Shown: in pieces, positions 1 through 64,000 of the stretch
How positions within the stretch are numbered: position 1 is the stretch's first letter
Layout: the number at the start of each line of letters is the position of its first letter
Source: an uncultured Parvularculaceae bacterium
GTDB lineage: Bacteria; Pseudomonadota; Alphaproteobacteria; Caulobacterales; Parvularculaceae
Length of the DNA: 64,000 nt
Reading direction: 5' to 3'
NCBI GenBank assembly: GCA_947259375.1
Contig: CAMYLZ010000012.1
Span: 1-64,000, forward strand
The notes under the pieces: model-generated
The model's database searches: none
What the model saw: only the letters and a program-made list of their open reading frames with translations
Told to the model about the DNA's origin: nothing
Made by a program: the position numbers and the translations under genes

Positions 1-545
1 GCATTGTCAGGCGCCGGCCCTGCGGCCGGCGCTGCGGGTTGCGTTGTCGGCGCGGGATCTGTCGGCGCTGGGTCTGCTGGTGCAGGACCCGCCGGTGCAG
101 GCGCCGGTGACGCTGCCGGCGTATCAGGCGGGCCGCCTGAAGGCGCCGCCGGCGCTTCCCCGCCGTCAGCAGGGCCGCTGTCATTGCCGAAAACGCCGCC
201 GTCGCCAAAGACGCCGCTATCGCCGATCGGCTCGCCGTCATCGCCGAACACGCCATCGTCGCCCAACACCCCTTCATCGCCGAACAGCCCGCCATCGGGG
301 ATCGGCGTGACGGTGGGCGGCGCAACGATCACACTGATATTGAACACCAACCCGCCGACGGTGAAACCGCCGCGCGCCTTGCTGAGTTGTTCATTGCTCA
401 GCGGCGCTTCTTCAAGCTGAAGCAACCCGCCTGACGAAAGCAGTTCGCTGGCGATCGCCGCCGCGGTTTCTTCCGCATAAGCGGCGTTCAAAGACAATAT
501 GCTCGCTGCGCTAGCGAAACTGACGGTCTTTTTGATGCAGAACAT
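1..545 (-). CDS. Secreted protein with double-glycine motif, Gly/Asp and Pro/Ala rich (3' end beyond window)
   Basis: The frame is open from the ATG at 545 to the left edge, so at least 181 residues are encoded and the C-terminus is missing. Residues 1-24 look like a Sec signal peptide (FCIKKTVSFAS..., cut after AYA). About 35 residues later comes LSNEQLSKARGG, which fits the leader consensus cut by C39 peptidases: Leu -12, Ser -11, Leu -7, Ala -4, Gly-Gly. After the motif come a short hydrophobic stretch (VFNISVIVAP), Gly-Asp-rich imperfect repeats (GDDGVFGDDGE type) and a Pro-Ala-rich region. The ATG overlaps the stop of the upstream C39 peptidase gene (TGATG), so the two are probably translationally coupled. 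The motif suggests that this protein is a substrate of that peptidase. I do not recognise a named family. Confidence 0.75.
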   Translation of the reverse strand, partial: MFCIKKTVSFASAASILSLNAAYAEETAAAIASELLSSGGLLQLEEAPLSNEQLSKARGGFTVGGLVFNISVIVAPPTVTPIPDGGLFGDEGVLGDDGVFGDDGEPIGDSGVFGDGGVFGNDSGPADGGEAPAAPSGGPPDTPAASPAPAPAGPAPADPAPTDPAPTTQPAAPAAGPAPDN

Positions 546-1315
546 CACTGGCCCTCCACGAGCGCTCCAATTGTTGTTCCTGAAAAAGACGGCCGCGTCT
601 GATGCAAATACAAGGACTGAAGCGGCTCATCATCCACGGCCCGGTCATGCGGCGATGACGGCGCATAGCGCCAATCCTCGACGCTGTTGAAATGCGCTTT
701 CCCGACCAGCAATTCCGACCGGATAAACAGGACGGTCCCGTCCCAGCGCTTTTCAAAAATCTTTCGCGGCACCGCGGCGACGCCGGTCGACGGATCGCCG
801 ACAAGCACCACATCGCGCGTAATGCCTTTGATGACCACAAAATGCTTGTAGCCGCGCACTTCGATCAGCGCGATGCCAGGCACGCCGATTTCCTGAATGC
901 GATCGAGCGTCAGGCTGAAACCATCCGCCTTCAGACCAGTGCTTTCAAGATAACGCTTCATTTCGAGAAGGGAAAAACCCAACTGACGAATGCGATCCTT
1001 TTCGCCAACCTTCCACATAGCGCGGAAAGCATCCGCTTCAGTGGTTGGGCGCTGATAATGATGGGTGAGAAGCGTCGCCAGCGCGGCCGAACCGCAACTG
1101 AAATCATACTGCTGCCTGATAACGGTCGCGAATTTGCGCTCCGCCATGCTTTCCACATCGAGCCGCGCCATCGCGCCGCCGGTATTGATATGAACGTCGC
1201 CTGCCCGCGCGCCCGCGGCGACGGCAAGAACGCCGATTGCGGCAATCGCCGGCGCCAGCGGCGCCAAATATCCGCGCCAGCTTCGCCAGTCCAAAAAACA
1301 GCTCACTAAACTCAC
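545..1315 (-). CDS. Periplasmic C39-family cysteine peptidase (FapD-like)
   Basis: A cysteine peptidase of the bacteriocin-processing C39 fold, without the ABC-transporter domains of bacteriocin exporters. From the GTG at 1315 the catalytic residues are Cys74 (QQYDFSCGSAAL), His158 (GYKHFVVIKG) and Asp174 (VGDPSTG). The N-terminus is hydrophobic (APAIAAIGVLAVAAGARA), which fits an exported or membrane-anchored enzyme acting in the periplasm. A GTG at 1333 would add six residues, but the GTG at 1315 has a GGGGA ribosome site at good distance. Small proteins with double-glycine motifs lie on both sides, and a FapF-like porin lies across the locus. FapD of the Pseudomonas Fap system is a C39-like protein, so processing or licensing of exported fibre subunits is the likely role. 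That role is inferred. Confidence 0.85.
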   Translation of the reverse strand: MSLVSCFLDWRSWRGYLAPLAPAIAAIGVLAVAAGARAGDVHINTGGAMARLDVESMAERKFATVIRQQYDFSCGSAALATLLTHHYQRPTTEADAFRAMWKVGEKDRIRQLGFSLLEMKRYLESTGLKADGFSLTLDRIQEIGVPGIALIEVRGYKHFVVIKGITRDVVLVGDPSTGVAAVPRKIFEKRWDGTVLFIRSELLVGKAHFNSVEDWRYAPSSPHDRAVDDEPLQSLYLHQTRPSFSGTTIGALVEGQ

Positions 1316-1348
1316 GATGAAAATCCCCGACACTACGATTGAAACATA

Positions 1349-1771
1349 TTACGGCTGAGCCGGCACAGGCCCGCCGCCCTGCAAGAAGACATTGAGATTG
1401 ACAATGCTCTGCATGATGACGCCATTGCCGGTATTGTTGAACACCGTCGTGATGCCGCCATTGTCCGAGATGACATTGTGCGCAATATCTCCGTTGACGG
1501 AGTTTGTCGTCGTCACGCCTTCGACATGCGCCCCGTTCTCTCCGACATTGGCGCCGAGATTGGAGATATCAATGGCGGTATGCGAGCCGCCTGAGGCCGA
1601 GGCCATCGCCGTTTCATCAAGCGACGCCAGCCCTCCGAACAGGTCATCGTTTTCGGTCGGGACAGTTTCCGCATAAGCCGCGAGCTGTTGGTCGCGCTGC
1701 GCGGTATCTAGACTTGGGTCGGTGGCGATAAGTACCGGGGTGATAAACAAACCCCACGCGCTCATACCCAT
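1349..1771 (-). CDS. Small secreted protein with double-glycine leader and fibre-like C-terminal motif
   Basis: The product has 140 residues. The first about 62 residues end in LDETAMASASGG, a bacteriocin-type double-glycine motif (Leu -12, Met -7, Ala -4, Gly-Gly). Cleavage there by the neighbouring C39 peptidase would leave a mature part of about 78 residues, rich in Asn, Gly, Val and Ile. Its C-terminus (NTGNGVIMQSIVNLNVFL) matches the end of the large upstream repeat protein (NTGAGIFQNSQNVNVG), so the two appear to share a C-terminal module. In Pseudomonas, minor Fap subunits similarly resemble the major one. The start has a strong AGGGGG site 8-9 bases upstream. A Sec signal is not obvious. 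Probable minor fibre subunit or nucleator, by inference only. Confidence 0.75.
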   Translation of the reverse strand: MGMSAWGLFITPVLIATDPSLDTAQRDQQLAAYAETVPTENDDLFGGLASLDETAMASASGGSHTAIDISNLGANVGENGAHVEGVTTTNSVNGDIAHNVISDNGGITTVFNNTGNGVIMQSIVNLNVFLQGGGPVPAQP

Positions 1772-1880
1772 GAAAATTCCCCCTGATCATGGTGATAATA
1801 CAATTCGAAATGCACCTTGCGTTCCTCAGATATGAACGAGCGCGCATTCCGCATAAAGCCTGCCTTCTCCTGGGCGATCA

Positions 1881-1908
1881 GGGCGCAGCGGCATTTGCCG
1901 CGGCGCCC
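1881..1908 (-). terminator. Intercistronic stem-loop between the repeat-protein gene and the 140-aa gene
   Basis: There are 13-base arms at 1881-1893 and 1896-1908 with a two-base centre and a single mismatch (GGGCGCAGCGGCA against TGCCGCGGCGCCC). It lies between two same-strand genes, 18 bases after the stop of the repeat gene. No T-tract follows, so an attenuator or an mRNA-end-protecting hairpin is as likely as a true terminator. Such an element would let the first gene be expressed above those downstream. Confidence 0.5.
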
Positions 1909-1925
1909 CGATGCGTATTCACCGA

Positions 1926-3470
1926 TTAAGGCGTCCAGTTAACCGTACCAACATTCACGTTTTGCGAGTTCTGGAAGATGCCAGCGCCCGTATTTGTGTT
2001 GTTGATGACCAGACCATGATTATCCGTCATCGACTGGTTGTTGATATTGCCGGTATTGACCGCGCCGGCATCCGGGATTGTGCCCAGTTTGACATTGCTG
2101 GTCGAAGCCGACAGTTGAGAATTGTTCAACTGGACGTCGCCGATCGTCAACTCAAGCGAGAAGTTGCCCGAGTCGTTGATCGAATTATCCGAGTTGTTGG
2201 AGCTGTCGGAGTTGTCGATCGCGACCACGCCGCTGTCATTCGCAACCGCGCCGCCGTCTCCGGTGGAGTTGTTGTCGGAAGCGTCGATATTCACATCGAC
2301 GGCGACATCGGTGTTGCCGGAATCGTTGATCGAATTGTCCGAATTGTCCGAGTTGTCGGAATTATCAGAGCTGTCCGAAGAAATAGCGATCGATCCGTCA
2401 TTCGCCGACGCGCCATTGTCGCCGGACGAAGCTTCGTCGCTGGCGTCGATCGCAACATCGGTATTGCCGGAATCGTTGATCGAATTGTCGGAATTGTCTG
2501 AATTGTCGGAGTTATCCGAATTATCGACGGAATTGTCCGAATTGTCGCCCTGACGCGAGCTGTTGTCAGAGTTGTTGGCCAGGTCGAGGTCGAGCGCGTC
2601 ATTGTCGGACCCATCGCCGTCAATATCTACGCCGTCATCGTCGCTGGAGCTATTGTCGTTCGCTGTAATGGCAAGCGAGCCGTCATTCGCCGACGAGCCC
2701 TGATCACCTGACGAGACATCGTCGCTGGCGTCTACGGCCAGGTCGAGATTGCCAGAGTCATTGACGGAATTGTCGGAGTTATCCGAGTTATCCGAATTGT
2801 CGTTGCCCGAATCCTGAACGTTGAGGTCCAGATTTCCCGAGTCATTGATCGAGTTATCCGAGTTGTCGGAATTATCGGAATTATCGGAGTTATCCGAATT
2901 GTCGTTCGCCGTCAGAGCAACCGACCCGTCATTGGCGGCCGACGAATTGTCGCTTGCGCCGTTATTGTCGCTGGCGTCAACCGCAAAGTCCAGATTGCCG
3001 GAATCGTTGACGGAATTGTCCGAATTATCAGAGTTGTCGGAGTTGTCCGAGTTGTCCGAGTTATCGGTAAGATCCGCATCGATGACATCGCTGTCGCTGC
3101 CCGTAAAGGCGTCGAGATCGGCATTGCCGGAATCATTCACCGAATTGTCGGAGTTGTCTGAGTTGTCCGAGTTATCGGTAAGATCCGCATCGATGACGTC
3201 GCTGTCGCTGCCCGTAAAGGCGTCGAGATCGGCATTGCCGGAATCATTCACCGAATTGTCGGAATTATCTGAATTGTCCGAATTATCGGTAAGATCCGCA
3301 TCCACCAGGTCATTATCTGTCGTCTGATTTCCATCACCGGATTCAGATTGCGACAGATTATCGGCATTCGAACCCGAGCCGGGCCCGTCCTCCGATTGCT
3401 GCGCATAGGCGCCGCCGATACCGGTCACTAACGCCGCCGCAGCGATTGTTGATAAAAGTTTGAGTTTCAC
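1926..3470 (-). CDS. Secreted acidic Asp-Asn-Ser repeat protein, candidate fibre subunit
   Basis: The product has 514 residues, with a Sec signal peptide (KLKLLSTIAAAALVTGIGGAYA, cut before QQSED). The body consists of runs of the tripeptide Asp-Asn-Ser, each closed by NDSGN and followed by a short block such as LDLAVDASD. Two 37-residue units are almost identical. Around the middle, VDIDGDGSDND resembles a calcium-binding DxDxDG loop. The last about 80 residues differ: they are rich in Asn, Ile and Val and end in NTGAGIFQNSQNVNVG, a motif shared with the 140-residue neighbour. It is the first gene behind a sigma-54 promoter. The layout (signal, Asn-rich repeats, conserved C-terminus, C39 peptidase and porin nearby) recalls FapC. 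I see no sequence identity with FapC beyond this general style. Confidence 0.8.
   Translation of the reverse strand: MKLKLLSTIAAAALVTGIGGAYAQQSEDGPGSGSNADNLSQSESGDGNQTTDNDLVDADLTDNSDNSDNSDNSVNDSGNADLDAFTGSDSDVIDADLTDNSDNSDNSDNSVNDSGNADLDAFTGSDSDVIDADLTDNSDNSDNSDNSDNSDNSVNDSGNLDFAVDASDNNGASDNSSAANDGSVALTANDNSDNSDNSDNSDNSDNSINDSGNLDLNVQDSGNDNSDNSDNSDNSVNDSGNLDLAVDASDDVSSGDQGSSANDGSLAITANDNSSSDDDGVDIDGDGSDNDALDLDLANNSDNSSRQGDNSDNSVDNSDNSDNSDNSDNSINDSGNTDVAIDASDEASSGDNGASANDGSIAISSDSSDNSDNSDNSDNSINDSGNTDVAVDVNIDASDNNSTGDGGAVANDSGVVAIDNSDSSNNSDNSINDSGNFSLELTIGDVQLNNSQLSASTSNVKLGTIPDAGAVNTGNINNQSMTDNHGLVINNTNTGAGIFQNSQNVNVGTVNWTP
2150..3300 (-). repeat. Nine-base coding microrepeat tracts (Asp-Asn-Ser codons)
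   Basis: On the coding strand the unit is GAC/GAT AAT/AAC TCG/TCC, iterated two to seven times in at least eight tracts inside the repeat-protein gene. Synonymous changes (GAT/GAC, TCG/TCC) break perfect identity. Unit gain or loss keeps the reading frame, so the protein can change length without being inactivated. Confidence 0.85.
3061..3300 (-). repeat. 111-bp tandem repeat (37-residue unit) in the repeat-protein gene
   Basis: Copies begin at 3061 and 3172, with a third, partial copy at 3283. The first two differ at few positions (for example gatgacatc against gatgacgtc). Each encodes DADLTDNS...NDSGNADLDAFTGSDSDVI. The near identity, also at silent sites, indicates recent duplication or ongoing gene conversion. 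Confidence 0.85.
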
Positions 3471-3587
3471 TTTGTATCTCCCACTAAAGTTTCACCACAA
3501 GAAGCGAGCGCTCGCCGTTCCGCCTGTCGGCGCAGCAGCGCGCAATCGCATTGCCGGGAGCGTTTCTCCCCCCAACGCATTAACCCT

Positions 3588-3604
3588 ATGCAACGCCTGT
3601 GCCA
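3588..3604 (-). promoter_or_regulatory. Sigma-54 (RpoN) promoter of the repeat-protein operon
   Basis: The minus strand reads TGGCAC-AGGCG-TTGCAT, the consensus -24/-12 element (TGGCAC-N5-TTGCA) with correct spacing. Transcription should start near 3577, giving a leader of about 105 nt before the ATG at 3470. A sigma-54 activator gene lies divergently 560 bp away. A small palindrome, GCGAGCGCTCGC (3504-3515), lies in the leader. Confidence 0.88.
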
Positions 3605-4161
3605 GAATGGGGCAGTTGCGGGAGAATTAAGGTTAAGCCTTTGTCACCAATAGCGGTTTTTCAGGTTTTCTGGGTCGTTACAGGACAATTCGATTGATTG
3701 TGCGTCGCGATATTTTGTGCAACTCATTGCACAGACGCGTTTCCTCCCTGGCGCCAAGCGCGCCGCTGCTGACGCTTGTTCAATATGCTTGCGAAGATTT
3801 GCGAATAAGTCTCGATACGGAATGCAGGAATATGCGCGGGGCGCGCATGAAACTGCTGGCGGCGCCGGATCCGCGGATTGCACCCCTCCGCGCGCCTCAA
3901 TCAGCGGCTGCAAAAAACCCTCCGAATAGCGAATATTTCATGACAAAACCGGATTCTTGTTGATTATTGCGAACATTGTTCTAGCCTGTCCGAGGATACG
4001 CAGTTGCTGTTGTGTGGGAGAGAGCGCTGCGCCAGATCTTGTATCTGATGCAGCGTTGACAGGACGTCGCGTAGTTCTGTGAAGGTGCGGTTTTCGCCGC
4101 TCTTCGCGTTTCTTTCTCCTTTCCGACATCATCGTGTTCCAACGTGCTTTGGGGGAAGCAA
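3605..4161. other. 557-bp divergent control region without a convincing gene
   Basis: This lies between the sigma-54 promoter and the activator gene. It holds the inverted repeat at 3716-3733. Short open frames on both strands lack ribosome sites and family features, so I annotate none. No -24/-12 element with good -12 bases was found for the plus-strand activator gene, and its promoter is not identified. Confidence 0.5.
3716..3733. promoter_or_regulatory. Candidate upstream activator site for the sigma-54 promoter
   Basis: A perfect inverted repeat, TGTGCAA-CTCA-TTGCACA, has 7-base arms and is centred about 120 bp upstream of the -24 box. That is the usual distance for an enhancer-binding protein. 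A lone TGTGC half-site is at 3699-3703, and a direct repeat TTGCGAA-gat-TTGCGAA is at 3789-3805. The assignment to the neighbouring activator is inferred. Confidence 0.5.
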
Positions 4162-5358
4162 ATGGACAATGACGAGCACGACGGCTTGGGCCGTTCGTCC
4201 GCTATCGGACATGAATATGCCAGTAGCGGGCATTCATATGAAACATACATGCCGACAAACGTCGGCAATGTCGCGCGCGATATATCGACAGCGATCCCGG
4301 CCCCGCCGATCAAGGTCGCCCGGCAAGCGCGCGACCGGAGCCGCGTCAAGACTGACAAAAACGGCGCTGCGGCGCCGATTGTCGGCTCGAGCGCCGCCGC
4401 GGTAAAGTTGCGCGAATTGATTGCGCTTTATGCGGACTGCGACGCGCCAGTGCTGATCACCGGCGAGACCGGGGTCGGCAAGGAGCTTGTCGCGCGTCAG
4501 TTGCACGCCCTTTCCCGCCGCGCTGAAGCGGCGTTCGCGCCGCTGAACATCGCCGCCATCCCGGAATCGCTCGCCGCGTCGGAATTGTTCGGTCATGCGC
4601 GCGGCGCCTTTACCGGCGCCGTCGCCGAACATGAAGGCGCTATCGCGCAAGCCGATGGCGGCGTGTTGTTTCTCGATGAAATCGGCGACATGCCGCTTTC
4701 CGTCCAAACGCATCTCTTGCGCGTGCTTGAAGACGGCATGGTGACGAAGGTCGGCGGCAAGTCAGCCTTCAGGGCTGATTTCAGGCTCATTACCGCCACC
4801 AATATTCCATTGCGCGAACAAGTCAGCGCGGACCGGTTTCGGCAAGACCTTTATTACCGCGTCAATGTACTGGCCATCGATGTGCCGCCCTTGCGTGCGC
4901 GCGGCGACGATGTGATCGAAATCGCAGAATCGATGCTCGCCGGCCCCGCACGCGACGTCCGGCCCGGCATGCAACTGACGCCCAAGGCGGCGGACCGGCT
5001 GCGCGGATACGGCTTTCCCGGCAATATCCGCGAGCTGCGCAATATCCTCTCGCGCGCCGCCGTACACGCGCGCGGCGACGACATCCTGCCGGAGCATATT
5101 CAGTTCGACCGCGCCGAATGCGGCGGGCGCGCGGACCGCGAGGCGTTTGACATCGACGACGCCAAGAACCTGGTTGGCCGTTTCATCATGATGAAGGCGC
5201 TTTATGCGTGCGGCGGCAATGTCACCAAGGCCGCGTCCCTGACAGGCCGTTCCAGAGGCACGCTCCACAATCTGAAAAAAAGCATCGAAGGCGAAGATTT
5301 CACATCCGCCTTTCACAGCGCATGCACGCAAATGAAGGCTCTGCTCGAAGGCTGCTGA
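4162..5358 (+). CDS. Sigma-54-dependent transcriptional activator without receiver domain
   Basis: An AAA+ enhancer-binding protein of 398 residues that would remodel sigma-54 RNA polymerase. Visible motifs are Walker A GETGVGKE (101-108), the sigma-54 contact loop GAFTGA (148-153), Walker B GGVLFLDEIG (166-175), the arginine-finger region (RFRQDLYYRVNV) and a C-terminal Fis-type helix-turn-helix (GGNVTKAASLTGRSRGTLHN, about 351-370). The first about 75 residues are not a response-regulator receiver; they look disordered, so control is by level or by a partner. The start at 4162 has a GGGGGAAG site, and an in-frame start 18 bases earlier is less well placed. The gene precedes the porin gene by 17 bp and faces the sigma-54 promoter of the repeat-protein operon, its likely target. 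Confidence 0.9.
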   Translation: MDNDEHDGLGRSSAIGHEYASSGHSYETYMPTNVGNVARDISTAIPAPPIKVARQARDRSRVKTDKNGAAAPIVGSSAAAVKLRELIALYADCDAPVLITGETGVGKELVARQLHALSRRAEAAFAPLNIAAIPESLAASELFGHARGAFTGAVAEHEGAIAQADGGVLFLDEIGDMPLSVQTHLLRVLEDGMVTKVGGKSAFRADFRLITATNIPLREQVSADRFRQDLYYRVNVLAIDVPPLRARGDDVIEIAESMLAGPARDVRPGMQLTPKAADRLRGYGFPGNIRELRNILSRAAVHARGDDILPEHIQFDRAECGGRADREAFDIDDAKNLVGRFIMMKALYACGGNVTKAASLTGRSRGTLHNLKKSIEGEDFTSAFHSACTQMKALLEGC

Positions 5359-5375
5359 CCAATAGGGGGAATAAT

Positions 5376-7076
5376 ATGAAAAAAGCACTGTTTTACGCGA
5401 CGGCCGCCGCCGCCCTTGCCGCCGCCAGCGGGGCCCAGGCGGCGGATCAGGATCCGGCGGTGACGGACGCGCCCGCCGGCACCCAGATCATGCCGAAACC
5501 GACGATGGAAGAAGACCTGGTCTATCTCAAGGACATTGTCGCCCTGCAAACGCTTCGCCTCGACGAGGCTGAAGAGCTGATCGAGAAACAAAACACCCTG
5601 ATTGAAGCGCAGGCCCGCCAGCTTGAAGCACTTGCGGCCTCAATGTCGGCAATTGGCGCACCGGCCCTCGCCGCAGCAGCGACAGCAGCGCCCGGCGCCT
5701 ATCAGGTCAAAAGCGGCGATACGCTGTCGTCCATCGCGCGCGCCAACAACACCACCATCGCCGCGCTGGCGGAAGCCAATAATCTCACCTCGCCTTATCC
5801 GTTAAGCGTTGGCGATATGCTGGTCATTCCCGGCGCTGCGGCGATGCAGCCGCGCATCGCCCGCGCGCCGGCGCCGGCCGCAACACCGACACAAAAAATC
5901 CAGCAGCAACCGCAGCCAGGCGCGCCAGCGCCGCAGCCGGTGCAAACCGCGCAAACCACCCCGCAACCGCAACAGCCGGGCAGCGGCGACCGCCTGCCGA
6001 CAGAGGTCGGGGTGCGTCCCGAGGACGAAAATGAGCGTCCCTATCTTGCGATCTTCTCCGATGTCGGCGGCATCCTGACGCCGAAAGGCACCCTGTTCGT
6101 CGAACCGTCTGTTGAATACACCGTGTCATCCGACAATCGATTCTTCTTCCAGGGGATTGAGATTTTCGACGCCATCCTGATCGGCGCCATCGAGGCGACC
6201 GACAGCAACCGTCAGGCGCTGACCGAAAGCATCGGCGCGCGCTATGGCCTTACCAATCGGATCGAAATTGACGGGCGGATCTCTTACGTCTCACGCAAGG
6301 ACCGGGTCACCGGGGTGGCGATCGACAGCTCCACCGCCAGCGAGCGCAAGCTTGGCGGTTACGGCATCGGCGACGCGGAATTCGGCATCCATTATCAACT
6401 CAATAATGGCCGCAACTTTCCGTATACGATTCTTAATCTTCGAGCCAAGGCGCCGACCGGCGACGGCCCGTTCGATGTCGAACGCGACGTCAACACCGGC
6501 ATCGAAACGGAGCTGGCGCAAGGTTCAGGTTTCTGGACGCTGGAGCCGAGCCTGACCTTTATTCTCGCCAGCGACCCGGCCTCGCTCTATGCTAATTTCG
6601 GCTATCAAAAAAACATGTCGACCTCGCCGAACCAAGTGTTGTTCGACACGGATACGGCGACGCAAACCTTGCGAACATTTGATCCTGGCGATGCGCTGCG
6701 CACCAGTATCGGCGTCGGCCTGTCGCTCAATGAACGCCTGTCGTTGAATTTCGGTTACGACCAGAGTTATTTCTTCCGCTCTGAAAGCGCATTTGAACTC
6801 ATCACTCGCGAGCCGATTTTCCTGCCCGATGACGGCGACCCGACCACGCCGCTGGTGCAGGCGACCGATGCAGCCGGCGCGCTCCTCTTTGACCCCGCAA
6901 TGACGAGCTTCCCGAGAACGCGCACCAACACGGCGACGGTGGGCTCATTCCTGTTTGGCGGTTCCTATGCCGTCAATGACCGCTTACGGATCAATCTCAA
7001 TGGCGCGATCGGCGCCACGGACGAGGCGCCGGATGCGCGGATTTCGCTGCGCGCGCAATACAAGCTGTTCGATTAA
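5376..7076 (+). CDS. Outer-membrane beta-barrel with coiled coil and LysM domain (FapF-like)
   Basis: The product has 566 residues. It has a Sec signal (1-22, cut after AQA), a coiled coil (about 43-92, LKDIVALQTLRLDEAEELIEKQ), a LysM peptidoglycan-binding domain (about 109-152, YQVKSGDTLSSIARANNTTI), a Pro/Gln-rich linker (about 155-215), then about 340 residues of alternating beta strands typical of a transporter barrel. FapF, the Pseudomonas amyloid exporter, has the same order of signal, coiled coil and 12-strand barrel; the LysM insertion is an addition. It is co-transcribed with the sigma-54 activator (17-bp gap, AGGGGGA site). The likely role is a trimeric pore that secretes the neighbouring fibre subunits and is anchored to the cell wall. 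The homology is judged by architecture only. Confidence 0.75.
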   Translation: MKKALFYATAAAALAAASGAQAADQDPAVTDAPAGTQIMPKPTMEEDLVYLKDIVALQTLRLDEAEELIEKQNTLIEAQARQLEALAASMSAIGAPALAAAATAAPGAYQVKSGDTLSSIARANNTTIAALAEANNLTSPYPLSVGDMLVIPGAAAMQPRIARAPAPAATPTQKIQQQPQPGAPAPQPVQTAQTTPQPQQPGSGDRLPTEVGVRPEDENERPYLAIFSDVGGILTPKGTLFVEPSVEYTVSSDNRFFFQGIEIFDAILIGAIEATDSNRQALTESIGARYGLTNRIEIDGRISYVSRKDRVTGVAIDSSTASERKLGGYGIGDAEFGIHYQLNNGRNFPYTILNLRAKAPTGDGPFDVERDVNTGIETELAQGSGFWTLEPSLTFILASDPASLYANFGYQKNMSTSPNQVLFDTDTATQTLRTFDPGDALRTSIGVGLSLNERLSLNFGYDQSYFFRSESAFELITREPIFLPDDGDPTTPLVQATDAAGALLFDPAMTSFPRTRTNTATVGSFLFGGSYAVNDRLRINLNGAIGATDEAPDARISLRAQYKLFD

Positions 7077-7107
7077 GGCCGAACCGGCCCCGCGCGGCGT
7101 CCGCATG

Positions 7108-8073
7108 TTAGCGGGCGCCGCCGGCATATTGCGCCAGCGCGCCGATCCGTTTTGTGATCGGCGGGTGGGTGGCGAACACCCCGGCGAAGGAGTGCGTGTT
7201 TTCGATCATCATCTGCTGGATGTCGTTAGGCGCATCCACATCCGAACGGCCGGAAATTTTCTTGAGCGCGCAAATCATCGCATCCGGGTTGCGGGTCAGC
7301 TCCACCGCGCCGGCGTCTGCGAGATATTCCCGCTTTCGCGATAGCGAAAAACGGATCACCAGCGCCAGGAGATAAGCGATAACGATCATCGCGACAGCGA
7401 TGAGGATGAGAATGCCGCCGCCGCGGCTGTCGCCCTTGCGCGAGCGCGCATGGCCGCCAGCGCGAATCCCGGCGCGGAACATGTTGCGGAACACAAGCTC
7501 GCCGAAGAAAGAGAAAATACCGACAAAAATGACGGCGACGATAAGCAGCCGCACATCGCGGTTCATGATATGGGTCAGCTCATGCGCAAGCACGGCCTCC
7601 AATTCGTCCTTGTCGAGCGCATCGATGAGCCCGCGCGTCACCGTCACCTTGTAACTCTTGTCGGAAAGGCCGCTGGCGAAAGCGTTGAGCGCCGGCGTTT
7701 CGATAATATTGAGGCGCGGCGTCGTCAGCCCGCGCGAGATGCATAAATTCTCAAGCAGGTTGTAAAGCTCCGGCGCTTCCTTGCGCGTCAGGCCGCGCGC
7801 GCCCACCGAGGCTTCGATGATCTTCTGGTAGGAAAGCCAGGCAATCGCGAACCACAGCCCGGCGCCGACAAAAGCGAAGGGCCAGATGCGCCCGAGATGA
7901 GCGAACGCCAGGCGCAGCCCCGCGCCTGTATCCGGGACCGGTTCCGTCAGCCCCACATAGCCGACGGCCAACCCAAATATCAGGAACATGAGCAACACCG
8001 GAAACCCGGCAAGCAGGAACGCCGATTTCAGGTTGTTGTTCCAGATATGGGTTTGCAGGCCGAAGGCGCCCAA
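7108..8073 (-). CDS. M48-family membrane metallopeptidase (HtpX/YggG-like)
   Basis: A zinc peptidase of 321 residues embedded in the inner membrane. The zinc motif HELTH is at 164-168, and the third ligand is in REYLADAGAV near 245. Hydrophobic helices lie at about 18-40, 65-80, 180-200 and 220-240. The start is a TTG at 8073 (MGAFGLQTHIWNNN), with GGAG 7 bases upstream overlapping the end of the preceding gene; no ATG lies near. M48 proteins of this type are often encoded beside LemA, and here lemA lies two genes upstream in the same direction, which supports a joint envelope quality-control role. The function is inferred from the family. Confidence 0.88.
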   Translation of the reverse strand: MGAFGLQTHIWNNNLKSAFLLAGFPVLLMFLIFGLAVGYVGLTEPVPDTGAGLRLAFAHLGRIWPFAFVGAGLWFAIAWLSYQKIIEASVGARGLTRKEAPELYNLLENLCISRGLTTPRLNIIETPALNAFASGLSDKSYKVTVTRGLIDALDKDELEAVLAHELTHIMNRDVRLLIVAVIFVGIFSFFGELVFRNMFRAGIRAGGHARSRKGDSRGGGILILIAVAMIVIAYLLALVIRFSLSRKREYLADAGAVELTRNPDAMICALKKISGRSDVDAPNDIQQMMIENTHSFAGVFATHPPITKRIGALAQYAGGAR

Positions 8074-8076
8074 AGC

Positions 8077-8766
8077 TCACTCCGCGTCGAATGAATAATC
8101 GCTCGCCGCTTTGGCATGCAGCGCGGTCGTGTCGAACACCGGAACATTGCCCTGCTTATCGGACAAGATCATGCATAATTCGGTACACCCCAAAATAACG
8201 CCGTCGGCGCCCGAGCGGGTAATGACCTCAAGCAGCTCGCCGCGCGACTTGTCGACCACTTTGCCATGGACCAGCTCGCCCAGAATGATCCGTCCGATCA
8301 TAGCCTGGTCCTCCGGCGACGGAACCACAACCTCATGGTCAAAACGTTTCGCCAATTCGCGCCGATAATGCCCCTCGCCCATCACCACCGGCGTGCCGAG
8401 CAGCAAGGGCCGGGCCGCACCTGCCGCCCGCATCGCCGCACACAAGGCGTCGAGCAGATGAATGACCGGCAGACCGGTCGCCGCCGCCGCAGCATCCGCC
8501 GCCACATGGGTGGTGTTCGAGGTGATGACCAGCGCATCCGCGCCAGCCGCCTTGAGACGCTCGGCGCCGGCGACCACTTCGCCTGTAAAAGCGTCCCAGT
8601 CACGCGCATCATAATGCTTGATCATAATCCCGTAATCGAGCGTGTTGATCATCAGATTCGCTGAATGCTGGCCGCCAAGACGCGCGCGCGCATGAGCATT
8701 CAACAGGCGGTAATAAATCGCGGTCGATTCAGGGCTGACCCCGCCGATAAGACCGAGATGTTTCAT
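8077..8766 (-). CDS. Aspartate/glutamate racemase-family protein with atypical active site
   Basis: The product has 229 residues, a normal size for the family. The N-terminus GLIGGVSPESTAIYYR is typical. The second catalytic region has its cysteine (GCTEL, Cys194), but the first, normally C-N-T-x-H, reads S83-N-T-T-H87, so the first catalytic Cys is Ser. An E. coli relative (YgeA-type) with Thr at this position is reported to act as an L-Asp/Glu-specific racemase, so activity is possible but may be one-sided. It sits 3 bp upstream of the M48 gene in a probable lemA-racemase-M48 operon. Substrate unknown. Confidence 0.82.
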   Translation of the reverse strand: MKHLGLIGGVSPESTAIYYRLLNAHARARLGGQHSANLMINTLDYGIMIKHYDARDWDAFTGEVVAGAERLKAAGADALVITSNTTHVAADAAAAATGLPVIHLLDALCAAMRAAGAARPLLLGTPVVMGEGHYRRELAKRFDHEVVVPSPEDQAMIGRIILGELVHGKVVDKSRGELLEVITRSGADGVILGCTELCMILSDKQGNVPVFDTTALHAKAASDYSFDAE

Positions 8767-8816
8767 GCTATTTTTCCAATGGCGATCACGCCGCGCCTTT
8801 CAGGCCGGCGCAAAGT

Positions 8817-9380
8817 TCAAAATTTTACTTCCGGCGCCGTTTCCATCGCAGCCCGCGCGGCTTCGGGGATCTCGAAATAGTCTTTCTCAGCGAAGCCGCC
8901 GAGCGGCGCCACGAAATTGCCGGGCACCTGCTTGATCGAGGTATTATATTCCTGAACCGCGTTATTGAAGAACCGCCGTGCCGCGGCGATCTTGTTTTCA
9001 ACATCGGAAAGCTCGCGCTGCAATTCGAGAAAGTTCGTATTGGCTTTGAGGTCCGGATAAGCTTCGGCGAGCGCAAACAGCCTTCCCAGCGCGGCGCCGA
9101 GAACGCCCTCCGCCGCGCCTTGCGCCGCCGGGCCATGCGCCGCCGCCGCCGCATTGCGCGCGCTGATAACCGCGTCGAGCGTTTCTTTTTCGTGGCTGGC
9201 GTAGCCTTTCACCGTCTCTACCAGATTGGGAATCAAATCATGTCGCTGGCGCAACTGCACATCGACATCAGCGAATGCCTGATCCGTACGCTGAGAAAGC
9301 GCAACGATGCGGTTGTAAATCGCGATGACGATAACCGCGAGAACGGCGATGACGCCGAGAAGAAGTAATAAGCCTGACAT
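8817..9380 (-). CDS. lemA: LemA family protein
   Basis: The product has 187 residues. It has one N-terminal transmembrane helix (SGLLLLLGVIAVLAVIVIAIYN) followed by a long helical domain. Family signatures are RIVALSQRTDQAFADVDVQL and the block around ELSDVENKIAAARRFFNN. The start at 9380 has an AAGGGGCT ribosome site; an upstream in-frame ATG adds 22 residues without a good site. LemA is commonly linked to M48/HtpX-type peptidases, as here. Its biochemical role is not settled. Confidence 0.9.
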   Translation of the reverse strand: MSGLLLLLGVIAVLAVIVIAIYNRIVALSQRTDQAFADVDVQLRQRHDLIPNLVETVKGYASHEKETLDAVISARNAAAAAHGPAAQGAAEGVLGAALGRLFALAEAYPDLKANTNFLELQRELSDVENKIAAARRFFNNAVQEYNTSIKQVPGNFVAPLGGFAEKDYFEIPEAARAAMETAPEVKF

Positions 9381-9497
9381 GCCGAGCCCCTTGGTTTCCA
9401 GTGCCGGTTGAGACGGCACCTTAGGACCATTCGCAGATGTCAGCAATCTTGGGCCGGCCGCGCGCGCGGCGCCGTCCCGAATAGAGAAAACCGGCAG

Positions 9498-10271
9498 TTA
9501 TTGCGCGGTGATGCCGCCGTCGATCTTGAACTCCGAAGCGGTGACATAACGCGATTCATCCGACGCCAGATAAACGATCGCGTAACCGACATCTTCGGGC
9601 TCGGCCAGACGCTTCCACGGAATTTGCTGCACCAGCCTGCGCTCGCCTTCCTCGCCGCCGCCGCCCATCTGCACGAGCGGATCGATGATCGGCGTGCGCG
9701 TAAACACCGGATGCACGGAGTTGCAGCGGATATCATAGCCGGAGCGCGCGCAATGCAACGCGATGGATTTCGTCATCATCCACACCGCCGCCTTGGCGGC
9801 GTTGTAGGACAGCATCATGCCATCCGCGACCAGCCCGGCGACCGAGGAAATATTGATAATCGACGCCGGCTGGCTGTCTTTGAGATAGGGCATGGCGAGC
9901 TGGGTGCCGACAAAAATGGAATCGACATCGATCTCCTGAACGCGCCGCCAGTTCTCGTAAGTCTCGGTCTCGATGCTGCCCGCCGTGCCGATACCGGCAT
10001 TATTGATGAGAATATCGATGCCGCCGAGAAACTCCGCCGCCGAGGCGAGCGCACGCTCCCAGTCGTCCTTGCGGGTGACGTCATGGCTCAATGCGAGCGC
10101 CGCATTAGCATGCGTCTTGTTGATCGCGGCGGCAGTTTCCTGCGCGCCTTGCACGTTAATATCAGTCAGGACGACGCGCGCGCCTTCATCGGCGAGCATT
10201 TTTCCGAAACACGCCCCGAGCCCCTGCGCGCCGCCGGTAATGAACGCTTTTTTTCCTGCAACTCTGCCCAT
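9498..10271 (-). CDS. Short-chain dehydrogenase/reductase (SDR), classical type
   Basis: An NAD(P)-dependent oxidoreductase of 257 residues. It has the nucleotide-binding GGAQGLG (13-19), NNAG (90-93), catalytic Ser in NISS (142-143), and the YxxxK pair Tyr156/Lys160 (YNAAK). Asp37 (VVLTDINV) at the end of the second strand suggests NAD rather than NADP. The start at 10271 follows AAGGGAG by 8 bases; an ATG 24 bases upstream has no site. It is close to 3-beta/7-alpha-hydroxysteroid and cyclopentanol dehydrogenase-type SDRs in pattern, but the substrate cannot be read from sequence. Confidence 0.9.
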   Translation of the reverse strand: MGRVAGKKAFITGGAQGLGACFGKMLADEGARVVLTDINVQGAQETAAAINKTHANAALALSHDVTRKDDWERALASAAEFLGGIDILINNAGIGTAGSIETETYENWRRVQEIDVDSIFVGTQLAMPYLKDSQPASIINISSVAGLVADGMMLSYNAAKAAVWMMTKSIALHCARSGYDIRCNSVHPVFTRTPIIDPLVQMGGGGEEGERRLVQQIPWKRLAEPEDVGYAIVYLASDESRYVTASEFKIDGGITAQ

Positions 10272-10351
10272 GACGTGCTCCCTTGATTGCGTCATTGCTA
10301 CCTGATGGAGCGCGCGAAGCCCAAGCCTAATTGCAGTTGACGCGCGAGCGC

Positions 10352-10524
10352 TCAGCGATGATCGGGCGCCAGGAGATAAACCCCAAGCCCGGCGAATACG
10401 GATGCAGATACGGTGTTCAGCCGCGCGCGCTGGTCGCTCGCGTGAACGCCATATCGGGCCCGGGCGTCACATTCAGGATCAATGCGCCCGTCAGGAAAAG
10501 CAGAAATATATTGAGGTCAAACAT
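10352..10524 (-). pseudogene. Remnant of a LysE-family amino-acid exporter
   Basis: From the ATG at 10524 the minus strand encodes MFDLNIFLLFLTGALILNV, then TPGPDM, the hallmark N-terminus of LysE/RhtB exporters, but it hits a stop at 10417. In another frame just downstream, RLNTVSASVFAGLGVYLLAP ending at 10352 looks like the C-terminal helix of the same family. About 150 central residues are missing, so a large internal deletion plus frame change has left only the two ends. It lies between the SDR and DUF1476 genes. Confidence 0.72.
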
Positions 10525-10554
10525 TGCGGCCGCTCAACCACGCAACAGGCCGGT

Positions 10555-10878
10555 CTAGCCCTCGCTTTGCACCTGGCGAACCGCCTCGGCCAGGCACTCA
10601 TCCATATGCCGGCGAATCTGATGGTCGGACTGCTCCACGCCCGCCGCATCGAAATCCTTGCGGATTTTGCGGAAGACATCTTCGTCGCCGGCCTCTTCGA
10701 AATCGGCCTTGATCACTTCCTTGGCGTAAGCGTCCGCATCCGCGCCCGATTTGCCGAGAAGTTCCGCCGCCCACAAACCGACCAGCTTGTTGCGGCGCGC
10801 TTCCGCCTTGAACCGCAATTCGGCGTCCAGGGCGAATTTCTTTTCGAACTTGTCCTCACGGTCATCAAAAGTCGTCAT
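10555..10878 (-). CDS. DUF1476 protein, ATP synthase inhibitor zeta-subunit type
   Basis: The product has 107 residues, mostly helical and charged. The N-terminus MTTFDDREDKFEKKFALDAE is the conserved inhibitory region of the alphaproteobacterial zeta subunit, which blocks reverse rotation of F1 ATPase. The start at 10878 matches the family start; an ATG 42 bases upstream is not conserved in style. It is divergent from purC, an arrangement common in Alphaproteobacteria. Confidence 0.9.
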   Translation of the reverse strand: MTTFDDREDKFEKKFALDAELRFKAEARRNKLVGLWAAELLGKSGADADAYAKEVIKADFEEAGDEDVFRKIRKDFDAAGVEQSDHQIRRHMDECLAEAVRQVQSEG

Positions 10879-11145
10879 CTGGGCACGTCTCCAAACTTGT
10901 CGCGCTGGGGCTTGTTTCACGCTACTTATCGCCGGTTTCAGCGCGGCGCAACGCAGTTGCGGAAAATCGCCGCCGCCAGGGCTTTTCTTCCCCGGGCGAT
11001 GGGCGTAAACCCGCCGCTTCTCCTACCGCGCGAGCCGTGCTAGCGACGGATGCGGCGATTGTCGCAAACGCTGCGGCCGCCCTGCCGCAGGCGCCTCGCG
11101 CCGGCCGTGCGATAACGCCCCTAGGGCACTGAAAGGATTACATAA

Positions 11146-11922
11146 ATGGCTCGCCGAAAGCAAATCTACGAAGGCAAGGCGAAAATCCTGTTTGAAGGCC
11201 CGGAGCCCGGCACGATCATCCAGTATTTCAAGGATGACGCAACCGCGTTCAATAATCAGAAAAAAGCCGTCCTCGAAGGCAAAGGCGTTCTCAATAACCG
11301 CATTTCCGAATTCATCATGACCGGGCTCGAGCGCATCGGCGTGCCGACCCATTTCATTCGCCGCCTCAATATGCGCGAGCAGCTCGTGCGTCATGTCGAA
11401 ATCGTGCCGCTGGAAGTGGTCGTGCGCAACTATGCAGCAGGCTCCATCGCCAAGCGTCTCGGCGTCGAGGAAGGCGCCGCCCTGCCGCGCTCGATCATCG
11501 AATTTTATTTCAAGAATGACGATCTCGGCGATCCGCTGGTGTCGGAAGAGCACATTACCGCATTCAACTGGGCCAATCCCCAGGAAATCGACGACATGAT
11601 GGCGCTGGCGCTGAGGGTCAACGATTTCCTTTCCGGCCTGTTTGCCGGCGTCGGCATCCGGCTCGTTGATTTCAAGGTAGAGTTTGGCCGCCAATATGAA
11701 GGCGAGATGATGCGCCTGATCGTCGCCGATGAAATCAGCCCGGATAGCTGCCGTTTGTGGGACATGGAAACCGGCGACATCATGGACAAGGACCGGTTCC
11801 GCAAGGACCTCGGCGATGTCACCGACGCCTACCGGGAAGTCGCCCGCCGGCTCGGTGTCTTGCGCGAGACGGAAAGCTCCGGCCAGACCGGCCCGGTGCT
11901 GGTCAGCGACAACGAAAAATAG
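11146..11922 (+). CDS. purC: Phosphoribosylaminoimidazole-succinocarboxamide synthase
   Basis: It catalyses ATP-dependent joining of aspartate to CAIR, giving SAICAR in de novo purine synthesis. The product has 258 residues, the usual bacterial length. Signatures are the N-terminal [21 protein letters not shown], and the block [13 protein letters not shown] typical of PurC. The ribosome site AAAGGA precedes the ATG. Downstream come purS and purQ, giving an alphaproteobacterial purCSQ cluster; purL is not in the window. A weak hairpin (CCTC-tttt-GAGG then TTTT, 12003-12018) lies between purC and purS. Confidence 0.97.
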
Positions 11923-12082
11923 TCGGCCGGCGCGCAGAAAACGCACCGCCGAAACGGCTTGTCGCTTGTTCGTAACCGACAGGTCTCGATCGGCGGCCAG
12001 CCCCTCTTTTGAGGTTTTGCCGGCAATTGCGGTTTGCGGCGCCGCGTTGTAATCACTCGCACGCAGCCAAGCGGGATCGATC

Positions 12083-12325
12083 ATGAAAGCCAAGATTACC
12101 ATCACTTTGAAAAACGGTGTTCTCGACCCGCAAGGCGCGGCTATTGAAAACGCCCTCGCCGGCCTTGGTTTTGACGGCGCGGCGGGCGTGCGTCAGGGCA
12201 AGGTGATCGAGCTGAAGCTCGCCGAAACGGATGAAGGCGCGGCCCGGGCGAAAGTCGAGGAGATGTGCCAGAAGCTGCTCGCCAATCCGGTGATGGAAAA
12301 CTACGCCATCGAAATTCTCGCATAA
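12083..12325 (+). CDS. purS: Phosphoribosylformylglycinamidine synthase subunit PurS
   Basis: The product has 80 residues. It is the small subunit that bridges PurL and PurQ in the three-part FGAM synthetase. The family pattern is clear: KITITLKNGVLDPQG, then ALAGLGFDG, VRQGKVIELKL, and CQKLLANPVMENYAIEIL. It lies between purC and purQ, separated from purQ by one membrane-protein gene. Confidence 0.96.
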   Translation: MKAKITITLKNGVLDPQGAAIENALAGLGFDGAAGVRQGKVIELKLAETDEGAARAKVEEMCQKLLANPVMENYAIEILA

Positions 12326-12368
12326 TGGATGCGCGCAACGAAGCGCCCCAAACTGGCAAGAGGTTGCT

Positions 12369-12950
12369 GTGACGGCGAACCTGCAACAAGCGCTGCTGGA
12401 CGAACGACATGCCGCCTATGGGCGCTTGCGCGGCGGTTTTCCCATCCCGCTTGCCGGCGCGACCTATTGGGGGGCGCTGGGCGCGGCCGGATATCTGATC
12501 GAGGGCGATCTGTGGTACTGGATTGCGCTGTTCGGCAGCGGCGCGATTTTCCCGCTCGCCCTCGCCTATGCCGGCATCTTCAAAAACGACTTCATGAAGG
12601 ACAAGACTGCCGTCACCGGCGTCCTCGCGCCGGCCTTTATCAGCATGCTGCTTTTCTGGCCCATGGCGATTGCAGCGCTGTGGCGCGCCATTGACCTGTT
12701 TCCATTGATCCTCGCCATCGGCATGTCGCTGCATTGGCCGGTCATTGGCTGGTCTTACGGGCGAACGACGCTGTTCAGCGCCCATGCCGTCATCAGGGCC
12801 GTGATCGCTTTCGTTATTTTCTGGAAATTGCCGGAAATGCAGACAACCTTGCTGCCTTTCTCGGTCGCCGCCATTTATGTGCTGACAACCGCCGCGATCT
12901 TCATCGATTCCGGCGCCATACGCCGCCGCATGAAAGAAACCGCAGCATGA
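12369..12950 (+). CDS. Integral membrane protein of unknown function in the pur operon
   Basis: The product has 193 residues with about six hydrophobic segments (for example [20 protein letters not shown] and [15 protein letters not shown]). It starts with GTG at 12369. The end overlaps the purQ start (ATGA), so it is co-translated. The N-terminal sequence ([23 protein letters not shown]) resembles a small family of uncharacterised membrane proteins, perhaps DUF7010, but I am not sure. No residue pattern suggests a link to purine synthesis; it may be a passenger. Confidence 0.75.
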
Positions 12951-13609
12951 AAACCGCCGTCATTGTTTTCCCCGCCTCCAATTGCGACCGCGACATCGCC
13001 GTCGCCCTCGAACAGGCCACCGGCACCGCGCCGGAAATGGTCTGGCATGGCCAAACGGAATTGCCGGATGCGGATTTTTACGCCCTGCCCGGCGGCTTCT
13101 CCTATGGCGATTATCTGCGCGCCGGCGCCATGGCGGCAAAATCGCCGATCATGCGCGCCGTCATCGACAAGGCGAAAGCCGGCGCGCCGCTGATCGGCGT
13201 ATGCAACGGCTTCCAGATCCTATGCGAAACGGGCCTCCTGCCCGGCGCGTTAATGCGCAATGCAGGTCTCGATTTCGTTTGCGGGGACGTGACCCTGCGG
13301 GTCGATAACGACCAGTCGATTTTCACTCGCGGCTATGCAAAAGGCGACTATGTCAACTTTCCTGTCGCCCATCATGACGGCAATTATTTCGCGGATGACG
13401 AAACGCTTGACCGGCTTGAGGGCGAAGGCCGCGTGGCGTTGCGCTATGTGGACAACCCAAACGGGTCGGCGCGCGATATCGCCGGGCTTCTCAATGACGC
13501 CGGCAATGTGATGGGGCTGATGCCCCACCCTGAACGGGTGATCTCGCCGCTGCTTGGCGGCGCCGACGGCGCTGCGTTTTTCAAAGGCGTCATCGAAGCC
13601 GTTTCGTAA
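12947..13609 (+). CDS. purQ: Phosphoribosylformylglycinamidine synthase, glutaminase subunit PurQ
   Basis: A class I glutamine amidotransferase that supplies ammonia to PurL for conversion of FGAR to FGAM. The product has 220 residues. The catalytic triad is Cys86 (GVCNGFQ), His194 and Glu196 (MPHPERV). The start at 12947 overlaps the upstream stop by four bases. It converges on the amidase gene with a 4-bp gap. Confidence 0.97.
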
Positions 13610-13613
13610 GATT

Positions 13614-15098
13614 TCAGCCAAACACCACCGGACGGCGGCCCGACCAGGGCGCCGCCTCTTCCAGCTCGAAAGCGAGCTTCAACAAACTCTCCTCACGCCC
13701 CAGCGCTGCGCCGAACATCGCGCCGATCGGCAAACTGTTTTCCGACATGGAAAGCGGCAACGAGATCGCCGGCGCACCGGTAATATTGTATAAAACCGTA
13801 TACTGAACATAACCGGTCAGCCGGCCCATCAGCGTTTCATAATCATGTGCGGCGCCAAGATAGCCGAGCTTCGGCGGCGCCGTCGTCACCACCGGCGAAA
13901 GAACTAGGTCATAGGTTTCATGCACGCGCGCCATGACGCCCGCCACCGCCTGTAGCCGTGCGATGCTTGCTTCAAAGCGGTCTTTTTCCGCCTCGAAGCG
14001 GCGTGCCAGGCCGAGCGTAAACGGTTCAAAGGCAATCGCATTGCGCGGTAGGCCCGTCGCCTCCTCCCAGACGCTGACAGCGTTATGCGCGAACGCCGCC
14101 CAATAGAGCGTAAAGTCCTCGTCAAGACCGCCCGCCAGCGGCAACGAAATTTCCTCAACCTCATGGCCGAGATCCGCACACAACGCCGCGACGCGACGCG
14201 TCGCCGCCTCGACCTCCGCGCTCGGTTCCGCGCCGCCTAGCCCGGTGATCGTCAGCCCGATCCGCAAGCGCCGACTATCCGGCCCGGTAACGAGCCCAAG
14301 CGGCGCAAGCCCGTTTGATCCCGCCGGCAAGGCGAGCCCCGAAGCGATCGCCGCCGTGTCGCGCACGGTGCGCGTTTGCGCGCCATGCACCGAAAGCGAA
14401 ATCGGGCCCACCGCATCTTCCGAACGCGCCTGCGGATTGCGCCCGCGCGACACCTTCAAACCGACATTGCCGCAACATGAGGCGGGAATCCGGATTGAGC
14501 CGCCACCGTCGCTCGCATGGGCGATCGGCACGACCCCGCTGGCAACGAGCGCCGCCGCCCCGCCGGACGACCCGCCAGTTGAATAATCCGTGTTCCAAGG
14601 GTTTCGCGTCTTGCCGTTGCTGATCGGCTCAGTCGTCGCCGAAAGGCCGAATTCCGGCGTTGCGCTTTTGCCGAGACTGACGACGCCGAGCCCAAGAAAA
14701 GCCTCGACCAGCGGTGTCAGGTCTTCGCCTTTATATCCGGGAAACGCCCGGCTGCCGAAGCCCGTGGCGACGCCAGGCAAATCATCCAGATCCTTGATAA
14801 ATGTCGGCACGCCGGCCCAAGGACCATTTGCGCGCGCCGCCATGTCGCGCGCCGCGTCAAACGTCCGGTTAACGATAGCGTTGATTTTCGCGTCGACGCG
14901 TTTTGCGCGGTCAATCGCGGCTTCGACCGCCTCACGCGCGCTCAACTCCCCGGCGTGGATTCGCAATGCGGTTTCGACGCCGTCAAGCGCGGCGAGATCA
15001 CTCGCAGCCCGCTGATCGGAACGCGAACAGGCCGCCCCCATGGCGAGCAAAGCGGCGCCTGCGCCCGCTTCCATCAGATTGCGCCGCGTCAGCCCCAT
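13614..15098 (-). CDS. Amidase-signature family hydrolase, exported lipoprotein
   Basis: The product has 494 residues. Tat-like Arg-Arg (TRRNLMEAG) is followed by a lipobox with Cys24 (MGAAC), so it is probably an exported lipoprotein. The Ser-cisSer-Lys triad of the amidase-signature family is Lys102 (FIKDLDD), cis-Ser177 (STGGSSGG) and nucleophile Ser201 (DGGGSIRIPAS). The start at 15098 is 8 bases after AAGGAGA. The family includes 6-aminohexanoate-cyclic-dimer hydrolase, which this resembles in layout, but the substrate is unknown. The location argues against a role in Gln-tRNA amidation. Confidence 0.88.
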   Translation of the reverse strand: MGLTRRNLMEAGAGAALLAMGAACSRSDQRAASDLAALDGVETALRIHAGELSAREAVEAAIDRAKRVDAKINAIVNRTFDAARDMAARANGPWAGVPTFIKDLDDLPGVATGFGSRAFPGYKGEDLTPLVEAFLGLGVVSLGKSATPEFGLSATTEPISNGKTRNPWNTDYSTGGSSGGAAALVASGVVPIAHASDGGGSIRIPASCCGNVGLKVSRGRNPQARSEDAVGPISLSVHGAQTRTVRDTAAIASGLALPAGSNGLAPLGLVTGPDSRRLRIGLTITGLGGAEPSAEVEAATRRVAALCADLGHEVEEISLPLAGGLDEDFTLYWAAFAHNAVSVWEEATGLPRNAIAFEPFTLGLARRFEAEKDRFEASIARLQAVAGVMARVHETYDLVLSPVVTTAPPKLGYLGAAHDYETLMGRLTGYVQYTVLYNITGAPAISLPLSMSENSLPIGAMFGAALGREESLLKLAFELEEAAPWSGRRPVVFG

Positions 15099-15212
15099 GC
15101 ATCGTCTCCTTTTATTCCACATTCAAATCCGCCATCATCGTTACAAGAGAAGGGTGCGCGCCGATCGTCAAGCAATGGACGCAGAACGGCGGGAAGACCT
15201 GGGAGGGGTGAT

Positions 15213-16424
15213 ATGAGAGTGGTGATCATGTTGGCGGCATTGGGAATGCTCGCCGCCTGCGCTGAAAAATCCGAACCGCCCGCCGCCGGAGACCCGTCCT
15301 ATCAGGAAACCTTGATGGAACAGCTCATCGACGCGGCGCCTGGCGACGTCATCGAAATTCCGGAAGGACGTTTCTCCTTTGATCGCTCGCTGAGCCTAAC
15401 TGTCGACGGCGTCACCATTCGCGGCGCCGGCATGGACAAGACCGTGCTGACCTTCGCCGGGCAGATCGCCGGCGCCGAAGGGGTGCTGGTGACCGCAAGC
15501 GATTTCACGATCGAAGACCTCGCCATCGAAGACACGCGCGGCGACGCGCTGAAAATCGCCGAAGGAAAGAACATTGTCATCCGCCGCATCCGCACGGAAT
15601 GGACGACAGGCCCGAAAACCGAAAACGGCGCTTACGGCATCTATCCGGTGCAGATCGAAAACCTGCTGATGGAGGACAGCGTCGCAATCGGCGCGTCCGA
15701 TGCGGGGCTTTATATCGGCCAATCGAAAAACGTGGTCATCCGAAACAACCGGGCGGAATACAACGTCGCCGGCATCGAGATTGAAAACACCACCGGCGCC
15801 GACGTCTATGGCAATGTCGCGACCAACAACACGGGCGGCATTCTCGTTTTCAATATGCCGAACCTCAAAATACCCGGCGCGCGCACGCGGGTTTTCGACA
15901 ACGCAGTTTATGCCAACAACACCAAAAATTTCGGTCATAAGGGAACGCCGGTCGCCTCCATCCCGGCGGGCTCGGGCGTCGTCATCAATTCCAACGATCA
16001 GGTCGAAATTTTCAACAATGACATCCGCGACAACAAGACGGCGAATATTATCGTCGCCAGCATCTTTTCTTCGGAGCTGGGCGAGGGCGACATGCAAGCC
16101 GATTTTGATCCCTATCCGGAGGGGATTTTCATCTATGACAATGCTTTTGAAGGCGGCGGCGACAATCCTGACGGGCTCGACTTGCAGGCCCTGAAAATCG
16201 CCATCGCCGGGCTCGGCGCCTTGCCCGACATTTTGTGGGACGGTTATGTCGCGCCCGGCCGGACGCCCAGCGACGTGCTTTGCGTGCAAAATGGCGACGC
16301 AATGGTTGTCAATGTGGATGGCCCGAATGGCAATGCGCATGCGCGCATCGTCAGCGACGGCGCCCATGACTGCGCTTTCGAAAAACTGCCCGCGATCAAA
16401 CTGATGGAGCCATTGGCCGAGTGA
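15213..16424 (+). CDS. Parallel beta-helix lipoprotein (paired with diheme cytochrome)
   Basis: The product has 403 residues. It has a lipoprotein signal (VVIMLAALGMLAAC). The rest is a right-handed beta-helix: GFTIRG-like turns (DGVTIRGAGMD, KNIVIRRIR, KNVVIRNNRAEYN, GADVYGNVATNN). The N-terminal AAPGDVIEIPEGRF is typical of periplasmic copper-binding/NosD-type helices. The start has a GGGAGGGG site. The stop overlaps the GTG of the next gene, a diheme cytochrome. I recall this pair as a conserved two-gene family first noted in Hyphomonas and Shewanella (TIGR03805/TIGR03806 types). The role is unknown; it is probably periplasmic. Confidence 0.85.
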   Translation: MRVVIMLAALGMLAACAEKSEPPAAGDPSYQETLMEQLIDAAPGDVIEIPEGRFSFDRSLSLTVDGVTIRGAGMDKTVLTFAGQIAGAEGVLVTASDFTIEDLAIEDTRGDALKIAEGKNIVIRRIRTEWTTGPKTENGAYGIYPVQIENLLMEDSVAIGASDAGLYIGQSKNVVIRNNRAEYNVAGIEIENTTGADVYGNVATNNTGGILVFNMPNLKIPGARTRVFDNAVYANNTKNFGHKGTPVASIPAGSGVVINSNDQVEIFNNDIRDNKTANIIVASIFSSELGEGDMQADFDPYPEGIFIYDNAFEGGGDNPDGLDLQALKIAIAGLGALPDILWDGYVAPGRTPSDVLCVQNGDAMVVNVDGPNGNAHARIVSDGAHDCAFEKLPAIKLMEPLAE

Positions 16425-17551
16425 CTTTGAACCGCCTGCTTTGTCTCTTGTTGCTTTTCGGCCTGACGGCGGCATGCGGCCGCGAGAACGAAAATGCCGC
16501 CGCAACGCCGTCATTCTACGCGGCAGAAAACCCCGCAGCGCTCAGCGATTGGGGCATGCTTGCCGTCAAAGGCGGCGCGCTGCGGATCAGCTATGGCGTG
16601 ACGGTTTATGATCTCGCAACGCCCCTGTTTTCCGATTATGCGCTGAAGCTGCGCACGGTGTGGATTCCGGGCGGCGCGCCGGCGGCCTATGACGCCAAAG
16701 ACGTCTTCGATTTTCCCATCGGAACCGTCATTACAAAGACGTTTTATTATCCCCTGACGGAAAATGAAGAGCGTAACAAAGTTTCCGCCGGAAAAGACCA
16801 CCAGATCATCGATAGCGCCCTCGTGCTCGACGGGCTGCGCCTCATCGAAACGCGTATTCTCGTGCGCCGCGCGGACGGCTGGGATGCGCTTCCTTATGTC
16901 TGGAACGAGGAACAGACGGAAGCGACGCTCAAACGCACCGGCGCCGTCCTGCCCTTGACGCTTCGCCGCAATGACGGGCGCGAGGAGATGTTTGGTTATC
17001 TCGTCCCCAACGCCAATGAATGCACCGGCTGTCATGCAACCGATGCAACGGCGAAAGCGATTGAGCCGATCGGCCTCAAGGCGCGGTATCTGAACAAGCC
17101 GTCGTCATTCGCGCCCGGCTTCAACCAGCTCGATCACTGGCTGGCGAAAGGGTTGCTGACTGGCGCGATTGCCGCACCGGCGCCGCGCAATGCGGTCTGG
17201 ACCGACAAGGCCGAACCGCTCGCGGCGCGCGCCCGTGCCTATCTCGACATTAATTGCAGCCATTGCCACAATCCGCGCGGCGCGGCGGACACCTCCGGGC
17301 TCAATCTCGAGCCAGACGCCGAAGGCCCCGCCCTCGGGATTTGCAAAACGCCGATCGCCGCGGGCGGCGGCACGGGCGGTCGCGCCTATGGCATTGTTCC
17401 CGGCCGGCCCAACCTTTCGATTACCCTATTCCGCATGGAAACCACTGATCCGGGCGCGATGATGCCGGAGCTTGGCCGCGCCGTAACCCATGAAGAAGGC
17501 GTGAAGCTTATTGCCGAATGGATCGCGGCGATGGATGGGGCGTGTGGTTAG
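16421..17551 (+). CDS. Diheme c-type cytochrome lipoprotein, SO2930/HNE_0200 type
   Basis: The product has 376 residues. It has a lipoprotein signal with Cys19 (LTAACG). Two haem c attachment motifs are present, CTGCH (201-205) and CSHCH (279-283), so it is a periplasmic electron carrier or oxidase. The N-terminal half is a beta-rich domain without haem. The GTG start overlaps the stop of the beta-helix gene by four bases. The second haem is followed by NPRGAADTSG, typical of the family. Its stop region overlaps the end of the convergent squalene-hopene cyclase gene by 4 bp. The physiological partner is unknown. Confidence 0.88.
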   Translation: MTLNRLLCLLLLFGLTAACGRENENAAATPSFYAAENPAALSDWGMLAVKGGALRISYGVTVYDLATPLFSDYALKLRTVWIPGGAPAAYDAKDVFDFPIGTVITKTFYYPLTENEERNKVSAGKDHQIIDSALVLDGLRLIETRILVRRADGWDALPYVWNEEQTEATLKRTGAVLPLTLRRNDGREEMFGYLVPNANECTGCHATDATAKAIEPIGLKARYLNKPSSFAPGFNQLDHWLAKGLLTGAIAAPAPRNAVWTDKAEPLAARARAYLDINCSHCHNPRGAADTSGLNLEPDAEGPALGICKTPIAAGGGTGGRAYGIVPGRPNLSITLFRMETTDPGAMMPELGRAVTHEEGVKLIAEWIAAMDGACG

Positions 17552-19593
17552 GCGCCCGCCATCATCCTCTGCACCCGCCCCATGGCCATCATCGGGAAAT
17601 AGTGGCGGTAGAGATTATAATTGATCATGAAGGCGCGGGAGAGTTCGGGGCCCTGCTTTAGCCGTTCCTGCAATAACGGATCGCCTAGCTTGATGGTCGC
17701 GCCGACGCCATAGCCGGGAAAGCCGGTGCCGGTATATTCCGGCTCTTCCCACGTGCCGCCCTTCTGGCGCTCGATCAGGAACTGCACGCCGTCGGCGATG
17801 GCGCGCTCGTCTTCGGCGCGCCCTGCGGCGGCAAGGCCCATCAAGGCCCATGCGGTCTGCGAGGCGGTCGACGCGCCCCGCCCCATCTGCGCCGGGTCCA
17901 TATAGGAGGCGCAAGACTCGCCCCAGCCGCCATCGTCATTTTGGTGCAGGATCAGCCAATCCGACGCCTTGCGGATATAGCCTTGCATCATATCCTCGCC
18001 GATGGCCTCAAGCGCCGGCAGGACCGCGCCCGTGCCGTAAATGTAATTGACGCCCCAGCGGCCGAACCAGGCGCCGTCCGCTTCCTGCTCGCGCCGGATG
18101 AAATCGAGCGCGCGCACCATGGCCGGGTGATCCTTGCCGATGCCGAGCTTGCCGAAGGCTTCGATGATGTGGGCGGTGACATCCACCGATGGCGGATCGA
18201 GCGCCTCGCCAAAATCGCAAAACGGGATCTTGGTGAGAACCTGCTTGTCATTGTCCTTGTCAAAGGCGCCCCAGCCGCCGTTCTTGCATTGCATGCCGAT
18301 CAGCCAGTTGACGCCTTTTTCGATCGCTTCCTCAATCCCTTTTTCTTTCCATTTCGGATCATTGCGGAAAGGGGCGAGCGCGATCAGCGCCACCGCCGTG
18401 TCATCCGTATCCGGATAGAAATAGTTCTTATATTCAAACGCCCAGCCGCCGGGCTCCAGCGTCGGGCATTTCACTTTCCAGTCGCCGGGGCGCAGCACCT
18501 GTTGCGACAAGAGCCAGTCCAGCGCTTTTTCAACCTCCGCTCCACGGCGCTCATTGAGCCCGCAATCTTCCAGTGCAAGCAACGTCAGCTCCGTATCCCA
18601 GACCGGGCTCGTCGAAGCCTGCACCCATGTCGCCTCGCCTGCATCGACGCGCCAGCGCGGATCATCAAGCGCGCCAAGGCCCTTGGCCATAACGGCGTGG
18701 TCATGTGCGTAGCCTTCATTATGAAGCGCCATCAGCGAGTAAATCCATGGCGGCTGGATGCCGCCCCAAACGCCGTCGGCATCCTGATGCTGGATGATCC
18801 ATTCAAGCGCGCGCGCGACGGCGCCATTGCGCAAAAGGCCGATCCGCGCGGTATCGCCAAATCCTTGCAGTGCATGCAGCACCTTGTCGGCACCCATGAA
18901 GAACGCGCCCCAGAACCCGGCGCCCGGCTTTGTCGGATAGGCATAATCATATTTGCCGCGTCCTTCGGGGAAGAGCTCATCAAGGCGGCAACCCGCCGGC
19001 AATGGCCGCGACGGGCGGCGCGCCGACAAGACTGCAATCGGCATCAGGGTCGCCCGCGCCCATTGCGCGAAATTATAGATCGAGAACACGAACCAGTTCG
19101 GGAAGAAAACCACTTCCGGCGGCAGATTCGGCGTTTTCTCCCACGGCCATTCACCAATCAGCGCCAGCCAATAGCGGGTAAAGACGCGAATGTTTTTAAG
19201 CCCGCCTTTCGACATGATCCATTCGCGCGCGCGCTTCATATGCGGGGCGGAAGGCGCATCGCCCATTGAGCGCAGCGCGGCATAAGCCTCGACCGTCGTG
19301 TTGATGTCGCCCGCGGGCGCGCCGTAGTAAATCCGCCAGGAGCCGTCCTCGCCTTGCGTCTCCCGAAGGGAGTTCGCGAGACGCGGGCGCAGATGGTGAT
19401 TTTCAAGCCCCATGAACCACAAGGCGAGGATCCATTGCGCTTCCATGCAGGCATTCGATTCAAGCCGTCCGACCCAATAGCCTTCCGGCTTTTGCCGCGC
19501 CGCGATCCAGTCCGCCGCCGAGTCGATCGCGCCGGAAAGCTGGTGGTCGAAATTGGTGCGCTTTTCTGACTTTGCAGTCTTGTCGTCGTACAT
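17548..19593 (-). CDS. shc: Squalene-hopene cyclase
   Basis: It cyclises squalene to hopene, the key step of hopanoid synthesis, at the inner membrane. The product has 681 residues, the usual length. The catalytic acid motif is DTDD (395-398), in YFYPDTDDTAVAL. Multiple QW repeats are present (for example EDGSWRIYYG, QDADGVWGG, CKNGGWGAFD, DDGGWGESC). The C-terminal motif GTGFPGYGVGATIKL is typical. No other hopanoid genes are adjacent, so the squalene-supply genes lie elsewhere. The ribosome site AGGG lies just before the ATG. Confidence 0.97.
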   Translation of the reverse strand: MYDDKTAKSEKRTNFDHQLSGAIDSAADWIAARQKPEGYWVGRLESNACMEAQWILALWFMGLENHHLRPRLANSLRETQGEDGSWRIYYGAPAGDINTTVEAYAALRSMGDAPSAPHMKRAREWIMSKGGLKNIRVFTRYWLALIGEWPWEKTPNLPPEVVFFPNWFVFSIYNFAQWARATLMPIAVLSARRPSRPLPAGCRLDELFPEGRGKYDYAYPTKPGAGFWGAFFMGADKVLHALQGFGDTARIGLLRNGAVARALEWIIQHQDADGVWGGIQPPWIYSLMALHNEGYAHDHAVMAKGLGALDDPRWRVDAGEATWVQASTSPVWDTELTLLALEDCGLNERRGAEVEKALDWLLSQQVLRPGDWKVKCPTLEPGGWAFEYKNYFYPDTDDTAVALIALAPFRNDPKWKEKGIEEAIEKGVNWLIGMQCKNGGWGAFDKDNDKQVLTKIPFCDFGEALDPPSVDVTAHIIEAFGKLGIGKDHPAMVRALDFIRREQEADGAWFGRWGVNYIYGTGAVLPALEAIGEDMMQGYIRKASDWLILHQNDDGGWGESCASYMDPAQMGRGASTASQTAWALMGLAAAGRAEDERAIADGVQFLIERQKGGTWEEPEYTGTGFPGYGVGATIKLGDPLLQERLKQGPELSRAFMINYNLYRHYFPMMAMGRVQRMMAGA

Positions 19594-19754
19594 GTCTTAC
19601 CCTGTCGCGCTTGGCCCGAATGAGGCCGGCCCGTTCGCGCCTCGACCCGCAAACGGCCAATGGCGCGGCCTCTCATACCGCGCCGACCCGCGCCAAGCTA
19701 GGGTCTGTCTGAACGGGGCTCGCGCCGCCGCGCCAAGTTGCGTAAACAGGCGGG

Positions 19755-21251
19755 ATGAGCAACGCCAATTTCTTTCGCGCCCTCCATGGCGCCTATCATG
19801 ACAAGCGCGACCGCCCGTTCTTGACCATGCCGAGCGGCGAATCGCTGAGCTATGGCGAGATCGATGTGCTGACAGCGCGCATGGCCGGCGCCTTGCTGGC
19901 GGCGGGCGCGAAGCCTGGCGACCGCATCGCCGTACAGGTCGAGAAATCACCGGAAAATGTCGCGCTATATCTCGGCGCCATGCGGGCGGGGCTGACTTAT
20001 GTGCCGCTCAACACCGCCTATACCGCCGACGAAGTCGACTATTTCCTGAACGATGCGCAGCCGGCGATTTTCGTGTGCGCGCCAGACCGCGAGGCGGCGC
20101 TCGCGCCGGTCGCCATGAGCGCCGGCGTCAAGCGGACCTGCACCCTCGGCGCCATGGGCGAGGGTTCCCTCGCCTCCTCTGTCAAGGACGCCGCGCCTTT
20201 TGATGAAATTACAAATTGCGAGCCCAGCGATATCGCTGTCATTTTATATACGTCAGGCACGACCGGCCGTTCCAAAGGCGCAATGCTGACGCATGAGAAT
20301 TTGCGCTCCAACGCGGCGGCGCTCAATCGCCTCTGGGAATTTACCGGCGCGGATGTCTTGCTCCACGCGTTGCCGATCTTTCACATTCACGGATTATTCG
20401 TGGCGCTGCATACGGTCATGTTGAGCGCTTGTAAAATACTCTTCCTGCGGAAATTCGATGTGGACGCCGTCCTTGAACAATTGCCGCGCGCCAGCGTGAT
20501 GATGGGCGTGCCGACATTTTATTCACGCCTCCTCGCCCGCCCCGATTTCAACCGCGACACCGCCGCGCATATGCGGCTCTTCATCTCCGGATCGGCGCCG
20601 TTGACGCCTGAGAGTTTCGCCGCTTTTGAAGCGCGAACAGGCAAAAAACTCCTCGAACGCTATGGCATGTCGGAAGCCGGCATGATCGCCTCTAACCCGC
20701 TTCACGGCGATCGCATCGCCGGTACTGTCGGTTTCACTTTGCCCGGCGTCGACATCCGAATCGCCGGCGACGCGCCGGGCGAAGTGGAAATCCGCGGGCC
20801 CAATGTCTTTGCCGGCTATTGGGAAAAGCCGGACAAGACCGCCGAGGCGTTTACGGATGATGGCTGGTTTCGCACAGGCGATATCGGATTATTATCGGCG
20901 GGCGGACGATTGACGCTCGCAGGACGCGAAAAGGATCTGATTATCGCCGGCGGTTACAATATTTATCCGGTGGAAATCGAACAAGCGCTGGACGCCGTTC
21001 CAGGCGTTGCGGAAAGCGCAGTCATCGGCGCCCCGCATCCCGATATGGGCGAAGGCGTCATTGCCGTGATCGTCGAAAACGGCGCCGGCGCCGGCGATCA
21101 AGCGCTGTGTGACGCGATGGAACGCCTTGCCCGTTTCAAACGCCCTCGACGATATATTCGCGTCGAAGTCCTGCCGCGCAACGCGATGGGCAAAGTGCAA
21201 AAGCAATTGCTGCGCGAGACCTATCGCAACAGCTTTACGGACGCTTGCTGA
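19755..21251 (+). CDS. matB: Malonyl-CoA synthetase (AMP-forming)
   Basis: An acyl-adenylate-forming enzyme of 498 residues. The P-loop-like motif YTSGTTGRSKGAM, LPIFHIHGLF, YGMSEAG, the GDIG hinge and the terminal lysine motif GKVQK are present. The pattern PIFHIHGLFVAL and KLLERYGMSE match malonyl-CoA synthases closely. It would convert malonate, CoA and ATP to malonyl-CoA. It starts divergently from shc. The downstream sulfotransferase overlaps its stop (TGATG). Confidence 0.87.
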   Translation: MSNANFFRALHGAYHDKRDRPFLTMPSGESLSYGEIDVLTARMAGALLAAGAKPGDRIAVQVEKSPENVALYLGAMRAGLTYVPLNTAYTADEVDYFLNDAQPAIFVCAPDREAALAPVAMSAGVKRTCTLGAMGEGSLASSVKDAAPFDEITNCEPSDIAVILYTSGTTGRSKGAMLTHENLRSNAAALNRLWEFTGADVLLHALPIFHIHGLFVALHTVMLSACKILFLRKFDVDAVLEQLPRASVMMGVPTFYSRLLARPDFNRDTAAHMRLFISGSAPLTPESFAAFEARTGKKLLERYGMSEAGMIASNPLHGDRIAGTVGFTLPGVDIRIAGDAPGEVEIRGPNVFAGYWEKPDKTAEAFTDDGWFRTGDIGLLSAGGRLTLAGREKDLIIAGGYNIYPVEIEQALDAVPGVAESAVIGAPHPDMGEGVIAVIVENGAGAGDQALCDAMERLARFKRPRRYIRVEVLPRNAMGKVQKQLLRETYRNSFTDAC

Positions 21252-21997
21252 TGCTGATTTCCTGGAAGCACAAATTTTTGTTCGTGCACGTTCCGAAAAC
21301 CGGCGGGACGGCGCTCTCGCGCGCGCTCACGCCTTATGCGCGGCCTGTCGAACGATGGACAAATTTCGCCCTCGCCAATCCGGCGCTGCGCCGTGCGCTT
21401 GTCGCTTTTGCCGGCGGCGATGATCCCGCGCGGCGCTTCACCGGCGTCGCCACGCACGCCATCATGCAAACCATCGCTCAAGAATTTGGCGAGGCGAAGG
21501 TCGCGCCGCTGACCAAGATCGCTTTTGTTCGCAATCCCTTTACCCATGCTTTTAGCGTCTATGCGCATGCGACACGCAATCACAGCCATCCATTCCATAA
21601 AGCATGGAAGACAATCGGCTTTGCAGGCATGCTGAAACAACATTATCTGGATGGCTACAGCGCGCAGTCGCTTTACGTGCAAACCGGACCTAGCCGCGCT
21701 TGCAAGCTGGATTTTATCGGACGGTTTGAGAAACTCCCCGAAGACGCCGCAGCGCTCGGAACGCGCCTCAAGCTGCCGCGTCCGTTCCGTCTTTCCAGAG
21801 AGAACGCCAATCCGGCGCCGCCTACGGATCTTCGCGCACATTTCGGCGCTATGCTTGAGCCGTTCATTAAGGCGAAGCGGAAAGAGTTCGAGCTGCTTGG
21901 CTATTCAACCGACATTGATCGCGCCCATGAGCCGCCCGCATCCGCACCGGCCAAGCAGCTCAGCCGCGCGGCGCAATGGGGCGATTCAGGACGATGA
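21251..21997 (+). CDS. Sulfotransferase (family 2 type), cytoplasmic
   Basis: The product has 248 residues. The 5'-phosphosulfate loop HVPKTGGTAL lies near the N-terminus, and FVRNPFTHAFSVYAH matches the 3'-phosphate-binding strand of PAPS-dependent sulfotransferases (Sulfotransfer_2 type). The ATG at 21251 shares its first base with the matB stop; a TTG six bases upstream is also possible. The 3' end overlaps the convergent acetyltransferase gene by 38 bp. The acceptor (surface glycan or lipid) is unknown. Confidence 0.82.
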   Translation: MLISWKHKFLFVHVPKTGGTALSRALTPYARPVERWTNFALANPALRRALVAFAGGDDPARRFTGVATHAIMQTIAQEFGEAKVAPLTKIAFVRNPFTHAFSVYAHATRNHSHPFHKAWKTIGFAGMLKQHYLDGYSAQSLYVQTGPSRACKLDFIGRFEKLPEDAAALGTRLKLPRPFRLSRENANPAPPTDLRAHFGAMLEPFIKAKRKEFELLGYSTDIDRAHEPPASAPAKQLSRAAQWGDSGR

Positions 21998-22517
21998 TTT
22001 CATCGCCTTTATAAGTCGCGCGGCGCACTTCGCCAAAACCGCATTTTTCCGCAACACGGATTGAGCCTTTGTTCGCAGGGTCGATGATGCAAGTCATGCG
22101 GCTGGTCTTGAAATGCGCGTCGCCCCACTCGACCGCGCACAAAGCGGCTTCCGAGGCGTAGCCTTTGCCGTGCGTTGACGGCGCGAACCCCCAGCCGATT
22201 TCCGGTCCATCTTCAATCGCCGGCTCCATTATGCGCTTGTAGTGCATGAAGCCAACCTCGCCCACAATGCCCCCTGCTTCCTTTTCCTCAACCGCCCAGT
22301 AGCCGAAACCCATCACAACCCACTGCCCAATGGAGCGCAGGAATTTACCCCAGGATTCTTCTTCGGACAGCGGCGCGCCGATATACCGCGTGAATTGCGG
22401 GTTCGCCCAACGATCGCGAATAAAGGGCCAATCCTCCATCGTGATGCCCCGAAGCCGCAAACGCTCGGTTTCGAGCACCGGCGTTTCGCCAGTCCATGGC
22501 AGGCGATATTCAGACAT
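21960..22517 (-). CDS. GNAT-family N-acetyltransferase (RimJ/RimL-like)
   Basis: The product has 185 residues. The N-terminal LETERLRLRGITMEDWP and the acetyl-CoA loop region (GWGFAPSTHGKGYASEAA) are typical of GNAT enzymes that acetylate amino groups of proteins or small molecules; the late block NKGSIRVAEKCGFGEV also fits. It begins five bases after the stop of the DUF885 gene (TAAAAATG), so the two are co-transcribed. Substrate unknown. Confidence 0.9.
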   Translation of the reverse strand: MSEYRLPWTGETPVLETERLRLRGITMEDWPFIRDRWANPQFTRYIGAPLSEEESWGKFLRSIGQWVVMGFGYWAVEEKEAGGIVGEVGFMHYKRIMEPAIEDGPEIGWGFAPSTHGKGYASEAALCAVEWGDAHFKTSRMTCIIDPANKGSIRVAEKCGFGEVRRATYKGDEIIVLNRPIAPRG

Positions 22518-22519
22518 TT

Positions 22520-24274
22520 TTACTCCGACCGGCTCGCTTCAATATAGGCGTCAATGCGCTTCGCCAGGACGTCTAACGGCAATCCCCCGCCTGTCAACAC
22601 GGCGTCATGGAACTTGCGAATATCGAAATCCTCGCCTAGTTCGCTCTCCGCTTTACGCCGAAGCTCCCAGATCGTCAGCTCACCCATCTTGTACGCAAGC
22701 GCCTGGCCCGGCCAGGCGATGTAGCGATCGACTTCGGTTTGCACATTGTGCAATGACAGGGCGGTATTGGCGGCGAGATAATCAATCGCTTGTTGACGCG
22801 TCCAGCCTTTCGAGTGAATGCCGGTGTCGATAACAAGCCGGCAAGCGCGCCACATCTCATAGGAAAGCCGGCCGAAATCATCATAAGGCGTTTCATAAAC
22901 GCCCATCTCGACACCCAGCTTTTCGGCGTAAAGCCCCCAGCCCTCGCCATAGGCGTGCGGATAAAAATCCTTGCGGAATTCCGGCGCATCTTCCACCTCA
23001 AGCGCCAGCGCCGATTGCAGATGATGTCCGGGCGTTGCTTCATGCAGCGTCAGCGCCGTCAACTCATAAAAGGGCCGTTTGTCGAGCGCATAAGTGTTTA
23101 CCCAATATTGCCCGCCTCGGTCCGCACCCGCCGGCGCGCCGATATATCGTCCGGTCGTATAGTTCGGCGCAATCTCCGCCGGCACCGGCTCAACGGAATA
23201 AGGCTGGCGCGGCAGCTTGCCGAAATAGGCCGGCAATCTGCCGTCAATGTCCTTGGCGATCCATGCGGCGCGCTCAAGAAGGTCTTCCGGCGTTTTCGGA
23301 TAGAATTGTTCGTCCGTGCGCAGATATTCGATAAACTCCTTGAACGAGCCGTCGAAACCGATCTCGGCGATCACACCTTCCATCTCCTTGCGGATGCGCG
23401 TGACCTCGCGAAGCCCGGTCTTGTGAACACTGTCGGGCGTCGCATCTTCAAGGGTTGTGTAATATTTCACGAGCGCGGCGTAATACGCCTCGCCCTCCGG
23501 CAGCTTGTCCGCGCCGAGCGTCTCGCGGGCGCCGGAAATATATTCTCCTGTCATGAACGCCAGCGCACGGCTGAATGCCGGAATGACTTCACCGCCGAGA
23601 ACGGTTTTTGCCTCTTCCATCAAACTCGCCCGCCGGCGCGCCGGAATGGTGTCCGGCATCGACCGGAAGGGCGCAAAATACGGATGCGCCGCTGCGTTAT
23701 CCTTTATCTGGGCTTCAAATGACGGGATGATAAAGGGCAAAATCTCTTTCGGCTGCGTGAAGCCGTCCGCAAGGCCCTGGCGCATATTGGCGATATTCTG
23801 GTCGATATAAGCCGGCAATTCGCGCAACCGCGCAATGTAATCGACATAGTCTTGCTCAGTGCGAAACGATGTCGCGCTCGCCACATAAGCGAAATCCGTG
23901 TGGAAACCGGTATCAGCGAGGAACGGGATGCGCCATCCATCAAACCGCGCCAGGGCGATGTCATGCCGCAGGATGAAGGTCAGCAATTCGACGCTAAGCG
24001 AATCCGATTCTGAGAGCGCGGAACGATCAATCGCATTCAATCTTTCCAGAAATGATTCGGCTGATGCGGCGCGCCGGCGATGGTCGGCCGGCGCGATCGC
24101 CGGCGCCGCGGCGTTGTAATCGCTCACGCCAGCAGTCGTCGCCGCAAACGGATCTTCGCGCATTTCATTCGCCCAATAGTCGTCAAAAATTGCGCGCGCA
24201 TCCTCAACCGGGCCGGCGGCCGCCATGTGGATAGTTGAAATTACACTAATAAAAACAGCGCCTAACAGTTTCAT
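22520..24274 (-). CDS. DUF885 family secreted protein (peptidase-like)
   Basis: The product has 584 residues with a signal peptide (KLLGAVFISVISTIHMAAA). The family hallmark HEATPGHHLQ, followed by AYGEGWGLYAEKL and the late block PGQALAYKMGE, is present; these resemble a gluzincin metallopeptidase active site. The start at 24274 follows GAAGGG by about 8 bases; a longer frame to 24355 lacks a signal peptide. It probably acts in the periplasm. Substrate unknown. Confidence 0.88.
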   Translation of the reverse strand: MKLLGAVFISVISTIHMAAAGPVEDARAIFDDYWANEMREDPFAATTAGVSDYNAAAPAIAPADHRRRAASAESFLERLNAIDRSALSESDSLSVELLTFILRHDIALARFDGWRIPFLADTGFHTDFAYVASATSFRTEQDYVDYIARLRELPAYIDQNIANMRQGLADGFTQPKEILPFIIPSFEAQIKDNAAAHPYFAPFRSMPDTIPARRRASLMEEAKTVLGGEVIPAFSRALAFMTGEYISGARETLGADKLPEGEAYYAALVKYYTTLEDATPDSVHKTGLREVTRIRKEMEGVIAEIGFDGSFKEFIEYLRTDEQFYPKTPEDLLERAAWIAKDIDGRLPAYFGKLPRQPYSVEPVPAEIAPNYTTGRYIGAPAGADRGGQYWVNTYALDKRPFYELTALTLHEATPGHHLQSALALEVEDAPEFRKDFYPHAYGEGWGLYAEKLGVEMGVYETPYDDFGRLSYEMWRACRLVIDTGIHSKGWTRQQAIDYLAANTALSLHNVQTEVDRYIAWPGQALAYKMGELTIWELRRKAESELGEDFDIRKFHDAVLTGGGLPLDVLAKRIDAYIEASRSE

Positions 24275-24466
24275 TCTGAAAACCCTTCTCGCGACTTCGG
24301 GCGAGCTTGCAGTTGGAATCACCCGCACCGTAGCATGAGCCAAACGCCATTCCACGAGATTAGCGCGAGACCGCTCGCCGATGCGTGATTTGGCGTGTGT
24401 TGATGGATAATGGCAGGGTCATCTAGGATTCGCGAACGCACAATCCGAAACAAACAGGAACGCATG

Positions 24467-24913
24467 ATGTCACGCCTTGCCGCCCTTCTATCGCTCGTGA
24501 TCGCCGCTTTTTCCCTGCAGGGAGCAATTGCCGGCGACGCGGTTTATACGAAACGCTTTTCCAACCTCGCCGTCGATGGCTATGACCCGGTCGCCTATTT
24601 CACGGCAGGCGCGCCAACCAAGGGCTCGAAAGAGTTTTCCTTTGAATATAAAGGCGCTGAATGGCTCTTTGCGTCGGCTGAGAATTTGGCGAAATTCAAA
24701 GCGGATCCGGCCGCTTTTGCGCCGCAATATGGGGGCTATTGCGCCTGGGCCGTCTCACAAAATTATACGGCGCGAGGCAACCCGGAATACTGGACTATCG
24801 TAGATAATAGACTGTATCTTAACTATGATAAAACGATCCAGGCGCGCTGGGGAAAAGACATTCCCGGCTTCATTTCGCAAGCTGATGCGAACTGGCCGGA
24901 ATTGTCGAAGTAA
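24467..24913 (+). CDS. YHS-domain periplasmic protein
   Basis: The product has 148 residues with a signal peptide (SRLAALLSLVIAAFSLQGAIAG). The YHS-like domain begins VDGYDPVAYFTAGAPTKGS and includes FEYKGAEWLFASAENLAKF and YGGYCAWAVSQ. The family is thought to bind metal or sense redox state through the single Cys and nearby Tyr/His, but its role is not established. Two ATGs are adjacent; the second (24467) is better spaced from AGGAA. A terminator follows. Confidence 0.88.
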   Translation: MSRLAALLSLVIAAFSLQGAIAGDAVYTKRFSNLAVDGYDPVAYFTAGAPTKGSKEFSFEYKGAEWLFASAENLAKFKADPAAFAPQYGGYCAWAVSQNYTARGNPEYWTIVDNRLYLNYDKTIQARWGKDIPGFISQADANWPELSK

Positions 24914-24969
24914 GCCTGAGCATCATTGAAGAGTTTCGATCGAAAAGCCCTCCGAAGCTGATCGATCGA

Positions 24970-25011
24970 GGCGGCGTCGCATAGTGGATTGTGCGGCGCC
25001 GCCATTTTTTT
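24970..25011 (+). terminator. Rho-independent terminator after the YHS gene
   Basis: The arms GGCGGCG (24970-24976) and CGCCGCC (24997-25003) are perfect. The interior can pair further (CGCA with TGCG), and seven T residues follow after one A (25005-25011). Confidence 0.8.
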
Positions 25012-25019
25012 GCTTGATA

Positions 25020-26720
25020 TCAGTCGGCTTGCGCGCGTTGCGCATCCCGCAAGGCGCGGAACTCGTTGCCTTCATACCAATTGGGCCAGATATCCGAATA
25101 GGCCATGCCCGCGCCGACTTCGAACAGGACGGACATGGATTTCGCCATGCCGCTCAATTCCCAGTCCTCTGAATATTCATCCGCCGGCTTGTGATACCGG
25201 ACGGCGGTATATTCATCCGCGAAGGCCCTGCCTGCTTCCTCGCCGCCATCGACGAGATCAATGCCAGCATCCGCGTAAAGCATCGGCACGCCTTTCTTGG
25301 CGAGTGAAATATGGTCGGAGCGATAAAAATATCCCTTTTCCGGTTCGGCGTCCGGACGCAGATACATATCGCGCTTGTCAGCGGCTTTTTTCAGCAGATC
25401 TTCGAGCTCGGACGCGCCGTAACCGACAACCATCAGATCACGCGCAGGCGGCATGGGAAGAACCCCGTCAATATTAATGCCGCCGACAATATTGGCGTAT
25501 GGCGCAAGCGGCGCTTCGCCGAAATAGGCCGATCCCAAAAGGCCGGATTCTTCCGCCGTCACCGCGAGGAACATCACCGAGCGCTCTGGCGGCGTCCCGG
25601 ACGCCATAAACGCCTCGGCGATCGTCAAAATGCTCGCCGTGCCGGTGGCGTTGTCCACCGCACCATTGAAAATCTGGTCGCCTTCCGCATCCGGATTGAC
25701 GCCGAGATGGTCCCAATGCGCCATATAGAGAACGACTTCCTCCGGCCGCTTCGCACCGCGAATAACACCGGCGACATTCGCCGATTGCGAACGGCGGATC
25801 GTGTTCTTGATGACGCCCGACGCCTTAAGACCGCCCATGGGCACGGCTTTAAAACCTCTGGTCTTTGCCGCCGCCGCCGCTTCGTCAAAATCCATGCCCG
25901 CCTTGGCGAACAAGGCGCGCGCAACATCTTCCTGTATCCAGCCTTCAAGCGCCGTGCGGCCGGCGCCGCCATCCGGGCGTTCCAGATCGAGCTGCGCGCC
26001 AGTCCAGCTTCCTTCAACAACGCCCCAGCCATAAGCGGCCGGCGCTGTCTGGTGGATGACCAACGCCGCAGCGGCGCCCTGGCGCGCGGCTTCCTCGAAC
26101 TTGTAAGTCCAGCGGCCGTAATAGGTCATGGCGCGGCCGTTAAAGAGGTCCGGGTCTTCCGTCGCATAGCCCGGATCATTGACCAGCATGACGACCGTCT
26201 TGCCCCGAACATCGACGCCCGCATAATCGTTCCAGCCATATTCGGGCGCGACCGCGCCATAGCCGACAAAGACGAGTTCACTGTCGTCGAACGACACGTC
26301 TTCCTCAACGCGCTTGGTCCAGAAAACCGCTTCGGAGCCTAGGGCCAGTTCCTCGCCGTCAACCGTCAGGCGCGAGGCGGCGCTGTCGAGCGTCAGCTCG
26401 ACCAGCGGCACCGCTTGCTCATATGAATCGTCATTACCGGGCTCAAGACCGATTTCCTGCATTTGCGAAACCAGCCATTGACGGGTTTTTTCACCGCCCG
26501 TGGTCGTCGGCGCGCGGCCTTTAAACGCATCGGATGAAAGGGTCGCAATACGCGCGCGCAGGTGATCCTCATTGATCGCCGCCAGGCCCGGCCGCGTCTC
26601 TTCAGCCGTGCCGGACGCTTCCGGCTCTACGGATTGAGGCGCGTCGCCTCCTTGTCCGCAAGCCGCCAGCGCCAACGCCGCAATCATCGCCGACGCGGCG
26701 AGAGTTGGTGTCATCCTCAT
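25020..26720 (-). CDS. M28-family zinc aminopeptidase lipoprotein with PA domain
   Basis: The product has 566 residues with a lipobox LALAAC near residue 20. A PA-type insert (about 130-260) is followed by the di-zinc M28 core: MAHWDHLG, GAVDNATG, TAEESGLLG, NIDG and YHKPADEY carry the five metal ligands and the general base Glu. It is probably anchored in the outer membrane or periplasm for peptide scavenging. The start at 26720 follows AAGG; a second ATG two codons later is possible. Confidence 0.92.
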   Translation of the reverse strand: MRMTPTLAASAMIAALALAACGQGGDAPQSVEPEASGTAEETRPGLAAINEDHLRARIATLSSDAFKGRAPTTTGGEKTRQWLVSQMQEIGLEPGNDDSYEQAVPLVELTLDSAASRLTVDGEELALGSEAVFWTKRVEEDVSFDDSELVFVGYGAVAPEYGWNDYAGVDVRGKTVVMLVNDPGYATEDPDLFNGRAMTYYGRWTYKFEEAARQGAAAALVIHQTAPAAYGWGVVEGSWTGAQLDLERPDGGAGRTALEGWIQEDVARALFAKAGMDFDEAAAAAKTRGFKAVPMGGLKASGVIKNTIRRSQSANVAGVIRGAKRPEEVVLYMAHWDHLGVNPDAEGDQIFNGAVDNATGTASILTIAEAFMASGTPPERSVMFLAVTAEESGLLGSAYFGEAPLAPYANIVGGINIDGVLPMPPARDLMVVGYGASELEDLLKKAADKRDMYLRPDAEPEKGYFYRSDHISLAKKGVPMLYADAGIDLVDGGEEAGRAFADEYTAVRYHKPADEYSEDWELSGMAKSMSVLFEVGAGMAYSDIWPNWYEGNEFRALRDAQRAQAD

Positions 26721-26858
26721 GTCATCGCCTTTCCAGAAAATCTATTGGGAATTGCGGTGAAGACTGCCCTCCGCCGCGTTCAGCGTCAATTCAGGGAAAC
26801 TGAGAATCGCCGCGCGCAGCGCATGCGCGTCCGAAGGGCCGCACGACCGCCCTCGGGT

Positions 26859-27755
26859 TTACACCGTAATCGAGGTGATCTTGAGCGCCCGCGCGCCATC
26901 GCGATTGCCAAGCGCGCCCGTCATCCGCAACCGCGATTTGGAATGTTGCGCCGGCGCGAAAACAATTGCGTCGATCGTCGCCGTGGGCAAGTTGATGACA
27001 TCGCCCGCCTGCATGCTCATCAGCCGGCTAATGTCGACATCCTGACGCGCCAGCACCGTGCGCATTTCGACCGTAGACCACGACGCAAGCCGCAACAGTC
27101 CCTGTTTCCATTTAGCCTCGGCAGCCGCTTTTTCCTGGCGATTGTGTTCGCGCACCGAAGCGATGACATTCTCCGACGCGATCAGCGTCACGCCGCCTAG
27201 CATTTCGTTTTCAATGGTCTGTGCGGCAAGGGTGAACATGACCGAGCGCTGCGTTTCGTTAACGAGATCAAAGCGTCGCGGATCGGCGCCGCTTGCGATT
27301 AATTCGAGCACGCCATTTGTCGCGCCGCATAATGCGGGCTTCGCGAATATCGTTTCGGCGGCAGGCTTTGCCAGCGACTTGGCGAGCCGGCGATCGATCG
27401 CCCCGACTTCGTCAGGCATTGTTTCAGGTTTTTCGCGCGTGGCTGAAAGCGACCATCCCGCCGCCATCATCGCCGCATCCATATCGAGGATGACGAACAG
27501 ATCGTCCTCGCCGTTTAACCGGAAATGATAAATCGCCGATCGCGCGTCAAACGGCGCCAGCGCCCGACCCATTCGGACAAAGCGCGCTTGATCTTTTGAC
27601 TTGAGTTCGCATTTCTCGCCGTAAAATTCCGTAAATGCCGGCGCTATCGCCGCCGCGAAACTTTCGGGTACCGGCTTGACGAGATCGACTGGCCCTTCAT
27701 CGCGCACGCCGCTATCGATCTTTTTCCGCAGGATGCTTATGCCCGTCTCGCTCAT
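26859..27755 (-). CDS. fliM: Divergent flagellar motor switch protein FliM
   Basis: The C-terminal about 75 residues form a SpoA surface-presentation domain (MRTVLARQDVDISRLMSMQAGDVINL), as in FliM/FliN. The middle region is compatible with FliM but poorly conserved; the usual GGxG motif is not visible. The N-terminal CheY-binding motif LSQDEIDALL is also not obvious. The product has 298 residues from the ATG at 27755, which has GGGG upstream; an in-frame ATG at 27800 would place the start on top of a TTAACCAT box. FliM joins FliG and FliN in the cytoplasmic C-ring. It is transcribed away from motB. FliN is encoded separately at 36045-36368. Confidence 0.8.
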   Translation of the reverse strand: MSETGISILRKKIDSGVRDEGPVDLVKPVPESFAAAIAPAFTEFYGEKCELKSKDQARFVRMGRALAPFDARSAIYHFRLNGEDDLFVILDMDAAMMAAGWSLSATREKPETMPDEVGAIDRRLAKSLAKPAAETIFAKPALCGATNGVLELIASGADPRRFDLVNETQRSVMFTLAAQTIENEMLGGVTLIASENVIASVREHNRQEKAAAEAKWKQGLLRLASWSTVEMRTVLARQDVDISRLMSMQAGDVINLPTATIDAIVFAPAQHSKSRLRMTGALGNRDGARALKITSITV

Positions 27756-27799
27756 CGAAAAACCATACCCCGGTGTGATTGGCCCATCAGAAACAGCCA

Positions 27800-27807
27800 T
27801 TAACCAT
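27800..27807. promoter_or_regulatory. CtrA-type octamer TTAACCAT between fliM and motB
   Basis: It exactly matches the octamer often reported for CtrA in Alphaproteobacteria, and lies 45 bp before the fliM ATG and 86 bp before motB. No second TTAA sits at the +7 spacing. In related bacteria CtrA controls early flagellar genes. One octamer can occur by chance. Confidence 0.35.
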
Positions 27808-27892
27808 CAATAGCTATAAATTAAGTAAACGCGTAAAACCGCCCGTAAACAATTTTCGCTATCCGTCTGTTCGATTGGATCAGGTGGGTGAC

Positions 27893-28762
27893 ATGGCTGG
27901 GCGGTCGGCGATTGCGGCGCCAATCATCATTAAAAAGAAAAAGGTTATCGCCGGCGGCGGTCACCATGGCGGCGCTTGGAAAGTCGCCTATGCCGATTTC
28001 GTCACCGCGATGATGGCGTTCTTTTTGTTGATGTGGCTTCTTAACGCCACGACCGAAGATCAGCGCAAGGGCCTCGCCGACTATTTCAATCCCTCCATTC
28101 CCATTTCCAAAGTATCCGGCGGCGGCAGCGGCGCGCTCAATGGTTCATCGGTTTTCGATGACGAACAACTCTCGCGCGAGGGCACCGGCGCCGTGCTGGA
28201 ATATCCGAACAGCCGTGAAATTCCGCTTGAAGGCCCCGACAGCGCCGCCGACGCGCCGCTCGAAGGGAAAGGCGCCGACGACCAGCTCGGCGCCAGCGAC
28301 GCCCGGCTTCAGTCAATCCAGCAGGCCATCGACGCCGAAGCGGTTGGCGGCCTCGACGGCGAACTCGCCAAACATATTCAGACCCGCATGACACCCGACG
28401 GGCTCGTCATCGAGCTGGTCGATTCCGACGGCCAGCCGCTTTATGACGTCGGCTCGGCCAATCCCGCGCCAATCCTCTTCGACCTTTTGTCAGTCATCGG
28501 GCCAGTGCTCGCGGCGGTCAGCAACGACATGGCGATTGTCGGACACACCGACGCCCGCGCCTTCTCCAGCAACGCAAATTATTCAAATTGGGAGCTTTCC
28601 ACTGACCGCGCCCATATGGCGCGCCGTATGCTGATAAAAAACGGCATCGCCAGCGATCAGATTGTCCAAGTAACTGGTAAAGCCGACACCGAACCTTTCT
28701 CAAACGACCCCTTCGCGCCGGAGAACCGGCGTATAGCAATTACGCTGCTGACAGAAAAATAA
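27893..28762 (+). CDS. motB: Flagellar motor stator protein MotB
   Basis: The product has 289 residues. After a basic N-terminus comes one transmembrane helix with the proton-carrying Asp (YADFVTAMMAFFLLMWLL, Asp at residue 35). A linker of about 110 residues precedes an OmpA-like peptidoglycan-binding domain (MAIVGHTDA, NWELSTDRA, ENRRIAI). The start at 27893 has an AGGTGGG site; an earlier ATG gives an unlikely N-terminal extension. motA is 12 kb away at 40578, so the stator genes are split. flgE follows. Confidence 0.93.
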   Translation: MAGRSAIAAPIIIKKKKVIAGGGHHGGAWKVAYADFVTAMMAFFLLMWLLNATTEDQRKGLADYFNPSIPISKVSGGGSGALNGSSVFDDEQLSREGTGAVLEYPNSREIPLEGPDSAADAPLEGKGADDQLGASDARLQSIQQAIDAEAVGGLDGELAKHIQTRMTPDGLVIELVDSDGQPLYDVGSANPAPILFDLLSVIGPVLAAVSNDMAIVGHTDARAFSSNANYSNWELSTDRAHMARRMLIKNGIASDQIVQVTGKADTEPFSNDPFAPENRRIAITLLTEK

Positions 28763-28768
28763 TTGCAA

Positions 28769-28790
28769 AATTCGTTTACCGATTAGGAAT
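28769..28790 (+). promoter_or_regulatory. Element upstream of flgE shared with the flagellin gene
   Basis: A 22-base segment beginning AATTCGTTTACC and ending GGAAT lies 69 bp before the flgE ATG. It matches the segment at 49962-49983 before the flagellin gene at 19 of 22 positions. Both are non-coding and in the same orientation. It is probably a binding site for a common flagellar regulator. Confidence 0.5.
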
Positions 28791-28858
28791 TCTTTAAATC
28801 GCCTCACGATAAAAACCTTGATTGAAACGATAAAATTTTTTTCGCTCGGGAGTATGTC

Positions 28859-30163
28859 ATGGGGATTTCGTCAGCGCTGAATGCGGGCGTGGCTGGTCTT
28901 GCCGTCAACGCCGTTAAATTGGGCACAATTTCAGACAATATCGCGAATTCGCAAACCTACGGGTACAAACGGGCGGAGGCCGATTTTTCGGACATTGTCC
29001 TGCGCCAGGCCGCAGGCGGTTACTCTGCAGGCGGCGTAAGAGCCTTCACATTTCGCGACGTCGACGCAGAAAGTCCTTTGGTTGGCACGCAAAATTCGAC
29101 GGACATCGCCATCAGCGGCCGCGGCCTGTTGCCTGTTACGGATATTGGGGGCGTCAATTCTTCGGCGAGCGACCGGTCCTTGCTACTGACTTCGACAGGG
29201 TCGTTCTTCGCGGATGATCAAGGATTTTTGCGCACGCAAAGCGGGCTTCATCTTCTGGGATGGCCGGCGGACATTAACGGCAATGTCACCTCCCCGCCGC
29301 GCGATACGACGATCGCCCTCGAACCGGTGCGGATCAATCTCAACCAGTTCGCGGCTTCACCCACATCGCAAATCCAACTCGGCGTCAACTTGCCGGCGAC
29401 TGAATCGGAAGCCGGCGCCGCCGGGACCGTTTTCGATCTGCCAATCGAGTATTTTGATTCACTTGGCCGCTCACAGTCGCTCGAAGTCACTTTCACGCCG
29501 ACCGTCCCCGCTTCCGGCGCGAGCAATGAATGGACCGTCGAAGTTCGTGACAATGCCGGCGACCCGACTGCGATTATCGCCGACTTTACAGTGACGTTCG
29601 ACGATAGCGTCGCGGGCGCTGGATCGCTCGCTTCGGTGACGCCCGGAACGGGCCTCACCTATGATGCGAGTACCGGCAGCATCGCAATAAACACCGCATT
29701 GAGCACGATTGACCTGCAGATCGGCCGTGTCGGCGAATCGACTCCTTTGACGCAGCTTTCCGGCAGCTTCTCACCGCTTTCGGTGACCAAGGACGGCGCG
29801 CCGATTGGTAATCTCAATTCCATCGAAATCGACGAGCGCGGTTTCCTGCAAGCGATTTATGAAACGGGTTTCCGCCGGACTATCTATCAGATCCCGGTTG
29901 CCGATGTGCCGAACTTTAACGGCCTCGCAGCCGTCGGCAACTCCGCCTTCACCATCACCCAGGATAGCGGCGACTTTTATTTGTGGGACGCCGGGGATGG
30001 CCCGGTTGGCCTGACCAGCGGTTTTTCGCTGGCGGAATCGACCACCGACATCGCCGCCGAGCTCACCCAGTTGATCGAAACGCAACGCGCCTATTCGTCC
30101 AACGCAAAGATCATTCAGACGGTTGACGAAATGTTGCAGGAAACGACTGACATCATCCGGTAA
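28859..30163 (+). CDS. flgE: Flagellar hook protein FlgE
   Basis: The product has 434 residues and forms the hook filament outside the cell. The N-terminal rod/hook motif (NAVKLGTISDNIANSQTYGYKRAEADFSD) and the C-terminal domain (ESTTDIAAELTQLIETQRAYSSNAKIIQTVDEM) are typical. The internal domain contains the FlgE-type EVTFTP-like region. A GGGAG ribosome site precedes the ATG. It is first in flgE-flgK-flgL-flgI. Confidence 0.95.
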   Translation: MGISSALNAGVAGLAVNAVKLGTISDNIANSQTYGYKRAEADFSDIVLRQAAGGYSAGGVRAFTFRDVDAESPLVGTQNSTDIAISGRGLLPVTDIGGVNSSASDRSLLLTSTGSFFADDQGFLRTQSGLHLLGWPADINGNVTSPPRDTTIALEPVRINLNQFAASPTSQIQLGVNLPATESEAGAAGTVFDLPIEYFDSLGRSQSLEVTFTPTVPASGASNEWTVEVRDNAGDPTAIIADFTVTFDDSVAGAGSLASVTPGTGLTYDASTGSIAINTALSTIDLQIGRVGESTPLTQLSGSFSPLSVTKDGAPIGNLNSIEIDERGFLQAIYETGFRRTIYQIPVADVPNFNGLAAVGNSAFTITQDSGDFYLWDAGDGPVGLTSGFSLAESTTDIAAELTQLIETQRAYSSNAKIIQTVDEMLQETTDIIR

Positions 30164-30189
30164 GCGCCAGCGTATAAAGGGACGTCGCC

Positions 30190-31659
30190 ATGACCATCTC
30201 CCAGGCTTTGCAAATTGCAAATTCCGGTCTCGCCGCGGCTTCGCGGCGGGCAAGCGTGACGTCCAACAATATCGCCAATGCGCTGACCGAAGGCTACAAC
30301 CGCCGGGACGCCATCATTTCCGAACGGATTGTCGACGGCCGCGGCGCAGGCGTACAAGTCTCAGGCGTGTCGCGCGCCTCGAGCCCGGCCTTGACTTTCG
30401 AACGCCGCCAGGCCGACAGCCAATTGGCGTTTGACAGCGCCGGCGCCGGCGCGTTGACGCGCGTCAGCAATGCGTTGGGCGGGCCTGAAGATCCGAACGC
30501 GTTGTTCCAGAGATTCGCCGATTTCGAAAGTTCCTTGCGCACGCTGGCCGACACGCCGGACAGCGCCACCTTGCAATTGCAGGGCGTCAATCGGGCGAAT
30601 GATCTCGCCAATGCATTCAACCGAATTTCCGACGACATCCAGAAAGTCCGTTTCGACGCCGACCGCGAAATCGGCAACCGGGTCAATGTGGTCAATGACG
30701 CTCTCGACCAAATCGAGAAGCTCAATGACGCTATCATTCGCGCCAATACGTCAGGCGGTGATGTCAACGCCCTGATCGACCAGCGCGAACGCCTGATCGA
30801 CACCATTAATGAAAATATTCCGGTCAATGTCTTGCAGCGTGAACAGGGCCGGATTGAACTGGCGACGCCGGAAGGCGTTTTCCTGCTGGCTGGCGAGGCG
30901 CGCAAGATTGATTTCAACCCGGCCCCTGTCATATCGGCCACAAGCGCATATGACGGCGGCGCCGGCGCGCTTTCCGGTCTCTCCGTGAACGGAAAAGACC
31001 TAACGCCGGGCGGCCCGGGATTGCAAAACTTTCAGCTCGGCGCGATCGCCGGCCTATTCAACGTGCGCGACAATGTCGTGCCGGAACAGGCCGCTGCGCT
31101 CGATGCGCTTGCCTTCGACCTTGTCGGCCGTTTTCAGGATCCGGCCGTCGACACCAGCCTCAATGCCGGCGATGCAGGGCTGTTCACCGATGCCGGCGCG
31201 GCCGCCGACGTCGCAAACATCACCGGGCTTGCAAGCCGCCTCACCGTCAACGCCAATGTCGATCCGGCCGCCGGCGGCGAAGCCAGGCGCCTGCGCGACG
31301 GCGTCAATGCGGCGACGCCCGTGGCCGCTGGTTCCGAAGCATTCGTGCGCGCCCTGGTAAACGCCCTTTCGGACTCGCGTCCGACCCATGCCGCCCTGCA
31401 ATCTCCCGGCAATGTCAATGCGTCCGAAGCGGCGGCGCATCTCACATCGCTTGCCGGCGGCGCCCGGGTCAGTGCGGTCAGCCGCGCCAGCGCATCCGAA
31501 GTGCTGGCGCAAAACCTTTCCGAAGCGGAAACGCTCGAAACCGCTGTCGACACCGATCGGGAACTGCAAAACCTGATCATTGTGGAACAAGCCTACGCCG
31601 CCAATGCGCGCGTGCTGGAAACGCTGGACCAGTTGATCCGGCGGCTGATGGAGCTCTAA
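30190..31659 (+). CDS. flgK: Flagellar hook-associated protein 1 FlgK
   Basis: The product has 489 residues and forms the junction between hook and filament. The N-terminus (ISQALQIANSGLAAASRRASVTSNNIANALTEGYNRR) and C-terminus (LQNLIIVEQAYAANARVLETLDQLIRRLMEL) carry the axial-protein helices, and the DQRERLIDTINENIPV block is FlgK-specific. The ribosome site AAAGGGAC is good. It lies 26 bp after flgE and 3 bp before flgL. Confidence 0.95.
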   Translation: MTISQALQIANSGLAAASRRASVTSNNIANALTEGYNRRDAIISERIVDGRGAGVQVSGVSRASSPALTFERRQADSQLAFDSAGAGALTRVSNALGGPEDPNALFQRFADFESSLRTLADTPDSATLQLQGVNRANDLANAFNRISDDIQKVRFDADREIGNRVNVVNDALDQIEKLNDAIIRANTSGGDVNALIDQRERLIDTINENIPVNVLQREQGRIELATPEGVFLLAGEARKIDFNPAPVISATSAYDGGAGALSGLSVNGKDLTPGGPGLQNFQLGAIAGLFNVRDNVVPEQAAALDALAFDLVGRFQDPAVDTSLNAGDAGLFTDAGAAADVANITGLASRLTVNANVDPAAGGEARRLRDGVNAATPVAAGSEAFVRALVNALSDSRPTHAALQSPGNVNASEAAAHLTSLAGGARVSAVSRASASEVLAQNLSEAETLETAVDTDRELQNLIIVEQAYAANARVLETLDQLIRRLMEL

Positions 31660-31662
31660 TCC

Positions 31663-32661
31663 ATGGCGTCTCTCGGATTTCCGTCGCTGCTTCAATATAG
31701 CCGCCTCACCGCTTCGATTACCGACATCAAACAGCGCAGCACCGAGTTGCGCACCGAACTCGTCACCGGCCGCATCGCCGATCTCAGCGCCGAGCTTGGC
31801 GGCGCTGTCGGCGACGCCCAGCTCCTGCGTAAGGCGATCGACGAAATCGACACCAAACAGACATTGATCTCGCGTGCGCTTGGCCGCGCGCAGACGGCGC
31901 AGGTCTCCCTCGCCCGCGCGACGGAAGGGGTTACGGATACCGGCGTCAACATCCACAACTCTGTCAGCCGCCAGGATGAAAATGGCATCCGCATTTCCGC
32001 CGCCCAGGCGAAATTACAGCTCGAGGGCGCCGTATCAGCGCTGAACCAGCGATATGAAGGCCGCGCGCTTTTCTCCGGCGATGCGGTTGAGAATAATCCG
32101 CTCGCAGACGCCGGCGCCTTGCTTGACGATGTCCGCGCCATTTACGCCGGCGCAAGCGACGCCGCACAACTCGAAGCTAACCTTGACGCCTATTTCAATG
32201 CTTCCGGCGGCGGGTTTGAGACCGACATCTATCTTGGCGGCGCGGGCAATGCGGCGCGCACCGAAATTGCCGATGGCGAATTGATCAATTACAGCGCCAA
32301 AGCCGACGAGCAACCATTCCGCGATCTGCTGCGCAATCTTGCTAGCCTTGTGGTCGCTGGCGAAAGCACCGGTTTCGGCGCGCGCAACGAAGCGCTCTCC
32401 AACGCAGCGGCCGGCATTATTAACGCCAATAACGACATCTCGCAAATCCGTGCACGTATCGGCGCCTCCGAAGGCCGGCTCGCCGATGCGCAATCCCGCC
32501 TCGAAGCGGAGTTCACGGCTTTCACCGACACCTATAACCAGCTCACCGCACGCGACGAGTTCGAAGCGGCGACGCAATTGCAGCAACTTGAAACGCAATT
32601 GCAGGCCTCATTCACCCTCACCGCACGCATTTCGCGGCTAACCCTCGTTAATTTCCTGTGA
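31663..32661 (+). CDS. flgL: Flagellar hook-associated protein 3 FlgL (flagellin-like)
   Basis: The product has 332 residues. Long N- and C-terminal coiled regions flank a small central domain. The start LQYSRLTASITDIKQRSTELRTELVTGRIADLSAELGG is close to flagellin/FlgL N-termini, and position between flgK and flgI fixes the assignment. It forms the second junction ring beneath the filament. Confidence 0.9.
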   Translation: MASLGFPSLLQYSRLTASITDIKQRSTELRTELVTGRIADLSAELGGAVGDAQLLRKAIDEIDTKQTLISRALGRAQTAQVSLARATEGVTDTGVNIHNSVSRQDENGIRISAAQAKLQLEGAVSALNQRYEGRALFSGDAVENNPLADAGALLDDVRAIYAGASDAAQLEANLDAYFNASGGGFETDIYLGGAGNAARTEIADGELINYSAKADEQPFRDLLRNLASLVVAGESTGFGARNEALSNAAAGIINANNDISQIRARIGASEGRLADAQSRLEAEFTAFTDTYNQLTARDEFEAATQLQQLETQLQASFTLTARISRLTLVNFL

Positions 32662-32667
32662 TCTCCC

Positions 32668-33780
32668 ATGCTTGACCGTTTGAAAATATTCCTCGCCGCC
32701 GCTCTCTTCGGCTTCATCATGTGCGCCGACGCGGCCGCCGATGTGCGCCTGAAAGACATCGTCAATATCGAAGGCGTACGCGGCAACGACCTTGTCGGCT
32801 ACGGCCTTGTGGTCGGCCTCGATGGTACTGGCGACGGCGTGCGCAACTCTCCTTATACCGAGGAAGCCTTGTCGAGCCTGCTGGAACGGCTTGGCGTCAA
32901 TGTCCAGGGCGAGGATTTCCGCCCGCGCAATGTGGCCGCGGTCGTCGTCACCGCTACGCTGCCGCCATTCGCCCGCGCCGGCTCGCAGATCGACATCACC
33001 GTGTCCGCCATAGGCGACGCCAACAACCTGCTTGGCGGCACCTTGATCATGACGCCGCTGCACGCGGCGGACGGCGAAATCTACGCGGTCGCACAAGGGC
33101 CGGTCCTCGCCAGCGGGTTTTCCGCCGATGGCGATGGCGCATCAGTCACTTTCGGCTCGCCGACTTCGGGCTCTATCCCACAAGGCGCCCGCGTCGAGCG
33201 CGAGATCAATTTCGATTTCGCCGCTATGCAAAGCCTGCGACTCGCCTTGCGCGCACCAGACTTCACGACAGCCGCGCGGATAGAAAGCGCGATTAACGGC
33301 GCCTTTGGCGGCAACATCGCCACGGTGCTCGATCCCGGCACTATAGAAGTCGCAATGGCGGATGCGCCCCTGAAGCCGGTTCACCTGATCGGCCGCATCG
33401 AAAATTTGCGCATCACGCCTGAGCAAAAAGCACGCATCGTCATCGATCAAAAATCCGGCACGGTCGTTCTTGGCGCCGATGTGCGCATCTCCCGCTTTGC
33501 GGTGACGCAAGGCAATCTCACCATCACCGTGCGCGAGACGCCGGTGGTCTCGCAGCCCAATCCGTTCTCGCGCAATGGCGAAACCATCGTCCTGCCGGAC
33601 ACGACCATCACGGTCGATCAGCAGTCGGAACGGCGGATCGGGCTTGTCGAGGAAAATGTCGCCCTGTCCGATCTCATCGAAGGGCTTAACGCCCTTGGCG
33701 TCGGCCCGCGCGAGCTGATCGACATTTTGAAATCAGTCAAAGCCGCCGGCGCGCTGCATGCCGAATTGGTGTTGATGTAA
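32668..33780 (+). CDS. flgI: Flagellar P-ring protein FlgI
   Basis: The product has 370 residues with a signal peptide (LKIFLAAALFGFIMCADAAA). The family start VRLKDIVNIEGVRGNDLVGYGLVVGLDGTGDG and NNLLGGTLIMTPL are unmistakable. It forms the periplasmic peptidoglycan ring around the rod. FlgA, its chaperone, is encoded at 45275-45811. The last 26 bases including the stop are repeated immediately downstream. Confidence 0.97.
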   Translation: MLDRLKIFLAAALFGFIMCADAAADVRLKDIVNIEGVRGNDLVGYGLVVGLDGTGDGVRNSPYTEEALSSLLERLGVNVQGEDFRPRNVAAVVVTATLPPFARAGSQIDITVSAIGDANNLLGGTLIMTPLHAADGEIYAVAQGPVLASGFSADGDGASVTFGSPTSGSIPQGARVEREINFDFAAMQSLRLALRAPDFTTAARIESAINGAFGGNIATVLDPGTIEVAMADAPLKPVHLIGRIENLRITPEQKARIVIDQKSGTVVLGADVRISRFAVTQGNLTITVRETPVVSQPNPFSRNGETIVLPDTTITVDQQSERRIGLVEENVALSDLIEGLNALGVGPRELIDILKSVKAAGALHAELVLM

Positions 33781-33809
33781 GGTTGCATGCCGAATTGGTG
33801 TTGATGTAA
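33755..33809 (+). repeat. 26-bp tandem duplication at the flgI stop codon
   Basis: Bases 33755-33780 (TGCATGCCGAATTGGTGTTG then ATGTAA) recur exactly at 33784-33809, separated by three bases (ggt). The first copy encodes the last residues of FlgI and its stop; the second is non-coding. A slippage or repair event is the simplest origin. Confidence 0.9.
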
Positions 33810-34143
33810 GCCGGCCCGCTGCGCCTGGCGCCGCAGCCGATCCGGACGCGATTTTGCGTTGCTGCTCAGGTCCAGGAACTAAGGCGCTTCCTCTCCACGT
33901 TCACCGACTCGCCACGGCTTGACCGTGGCGCCCATCACCTGCCCCATCCGCATAAACAGCACTTGCGGAAAGCGCAGAAGCTCGGCCCCACGCTTAAAGC
34001 GTGGGGAGTCGCGAGAAGAAAAGCGTGAGAAGCCGCCAAAGGAAAAGCGCATTAATGCGGATGACCCGTCAAAGCCCTTTCCGGGGCTTCAAGGCGGATC
34101 CAGCTACCTGCGCGTCGCCTTATCGTAGAAAGGCAGCGCCCGC
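33810..34143. repeat. Intergenic region with four clustered inverted repeats
   Basis: The gap between convergent flgI and fliG holds no credible gene. It contains four hairpin-forming sequences within 180 bases: CGCCACGG-cttga-CCGTGGCG (33910-33930), ten-base arms CCCCACGCTT / AAGCGTGGGG around one base (33986-34006), CGCATTAATGCG (34048-34059) and AAGCCC-tttccg-GGGCTT (34072-34089). No T-tracts follow, so ordinary terminators are unlikely. REP-like elements or the ends of a decayed IS200/IS605-type element are possible. Confidence 0.5.
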
Positions 34144-35238
34144 TTACGCCGCGTCTTCTTCCTTGATGGCGTTGAGTTTGAACTCGCCTTCGCGCACCAG
34201 GCGGCGCACGGCGGAGGTGATCTCGCGTTGGGCCGCCTCGCCGACAGCCTCCGGCGGCGCATCCATTTCAGCGAGATCTTCTTTATACTGCTCGACCATC
34301 CGTTTCGAGATATTGCCAAACAGAAACTTCACCGTTTCGGCTGCGTTTTTCTCGCCATGTTTGATGGCGGTGAGCAAGGTTTCGCGGTCGATCTCGCGCA
34401 TCAGCGCCGGCGCGCCATTTGCCGGCACGCGTTCATGCAGGTCTTCGAAGATCAGCAGCGCTTTTTTCACGGCCATGCCAACCTCCGGATCGGTCTCCTG
34501 AAGATGGACCAGGAACGCATCGCGCTTCGCACCCGGCAGGTTGTTGACGATCTCGCCCACCACCGCGCCGGCGTTCCCCGCACCCGGCTTTTCGCTTTCG
34601 CTTGTATCTTCGTCATCACCTGAGGCGCCGGGCGCCGGTTTCAGCAAATCTTCCTCGAGCACTTGCGCAATCGCTTCTAGCGCCGCGGACGACGGCGGCT
34701 TTTTACGCGCCAGCTCGAGGAGAATTTTCTTGGCGTAGCCTTCTTCCGCCTCGTTCAGCACAGCCGCGGTTTTTTCATGGCTGAGCTTGGCGAGGATCGC
34801 GGCGGCGACCGGCATGCGCTGTTTTTGCACATAGGCGGCAAGCGTCGCGTCTTCGACATTGCCGACCCGCTCCCACACGCTCGATCCGCCATCACCGCCG
34901 CCGGTCAGGTCGGACAGGATGCGGCTGGCGCGATCTTCCTCGGTCATCAAGCCGAGCACCCGGCGTGCCTCTTCGGCGCCGCCGGCAAGATCGTTATTGG
35001 GTTTGGTGACTTCCGAAAGGAATTCTTCCGCCACCGCATGTAGAAGTTGCGGCGGCACGGATTTCAGCTCACAAAACGCCTTGGCGAAGGATTTGAGCTG
35101 CGCATCGGAGATTTGCTCGACAATCGCCGCGGCAGTTTCAGCAGACAAGGAAGCCAGCACGATCGCCGCCTTATGCGACCGCGTGAACCAGGTCTCTATC
35201 GGCGCGGCCGGATCGGTTTTTTGCAGCGCGTTCGCCAT
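34144..35238 (-). CDS. fliG: Flagellar motor switch protein FliG
   Basis: The product has 364 residues. The N-terminal domain HKAAIVLASLSAETAAAIVEQISD binds FliF, the middle domain follows, and the C-terminal torque helix region (EIDRETLLTAIKHGEKNAAETVKFLFGNISKRM) faces MotA. A low-complexity acidic linker (ASGDDEDTSESEKPG, about 205-220) is unusual. It is the last gene of fliF-fliH-fliN-fliP-fliG, one base after fliP, whereas fliG usually follows fliF directly. Confidence 0.93.
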   Translation of the reverse strand: MANALQKTDPAAPIETWFTRSHKAAIVLASLSAETAAAIVEQISDAQLKSFAKAFCELKSVPPQLLHAVAEEFLSEVTKPNNDLAGGAEEARRVLGLMTEEDRASRILSDLTGGGDGGSSVWERVGNVEDATLAAYVQKQRMPVAAAILAKLSHEKTAAVLNEAEEGYAKKILLELARKKPPSSAALEAIAQVLEEDLLKPAPGASGDDEDTSESEKPGAGNAGAVVGEIVNNLPGAKRDAFLVHLQETDPEVGMAVKKALLIFEDLHERVPANGAPALMREIDRETLLTAIKHGEKNAAETVKFLFGNISKRMVEQYKEDLAEMDAPPEAVGEAAQREITSAVRRLVREGEFKLNAIKEEDAA

Positions 35239-35239
35239 C

Positions 35240-36022
35240 TCAGCTATACCCTCTTACAAGCGCGCCCGACACCGCCACCCAGCCATTGGTCAGCACAAAG
35301 AACGCAACCTTGAACGGCAGTGAGACAATAGCTGGCGGCACCATCATCATGCCCATGGCCATCAGGATAGAAGCGATCAGCAAATCGATGATCAAGAATG
35401 GCAACAACACCACGAAACCGATTTCAAAAGCGCGCTGGATTTCCGACAGCACAAAGGCCGGCACGAGCAGCGACAAGGGCGTCGACCCGTCCGCCGTCGG
35501 CGGGGTCTCAATCGGGCGCGCATCGGCGAGCACATCGACCGCGCTCTCATCGACCCGCGCATCCATGAATGCCCGAAACGGTTTCATCGCCTCGGTAAAG
35601 GCGACATCCTCTGCCATCGTGCCGTCAAGCAAGGGTTGCACGCCGCCCTGCCAGGCATCCTTGAAAACCGGTTCCATGACGAAATAAGTCAGGAAAATCG
35701 CAACACTGACGATCAACATATTGGGCGGCGCCTGTTGCAGGCCGACGCCCTGACGCAAGATTGACAGAACGATCAGCATGAATGGCAGGCAAGTCACCAT
35801 CATGGCGATGCCGGGCGCGAGGCTCAAGACCGTCACCAGCAGGAAAAGCTGGATGATCCGTTGTGAAAGGCCGCCCGTCTCGCTTGCCGCATCGAGCAGA
35901 CCGGCCTGCGTCGCGACGTCGCCGGCGCCGGATGTGATTTCCTGCGCATGGGCCGGTGCGGCGACCACCGTCGCCGCAAACAGCACGAAAAACGCCGCAG
36001 AAATCGCCCTGGCTCGACCCAT
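35240..36022 (-). CDS. fliP: Flagellar export-gate protein FliP
   Basis: The product has 260 residues. It has a cleavable signal (ISAAFFVLFAATVVAAPAHA) and the conserved LFLLVTVLSLAPGIAMMVTCLPFMLIVLS and GMMMVPPAIVSLPFKVAFFVLTNGW helices. FliP, FliQ and FliR form the export pore inside the MS ring. The start at 36022 follows AAGGGG, 22 bp after fliN. FliO was not found. Confidence 0.95.
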   Translation of the reverse strand: MGRARAISAAFFVLFAATVVAAPAHAQEITSGAGDVATQAGLLDAASETGGLSQRIIQLFLLVTVLSLAPGIAMMVTCLPFMLIVLSILRQGVGLQQAPPNMLIVSVAIFLTYFVMEPVFKDAWQGGVQPLLDGTMAEDVAFTEAMKPFRAFMDARVDESAVDVLADARPIETPPTADGSTPLSLLVPAFVLSEIQRAFEIGFVVLLPFLIIDLLIASILMAMGMMMVPPAIVSLPFKVAFFVLTNGWVAVSGALVRGYS

Positions 36023-36044
36023 CACCAAACCCCTTGCCCCGTTC

Positions 36045-36368
36045 CTATTCGCCAAAGCCGCAGACTTCGAGCAATTTGACGCCGATGCCGTTCTCATTGT
36101 CGCTGGCTTCCACCAGTTCGCCACGCGCGATCAGTCGTTCGCCCACATATATGTCCACCGGATCGTCAATGCGGGCGTCGAGATCGATCACCGTATCCTG
36201 TTTGAGGTCGAGCAAATCCTTGACGCTGACCTGTGCGCCGCCGACGGAGACAACAATCCGCACCGGCAGGTCCATGATGTTCTTGTTGCGCAGCGCCGCT
36301 TCATCCGCGACCGATTCCGCAACAATGCCTTCGTCATCGGCAAGCATTTCATTGGCGTTACTGCTCAT
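36045..36368 (-). CDS. fliN: Flagellar motor switch protein FliN
   Basis: The product has 107 residues. The SpoA domain (IMDLPVRIVVSVGGAQVSVKDLLDLKQDTVIDLDARIDDPVDIYVGERLIARGELV) is the canonical C-ring subunit. Its ATG lies inside the end of fliH (11-base overlap). FliN docks the FliH-FliI export ATPase complex at the C-ring, consistent with the adjacent fliH. Confidence 0.96.
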   Translation of the reverse strand: MSSNANEMLADDEGIVAESVADEAALRNKNIMDLPVRIVVSVGGAQVSVKDLLDLKQDTVIDLDARIDDPVDIYVGERLIARGELVEASDNENGIGVKLLEVCGFGE

Positions 36369-36963
36369 CGTCTAACCCCTTTTGCGGCTGGGCGTCTGCG
36401 CCGAGCACGTTCAAAATCTCTTCTATCAAGGCGTCGGGATCATGCGCGAGGCCGCCTTTCGACCAGCGCGCGTCAATCGCCGAGGGCGAACAGGAAGGAT
36501 CGCTCATCAGGACAATTTTCGGATTCTCACTTAGCGTCTTTTGTTCCGTATCCGGCAGATGCGCAATGAGGTCGGGATGCGCGCGCAAGCTCAATTCGTC
36601 GCCGGAATGCGCCGTCCGCTCGCGCAATAGCGCCGAAATTTCGTTCAATGACGCCTCACGCGCCAGCGACGGCGCCACGGCGGCAAACAGGCGACGGACC
36701 AGCGCCAGCGATTCCTCGCGATAGCGCGCCTCGGTCTCGTTCAGCGTCGCGCCAATGCTGGCGACGAACGCCTCATGCGCGCGCTGCAGCGCAGCTTTTT
36801 CTTGCGCGCATTCGATCGATGCGTCGCGAAAGCCTGCCTTGTATGACTCACAAGTCCCATCAACCTTCGCGGCCATCGGCGTCTTGCCGGGCAGCATCGG
36901 AATGCGCAGCCCTTGCCGGCCATTGCCGTGCGCGCTTGATGAATGCAATTGCGTTGCCGCCAT
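36358..36963 (-). CDS. fliH: Flagellar assembly protein FliH (export ATPase stator)
   Basis: The product has 201 residues. It has a helical middle (YKAGFRDASIECAQEKAALQRAHEAF) and a C-terminal domain with AHPDLIAHLP and DARWSKGGLAHDPDALIEEI, patterns shared with FliH/YscL/V-ATPase E-like proteins. The position between fliF (TAAATG junction) and fliN supports the call. It would regulate FliI. Sequence conservation in the family is weak. Confidence 0.82.
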   Translation of the reverse strand: MAATQLHSSSAHGNGRQGLRIPMLPGKTPMAAKVDGTCESYKAGFRDASIECAQEKAALQRAHEAFVASIGATLNETEARYREESLALVRRLFAAVAPSLAREASLNEISALLRERTAHSGDELSLRAHPDLIAHLPDTEQKTLSENPKIVLMSDPSCSPSAIDARWSKGGLAHDPDALIEEILNVLGADAQPQKGLDDEQ

Positions 36964-38490
36964 TTACGCCGCCTTTTCCGTCTCGCCCAGCCAGGATTTC
37001 AACAGCGCAGCCGTTGCTTCCTTATCGGCGGAGCTCACTTCGCGCAGCTCTTCGAGCGGCGATTTCGGCGCTGCGAGTTGCGGGGCGCCCGCTTCCGGCG
37101 CCGCGGAAAGGTCCGCCAGCGCTTGCCCGGCGCCGCCGGCGACATCCTGGGTCAGCACCGGCTTCAGGACGAACATACCAAGTACGATGACGACGATCGC
37201 CGGAATAACGATCTGCAGGATCGACATGGCGTTTTGCTGCACGAACAGCATGGCGCCGCCCGTCTCTTCCGGCGTTTCAACCGGCTGATATTCATGGAAC
37301 GGCATCGACTTGACGGTGACAACATCGCCGCGCGCCTCTTCAAAGCCCACTGCCGCGGTGACCAGCTCACGGATCGATTGCAATTCATTATCCGTACGCG
37401 GCTGAACCGCTTCGCCCTGCGCCGCCGCCGGCTCATTGACGAGCACCGCAACATGCACGCGGGAAATCGCGCCGGGTAATTTTTCGCGCTGACGTTGCAC
37501 TTCGGAAATATCGAAGCGCGTCGATTCATTCGTCTCGGACAATGACGACCGAGACGTCGCCTGCTCGCCCCCCGCATCGCCATCTGGAAGGTTGCTCGCA
37601 ACCGTCACCGCGCCCCCCCCGCCGGAACCGGACTCCTGGCGCTCTGTCGTCTCGCGGCCCATCATCACCCGGCTTTCCGGATCGAGAATGCGCTCGGACA
37701 CTGTTTCACGCTCGCGATCAATGTCGAGCGAGACCGTCACCCGGGCGTTGCCCGGCCCGACGCGTGCTTCGAGCAGGTCCATCAAATTCGCCTCCAGCCG
37801 TTTTTCGCGATCGCCAATTTCGCCGGCGGCCGCTTCCATCGGATCGCCCGCGCCGGGTTTCAGGATTACGCCATTGACAGAGTCGATAATCGCCACCTGC
37901 TCCGGCTGAAGATCCGGCACCGCGAGCGCGATGAGAAAACGCATGGCCGTCGCCTGCGCGACATCGAGCCGCCCGCGCCCCATGGTAATGGTCGCCGAGG
38001 CGCTCGGCGGACGGCGCCGACGCGTGAAGGACGACGATTTCGGCACCGCAATATGCACGCGCGCCGATTTGACGCCCGGCGTCGCAAGCAGGGTGCGCGC
38101 AAGCTCGCCTTCCTTCGCGCGCCAATAGGCGGCGTCAAACATTTCCGCAGTGGTTGCAAAGCCGTTTAATTCATCAAGAAGTTCAAAACCCGGCTGGCCC
38201 TGACGCGGCAGTCCCTGACGCGCGAGCGCCATACGCAACGCGTCGCGGCGCGGCTCGGGAACATAGATCGCCTCACCGCGCACTTCCGCCTCAACGTCCA
38301 TTCCCTCCAACGCGGAAAGAACATCGCCCGCAGCGGAAGCGTCGAGCCCGCCATATAAAAACGCCATACGCGGTTTCGTCGCCATGTTCATGACGGCCGA
38401 CGCGACAATCAATGTCGTCACCAGAACGCCCACGAGTATCGCTTTCCTGGAAATGGAAAGCTCATTCCATACGGATGCTAACTTTGACAT
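36964..38490 (-). CDS. fliF: Flagellar MS-ring protein FliF
   Basis: The product has 508 residues with an N-terminal transmembrane helix (KAILVGVLVTTLIVASAVM) and a second near 430 (NAMSILQIVIPAIVVIVLGMFVL). Ring-building motifs include YGGLDASAAGDVLSALE, GFELLDELNGFATTAEM, and AVPKSSSFTRRRRPPSASATI. The C-terminal tail, ending DKEATAALLKSWLGETEKAA, is the FliG-binding segment. It is the first gene of its operon, divergent from fliL. Confidence 0.96.
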   Translation of the reverse strand: MSKLASVWNELSISRKAILVGVLVTTLIVASAVMNMATKPRMAFLYGGLDASAAGDVLSALEGMDVEAEVRGEAIYVPEPRRDALRMALARQGLPRQGQPGFELLDELNGFATTAEMFDAAYWRAKEGELARTLLATPGVKSARVHIAVPKSSSFTRRRRPPSASATITMGRGRLDVAQATAMRFLIALAVPDLQPEQVAIIDSVNGVILKPGAGDPMEAAAGEIGDREKRLEANLMDLLEARVGPGNARVTVSLDIDRERETVSERILDPESRVMMGRETTERQESGSGGGGAVTVASNLPDGDAGGEQATSRSSLSETNESTRFDISEVQRQREKLPGAISRVHVAVLVNEPAAAQGEAVQPRTDNELQSIRELVTAAVGFEEARGDVVTVKSMPFHEYQPVETPEETGGAMLFVQQNAMSILQIVIPAIVVIVLGMFVLKPVLTQDVAGGAGQALADLSAAPEAGAPQLAAPKSPLEELREVSSADKEATAALLKSWLGETEKAA

Positions 38491-38557
38491 CGCCCTACTT
38501 CGATTTCTTCGAACGGCTGGGGCCGCTCCCCGATTTCATTAAGTATAAAATTGTTGA

Positions 38558-38573
38558 TTAATTTTGAGTTTAC
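38558..38573. promoter_or_regulatory. CtrA-like box between fliF and fliL
   Basis: TTAA-TTTTGAG-TTTAC matches the full CtrA consensus TTAA-N7-TTAAC at eight of nine fixed positions with exact spacing. It lies 68 bp before fliF and 45 bp before fliL, within an AT-rich divergent region. Binding is inferred. Confidence 0.4.
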
Positions 38574-38617
38574 AAATCCATGCTTAAGGTTCGCGGTAAC
38601 GTTAATGGGGGCCATTC

Positions 38618-39253
38618 GTGGCGGACAGCCAAACACAAGCGGAAGAAACCGCAATCCCGGAAGAAGGCGAAGCCGAAGCGCCGGCGAAAAAGGGGCTCGG
38701 CGTCATTCCGATGGCGATCGGCGCAATCGTAGCGGCGGGCGCGGCTGCCGGCGCAGCTTTTGTCTTTGCGCCCGCGCCCGAAGGCGAGGCTCCGGCTGCG
38801 CATGCTGATGGCGGCGACAACACCGGCGAACACAACGAAACCGACAGCCACGCCGCCAGGAAAAAACCTAAAAAGAAAAAGAAAAAAGGCGGACATGGCG
38901 GCAAAGACGGTGAAGGGGCCGTGAAGCCGATCGGAACAATTCAGCACAGTGAATATGCAACTTTTTTGGTACTCGATCCGATCATCATTTCAATCCAGCC
39001 GATCGGCAAGTCGAAACACCTGAAACTGACGCTCATTCTTGAAACAGCGGACGAAGACGCGGAACTGATCTTGGAGCAAGGATACTACATCAAGGACGTC
39101 CTCAACACTTATTTACGTTCGGTCGAGGGCGACGTATTGGAAGATCCGGCCGCCATGACGCGCCTGCGCGCACAAATATTACGGCGTATTCGCGCCGTCA
39201 CACCGGGCGCTCATATCGAGAACGTCCTCATCACAGATTTCATACTAACCTGA
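38618..39253 (+). CDS. fliL: Flagellar basal-body protein FliL (first copy)
   Basis: The product has 211 residues with a GTG start after GGGG. One transmembrane helix (about 27-50) is followed by a periplasmic linker containing six consecutive lysines and a Gly-His-Gly stretch. The FliL domain follows: YATFLVLDPIIISIQPIGKSKHLKLTLILETAD. FliL rings surround the stator and affect its activity. A second FliL paralogue lies at 46592-47128. Confidence 0.9.
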   Translation: MADSQTQAEETAIPEEGEAEAPAKKGLGVIPMAIGAIVAAGAAAGAAFVFAPAPEGEAPAAHADGGDNTGEHNETDSHAARKKPKKKKKKGGHGGKDGEGAVKPIGTIQHSEYATFLVLDPIIISIQPIGKSKHLKLTLILETADEDAELILEQGYYIKDVLNTYLRSVEGDVLEDPAAMTRLRAQILRRIRAVTPGAHIENVLITDFILT

Positions 39254-39266
39254 CGAGGCTCGACCA

Positions 39267-39854
39267 ATGGAGATGATCATCAATTTCATGTTGCTCGCCG
39301 CATCCGGCGCCGCAACTTTCTACTGCTTCATTCTGAGCCGCAAACTCGAGGCTTTGAAAAACACCGAAAAGGGCCTCGGCGCGACTATCGCGACCATGTC
39401 CCATACGGTCGATCAAGCGCGCGGGGCGGTCGCCCTGGCGAAAGAAACCAGCGCGGAAAGCATTTCCGAATTAACGCCGCTGATCGAGGAGACCAAAGAT
39501 CTTTTGCCGCAACTTTCCGAAATGATCGACGTTATTGGCGAGCTTGCTGAGATCACCGTGCGGGATGTCAACGAAGCCTCCGGCGCGGCCAATGCAGCGC
39601 TTGAAGAGCGCCTGGCCGCGGCGCGCGCGCTGCAAAGACGCCTCGATCAGCAAATCGACTTTTTCCTCGCTGATGAGCCGGACCCTTCCGGCCCGCGCCC
39701 ACGCCGCCGCGCGCCAACGAGCGAGGAAGACAATGTCGCCTATCTCGATGACGACGCCGCGCCACTGGAGTCTACGCGCCAACGCCAACCGCATTCATCC
39801 GCCGCGCTGATGCACGCGCGCAATCAACGTAAAATCAGAAAACTTGCCGGGTAA
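39267..39854 (+). CDS. DUF6468-type flagellar-locus protein
   Basis: The product has 195 residues. An N-terminal membrane helix (IINFMLLAASGAATFYCFILSRKLEAL) is followed by a long coiled coil (about 35-135) and a charged tail. Proteins of this shape are found beside fliL and motE in Alphaproteobacteria; I believe the family is DUF6468. The function is unknown. It lies 13 bp after fliL and 3 bp before motE. Confidence 0.75.
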   Translation: MEMIINFMLLAASGAATFYCFILSRKLEALKNTEKGLGATIATMSHTVDQARGAVALAKETSAESISELTPLIEETKDLLPQLSEMIDVIGELAEITVRDVNEASGAANAALEERLAAARALQRRLDQQIDFFLADEPDPSGPRPRRRAPTSEEDNVAYLDDDAAPLESTRQRQPHSSAALMHARNQRKIRKLAG

Positions 39855-39857
39855 GAG

Positions 39858-40403
39858 ATGAAAACCAGAGCCCTCTTTGTACTAGGCCTTATCTTTTTCG
39901 TCTCATTTGTCGGCCGCCTCGCCGTCATGGCGTCGGATGTTTCCAGCGCCGACGGCGCGCCGCCGCCAATCGCGCCTGAACTTGCCGCCGGACACGGCGA
40001 AGCTTGCGTCGGCGGCGAGCTTGCTGTGGCTGTGCGTGACCGCATCATCTCACTCGATAAGCGTGAAACGGCGATTGCCGACCGCGAAGCCGAGCTCAAA
40101 ACCTATGAAGCGCAAGTCGACAAACGCCTCGCAGAACTCGAGGAAGCCAATAACAAATTGCAAGCGAACATCAAAACCGTGCAAGATGCGAGCAATGCAG
40201 ATATCGCAAAGCTCGCCGCCATCTATCAAGGCATGAAACCGGCACAAGCCGGCGAAATCATCAATGAAATGGATGCTAAATTCGCTGCCGGGCTGATTGC
40301 TTCCATGAATAACGAACAGGCCGCGCAAATCGTCGCCAATATGGATTCGCAAAAAGCCTATCTCATCAGCGTCATCCTCGCCAATCGCAGCAAGGGGCAA
40401 TAG
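39858..40403 (+). CDS. motE: MotE-like flagellar protein (MotC chaperone family)
   Basis: The product has 181 residues. After an N-terminal membrane segment come a coiled coil (ETAIADREAELKTYEAQVDKRLAELEEANNKLQ) and a C-terminal MgtE-N-like motif (AAIYQGMKPAQAGEIINEMDAKFAAGLIASMNNEQAAQIVANMD). In rhizobia MotE stabilises the periplasmic motility protein MotC; here no MotC is evident. It closes the fliL-DUF6468-motE unit. Confidence 0.82.
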   Translation: MKTRALFVLGLIFFVSFVGRLAVMASDVSSADGAPPPIAPELAAGHGEACVGGELAVAVRDRIISLDKRETAIADREAELKTYEAQVDKRLAELEEANNKLQANIKTVQDASNADIAKLAAIYQGMKPAQAGEIINEMDAKFAAGLIASMNNEQAAQIVANMDSQKAYLISVILANRSKGQ

Positions 40404-40577
40404 GTTGCGCAGCCTCAAGCGGCCGCGCGCTGTGCGTTTTCAGCATTACAGACGATCCCCACACAAATTTTTCCCATAATGGCAAATCCATTTCACAATT
40501 TTAGTGATGATTAACTTCCTCATGAAACACTCGTTAAGTGGGTTGTTAAATTTGTAGGGAATTTCTTCAGCAGCGTT

Positions 40578-41447
40578 ATGGGCAGCATTCTCGGGATAGT
40601 CATCACACTCGGCATGGTCTTCGGCGGTTACCTCATCGCCGGGGGCAAAATGGAAATCATCCTTCACTCACTGCCATATGAGATCATGATCATTGGCGGC
40701 GCAGCAGTTGGCGCGTTTTTCGTTGGCAACAGTTTTGCGGTTATCAAACAGTCTGGCGGCGACATTGTGCGCGCGCTGGCCGGTCCGAAATGGAAACGGT
40801 CTGATTACCAGGACCTCTTGTGCCTGATGTACGAGCTATTGCGCGTCGCCAAGGAAAGTCCGGTGCAGGCCGAAGCGCATATCGAAATCCCTCACGAGTC
40901 GACGATCTTCTCGCGCTATCCGAAAATCGCCAAGGACCATGAAGCGCTTGACATTATTTGCGACACGATCCGCTCGATCCTGATGAATTTCGACAATCCG
41001 ATCCAGGTTGAAGACCTGCTCGAAAAACAGCTTGAAGCGCTGCACCACGAAAGCCTGCATGGCGGTCATGCGCTGCAAAAAATGGCGGACGCCCTGCCCG
41101 CGCTCGGCATCGTCGCGGCGGTTCTGGGCGTCATCAAGACGATGGCGTCGATCGACAAGCCGCCCGAAGTGCTCGGCCAGTTAATCGGCGGCGCGCTGGT
41201 TGGCACGTTTCTCGGCGTGTTTCTCGCCTATAGCCTGGTTGGTCCGCTGGCGGAAAAAATCATGGCGATCCGCGAGGAAGAGCACAGTTTTTACAAGCTT
41301 ATCCGTGAAACCATTGTCGCCCATCTGCAAATGCACTCGCCGCAAATGTGCATCGAGGTTGCGCGGCGAAATATTCCGAGCCACGACCGGCCGAATTTCG
41401 CCGAGGTTGAGGATGCGCTCAAGGCGCTCAAGAAAGAAGCGGCATGA
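40578..41447 (+). CDS. motA: Flagellar motor stator protein MotA
   Basis: The product has 289 residues with four transmembrane helices. The start SILGIVITLGMVFGGYLIAGGKMEIILHSLPYEIMIIGGAAVGAF and the second pair (LPALGIVAAVLGVIKTM, VGTFLGVFLAYSLVGPLAEKI) are typical. The cytoplasmic loop carries the charged residues that contact FliG. The gene starts a new unit after a 174-bp gap and overlaps the next gene by four bases. Confidence 0.96.
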   Translation: MGSILGIVITLGMVFGGYLIAGGKMEIILHSLPYEIMIIGGAAVGAFFVGNSFAVIKQSGGDIVRALAGPKWKRSDYQDLLCLMYELLRVAKESPVQAEAHIEIPHESTIFSRYPKIAKDHEALDIICDTIRSILMNFDNPIQVEDLLEKQLEALHHESLHGGHALQKMADALPALGIVAAVLGVIKTMASIDKPPEVLGQLIGGALVGTFLGVFLAYSLVGPLAEKIMAIREEEHSFYKLIRETIVAHLQMHSPQMCIEVARRNIPSHDRPNFAEVEDALKALKKEAA

Positions 41448-43747
41448 TGCGGCTGGCGGTCGGCATAGTTTTACTGACGCTGTTTCCGGGCGCTGCGAGC
41501 GCCGCGGAAACATTGTCCGTTCGCGCAGGCGAGCATGGTGATTATTCGCGCCTTGTCATTCCAGCCGCGCCGGCGGATTGGCGCATCGCCACATCGCAGC
41601 GCAAAGTTGAAATCGCCCTGCCGAACCACGATTACGCTTTCGACCTTTCGGAGCTGATGGGCAAACGCCGGGCGCACCGTGTTTTGTCCGCCCGCGTCGT
41701 TGACGGCGCCGCGACACGTTCACTGGTCGTAACGCTGACATGCGATTGCGCCGTGCGCACGGCGCGCAGCGCGGAAGGATCGCTGGTCATCGACATTGCC
41801 GAAGGCGCGCCGGCCCCGCTGGCGCCGACCGACGCGATGCGCAAAACCGCCGCCCAATCAGCGCCGGCCCAGCCGGAAGCGGCGAAAACGTCTACGCCTG
41901 AGAATATGCGCGCAGCACGCGACCGCATGATCGCTTTGCTCGCCGAAGCGCGCCATCAGGGCGTCGTGCAACTCAAGTCAGACGAGGTGGAAGATGCGCC
42001 GGAATCGGAAACGCCCGCTGTCCAGCCGGCAGTGGAGCCAACGCAAATTGCGCATAAGACGCCTGAATTCGATCCGGCGCCGACACATGACGCGCCGCTC
42101 GCGCATGAGGCGCGCCTCGATCCGCCGCAACTGACGGCGCTTGCGGACGTGCCGGCCGACGCCGCGTGCGTCGATCCCTCGCTCTTCGACGAACCGCTGA
42201 GCGAGGAAGGCAAGCTCGACTATTCAACAATTTCGAAGTTGCGGGCGCGGTTTGAAACATCCGAAAATGAAAGCGAACGGCGCGATCTCGCCGGCACGCT
42301 GGCGCTTGCCTATATTCATATCGGCTTTTTCGAGGAAGCCCGCGCCATTGCTGCGCCACGCGGCGCCGCAGGCGACGCCAATATGGCCGTCGCATCAGCG
42401 CTTGCCGGCCTGGCGATCGGCGATCAGCGCAAGGCGCGCAAGGAAATTGCACCGCATCGCTCTTGCGGCGCGTTCTTCGAAATGATTGCCGCCGCCGCGG
42501 CGCCGGTTGACGACGATGCAGCGCCAAACCTCGCCCACGCCCATGTGAATGCACTGAAGGCGCTGACTCGGCCGTTACGCGGCCCGATTGGCGAAACACT
42601 GGCGCTCAAAGCTCTTGAAAAGCAAGAAGGCGGGATCGCATATGCGTTTTTCGATGTCGCGCGCGAAGCCAGGGGGAGCGAACGCACCGCCGCGCTGTCT
42701 ATCCTCGAAAAGGCGCTGGGCGTCGCCCCTGCCGAAACGACCGAGGCCGTCGACGCGCATATTGCGATGACGGCGCAAACGCCCGGCCCGATGCAAGCCA
42801 AAGCCCTCGCCCTCCTCGCGCAGGAATATGAAGAACAGGCCGAAGCCGCCTATGCCGGACTGCTCGACGATCTCGCACAGCAGGCGTCCAATCGCGAGCT
42901 GAGCGTATCCGAAGCGCGCGCCTCTTTCTCCGGCGCCCGCGCGCTCGCCGCCGCCGGCCGTCTCGATGAAGGCGTTCGCGTGTTGAACGCAGCGGCAAAA
43001 GCGCAACCGCGCGCCGCCGCAGCAGCGCAGTCCGCCGCACGCTCTATGATTATCAGCGCCCTCGCCGGCGATGCGAACGAACGCATCGCCTCGATTAATG
43101 CATTTTTTCAGCATCGGGACTTTCTGCGCGGCGACGGCGCCGCCGAGGTCAATGTCGCCGTGGCGCGCGCATTGTCCGAACTCGGCGCAATGCGGCTCGT
43201 TGAAGATGCGCTCGCCGATCTGCCCGACGCCTGGCGCGCGCAAGGTGATCTGATCCTCGCCCAATCCGCGCTTAACGCCAACGATATCAGCGCCGCGCTC
43301 GATGCTGTCGCCCATCTTGGCGAGCATGAAGACGGCGCCGCAATCGCCATCAAGGCGCATGAGCGCCGGCGGGACATTGCAAACGCCATCGCCAGTGTCG
43401 AAAACGCTGTTGCGCGTGGCAATGCCGATGAGGCGGTCACCCGCGCCGCTTGGCGCAATCGCAACTGGCCGCTCGCGATCGAAGCGTTTGACGCAGCGCC
43501 GGCAAGCGAACGTTCGCATGGCGCTGCGGCGCGGATTTCCCTCGCGGCGCTGAATGCAGGCATGAAATCGCTTCCCGCAGCAGCCCGCGAGACTCTTGCG
43601 GCTGACCCCGACATGCTTGCCGCGATTGCGCATATGTTCGCCGCCGCGCCTGCGGTCAATCTGCGCGCTATCGACGTCCTCGCCGACTATTCGACCGGCG
43701 TCGCGAAAGAAACCAATTTCATGCAGAAAGGGCTTGGCGATGAGTAA
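41444..43747 (+). CDS. Large periplasmic AMIN/TPR-like protein of the flagellar cluster
   Basis: The product has 767 residues with a signal peptide (LAVGIVLLTLFPGAASA). The N-terminal about 100 residues (LSVRAGEHGDYSRLVIPAA, then a strand-rich domain ending VIDIAEGAP) look like an AMIN-type domain. A Pro/Ala/Glu-rich linker (about 125-255) follows, then about 500 residues of Ala-rich helical repeats in the style of TPR arrays. It overlaps motA at its start and flgF at its end, so it is firmly inside a flagellar operon. I know no assigned function. Peptidoglycan localisation or stator/rod assembly is a guess. Confidence 0.72.
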   Translation: MMRLAVGIVLLTLFPGAASAAETLSVRAGEHGDYSRLVIPAAPADWRIATSQRKVEIALPNHDYAFDLSELMGKRRAHRVLSARVVDGAATRSLVVTLTCDCAVRTARSAEGSLVIDIAEGAPAPLAPTDAMRKTAAQSAPAQPEAAKTSTPENMRAARDRMIALLAEARHQGVVQLKSDEVEDAPESETPAVQPAVEPTQIAHKTPEFDPAPTHDAPLAHEARLDPPQLTALADVPADAACVDPSLFDEPLSEEGKLDYSTISKLRARFETSENESERRDLAGTLALAYIHIGFFEEARAIAAPRGAAGDANMAVASALAGLAIGDQRKARKEIAPHRSCGAFFEMIAAAAAPVDDDAAPNLAHAHVNALKALTRPLRGPIGETLALKALEKQEGGIAYAFFDVAREARGSERTAALSILEKALGVAPAETTEAVDAHIAMTAQTPGPMQAKALALLAQEYEEQAEAAYAGLLDDLAQQASNRELSVSEARASFSGARALAAAGRLDEGVRVLNAAAKAQPRAAAAAQSAARSMIISALAGDANERIASINAFFQHRDFLRGDGAAEVNVAVARALSELGAMRLVEDALADLPDAWRAQGDLILAQSALNANDISAALDAVAHLGEHEDGAAIAIKAHERRRDIANAIASVENAVARGNADEAVTRAAWRNRNWPLAIEAFDAAPASERSHGAAARISLAALNAGMKSLPAAARETLAADPDMLAAIAHMFAAAPAVNLRAIDVLADYSTGVAKETNFMQKGLGDE

Positions 43748-44456
43748 TGCAATCTACGTCGCGCTTTCAAAACAGGCCGGGCTGTCGAAAGAGCTGAACA
43801 GCATCGCCAATAATGTAGCGAACGCCGACACCGCCGGCTACCGGCGCGAAGGGTTTGTGTTCTCGGAATATGTCCGCGCACTTGACGGCGAGAGCCGTTC
43901 GGTATCGCAAGCAAATGTCGGCGGTCGCTTCTTCGACGCGACGCCCGGCGGGCTGGTGGAGACCGGATCGCAATTCGATGTCGCCATTGAAGGCGAAGGA
44001 TATTTCCTCGTGCAAACGCCCCAGGGCGAGCGCCTGACGCGGGCAGGTTCGTTCCTGCTCGACCCGGAGGGCCAGCTCGTAACCACGGAGGGGCATCTCG
44101 TGCTTGGCGAAGGCGGCACGCCCGTCGCCATCCCGCCTTCCGCTGGCGATGTCGTCATAGCGGGCGACGGCGCCATCGCCGCCGACGGCGCGCTGGTTGG
44201 CCGCCTTGGCCTTGTCAGCGCCGACCCGACCACGCTGATCCGCGAAGGCGGCAATCTGTTGCGTGCGACGCAAGACACCGCCCCCCTTGAGCAGCCGCGG
44301 ATGCGCCAGGGGTTCATCGAAGAATCAAACGTCAATCCGGTGCTTGAAATCTCGCGTCTGATCGAAGTCCAGCGCGCCTATGAAATGGGCCAGAAACTTC
44401 TGACAGACGAAGACGAACGAATTTCGAAAACCGTTGACGCCATGAGAAGCCGCTAA
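43740..44456 (+). CDS. flgF: Flagellar basal-body rod protein FlgF
   Basis: The product has 238 residues. The start at 43740 (SNAIYVALSKQAGLSKELNSIANNVANADTAGYRREG) overlaps the upstream stop by 8 bases. The C-terminus LEISRLIEVQRAYEMGQKLLTDEDERISKTVDAM is the rod signature. FlgF is a proximal-rod subunit, exported through the type III gate. flgG follows. Confidence 0.94.
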   Translation: MSNAIYVALSKQAGLSKELNSIANNVANADTAGYRREGFVFSEYVRALDGESRSVSQANVGGRFFDATPGGLVETGSQFDVAIEGEGYFLVQTPQGERLTRAGSFLLDPEGQLVTTEGHLVLGEGGTPVAIPPSAGDVVIAGDGAIAADGALVGRLGLVSADPTTLIREGGNLLRATQDTAPLEQPRMRQGFIEESNVNPVLEISRLIEVQRAYEMGQKLLTDEDERISKTVDAMRSR

Positions 44457-44484
44457 GGCGCGACCACCCAGGAGGGTTTGAAAA

Positions 44485-45270
44485 ATGCAGGCCTTGAGAA
44501 TCGCAGCGACCGGCATGGATGCGCAACAAACGCGCGTCGAAGTCATTTCCAATAATATCGCGAATATGAGCACCACGGCCTATTCGACCCGCCGTGCGGA
44601 ATTCGCCGACCTTCATTATCAACAGTTGCGCGCGCCCGGCGCCATATCCTCATCCACCGGGCTAGTGGCTCCTGCCGGCGTCGAGCTCGGCCTCGGCGTG
44701 CGCACCTCGGCGATTTCGGTCAATCACGAACAGGGCCCGTTGCGTCAGACGGACGGCGATCTCGATCTCGCCATCGAAGGACGCGGCCTGTTTGAAGTCA
44801 CGCTGCCATCAGGCGATTCCGCCTATACGCGCGATGGCTCATTCAAGCGGACGGGCGAAGGATTGCTGGTGAACTCGGAAGGCTATCCTCTCGCGGCGAG
44901 CATCACGATTCCGGAGGACGCGCGCGACGTCACCATCAATGGCGATGGCGAGGTTTACGCCCATTTTGACGGCGAAACCAACGCACAGCTAATCGGCACG
45001 CTGACCTTGTCGCTTTTCGTCAATGAAAAGGGCCTCGAAGCCATCGGCGGCAATCTCTATCGGGAAACTGAAGCGTCCGGCGCACCGATTTCAGGCGAGC
45101 CCGGCATCGACGGCCGCGGCTCGATTCGGCAGGGCTTCCTCGAAGATTCATCCGTGGATGTCGTGCAACAGATCGCCGACCTGATCGAGGCGCAGCGCGG
45201 CTATGAGCTGAATTCGAAAATCATCTCCGCCGCCGACCAGATGCTCGGCTCGACAACGCAAATCCGGTAG
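44485..45270 (+). CDS. flgG: Flagellar distal rod protein FlgG
   Basis: The product has 261 residues. The N-terminus QALRIAATGMDAQQTRVEVISNNIANMSTTAYSTRRAEF and the end QGFLEDSSVDVVQQIADLIEAQRGYELNSKIISAADQML are diagnostic. It forms the distal rod that crosses the P- and L-rings. An AGGAGGG site precedes the ATG. flgA, flgH and the second fliL follow within short gaps. Confidence 0.97.
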   Translation: MQALRIAATGMDAQQTRVEVISNNIANMSTTAYSTRRAEFADLHYQQLRAPGAISSSTGLVAPAGVELGLGVRTSAISVNHEQGPLRQTDGDLDLAIEGRGLFEVTLPSGDSAYTRDGSFKRTGEGLLVNSEGYPLAASITIPEDARDVTINGDGEVYAHFDGETNAQLIGTLTLSLFVNEKGLEAIGGNLYRETEASGAPISGEPGIDGRGSIRQGFLEDSSVDVVQQIADLIEAQRGYELNSKIISAADQMLGSTTQIR

Positions 45271-45274
45271 CCTC

Positions 45275-45811
45275 ATGCAACGCATCCTCGCCGTCATAGC
45301 AATCGCCGTCACCGCACACGCCGGCCCAGCCAGCGCGGAAGACGCCGCCAGCGCTGACAAAGACGCCGCGCCCAAAAACACGGCCGCAAATGCGCCCCAT
45401 GAAGCATTCGGCGACGCGCTGCCGATAATCGCCGCCGTGCGGGTTGAAAGAAAACAGCCCTCCCCGGTGAAGGCCGCACGGCATTTGCGGGCCGGCACCG
45501 TTCTGCACGCTTCCGATCTCGTCAGCGAAGACAGCGCACATGACGCCTTTGCCGCGCTGGTCGGAATGGAAGTCAAACGCACCGTCTATGCCGGCGCCGT
45601 CATCAATCACAGCAATATCGGCCCGCCGACCCTGATCGAGCGCAACGCGATCGTTTCACTCGAATTCGAACGCGGCCCGCTGCTGATCACTACAGAAGGC
45701 CGCGCGCTCGACGCCGGCGCCGAAGGCGACATGGTTCGCGTCATGAATCTGGCGTCGAAAATAATTTTGTCGGCGCAGGTCGTCGGCCCCAACAAGGTGA
45801 AAACGCAATGA
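45275..45811 (+). CDS. flgA: Flagellar P-ring assembly chaperone FlgA
   Basis: The product has 178 residues with a signal peptide (QRILAVIAIAVTAHAGPASA). The SAF-type domain (ARHLRAGTVLHASDLVSEDS, AGAVINHSNIGPPTLIERNAIV) is visible, shorter than in enterobacterial FlgA. It helps FlgI polymerise in the periplasm. Its end overlaps the flgH start (ATGA). Confidence 0.9.
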   Translation: MQRILAVIAIAVTAHAGPASAEDAASADKDAAPKNTAANAPHEAFGDALPIIAAVRVERKQPSPVKAARHLRAGTVLHASDLVSEDSAHDAFAALVGMEVKRTVYAGAVINHSNIGPPTLIERNAIVSLEFERGPLLITTEGRALDAGAEGDMVRVMNLASKIILSAQVVGPNKVKTQ

Positions 45812-46575
45812 TCATCCGCAAAAAAGCGAAAACGGCTTCATTGATCATCGCCGCGGCCGCAAGCGTCGCCGGCTGCTCTTCAAATCGGCTCGACCATATG
45901 TTCCAACCGCCATCGATGTCGCCAGTGGGCGAAATGCGCAATCCCATGCCTGCGCCGGCGGCGGAACGTTTTAACGTGCCGCCCAAGACGCGGCAGACGA
46001 CAGAAGCAAAACAGACTGCCGCATCCTTATGGCATTCGGGGCCTTCATCCCTGTTCGGCGATCGCCGGGCGCGTGCGACAGGCGATATCGTTACCGTCGT
46101 AATTGAAATCGACGAAGAAGCAGAAATCCGCAACCGGACAGACCGGTCGCGCTCCTCCGCTGACGGATTGTCTGTTCCATCATTATTCGGCGTGCCGAGC
46201 CTTGCCGCGCAAGCCCTGCCCAATGGCGCGGGCATCGATCCGGCGATCGAGACCTCGTCCAACAATACATCCTCGGGCGACGGCACGATCAGGCGCGAAG
46301 AGCGCATCACCTTGCGCGTCGCCGCAACCGTGATCGGCGAATTGCCGAACGGGCATCTCGCGATCGCCGGTAGTCAGGAAATCCGTGTCAATTATGAGCT
46401 GCGCGAATTGCTGGTCGGCGGGATTATCCGCCCTGAAGACATCTCGCGTAATAATGTCATCACCTATGACAAGATCGCCGATGCGCGCATTTCCTATGGC
46501 GGGCGCGGCCAGATCTCTGATTTGCAAAAGGCGCGTTACGGCCAGCAAGTCATCGATTTGATTTCCCCCTTCTAG
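45808..46575 (+). CDS. flgH: Flagellar L-ring lipoprotein FlgH
   Basis: The product has 255 residues with a lipobox (AASVAGC, Cys near 22). The family blocks SLFGDRRARATGDIVTVVIEIDEEAEIRN and LRVAATVIGELPNGHLAIAGSQEIRVNYE are clear, as is the C-terminal DLQKARYGQQVIDLISPF. It forms the ring in the outer membrane. Confidence 0.96.
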   Translation: MIIRKKAKTASLIIAAAASVAGCSSNRLDHMFQPPSMSPVGEMRNPMPAPAAERFNVPPKTRQTTEAKQTAASLWHSGPSSLFGDRRARATGDIVTVVIEIDEEAEIRNRTDRSRSSADGLSVPSLFGVPSLAAQALPNGAGIDPAIETSSNNTSSGDGTIRREERITLRVAATVIGELPNGHLAIAGSQEIRVNYELRELLVGGIIRPEDISRNNVITYDKIADARISYGGRGQISDLQKARYGQQVIDLISPF

Positions 46576-46591
46576 GAAAAACAAGAACATC

Positions 46592-47128
46592 ATGAGCAAG
46601 CTGCTTCCCTTTATCGTTCTCCTCGTCGCCGCCATCGCCGGCGGCGCCGGCGGCTATTATTTTAAATTGCAGTCGACCCAGCCGCCGACGGAACACGCAA
46701 CGGCGGATGACGCGCATGTGGAAGGCGGCGATGGCGATAAGGAAGAAAAGAAAAAGAATAAAAAGAAAGGCCATGGCGGCGGCCACGGCAAGGGTAACGA
46801 AACCGATTCTGTTTACATGAAATTCGGCCGCCAATTCGTGGTGCCGGTGGTGCAAAACGGCCGCCCGCGGTCAATGGTCATCATGGAAGTCAATATCGAA
46901 GTAGATAGCAATCTCGGCGAGTCCATTTACGCTTATGAACCGCGGTTGCGCGATGCAATGTTGTCGCATTTGCTGCAAATCGCCGCCAAAGGCGACCTGC
47001 CGACGGTGCTCGAAGACAATGAAAGACTGACAATGATGAAAGACGATCTGCTGGTCGTCGCGCAGTCGATCATCGGCGACGGCGCCATGCGGGTGCTCAT
47101 TCAGGATATCGGAATCCAGAACTACTAA
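46592..47128 (+). CDS. FliL-family protein, second copy
   Basis: The product has 178 residues. An N-terminal membrane helix (LPFIVLLVAAIAGGAGGYYF) is followed by a Lys-rich and Gly-His-rich linker (about 50-72) and a FliL domain (YMKFGRQFVVPVVQNGRPRSMVIMEVNIEVDS). The C-terminal half (LRDAMLSHLLQIAAKGDLP, VLIQDIGIQNY) differs from the first FliL at 38618-39253. The order flgH then this gene is common in Alphaproteobacteria. A terminator follows. Confidence 0.85.
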   Translation: MSKLLPFIVLLVAAIAGGAGGYYFKLQSTQPPTEHATADDAHVEGGDGDKEEKKKNKKKGHGGGHGKGNETDSVYMKFGRQFVVPVVQNGRPRSMVIMEVNIEVDSNLGESIYAYEPRLRDAMLSHLLQIAAKGDLPTVLEDNERLTMMKDDLLVVAQSIIGDGAMRVLIQDIGIQNY

Positions 47129-47167
47129 GAGGGCCTTTCCGCCCCTTTTCGTCCATCTGTGACCAGG

Positions 47168-47195
47168 CGCCCGGCAAATGCATGGGCGTTTTTTT
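47168..47195 (+). terminator. Rho-independent terminator of the motA-fliL2 operon
   Basis: CGCCC (47168-47172) pairs with GGGCG (47184-47188), and seven T residues follow (47189-47195). It lies 40 bp after the second fliL and before the convergent flgD. Confidence 0.75.
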
Positions 47196-47224
47196 CGGAG
47201 TTTCGCCCGGCGCGCTAAGCACCA

Positions 47225-47959
47225 TCAGGTTCCGGCTTGCGAATCTGTAGGATCGCTTTCAATGAGACCGAGGCCAGAGACCTGCGACGGCGTAATTTCA
47301 ATCCCGCCCTCGAGCACGATCGCCGCCTCATTGCCGTTCAGCCGAACTTCGCGCACGCCGCCAAACGTGTTTGCGGCTTCCTGTTCGATGACATTGCCAT
47401 CCGCATCATAATAAACCGCATTGATCGCATAGGCGCCCGGCGGAACCGGCGCGCCGTTCGCCGTGCCGTCCCAGGTTTGAACGCCGGATGTGTTGACCGC
47501 GCGGAACCGCGTAACCTCTTCACCCTGACGGTTGGAAATGATGGTCTCGACGATGGCTGCCTCGCCCGAACCGGAGAGGCGATAATTGACCGGCGCGCCA
47601 TCGACATTGGCCGGCGCGTTGACCGCTTCGGCTTGCCGGCCGATCCAGCCGGCATATTTGTCAATGCCGCCCGCCACCAGCGAGGAAGCGATGTTGTCGA
47701 GTTTGTTGTTCGCATTGACCAACTGCTCGACGGAAGTGAACTGCGCGAGCTGCGCGACGAATTCCGTCGACTCCGCCGGGTTGAGCGGGTCCTGGTTTCG
47801 AAGCTGGGAGGTCAACAACGTCAGAAAGTTCTGGAAGTCGACGCCATTCAGTCCGTCATTTTCGGACGACGCCTGTGCGCCGCGCGCGCCGGAACTCAGC
47901 GGGTTTGCGGTTTGCGCCTGCTGGTTTTGCGCCGGCGAAGCGAACGGCAATGCTTGCAT
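47225..47959 (-). CDS. flgD: Flagellar hook-cap (hook assembly) protein FlgD
   Basis: The product has 244 residues. The N-terminal DFQNFLTLLTSQLRNQDPLNPAESTEFVAQLAQFTSVEQLVNAN is diagnostic. The rest is FlgD-Ig and tudor-like (VETIISNRQGEEVTRFRAVNTSGVQTWDGTANGAPVPPGAYAINAVYYDADGN). It caps the growing hook. It lies 26 bp after fliK with an AGGAGA site, so the two form an operon. Confidence 0.95.
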   Translation of the reverse strand: MQALPFASPAQNQQAQTANPLSSGARGAQASSENDGLNGVDFQNFLTLLTSQLRNQDPLNPAESTEFVAQLAQFTSVEQLVNANNKLDNIASSLVAGGIDKYAGWIGRQAEAVNAPANVDGAPVNYRLSGSGEAAIVETIISNRQGEEVTRFRAVNTSGVQTWDGTANGAPVPPGAYAINAVYYDADGNVIEQEAANTFGGVREVRLNGNEAAIVLEGGIEITPSQVSGLGLIESDPTDSQAGT

Positions 47960-47985
47960 GTCAATTTCTCCTGAATGCCGGCCGC

Positions 47986-49173
47986 TTATAAGCGCCGATC
48001 GAGGCGTCCGAGGTCAATCAATCGCGCGGCGGCCCCTGGCTCATCCGGCGCGGAAAATTCATTATCAAGCTCGCCGGCAAGCGCGAATGATTGTTCGCTT
48101 TCGCGTTGCTCGCCGCTATCGGCGGAATGCGCGCCGCGCTCGGCGAAAGCAAGATCAAGCCCTTCAAAGCCCTGCTCTTGCAACGAGCGCTGGAACAGCT
48201 CCGCATTGCGGCGCATCAGATCCAGCGTGTCCGGCGTGTCGGCGGTAATCACCGCCCGGACGAGTTCGCCGCCGTCGCTTTCAAAATTGATCGTCACGCG
48301 GCCGAGTTCCGGCGGATCCAGGCGCACTTCGATGCGGCCCTCATTGGTACGCGCCGCCACAGCCGCGACTATCTGGTCGCGCACTGGCGAGGCTGTCGCC
48401 GTACGGGCCTCGATCGACGCGGTTTGCTCGCCGCGCGCCGTTGCGCTGCGGTCTATGGAAGACAGATCGGAGTCGGCTTCGGCCGCGCCAAATGTGCTGT
48501 CCGCTATGATTTGCTCAGTGTTCGCAACGCCCCCTGGCGAGGCCGTGATGGCTGCAAGCCCTGCTGATTGCTGCGTCGCTGGTTTGCGCACGGTAAAAAT
48601 TTGCTCACCCGACGCTTCATCGCGCGGGTTTGCGCCAAGCTCAAGCGAGGGCTCCGTTGCACTTTCTGCATTGTCCGCCGCCAGCGGCTGCGCCCCCGCC
48701 TCATTCTTTAATACCGCATTCTTGGCGGCAGGCGTGATGACAGTCTCAATCCCGCTGCCGGATGATTTGACGCCGCCGTCAACAAAAGCATTCTCGCCGG
48801 CAATCGCTGCAAATTGTCCATCCGCATCGCCCTCCGTCGCTTCAGCGACGATCTCGGCGGACGCATTTGCCAGCGAAAGAAGTCCGCCGCCCTTGCCCGC
48901 ATCGATCGCGGCCTCGCCGGCCGACTGGCGCAGATGCAGCGCAAGCGATTGCGAAGCATGCGGCGCCGCAGCGAAAAACGCCTGCGCCCCTTCCTGATCG
49001 CTCCCGCGAGAACTCAGCAATTCTTTCAGAAATGCGCCGAAGCCGCCCTTTTGGCGATCGGTTCCGGCGCTCCCATTGGCGCTGTCAATAACTGCGGACG
49101 GCGCCGCTGCGCCCCCTTCTCCGAGACTCTTCCGGCTGGAGGTCGTTAAAAATGCAAGCGATGTGTTTTCCAT
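47986..49173 (-). CDS. fliK: Flagellar hook-length control protein FliK
   Basis: The product has 395 residues. The first about 280 are low-conservation, Ala/Ser/Glu-rich, as expected for the molecular ruler. The C-terminal substrate-switch domain reads EGRIEVRLDPPELGRVTINFE, then VITADTPDTLDLMRRNAELFQRSLQEQGFEGLDLAF. It interacts with the cytoplasmic domain of FlhB. It is divergent from flgJ. Confidence 0.92.
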   Translation of the reverse strand: MENTSLAFLTTSSRKSLGEGGAAAPSAVIDSANGSAGTDRQKGGFGAFLKELLSSRGSDQEGAQAFFAAAPHASQSLALHLRQSAGEAAIDAGKGGGLLSLANASAEIVAEATEGDADGQFAAIAGENAFVDGGVKSSGSGIETVITPAAKNAVLKNEAGAQPLAADNAESATEPSLELGANPRDEASGEQIFTVRKPATQQSAGLAAITASPGGVANTEQIIADSTFGAAEADSDLSSIDRSATARGEQTASIEARTATASPVRDQIVAAVAARTNEGRIEVRLDPPELGRVTINFESDGGELVRAVITADTPDTLDLMRRNAELFQRSLQEQGFEGLDLAFAERGAHSADSGEQRESEQSFALAGELDNEFSAPDEPGAAARLIDLGRLDRRL

Positions 49174-49255
49174 AAAGCTTTCCTACGTTTGATAACTTAT
49201 TTTTTAGTTACGCCGCCTAGGGTTGCTTAAAATTTTTCCTTTCGAGGGCGCTTTT

Positions 49256-49558
49256 ATGAATATCGCGAGCCTGGCGTTATCAAAACCATCCGAGATTTCG
49301 CGTTCGAACAACCAGCCGGAAGTCAGTCCGGAACGTGATGCAGCGCTGCGTAAGAAAGCAGCGGAGTTTGAATCGATTTTCATCACGGAAATGCTGAGCC
49401 ATGCGGGTTTTGACAAAGCCTTGTCGGAAAATTCCGGCCATGGCGGCGAAGCATTCTCGCGCATGCTTGTTGAATCCTACGCGGAGCAATTATCCGACAA
49501 GGGCGGCTTCGGCCTCGCGGACCAAATTTACCGCCAACTAAAAGGTGAGTTATCGTGA
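49256..49558 (+). CDS. flgJ: FlgJ-type rod-binding protein (no muramidase domain)
   Basis: The product has 100 residues, covering only the rod-binding half of FlgJ: AAEFESIFITEMLSHAGFDKAL and GEAFSRMLVESYAEQLSDKGGFGLADQIYRQL. Most Alphaproteobacteria have this short form, with a separate peptidoglycan hydrolase. The start at 49256 follows GAGGGCG; an upstream in-frame ATG adds 11 residues. It overlaps the next gene by four bases. Confidence 0.88.
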   Translation: MNIASLALSKPSEISRSNNQPEVSPERDAALRKKAAEFESIFITEMLSHAGFDKALSENSGHGGEAFSRMLVESYAEQLSDKGGFGLADQIYRQLKGELS

Positions 49559-49941
49559 AACCACAGATCGCCCAATTAAAAGCGCTTCTTGGCCGGCTCG
49601 CCAAGGTGACCGAACAGGAACGCACGGCCATCGCCAAACGCGCTTTCAACGCCGTCGTGGAACTGGCGGCCGAAAAGGAATCGCTGCTCGCCGAGTTCGA
49701 CGCGTTGTCAGCCGAACTTGCTGAAAGCGACCTCACCGATGCACTATTAAAAGAGCTCGATGCGATCCGCACAAAAGCGGAAGAAAACGCGGCTATATTA
49801 AAAGCAACCGCTGAAGGGGCGCGCAATGCGCGCGCGCGATTAAAGTCGCTGCGCGAAGCGGAACTCAAAACCGGCATTTACGGCGCCGACGGCGCTGCGT
49901 TGAAAAATCCAATTGCATCAACTTTCGCATCGAAAGCGTGA
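49555..49941 (+). CDS. FlgN-like flagellar export chaperone
   Basis: The product has 128 residues starting with GTG. It is almost entirely helical with heptad-like spacing (LKALLGRLAKVTEQERTAI, AELAAEKESLLAEFDALSAELAE). Size, coiled structure and position between flgJ and the flagellin gene fit FlgN, the chaperone of FlgK and FlgL. The family is poorly conserved, so the call rests partly on context. Confidence 0.65.
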   Translation: MKPQIAQLKALLGRLAKVTEQERTAIAKRAFNAVVELAAEKESLLAEFDALSAELAESDLTDALLKELDAIRTKAEENAAILKATAEGARNARARLKSLREAELKTGIYGADGAALKNPIASTFASKA

Positions 49942-49961
49942 GATTAAGAGCTTGTTATCCG

Positions 49962-49983
49962 AATTCGTTTACCCATGCGGAAT
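49962..49983 (+). promoter_or_regulatory. Element upstream of flagellin shared with flgE
   Basis: AATTCGTTTACC followed by cATgcGGAAT, matching 28769-28790 at 19 of 22 bases. It lies 93 bp upstream of a possible -24/-12 promoter and 147 bp before the flagellin ATG, a plausible activator-site distance. Confidence 0.5.
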
Positions 49984-50075
49984 ACGGCCGATCAAGGCTG
50001 TTGCGGACGCGCTTAAACGGCGCCCCGCGAGCGGCAAAACCCGCTCGAAAACCCTGCGTCACACGCGGGACTCCC

Positions 50076-50089
50076 GGCATCTCCCCTGC
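50076..50089 (+). promoter_or_regulatory. Possible sigma-54 promoter of the flagellin gene
   Basis: CGGCATctcccCTGCG keeps the invariant GG (50076-50077) and GC (50088-50089) with the required 10-base spacing, but it deviates at flanking positions from TGGCAC-N5-TTGCA. Transcription would start near 50101, 29 bp before the ATG. Late flagellar genes in Caulobacter use sigma-54. Weak support. Confidence 0.35.
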
Positions 50090-50129
50090 GAGGTCGGACC
50101 GTTAACATAACGATCCTTAGGAGTATAAA

Positions 50130-51332
50130 ATGGCCAGTCTTTTGACAAACACGAGCGCAAACGTCGCTCTGCAGAACCTTCGTTCGGTTAACCGCAACCT
50201 GGCGGAAGTTCAGCAGCAAATTTCCACCGGTAAGGAGGTTTCCAACGCTCGGGACAACGCGGCGATCTTCGCTGTGTCGAGCGTCATTGAATCCGACGTG
50301 AAAGGTTTTGAGTCGATTTCGTCATCGCTGGACCTTGCAAACTCTTCGCTGAGTGTTGCACGGGGCGCTGCGGAAACGGTCACCGACCTTTTGACCGATA
50401 TTAAGGGTCTCGTCGTCTCCGCTCAAGAAGACAACGTTGACCGCGCAAAGATCCAGTCGGACGTTTCAAACCTTCGTGATCAGATCAATTCAATTGTTGA
50501 ATCGGCAAGCTTCAACGGTCTGAATTTTCTGAAAGGCACGGGCTCGACAGACTTCCTGTCCTCTCTTGACCGGCAATCGGATGGCTCGGTTAATGCGAGC
50601 AACATCTCGGTCAATGTGCAGAACCTGGAATCTACTGCGGGCACAGCCGTTGCGGGCGCGTTTGACGGCACGACTACGACCGGCGTTAACGGCGGCGGCG
50701 ACGCCGCAGCACAGTTGGTCGCTAACACCAGCGTCTTCGCGTTGGACGTTGACAGCGGCGCGACCTTTACCGCTGGCGACGTCTACGAAGTCAATATCGG
50801 CGGCCGGGCGCTCAGCTATACGGTCCAGGGCGGCGACACTCACGACAATGTCAGCCAGGGCCTCGCCAATGCGATTAACGCCGCCAATATCTCCGGCGTC
50901 ACCGTTGCGCATACGGCCGGCGGCGCAGGCACCGACGCCCAGTTGGACATCACCAACAATACCGGCGATGCGCTTGCCATTTCCGCCCGGGCCAGTGACG
51001 GCAATGGCGGCGGCCTCGCTGCGTTGGCAAACCTCGACGTTTCCACGGCACTTGGCGCAAATTCTGCGTTGGCCGATATTGAAAACCTTATTCAGGTAGG
51101 CATCGACGCCTCCGCTGAATTTGGTTCGGCGCAGAACCGTGTTGACGTTCAGAGCGAGTTCGTCACCAACCTGACGACCGCGCTGCGTGAAGGCATCGGC
51201 GCCCTGGTGGACGCCGACCTGGAAGAAGCATCCGCTCGCTTGCAGTCGCTGCAGGTCCAGCAGCAGCTTGGCACCCAGGCGCTGTCGATCGCCAACCAGG
51301 CGCCGAACTCAATCCTCGGATTGTTCCGGTAA
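50130..51332 (+). CDS. Flagellin
   Basis: The product has 400 residues. The N-terminal D0/D1 region (LLTNTSANVALQNLRSVNRN, then ISTGKEVSNARDNAAIFAVSS) and C-terminal region (DADLEEASARLQSLQVQQQLGTQALSIANQAPNSILGLFR) are conserved alphaproteobacterial type. The central about 170 residues (Thr/Ala/Asp/Gly-rich) form the variable outer domain. It has a strong AGGAG site. flaF and flbT, post-transcriptional regulators, follow. It is the only flagellin in the window. Confidence 0.96.
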   Translation: MASLLTNTSANVALQNLRSVNRNLAEVQQQISTGKEVSNARDNAAIFAVSSVIESDVKGFESISSSLDLANSSLSVARGAAETVTDLLTDIKGLVVSAQEDNVDRAKIQSDVSNLRDQINSIVESASFNGLNFLKGTGSTDFLSSLDRQSDGSVNASNISVNVQNLESTAGTAVAGAFDGTTTTGVNGGGDAAAQLVANTSVFALDVDSGATFTAGDVYEVNIGGRALSYTVQGGDTHDNVSQGLANAINAANISGVTVAHTAGGAGTDAQLDITNNTGDALAISARASDGNGGGLAALANLDVSTALGANSALADIENLIQVGIDASAEFGSAQNRVDVQSEFVTNLTTALREGIGALVDADLEEASARLQSLQVQQQLGTQALSIANQAPNSILGLFR

Positions 51333-51342
51333 TAACAACAAT

Positions 51343-51372
51343 TTCCGCGAAGGCCCATGGGCCTTCGCGGAA
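51343..51372 (+). terminator. Perfect 30-bp palindrome after the flagellin gene
   Basis: Arms of 15 bases (TTCCGCGAAGGCCCA and its exact complement) meet without a loop, 10 bp after the stop. No T-tract follows. It may act as a partial terminator or as a 3' protection of flagellin mRNA before flaF. Confidence 0.6.
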
Positions 51373-51415
51373 GCCTTAAAGTTCATCGTGGGGGAAGAAG
51401 GGGCTTAACTAAGTC

Positions 51416-51802
51416 ATGTCAGTTTCAGCGCTCGCTCGGGACGCTTACCAACAATCAACAAGAACCACTGCTTCACCGCGCTCAGTGGAACGCCAATTGC
51501 TCACGCGACTTACCAGTGCACTAATTGCTGCTGATAAAACTCGTGATACGGATAAAATTGGTTTCGCAAGAGCGCTTGGGAAAAATCTCGAGTTCTGGAC
51601 CGTCGTCGCAACGGACGTCGCCGGCAACGGAAACCAGTTGCCGACGGAATTACGTTCGCAATTATTCTATCTCTACGAATTTACGCGACACCACACAAAC
51701 AAGATCATGAAAAGCGAAACCGACGCGAATGTGCATCCGCTGATCGAGATTAATCAGAATATTATGCTGGGCTTACAAGGCCAGCCACGGGAGACAGCTT
51801 AA
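51416..51802 (+). CDS. flaF: Flagellar biosynthesis regulator FlaF
   Basis: The product has 128 residues. Family features are the start SVSALARDAYQQSTRTTASPRSVERQLL, FARALGKNLEFWTVVATDVAGNGNQLP, and LYEFTRHHTNKIM. In Caulobacter FlaF is required for flagellin secretion or translation, opposing FlbT. The stop overlaps the flbT ATG by one base. Confidence 0.94.
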   Translation: MSVSALARDAYQQSTRTTASPRSVERQLLTRLTSALIAADKTRDTDKIGFARALGKNLEFWTVVATDVAGNGNQLPTELRSQLFYLYEFTRHHTNKIMKSETDANVHPLIEINQNIMLGLQGQPRETA

Positions 51803-52218
51803 TGACAGGATTAGTCCTGAAGCTGAAACCAAACGAGAAGGTGCTCGTTAACGGCGTGATCCTCCAGAATGGAGATCGCGCCGCGAGCATCCGGGTGCGC
51901 TCCAATGACGTCGCGATCTTACGCGCGCGCGACGCCATTCAAAAAGACGACGCCAATACGCCATTAAGGCGCATCTATTACATCGCCCAGCTCGCCATGG
52001 CGGGCGAAGCCGGCGCCGACGACGCCGCCGGTCAAATCCGTCAGGGCATAGAGCCGCTCATGCCGATTTTTGCCGGCGACGCGATTGATGATCTCAATCG
52101 TGCGGCGATCGCAGCAAGAGAGCACAAGTTCTTTGTTGTCATGCGCGCCGTGAGAAAACTCTTTGCGCTGGAACAGGCGCTGCTTGATCGCGCGCCTCCG
52201 CCTGCGCTCGCATCATGA
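51802..52218 (+). CDS. flbT: Flagellin mRNA regulator FlbT
   Basis: The product has 138 residues. The family start LVLKLKPNEKVLVNGVILQNGDRAASIRVRSNDVAILRARDAI and RIYYIAQLAM are clear. In Caulobacter FlbT binds the flagellin 5' leader and destabilises it until the hook is built. It overlaps the next gene by four bases. Confidence 0.94.
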   Translation: MTGLVLKLKPNEKVLVNGVILQNGDRAASIRVRSNDVAILRARDAIQKDDANTPLRRIYYIAQLAMAGEAGADDAAGQIRQGIEPLMPIFAGDAIDDLNRAAIAAREHKFFVVMRAVRKLFALEQALLDRAPPPALAS

Positions 52219-53048
52219 CCTTCACACCAATCGTTCCTTTTGGCGGCTATCTCGGCTGGCGCGTCTTCGACAACACAGCTGAACGTCAATTAAGCGCATT
52301 CTCTGACTCGCCTCAGGTCGTGCGCGATGTCGACTATTTTCGCGAAAACATCGCCAGCGCAACGACAGCCGAGGATCTTGTTAGCGACCGGCGACTACTG
52401 CGCGTGGCGCTTGGCGCCTATGGTCTTTCCGAAGAAATTAACAAACAGGCTTTCGTGCAGCGCATCCTGGAAGAGGGCACGGAGCAAAGAGACAGCTTCG
52501 CCAACCGGCTCAACGATCCGCGATGGCGCGCATTCGCCGAGGATTTCGGCTATGGCAATGCTTTTGGCGCGCGCGTTGACTCTACGACATTCCGTGAACG
52601 GACTGCAAACAACTATCTTGAACGTGCTTTTGAAGAACGCGTCGGCGAGGTCAACACGAATTTTCGCCTTGCGCTGAATTTCCGCCGGGAAATTGCAAGA
52701 ATCGCCGAAGGACCATCCGTCGACAATGCGGGTTGGTTCCAGATTTTCGGTCAACCGCCATTGCGCGCTGTCGTGGAAACAGCGCTCGGACTGCCCTCCT
52801 CCATTGGCACGGCTGATATCGACCAGCAGCGCGACTTGTTCGAACGCAGGTCGCAACAGGTCTTTGGCAATTCCTCTCCGGCAGTGTTCAAAGACCCCGT
52901 TAAGGTCGAGGACGCCTTGCGTCGTTTCTTCCTCCAGACGGAAATCCAGAACGGTCCGAGCGCGACGACGCCCGGATTTGCGGCGCTCAGTATCCTGTCG
53001 CCCGGCGCCGGCCAGTCGGCGAACCTTTTCCTGTCGCTCGTTTCCTAG
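52215..53048 (+). CDS. DUF1217-family flagellar protein
   Basis: The product has 277 residues. Blocks such as DVDYFRENIASATTAEDLVSDRRLLRVAL, FADPxW-like NDPRWRAFAEDFGYG and NTNFRLALNFRREIARIA match DUF1217 proteins found in flagellar loci. The C-terminus is flagellin/hook-like in amphipathic pattern. The function is unknown, possibly a secreted axial component. It ends in a 4-bp overlap with convergent fliI. Confidence 0.85.
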   Translation: MTFTPIVPFGGYLGWRVFDNTAERQLSAFSDSPQVVRDVDYFRENIASATTAEDLVSDRRLLRVALGAYGLSEEINKQAFVQRILEEGTEQRDSFANRLNDPRWRAFAEDFGYGNAFGARVDSTTFRERTANNYLERAFEERVGEVNTNFRLALNFRREIARIAEGPSVDNAGWFQIFGQPPLRAVVETALGLPSSIGTADIDQQRDLFERRSQQVFGNSSPAVFKDPVKVEDALRRFFLQTEIQNGPSATTPGFAALSILSPGAGQSANLFLSLVS

Positions 53049-54403
53049 GAAAGCGCGTTGGCGCTTGTCGCCGAGCCGCGCCGCGCGCCATGGATCGCCT
53101 GGTGCAGTTTTTCAAAACTCGACGCGATCCCGTCAGCGCTCTTATCCGCCACAAACGCATCAAGCTTCGGCCAGATATCGAGCGCGCGGTCGATCTGCGG
53201 ATCCGCGCCATGCGCATAAAGACCAGCGCGCACGATGGTCTCGGAATCTTCATAAGCGCGCATAATCGCCCGCGCTTCACGCAATAGCAGGTTTTCTTCC
53301 TCGCTCGCCGCACGCGGTAATGAACGCGAAACACTACGCGAAACATCAACGGCCGGAAACCGGCCGCGTTCGGCGATAGCACGTTCCAGCACGATATGCC
53401 CGTCAAGAATGCCGCGGATCATATCCGCCACCGGCTCGTCATGATCGGAGCCTGCGACCAGCACGGAAAACACCGCAGTAATGTCGCCGCGCCCCTCCTC
53501 GCCGGGGCCTGAGCGCTCCACCAGCGACGCAATGGTGCGGAACGTCGATGGCGGGAACGCATGCAATGACGGGGCTTCGCCCGCCGATAGCGCAATCTCG
53601 CGATGCGCTTCGGCGTAGCGGGTCAGTGAATCAAACAGCAACAGCACTTGCTTGCCCTGATCGCGGAAATATTCCGCCGTCGCCATCGCCACATGGGCGG
53701 CGCGTTTTTTCGCCAACGGTGATTCATCAGCCGTCGAGGCAATGATGACAGTCTTTTTCATGCCTTCGGGGCCAAGCGTTTCCTCCACGAAAGCGCGCAC
53801 CTCGCGGCCGCGCTCGCCGATCATGCCGATCACCGCCACATCGCATTCAACGCCGCGGGCGATTTCCCCCAACAATGTCGATTTGCCGACGCCGGAGCCG
53901 GCGAACAGTCCGACCCGCTGGCCGCGGCAAATGGGCAACAGCGTATCAAGCACGCACAGCCCGGTCGGCAAACGCTCGCCAAGCGTTTTGCGCAACGCCG
54001 CGTTTGGCGCAGCATGTTCCAGCGGCATCGGCGTTGCGCCTTCAGGCAATATCGTCCCGTCAAGCGCATTGCCGAACGGATCGATGATTTTACCGATCCA
54101 TTCATCACACGGCATGGCGTCGCCGCCAGCGCGATCAAGCACGGCGATATCGCCGACCGACGCGCCAACCAGCGAACTGAAAGCGAAGCCCGTCGCCTTG
54201 TCCCCGTCCATTGCGACGATCTTCACGCGCACATCGCGCCCGTCGCCGGTTTCGACAATCAGCGTATCGCCAAGCGCCGCATAACCGGAAAGCCCTTCGA
54301 TCTTCAACGACAAGCCGTCGGTGGCCGTCACCACGCCGTAGCGTTTCGGTCCCACAGTCTTCAGCAGCTTTTCCAGTTTCGCCGGCGCCAGGGAGGATTT
54401 CAT
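53045..54403 (-). CDS. fliI: Flagellum-specific ATPase FliI
   Basis: The product has 452 residues. Walker A GSGVGKST is at 169-176, Walker B lies in VLLLFDSLTRYA, and the type III ATPase signature is PPSTFRTIASLVERSGPG. It powers export with FliH and FliJ at the base of the gate. The ATG at 54403 is chosen over a TTG seven codons upstream. It is transcribed alone, between two plus-strand operons and far from fliH. Confidence 0.96.
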   Translation of the reverse strand: MKSSLAPAKLEKLLKTVGPKRYGVVTATDGLSLKIEGLSGYAALGDTLIVETGDGRDVRVKIVAMDGDKATGFAFSSLVGASVGDIAVLDRAGGDAMPCDEWIGKIIDPFGNALDGTILPEGATPMPLEHAAPNAALRKTLGERLPTGLCVLDTLLPICRGQRVGLFAGSGVGKSTLLGEIARGVECDVAVIGMIGERGREVRAFVEETLGPEGMKKTVIIASTADESPLAKKRAAHVAMATAEYFRDQGKQVLLLFDSLTRYAEAHREIALSAGEAPSLHAFPPSTFRTIASLVERSGPGEEGRGDITAVFSVLVAGSDHDEPVADMIRGILDGHIVLERAIAERGRFPAVDVSRSVSRSLPRAASEEENLLLREARAIMRAYEDSETIVRAGLYAHGADPQIDRALDIWPKLDAFVADKSADGIASSFEKLHQAIHGARRGSATSANALS

Positions 54404-54497
54404 GTTTGCAATCGTGGTTAACAATTCATTCAGCTAATGACGTCAATTATTCCCTCTATCGGAATTTATCCCTAATGCCGGGTTAAGGGCAGTCATT

Positions 54498-54857
54498 ATG
54501 ATGAACGATTTGAAAATACTGCAAACGGCTTCCGCCATGGCGCGCCATGCGGTTGAGCGCCATTCGCAGATCGCCGAGAACATCGCGAACGCCAATACGC
54601 CCGGCTACAAGGCGAAAGACCTCAAGCCCTTCGCGGAGACCTTTGCACGCAATCAGACCAATGCCGCAACCGGCGCCGACAATGCTCTGCGTGCTGAGCG
54701 AATCACAACGCCAGGCGTCGCCTCGCCCAACGGCAATACCGTTTCGCTGGAAGATCAGATGTGGCGCTCCGCCGCCGCGACCCGCGATCATGACACCGCT
54801 TTGACGATCTATTCCAAAACGATTTCGATGCTGCGCACGTCGTTGAGCAGCCGGTAA
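54498..54857 (+). CDS. flgB: Flagellar proximal rod protein FlgB
   Basis: The product has 119 residues. The rod motif HAVERHSQIAENIANANTPGYKAKDLKPF is clear; the C-terminal helix is short, as usual. An AAGGG site precedes the ATG. It is the first gene of flgB-flgC-fliE-fliQ-flhA-fliR-flhB-fliJ-like. A TGACGTCA palindrome lies upstream at about 54439. Confidence 0.94.
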   Translation: MMNDLKILQTASAMARHAVERHSQIAENIANANTPGYKAKDLKPFAETFARNQTNAATGADNALRAERITTPGVASPNGNTVSLEDQMWRSAAATRDHDTALTIYSKTISMLRTSLSSR

Positions 54858-54867
54858 GAGGTGGGCT

Positions 54868-55260
54868 ATGAACCCTTTTGACAAGATCGCCACCTCCGCC
54901 ATGTCCGGCATGCGCGCGCAGTCGCAGCGCTTGCAAGTGGTCAGTGAAAACATCGCCAATGCCGATACCCATGGCTATAAGCGTAAACTCGTCACCTTCG
55001 ATAATGTTTTCGACCGTAATACCGACACCACCAAGGTCGAAGTCAGCCGGACGCATCTTGACCAGACGCCGGGCGAGGAAGTATTCGACCCAAGCCATCC
55101 GTTTGCTGATGAAAACGGTTATGTCACCATGTCCAACGTCAACATGATGACTGAATTCGCCGATGCGCGCGAGGCGACGCGCTCCTACGAAGCGGGCCTT
55201 CAGGTCTTCAAGCAAGCCCGCGACATGTACACATCGCTCCTCGACGTCCTTAAGAAATAG
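54868..55260 (+). CDS. flgC: Flagellar proximal rod protein FlgC
   Basis: The product has 130 residues. MSGMRAQSQRLQVVSENIANADTHGYKRKLVTF and the end MMTEFADAREATRSYEAGLQVFKQARDMYTSLLDVL are diagnostic. It is a rod subunit exported after FlgB. The gap to flgB is 10 bp, and that to fliE 11 bp. Confidence 0.96.
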   Translation: MNPFDKIATSAMSGMRAQSQRLQVVSENIANADTHGYKRKLVTFDNVFDRNTDTTKVEVSRTHLDQTPGEEVFDPSHPFADENGYVTMSNVNMMTEFADAREATRSYEAGLQVFKQARDMYTSLLDVLKK

Positions 55261-55271
55261 GGAAAGTCATC

Positions 55272-55595
55272 ATGAAACTCGCAACGTTTCAAGCCGCGCA
55301 AGGCTATAATCTCGCCAAGACCGCGCTCAAATCGCCAACCGGCGGCGCAAAGCCCGGCGACGCCGCCCCTGCGGCGCCGGCGCAAGACGCCAATCCCGCA
55401 TTCAAAGCCGTGCATGATGTCGCCGCGACTCTCGCCAAGGGAGAGCAGGCATCCGTCAATTACATGACCGGCAAGGCTGACCCGCACTCCGTGGTCGAAG
55501 CGCTCGCCGCCGCTGAGCTGGCGGTCGAAACCGCTGTCACAGTCCGCGACAAGGTGGTTGAGGCCTATCAAGAACTCATCCGGATGCCGGTATAG
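55272..55595 (+). CDS. fliE: Flagellar MS-ring/rod junction protein FliE
   Basis: The product has 107 residues. The C-terminal half (VHDVAATLAKGEQASVNYMTGKADPHSVVEALAAAELAVETAVTVRDKVVEAYQELIRMPV) matches FliE well. The N-terminus is Ala/Pro-rich. FliE is the adaptor between the MS ring or gate and the rod. Confidence 0.95.
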   Translation: MKLATFQAAQGYNLAKTALKSPTGGAKPGDAAPAAPAQDANPAFKAVHDVAATLAKGEQASVNYMTGKADPHSVVEALAAAELAVETAVTVRDKVVEAYQELIRMPV

Positions 55596-55611
55596 CGGGG
55601 GCGTTCGAGAA

Positions 55612-55878
55612 ATGAACGAAGCGGAAATTGCAGATATCTTGCGGCAGTTCCTGTGGGCGGCGGTGTGGATGGGGGCGCCGATGATCGGCACCGCGCTCAT
55701 TGTCGGCGTCGTGGTGGGCTTGTTCCAGGCGTTGACATCCATTCAGGAAATGACCCTCACCTTCGCGCCGAAACTGATCGCCATGCTGCTGGTCTTCTGG
55801 CTCTCCGCCGGACACATGGCGCGGATGCTGACAAATCTTTTCGACACAGTGGTTTTAAGGGCTATCGCCGGCGGCTGA
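55612..55878 (+). CDS. fliQ: Flagellar export-gate protein FliQ
   Basis: The product has 88 residues with two transmembrane helices (VWMGAPMIGTALIVGVVVGLFQALTSIQEMTL and KLIAMLLVFWLSAGHMARML). It is part of the FliPQR pore. The start at 55612 gives the family length; an upstream in-frame ATG inside fliE is not used. Confidence 0.95.
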   Translation: MNEAEIADILRQFLWAAVWMGAPMIGTALIVGVVVGLFQALTSIQEMTLTFAPKLIAMLLVFWLSAGHMARMLTNLFDTVVLRAIAGG

Positions 55879-55917
55879 GCACAGAGCCGACACGGTTGAT
55901 CTTCTCGGGGCATTTTC

Positions 55918-58002
55918 ATGGACAGCGTATTGAAACTGAACACGCCAGGGCACACGACTGTCCTGCTCGCTTTCGGCTTGATGGCGATTATTGTCATGAT
56001 GGTCGTGCCTGTGCCGGCGGTCATGCTCGATATCGGCCTGACGCTTTCTTTTGCGCTTGCGATCCTGATCTTCACGATCACCCTGTTCATTGAGCGGCCG
56101 CTCGATTTTTCGGCATTCCCGACCGTTTTGCTCGGCTCCCTGATGCTGCGCCTGTCGTTAAATGTCTCATCGACAAAATTGATTATTGGCGACGGGCATA
56201 CCGGACCGGACGCGGCCGGGTCGGTGATTAACGGCTTCGCCATGTTCGTCATGGGCGGCAATATTTTCTTGGGGCTGGTGGTGTTCGGCGTCCTTCTGAT
56301 CGTCAATTTCATGGTGATCACGAAGGGCGCCGGCCGCATGGCCGAGGTTGGCGCCCGCTTCGCGCTTGACGGCATGCCGGGCAAACAGCTCGCCATCGAT
56401 TCAGATGTCGCCGCCGGGGCCATCTCCCATGAAGAAGCCAAAGAGCGCCGCCGCATCGAGCAAGAAGAAACCACTTTTTTCGGTTCGCTCGACGGTGCGT
56501 CGAAATTCGTCAAGGGCGACGCCGTCGCCGGTCTTCTGATTACGATGCTGAACCTCGTCGTAGGCCTCGCTATGGGTGTCGGCGTGCACGGACTTTCCGT
56601 TGGCGACGCGGCCGCGTCCTATTCGATCCTGACTGTCGGCGACGGCCTCGTCAGCCAGATCCCGGCCGTTATCATTTCGATCGCCGCGGCGTTGTTGCTG
56701 TCCAAGGGCGGCGTCACCGGCTCGGCCGACAAGGCGATGTTCTCGCAACTCGGCACCAACCCGCTCGCCATCGGCACGGTCGGCGTGATTCTCGCAATTT
56801 TCGCGCTCATGCCGGGGTTGCCGTTCATTCCGTTTTTCGTTGCATCCGGCGCGGCCTTCGCCGCCGCCTATTTCCTCTTCAAGGAAGCGAAGGAGAAAGA
56901 GCAAGCCGAAGCCGCCAAGCCGGTTGAGAAGCCGAAAGAGACCAAGAAACCGCTGGGCGATATTCTCGACGTCGACGAAATCCATGTGGAATTTGCCGGC
57001 GACCTGACGCCGCTGGCGCTTGATAATGTCAACGGGCTTGAACCGCGCATCGTCAAGATCCGGCAATATATTGCCGGTGAATTCGGCTTCATCATTCCGC
57101 CGATCCGGCTGACCGACAATCTCGAACTCAGCGCCCACGAATATGTAGTCAAGATACAGGGCGTGACGGCGGCGAAGGGCATTTTGCACCCGGATAAAGT
57201 GCTCGTCATTGTCGACGACCTCGCGCTGCTGCCCATTCCGGGCGACGACGTTTCAGAACCGGTCTACGGCGCCCCGGCACGCTGGGTTGAGCGCGCGGCG
57301 CGCGACGACGCCATGGCTATGGGACACGCGGTTGTCGAGCCGGCGGAAGTCGTCTCGACCCACCTTCTCGAAACCATCAAGCAAAACTTCTCCCAGCTCG
57401 TCACCCGCCGCTCCGTGCAGCGCGTCTTCGACGAGTTTTGCAAGAATTCAGATTCCGAGCGCGCGGCCTCCAACAAGCGGTTGCTCGATGATTTCGTTCC
57501 CGACAAGGCGCCGCTCGAATTCGTACAATCCGTTTTCCGCCTGCTGTTGGAAGAGCGTGTGCCGATCCGCAACTTGCCGGTGCTGCTTGAGACCATCGCT
57601 GAAGGCCGAACGGTGTACAACTCCGCCGAAGACGTCACCGAATTCGTCAGGCAGCGGATTTCCCGGCATTTCGTCAACAACTTGCAAAACAGTGAGGGGT
57701 CTCTCCCCCTCATCCAGATCGGTCTCGATTGGGAATCGACATTCGCCCAGCATGAATCCCAAGGCGCCAATGGCCAGAGCGATGTCGCCTTGCCGCCGGA
57801 AGATTTCAACAAGCTGGCGCAAGCGGTCGTCAATCAGATCAACCAGGCGACGAACCGCAATCTTTACCCTGCAATCGTCACCTCAGCGAAGCGGCGGCGT
57901 TTCATTCGCGCAGTGATGCATGCAAAGAAAATCCGCAACCCCGTCCTTTCTTACGAAGAAATCGACTCTGGCCTTAAACCATTGCTGATCGGGACCGCGT
58001 AA
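55918..58002 (+). CDS. flhA: Flagellar export-gate protein FlhA
   Basis: The product has 694 residues: an eight-helix membrane half (1-about 320), then a cytoplasmic domain forming the nonameric export ring. Signatures are LSFALAILIFTITLFI, FPTVLLGSLMLRLSLNVSSTKLI, the FHIPEP-family block AEVGARFALDGMPGKQLAIDSD, and PIRNLPVLLETIAEGR. It receives chaperone-substrate complexes and the proton-motive force. A GGGG site precedes the ATG. Confidence 0.97.
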   Translation: MDSVLKLNTPGHTTVLLAFGLMAIIVMMVVPVPAVMLDIGLTLSFALAILIFTITLFIERPLDFSAFPTVLLGSLMLRLSLNVSSTKLIIGDGHTGPDAAGSVINGFAMFVMGGNIFLGLVVFGVLLIVNFMVITKGAGRMAEVGARFALDGMPGKQLAIDSDVAAGAISHEEAKERRRIEQEETTFFGSLDGASKFVKGDAVAGLLITMLNLVVGLAMGVGVHGLSVGDAAASYSILTVGDGLVSQIPAVIISIAAALLLSKGGVTGSADKAMFSQLGTNPLAIGTVGVILAIFALMPGLPFIPFFVASGAAFAAAYFLFKEAKEKEQAEAAKPVEKPKETKKPLGDILDVDEIHVEFAGDLTPLALDNVNGLEPRIVKIRQYIAGEFGFIIPPIRLTDNLELSAHEYVVKIQGVTAAKGILHPDKVLVIVDDLALLPIPGDDVSEPVYGAPARWVERAARDDAMAMGHAVVEPAEVVSTHLLETIKQNFSQLVTRRSVQRVFDEFCKNSDSERAASNKRLLDDFVPDKAPLEFVQSVFRLLLEERVPIRNLPVLLETIAEGRTVYNSAEDVTEFVRQRISRHFVNNLQNSEGSLPLIQIGLDWESTFAQHESQGANGQSDVALPPEDFNKLAQAVVNQINQATNRNLYPAIVTSAKRRRFIRAVMHAKKIRNPVLSYEEIDSGLKPLLIGTA

Positions 58003-58005
58003 GCG

Positions 58006-58794
58006 ATGGAGTTTCTCGCGCCGCTCTTGCCGATCCTCGAACGGGGTGCGCCGGCGATCATGCTGATCGGCGCGGTTTTTACGCGAATTTCCGTCGTCGC
58101 GGTATTGATGCCGGGGCTCGGCGAGCGGGCGATCCCGATGCGCGTGCGGCTCGCCGCCGCCGCCGCAATCGCCATCGTCATCACGCCGATGATTCTGAAT
58201 GCCGGAATGACGGCGCCGGAACAGCCGGCCGCAATCGTCGCGCTATACGCTGCCGAAGCCGTGAGCGGCCTCGTCATCGGCTTCGCTTTGCGCTTGCTGG
58301 TTTTCATCCTGCAAATCGCCGGCGCGATCACCGCACAACATTTGTCGCTATCGCAATTATTCGGCCCTACCGTCGGCTTTGATTCTGAATCGCCCTTCGC
58401 CGCCATTCTCGTCATGGGCGGCGTTGCGCTGGCCGCCAGCACTGGGCTGCATGTGCATCTCGTCGGCTCGCTCGCCGACGCTTATGAAGTGTTGCCATTC
58501 GGGCTTTTCCCCGGGGCCGCCGAAACCGGCGAATGGTCAAGCAACCGTGTCGGTCAGGCGCTGTTCAAGGCCCTGGCGCTCGCCTCGCCTTTTGTCATTC
58601 TCGGCTTTCTTTACTCGCTGGCGCTCACTGCGGCGAGCCGCGCCATGCCGCAATTGATGGCGGCCTTTGTCGGTGCGCCGGCTGTATCCCTCGCCGGGCT
58701 TGCGCTATTCGCCGCCGCGGCGCCGATCCTACTTTTCGAATGGCTCGAAGGCTTTCAGAATGTGTTGTTTGACGTTTTCGCGGGACGGTTATGA
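58006..58794 (+). CDS. fliR: Flagellar export-gate protein FliR
   Basis: The product has 262 residues with six hydrophobic segments. The start FLAPLLPILERGAPAIMLIGAVFTRISVVAVLMPGLGERAIPMRVRLAAAAAIAIVITPMI and GFALRLLVFILQIAGAITAQHLSLSQ are typical. It is part of the FliPQR pore. It overlaps flhB by four bases and lies 3 bp after flhA. Confidence 0.96.
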   Translation: MEFLAPLLPILERGAPAIMLIGAVFTRISVVAVLMPGLGERAIPMRVRLAAAAAIAIVITPMILNAGMTAPEQPAAIVALYAAEAVSGLVIGFALRLLVFILQIAGAITAQHLSLSQLFGPTVGFDSESPFAAILVMGGVALAASTGLHVHLVGSLADAYEVLPFGLFPGAAETGEWSSNRVGQALFKALALASPFVILGFLYSLALTAASRAMPQLMAAFVGAPAVSLAGLALFAAAAPILLFEWLEGFQNVLFDVFAGRL

Positions 58795-59885
58795 GCGAAG
58801 GACAGTCAGACGACGGCCAGGAAAAGTCGCATGACCCAACGCCGGGACGCCTTCAAAAGGCGCGCGAGGATGGCGATGTTCCGCAGTCCAAGGAAGCGAA
58901 CGCCGCCGCCGCTTATCTCGGCTTTTATCTCGCGGTTGCGCTGGCAAGCGGCGGGACGGCTTCGGCGCTCGCCTTCGGCCTGTCAAAGTTCCTTCGCGAC
59001 CCTGAAACCTTCGCCGCACAGGCTTTTGGCGGCGATGGCGGATCTTTCTTCTTTTCCACCGCGTCAATGACGCTGAAAAGCGGTGCGGCGTTTCTCGCAT
59101 TGCCGGCGCTCGGCGTCATCGCCTCGCTGATCGCGCAACAGTCAGTTGTTTTTTCCCTGAAGAAAATCAAGCCGAAATTGTCGCGGCTTTCCATCATCGA
59201 CAATGCGAAAAAGAAATATGGAACTGACGGGCTTGTCGAGTTTGCAAAAAGCGCGGCGAAGCTGGTCATCATCTGCATCCTTTTCGGCGTAATCTTCGCC
59301 AATCGCTTCACCACCCTGCCTGCCGATGCGCTGTCTCCCGCACAGGGCCTGCCGCAGGCTATCCTGCGCGAAGGCGTGATTTTCGCCGGTCTCGTGGTGT
59401 TGTTCTCGGTCGCACTGGCGCTGATCGACCTGCCTTGGAGCCGCCATCAGCACACCAAGCGGCTGAAGATGAGCTATGAAGAGCTGAAAAAGGAATCGAA
59501 GGAGCAGGAAGGCGACCCGACGATGAAGCAAAACCGGCGCGAGCGCGGTCAAGCCATCGCCACCAATCGCATGATGAAAGACGTGCCGGACGCCGATGTC
59601 ATTATCGTCAACCCGACCCATTACGCCGTCGCGCTGAAATGGGACCGGAAACGCGGCGCCGCGCCGGTCTGCGTCGCCAAGGGTACGGATGAAATCGCCG
59701 CGAGAATTCGCGAGGCAGCGACGATGGCCGGCGTGCCGATCCGCTCCGACCCGCCGACCGCACGCGCAATCCACGCAACCGTGGAAATCGGCGAGGAAGT
59801 CAAACGCGAACATTATGCGGCGGTTGCCGCGGCGATCCACTTTGCCGACGCTCTACGCAAGAAAGCAAACTCCCATGTCCAATAA
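58791..59885 (+). CDS. flhB: Flagellar export switch protein FlhB
   Basis: The product has 364 residues. Four transmembrane helices are followed by a cytoplasmic domain with the self-cleaving NPTH motif at 274-277 (VIIVNPTHYAVAL). The start SQDDxxKSHDPTPGRLQKAREDGDVPQSKE pattern is typical. Cleavage and FliK contact switch export from hook to filament substrates. Confidence 0.97.
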   Translation: MSEGQSDDGQEKSHDPTPGRLQKAREDGDVPQSKEANAAAAYLGFYLAVALASGGTASALAFGLSKFLRDPETFAAQAFGGDGGSFFFSTASMTLKSGAAFLALPALGVIASLIAQQSVVFSLKKIKPKLSRLSIIDNAKKKYGTDGLVEFAKSAAKLVIICILFGVIFANRFTTLPADALSPAQGLPQAILREGVIFAGLVVLFSVALALIDLPWSRHQHTKRLKMSYEELKKESKEQEGDPTMKQNRRERGQAIATNRMMKDVPDADVIIVNPTHYAVALKWDRKRGAAPVCVAKGTDEIAARIREAATMAGVPIRSDPPTARAIHATVEIGEEVKREHYAAVAAAIHFADALRKKANSHVQ

Positions 59886-60216
59886 AAAGCTCAAACAACT
59901 GGCGGAGCTGAAAAAAATCGCCGGTCTCAAGGTCGACCGTGAAAAGCACGCCCTTTCCGCGATCAAGGACGAGTTGCGCGGCCTTGCGGACGAACGCAGC
60001 GCGCTTGAAAACCGGATGGACATTGTTGTGGAGGTAAAGGAAGGCGACCCGGCGGCGTTCATCAACGCCAATTCCTATCTCGACGCCCTTTCCGCCCGCG
60101 CCCGCCATCTCGACGAAGCGCAGCGCCAAGCTCATGCGCGCACCGAAGCCCAGCGTGAAAAAATCAAACAGGCGTTGGCGGCAAAAGTGCGCATCGACGG
60201 GTTGAAAGCGCAATAG
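59875..60216 (+). CDS. FliJ-like coiled-coil protein
   Basis: The product has 113 residues with no predicted membrane segment, helical throughout with heptads (KKLKQLAELKKIAGLKVDREKHALSAIKDELRGLADERSALENRM; QRQAHARTEAQREKIKQALAAKVRIDGLKAQ). Size, coiled coil and position directly after flhB (11-base overlap) fit FliJ, the central stalk of the FliI ring. FliJ is poorly conserved. An unrelated chaperone is the alternative. Confidence 0.6.
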   Translation: MSNKKLKQLAELKKIAGLKVDREKHALSAIKDELRGLADERSALENRMDIVVEVKEGDPAAFINANSYLDALSARARHLDEAQRQAHARTEAQREKIKQALAAKVRIDGLKAQ

Positions 60217-60278
60217 GTCTGGAGCCCCCGCCGCATCGAGGAAACGATGGCGAAAACGCCATCGCGCAAGCTGTGCAA

Positions 60279-61439
60279 TCACATAGGGTCAGCCGCGTCG
60301 CCTTCGTCTGAGCTGTGACGGCAATTCAATAAAATCTCGATGATTTCGGCCGACAGCGTGAACATGGCGCCTTGGCTTTCATCCACATTCGTGAGCGCAG
60401 CGACGCCATATCCCGATGTTTTGTCGTAGACGGACGTAATGTTTGTTGCTCCGTTAGAGCCCGACTGTGTTGAAACATATCTCTGATCGCCACAAAGCGT
60501 CCACTCGCGATACCGCCCGCCAAACGCTTAAGCATTTTCAGGCGCTTGATGCATTTGGAAAAGGTCAAGAATTTGTTTACTCATCAAACGCCCTTCGACG
60601 AGCGCCTGATCAAGCGCGAGCAAGTCTCGTGCGGTTGTATAACTGCCAACGAAGAAACGCGGAGACCAGTAATCGCCGCGGCCGGCCGGATTTCCAGGTT
60701 CAAACCCGATGGCCACATTGTCCGTCGCAGGAATTGTTTCGCGCAGGTCATGAACAAAGGCGCCGCTTGAATGCATGCCAGCCGGCTCAAATACGTAGCG
60801 CTCGCGTATCTCGGCATAGCTGAGCCCTGTCACGCGCTCGAGTATGAGATGCACCAGCAGCCAGTTGGACAAAACATAATCGAATTCAGCCCCGGGTTCG
60901 AATTTGAGATCACCGCTTGCATAGTCAGCCACAGCCGATGTCACGTCGAGCGCATCGACGGCCTCCTTTTCGCCATTCGCCGCCTGCCGGAAAGCCTTGA
61001 GAATATCGTTCGGAAGCCCGGACTGGTTTGTCAGTAGATGTCGTAGCGTCAGCCGGGCGCCCGTATCTGGACGATAGTCATCAAGGTAGGCCGACACCGG
61101 CGCGTCAAGATCGAGACGCCCTTCCTCGACAAGGGCGAAGACCGCAATCGCCGTGAAAAACTTGTCGACGGATCCGGTCTGGAACCGCGTATCGGGGTCA
61201 AGCGACCGCGTTCCGTCAAATTCCGCCAGCCTTTGAACATGCGAGAAGACCGGCGCGCCGGACTGCCCGGCCATGATCACGCCGTTAAAATCCCTTTCCG
61301 GCGCCCAGTCCCGGACGGCGGCGTCAATTGCTTGTTGCCGATTGGGGTCAAGGGTCGCCGGATCATCAGCCCAAGCCCTCCCGCTCATGATCGCCATAAC
61401 CGTAAGGCTCGCCATCGCGCTGATACGCCGTCGCTTCAT
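60279..61439 (-). pseudogene. Serine hydrolase (beta-lactamase family) interrupted by an in-frame stop
   Basis: From the ATG at 61439 a signal peptide and a class C-like domain are read. The SxxK motif is Ser90-V-D-Lys93 (QTGSVDKFF), and TLRHLLTNQSGLPND and LILERVTGLSYAE follow the family pattern. A TAA at 60528-60530 ends the frame at 303 residues. The same frame then continues for 82 residues (AFGGRYREWTL..., TSGYGVAALTNVDE, SAEIIEILL), which is the expected C-terminal part of the domain, to a TGA at 60279. A single nonsense change therefore removes the last strand region. The usual Y-x-N triad appears as L-S-N, another sign of decay or divergence. If the stop is a sequencing error, the gene is intact. 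Confidence 0.75.
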
Positions 61440-61603
61440 TCAACCCACCTTTTCTCTCGAGGAAACAATCCGTCGCGCCAGACTATCCACACGCTAAGTA
61501 TCTCGCCGACGGACGGTAAGCTCAACTCGTCGCCAATTTGCCGCCGTTGACCGCAAAGATCGGTCTCTGGATTCCCTTGCAGCCGCTAGGCATCCGCCGC
61601 ACG

Positions 61604-62776
61604 CTACGCCTTCATCTGCTCGCGCAATCGCTCAAGATCGCCATGGGCCGAGCGAATGCCGGGCCGGTCGGCGGCAAGGCGCATGTCGCGCAGCACCTCC
61701 AATGCGCGCATCAACACCTCGAGCGGCGGACCGCTCGCCGTCACTTGCGCGTATTTCTCCGGCGACAGCCCGGCGGAGGGTTTTTCGATAAATGTTTTCA
61801 CAAGCTGGTCATGATGTTGCGCCGCGGTTTCACCATGCAGCCGGCAAACTTCGAAATAGGCGTCGACATTCTTGCGAAACGCCGGGTCTTTCGCATTGGC
61901 CGGCGCCGCATCGAGAATCTGTAACAGCAAGCTGCGCTGGCGCATGGTTTCGCGCAAGAAAACCTGGTCGCGCGGCTCCATGAACAGCATTTTATCGACC
62001 AGCAATTGCGAATAATAAGGATCATTCGCCGCGCACAGCCCCAGCAGCAGGTCGATTTCATTGATGCCGGAAAAATCCCCGCCATTGGCGCCGCGATATT
62101 CAGCTCGCGCCACACGGTAGGGTTTGTAATAAGGCCGCACGCAATAAAAGAAACGATCACGATCAAGCTCCTTGAACAGGAGCGCATTGGAATCGATGAC
62201 GTCTTTGAGCGCATCGCCCGCGTCCTCAAACAGGATCGCCGCCGTCGGATGGGTGACGCCAAGCGGCAGGATGCGCGTCAACAGCTCCGCCGCGCGTTTG
62301 TAAGCGAAAATGCTGCGCAGGTTGTAATCGAGGAAAAGATACTCATCCGGCAGGCTCGTGAAACTTTTCGGCCTGCCGTTCACCGCGCGATTGCGCGTCG
62401 TCAGATGCGCCGTTGCAAAACGCGGCACGACACCAATGAAAGACGCGATATGCATGGCGAGGGCCGATGCTTCCGGCAGCGGCGATTTTTCCTCCCGCGC
62501 CGGGTTGGTAACCTCGTGCCGGCGCAAGGAGGCCATATAGAGCCCGACATCGCCGAGCAGATCGAACGCATTGTCAAACCCCTCGTCGGTATTGCCTTCC
62601 GCAAGCAGCTTGACGATGAATTCATGACCTTCCGCGCGGATCTGGTTTTTAATCTCGTCGCCAACGCCTTCGACATTCTCGCGCGCTTCCCGCGCAAAAT
62701 AGAGCTCTTCCAGCGCGGTGTTCATCTCCACAAAGGACGTTCTGATCCAGTGCTCGAAATCTTTTGAAAGCGTCAT
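61604..62776 (-). CDS. PrnB/DUF1864-like protein (indoleamine-dioxygenase-like superfamily)
   Basis: The product has 390 residues with no signal peptide, mainly helical. Blocks such as FIGVVPRFATAHLTTRNRAV, FFYCVRPYYKPYRVARAEYRGANGGDFSGINEIDLLLGL and DKMLFMEPRDQVFLRETM resemble the DUF1864 family that includes PrnB, the haem enzyme of pyrrolnitrin synthesis. No prnA, prnC or prnD partner is nearby, so the product is unlikely to be pyrrolnitrin. The assignment is from memory of the family pattern. An uncharacterised haem protein acting on an indole or amino acid is possible. Confidence 0.55.
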   Translation of the reverse strand: MTLSKDFEHWIRTSFVEMNTALEELYFAREARENVEGVGDEIKNQIRAEGHEFIVKLLAEGNTDEGFDNAFDLLGDVGLYMASLRRHEVTNPAREEKSPLPEASALAMHIASFIGVVPRFATAHLTTRNRAVNGRPKSFTSLPDEYLFLDYNLRSIFAYKRAAELLTRILPLGVTHPTAAILFEDAGDALKDVIDSNALLFKELDRDRFFYCVRPYYKPYRVARAEYRGANGGDFSGINEIDLLLGLCAANDPYYSQLLVDKMLFMEPRDQVFLRETMRQRSLLLQILDAAPANAKDPAFRKNVDAYFEVCRLHGETAAQHHDQLVKTFIEKPSAGLSPEKYAQVTASGPPLEVLMRALEVLRDMRLAADRPGIRSAHGDLERLREQMKA

Positions 62777-62860
62777 GAAAAACGATCCTCCGCCGGCGCG
62801 TCCCGTCGCGCAGGGTTTTGGATCGTCTTATCTTATTCGCCGGTCAGTGGAAACGCCCGC

Positions 62861-64000
62861 TTATTCCGTCCCGGGCGCATAGTTGAGGATCGGCCCCAGC
62901 CAACGCTCGGCGGTGCGCAGATCCCAGCCCTTGCGGCGGGCATAATCCTCGACCTGGTCTTTTTCGATCCGCCCCACCGCGAAATAACGGCTCTCCGGAT
63001 GGCTGAAATAAAGCCCGGAAACACTTGCAGGCGGGGTCATGGCGAAACTTGAAGTGAGCTCTACGCCGGCGCGCGCCGGCGCATCCAGCAACCGGAACAG
63101 GGTTTCTTTTTCCGTATGATCTGGCTGCGCCGGATAGCCCGGCGCTGGGCGGATTCCGGCGTATTTCTCCGCGATCAACTCTTCGCTGGAAAACGCCTCA
63201 TTAGGCGCATAGCCCCAAAGCTCGCGGCGCACCCGCTGGTGCAACATTTCTGCGAAACCTTCGGCAAAACGGTCGGCAAGCGCTTTGACCATGATCGCCG
63301 AATAGTCGTCATGCGCGGCCTTGAATGCGTCGGACTTTTCGAGCTCTCCATGACCGGCGGTGACGCAAAACCCGCCGACCCAATCGGCGCCCTCGCTCAC
63401 AGGCCGGACGAAATCCGCCAGCGCCAGATTGGGGCCTTCCGATTTTTTGATCTGTTGGCGGACCGAATAAAACCGCGCGATCTCGCTCGCGCGGTCTTCA
63501 TCCGCCCACAAAACGATATCATCGCCATCCGCATTGGCCGGCCAAAATCCGACCGCCGCCTTCAGTCTCAACCATTTTTCCGCAACCAGCCTGTCGAGCA
63601 TCGCCTGTCCGTCGCGCCACAGTCCGCGCGCCGCTTCGCCGCGTTTTTCATCGTCAAGAATCTGCGGATAACGCCCTTTCAGATCCCAACTCATGAAAAA
63701 CGGCGTCCAGTCGATATAAGTCAGGACATCTTCAAGCGAGACATCGTCGATGGTTCTAGCGCCGGTGAAGGATGGCGGCGCGCCGTTCTGGCCAGACCAG
63801 TCGGGCGTGAAGGCGTTGGCGCGCGCATCGGCTATCGAAAGCCGCTCTTTCGGCCCGCCCCCGGCGCGCGATTGGCGAATCCGTTCGTATTTCGCTTTCG
63901 TTTTCTCCCATACGCGCGGGCGATCGGTCTCGGAAAGCAAGGACGACACAACGCCCACCGCCCGGCTCGCATCAGCGACATGGAGGGTCGGCGCGTTTTT
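62861..64000 (-). CDS. metH: Cobalamin-dependent methionine synthase, C-terminal part (gene runs off right edge)
   Basis: The frame is open from the right edge, so the visible 379 residues are only the C-terminal third. The segment begins at the end of the B12-binding domain (LHVADASRAVGVVSSLLS) and contains the reactivation domain that binds S-adenosylmethionine: FFMSWDLKGRYPQIL, GDDIVLWADE, GGFCVTAG, RRELWGYAPNE, the conserved RPAPGYPAQPDHTEK and the ending HPESRYFAVGRI. It would methylate homocysteine from methyltetrahydrofolate. A GTG at 63958 could be mistaken for a start, but upstream codons continue the conserved sequence. Confidence 0.95.
   Translation of the reverse strand, partial: KNAPTLHVADASRAVGVVSSLLSETDRPRVWEKTKAKYERIRQSRAGGGPKERLSIADARANAFTPDWSGQNGAPPSFTGARTIDDVSLEDVLTYIDWTPFFMSWDLKGRYPQILDDEKRGEAARGLWRDGQAMLDRLVAEKWLRLKAAVGFWPANADGDDIVLWADEDRASEIARFYSVRQQIKKSEGPNLALADFVRPVSEGADWVGGFCVTAGHGELEKSDAFKAAHDDYSAIMVKALADRFAEGFAEMLHQRVRRELWGYAPNEAFSSEELIAEKYAGIRPAPGYPAQPDHTEKETLFRLLDAPARAGVELTSSFAMTPPASVSGLYFSHPESRYFAVGRIEKDQVEDYARRKGWDLRTAERWLGPILNYAPGTE

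Follow-up and report, generated by a model that had tools for sequence, protein, structure and literature searches.

The window, a stretch of 64,000 nucleotides from an uncultured Parvularculaceae bacterium, carries a Fap-like functional-amyloid secretion cluster in which a stand-alone C39 peptidase is flanked by two proteins, termed gg1 (upstream) and gg2 (downstream), each with a leader of the double-glycine type. It is probable that both proteins are exported by Sec and then relieved of this second leader by the C39 peptidase in the periplasm, and that the same enzyme–leader pair operates in canonical Fap systems. What we infer is the cleavage itself, its precise bond and its role in secretion; the genes, the motifs with their conservation and linkage, and the catalytic residues were all observed directly.

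The minus-strand genes are transcribed in the order DNS-repeat protein, gg1, C39 peptidase and gg2, with the activator and barrel genes divergent (Table 1). The assignment as a Fap-like cluster, with gg2 in the FapE position, follows from matches to the FapD/FilB and FapF/FilC models, those to FapD, FilB and FapF lying below the cut-offs; the peptidase also scores 108 bits against FilB, and the barrel protein 37 bits against FilC. The LysM domain of the latter is placed between an N-terminal helix region and the barrel. The DNS-repeat protein is the probable major fibre subunit, with a FapC-like role. In gg2 a Sec signal is followed by the C39-type leader and a mature part with a proline/alanine/glycine-rich linker. 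The window begins at the contig end, so that its edge is also the contig edge, and contig C16 ends in an open frame of 228 residues (L124) with homology to the C-terminal part of gg2 in a close relative. Judged by this homology, the fragment is probably the remainder of gg2, which would mean that the assembly broke inside the low-complexity proline/alanine-rich linker.

Table 1. Features of the Fap-like cluster in the window.
Feature	Position (nt)	Strand	Evidence or remark
gg2, FapE-position protein (N-terminal 182 aa)	3..548	-	open at window edge
gg2 leader LSNEQLSKARGG	366-401 (residues 50-61)	-	predicted C39 cut after GG, before FTVGG
C39 peptidase, stand-alone, FapD-like, N-terminal signal peptide	545..1333	-	Pfam 5e-21; NF058616 152 bits (cut-off 330); invariant residues; fold
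gg1, upstream-family protein, 140 aa	1349..1771	-	mature part resembles C-terminal domain of the repeat protein
gg1 leader LDETAMASASGG	1586-1621 (residues 51-62)	-	predicted C39 cut after GG, before SHTAID
DNS-repeat secreted protein, 514 residues	1926..3470	-	no Pfam or NCBIfam match; no C39 leader seen
Sigma-54 (-24/-12) promoter, exact match TGGCACAGGCGTTGCA	3589..3604	-	before the minus-strand cluster
Sigma-54-dependent activator without receiver domain	4144..5358	+	Sigma54_activat 1.6e-62
FapF-like outer-membrane barrel with LysM domain	5370..7076	+	NF058560 122 bits (cut-off 700); LysM 3e-16

A conserved sigma-54 promoter precedes the repeat gene, and the sigma-54 activator is encoded by a neighbouring gene. 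Of 66 relatives, 29 have a site with at most one mismatch at the corresponding place, as against none of the 66 when the orientation is reversed and 6% among random stretches; the count of sigma-54 matches in the window, with one mismatch allowed, is not beyond chance.

The original prediction of a peptidase with Cys-His-Asp residues and no ABC exporter was borne out. The protein of 262 residues consists of the peptidase only, with no ABC domain, and is thus not a fused PCAT bacteriocin exporter; Cys80, His164 and Asp180, together with Gln74 (window numbering), are invariant in 110 of 110 sequences. Family score (Pfam Peptidase_C39, PF03412), catalytic residues and fold agree in placing it among the C39 peptidases, and it is the sole C39 match in the genome assembly. 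An alignment-based model (pLDDT 82) found its best structural matches in the peptidase domains of PCAT1, ComA and LahT, among them 6v9z and 6mpz, which were solved with substrate or leader peptide bound; 6mpz is also the top PDB match by sequence. An alignment-free model (pLDDT 35) was set aside. In the peptidase tree, canonical FapD (20 rows) and the window clade (90 rows) are separated with a support of 100, the window peptidase belonging to the sister clade. Within the canonical clade the downstream -1 residue is always R/K, and the upstream protein is absent. The peptidase and gg2 have ordinary Sec signals; the Sec signal of gg1 is atypical, since its N-terminus is hydrophobic and lacks basic residues.

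The leaders were followed through 110 loci, comprising 80 fetched peptidase relatives, 29 loci that the FapD model retrieved across the phylum and the window's own. A leader is present in the downstream neighbour in all 110. The simple pattern [LIV]x4[LM]xxxR[GA][GRK] was found in this neighbour in 84 of them, and the remaining 26 contain a downstream site of the same form, in most cases better than any other in the locus. Many loci escape a strict GG pattern and were recovered by the profile. When approximately 13,400 windows per locus were ranked in six-frame scans using leave-cluster-out profiles, the downstream site came first in 94 and among the top three in all 110 loci, compared with 0 and 7 of 110 for the same zone on the opposite strand. 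In the non-redundant set, the downstream leader has L/M at -7 and G/A at -2 without exception, a hydrophobic residue at -12 in 94%, R at -3 in 94%, and at -1 either G (77%) or R/K (18%). The family is also strongly conserved immediately after the site. In six gammaproteobacterial loci (L010, L011, L013, L016, L024, L046) the FapE-like domain is C-terminal, preceded by a transmembrane segment at the N-terminus and by a long coiled coil, an architecture checked at full length in L010; the fused domain lies about 0.8-0.95 kb after the peptidase. These proteins carry a C39-type site at the junction, e.g. ADEQLSKMRAG↓IAFGDELNIAIG (the arrow marks the predicted cut here and below), and because the site falls between coiled coil and FapE-like domain, a cut would free the domain from its membrane anchor.

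The corresponding analysis of the upstream neighbour used a profile trained on downstream sites only, and covered the 87 non-canonical loci with enough upstream sequence; the upstream zone was defined relative to the peptidase match rather than the longest peptidase frame. The upstream site ranked first in 52, among the top three in 71 and among the top ten in 81 of the 87, whereas the opposite-strand control gave 1, 7 and 25, respectively. Likewise, 80 of 85 upstream proteins outscored their own shuffles at p ≤ 0.05. The upstream sites are weaker than the downstream ones and more variable at -1 and -3; -7 is L/M and -2 is G/A in 100%, and -1 is G in 42%, R/K in 52% and M in 7% (non-redundant). 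Neither gg1 nor two further representatives of its family gave a significant Pfam/NCBIfam match. In profile comparisons, the mature part of the upstream family matches the repeat protein's C-terminal domain (95.8%, E 8e-9). A faint C-terminal similarity also connects the upstream and downstream families (27.9% probability, E 6e-4), and the two may consequently not be fully independent. The idea that -2 changes in step in the two substrates was considered and dropped: the 14 loci with A in both proteins correspond to only 2-3 independent events on the tree, and the correlation is therefore given no significance.

Taken together, these alignments allow the original prediction on the leaders to be judged. 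Both LDETAMASASGG and LSNEQLSKARGG are present on either side of the peptidase as described and fit the double-glycine rule, with a hydrophobic -12, L/M at -7 and small residues at -2/-1. The alignment of homologues proposed at the time has now been run, and returned L/M at -7 in all non-redundant sites, a hydrophobic -12 in 93-94% over both families, and G/A at -2 always. The rule thus stood at -12, -7 and -2 and proved too narrow in demanding GG, as -1 may be R/K, M, A or T and -2 may be A. Homologues lacking GG beside the C39 gene, named as potential counter-evidence, do exist, but keep the rest of the leader. Ala at -4 is shared by both window proteins, whereas most downstream relatives have L/M, and Arg at -3, a further mark of the family sites, is not part of the original rule. 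The order suggested at the time, Sec export followed by GG-processing in the periplasm, finds support here.

Among 398 genomes, 36 matches to the downstream family and 18 to the upstream family were obtained, every one within 0.65 kb of a FapD-like gene. As the downstream model includes the leader, this links leader-bearing proteins to the peptidase and does not speak to the absence of leaderless homologues. Viewed from the peptidase, the downstream family lies beside 36 of 38 FapD-like genes; one exception (G322) has a weaker site, VDDDVLATQTGK↓Y, and the other (G070) has decayed: at L123 (G070:C10:549297-549954) a stop codon interrupts the upstream gene, the peptidase is shortened, and there is no downstream match. 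Elsewhere, L105 (G138:C11:1029040-1033105) carries a tandem duplication of all three genes, those of the upstream protein, the peptidase and the downstream protein. In G376, a genome from the window's own genus, the peptidase, upstream and downstream models had no match.

In Pseudomonas Fap, FapC secretion requires the active-site Cys of FapD; Rouse et al. (2017) noted that Fap proteins lack a canonical C39 sequence and that the target of FapD was unclear (PMC5557850). N-terminal peptides were absent from FapE alone, over about 70 residues in the published mass spectrometry, and cutting of FapE by FapD was suspected from this absence (PMC5557850). The FapD substrate was still called undetermined in a 2018 review (PMC6173800), and in 2025 FapD was "thought to" process FapE and FapF (PMC12822426). 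Eight loci in our set exceed the FapD cut-off, and the one Pseudomonas-type FapE tested scored 351 bits against the FapE model NF058559 (cut-off 250). Approximately 20 residues past its signal peptide, canonical FapE carries IELKDAEMAELRGR↓YVMPGRIVSFG; by sequence, it is the leader described above, but with Arg/Lys in place of its final Gly. The R/K at -1 is probably the reason why no canonical C39 site was recognised in the 2017 work, and the leader becomes recognisable because relatives in the window clade, which keep GG, serve as a bridge. The slightly altered tag in classical Pseudomonas Fap thus predicts the FapD substrate. The predicted site, at about residue 40, falls short of the ~70-residue peptide gap. 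No match to NF058559 was found for the 182 available residues of gg2, and outside the leader the mature gg2-type proteins have no significant profile homology to canonical FapE. As to the original suggestion that the window could identify the substrates of FapD-type peptidases, the association is complete in the sampled genomes, and FapE as a FapD substrate is not a new idea (PMC5557850). The literature searched on FapE/FapD cleavage, with subscription papers and preprints outside its coverage, contained no report of a FapE leader; the leader, its exact place and the second substrate family appear to be new.

The window shares with Pseudomonas FapABCDEF a Sec-exported stand-alone C39 peptidase adjoining a FapE-position protein with the same leader, a FapF-type pore and a repeat-rich fibre subunit. 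It differs in that none of peptidase, gg2 and pore reaches its NCBIfam equivalog cut-off, the FapF-like gene is divergent and includes LysM, the leaders end in GG rather than G-R/K, the peptidase is in a sister clade, and gg1 is an extra substrate-like protein. With the peptidase-containing ABC transporters PCAT1, ComA and LahT it has in common the C39 fold, the catalytic residues and the double-glycine leader rule; unlike these, the window peptidase has no ABC transporter and would act post-Sec in the periplasm, and Fap-like leaders usually have R at -3, with R/K tolerated at -1. In the putative pilus system Fil (FilA/DUF6160, FilB, FilC), a stand-alone C39 protein, FilB, similarly adjoins FilA with a leader-like segment, but the site ends in TGQ, FilA belongs to another family by models (PF19657), and no FapE-position leader protein was seen downstream. 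Four such loci (L113-L116), from Pseudomonas and one other genus, place upstream DUF6160/FilA-like proteins beside more distantly related FilB-like peptidases; the assignment to Pseudomonas is deduced from full-score Fap loci in the FilB-bearing genomes. A segment LxxxALxxVTGQ follows straight after the signal peptide (LKALDDSALADVTGQ↓AGISISG). From these four loci, with weak profile scores, FilA proteins seem to carry a third leader version, which is offered as a lead only.

The proposed sequence of events would begin with Sec export of gg1, gg2 and the peptidase, and signal peptidase would take off the first signal. The periplasmic FapD-like peptidase would bind the second leader in both proteins (hydrophobic -12, L/M -7, usually R -3, G/A -2) and cut after GG, yielding mature gg2 in the FapE position and mature gg1, a putative minor subunit with the C-terminal domain of the repeat protein; either could then pass the FapF-like pore or seed or anchor the fibre. 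Canonical Fap would use the same pair, with G-R/K at -2/-1 in FapE. The 110 downstream leaders, the upstream ranks, the complete linkage, the invariant catalytic residues, the C39 fold, the junction sites and the published observations on the FapD Cys and the FapE peptides (PMC5557850) count in favour of this mechanism. Against it count the frequent R/K and occasional M at -1, unusual for C39 enzymes, the atypical export signal of gg1, the possible non-independence of the families, the non-significant FapE homology and the ~70-residue gap. The exact bond is uncertain, since -1 varies and -2 does not. This pattern (always G/A at -2, but G, R, K, M, A or T at -1) would suit a variant with the cut shifted by one residue towards the N-terminus, to follow R-[G/A] (RG↓G, RG↓R, RA↓R), which would keep a small residue at P1 throughout; the spacing from -7 and -12, however, equals that of known double-glycine leaders, in which C39 peptidases cut after the second residue, and we regard the earlier cut as unlikely, if worth keeping in mind.

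It is less probable still that gg2 alone is cut, with the gg1 motif serving for docking or left over from shared ancestry. The absence of the upstream family from canonical Fap loci, its weaker sites with more variation at -1 and -3, and the faint C-terminus common to both families would fit such an arrangement. Nevertheless, the upstream family shares the invariant -7 and -2 positions and occurs solely beside FapD-like genes, and in Halomonas both proteins of the same clade have A at -2, although this represents a single evolutionary event. An uncut motif, recognised by the FapF pore or by a chaperone-like FapD, would agree with the strong conservation directly after the downstream site and with the C39-like domains of some type I systems, which solely bind substrates (PMC5557850, PMC6173800). 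Such a role is hard to reconcile with the catalytic residues retained in 110 of 110 peptidases, with the loss of secretion upon active-site mutation in the published assay (PMC5557850) and with the C39 spacing of the motif, and we consider it very improbable.

If both proteins are indeed processed by the peptidase, bacteriocin-type leader chemistry would be linked to amyloid secretion after Sec. Fap amyloid cannot be secreted without FapD, and the leader predicts to the residue where Pseudomonas FapE would be cut (LRG-R/K↓Y). It also probably accounts for FapE having escaped a search for GG, and brings in a putative second substrate family that had no model among the Pfam/NCBIfam entries tested. 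More broadly, and with the balance about even, periplasmic C39 peptidases may represent a general proteobacterial maturation route of Sec first and second leader later, serving three or more substrate families (FapE-like proteins, the gg1 family and FilA/DUF6160); secretion or fibre assembly would then be licensed once the second leader is gone, and the specificity would have drifted from GG to G-R/K.
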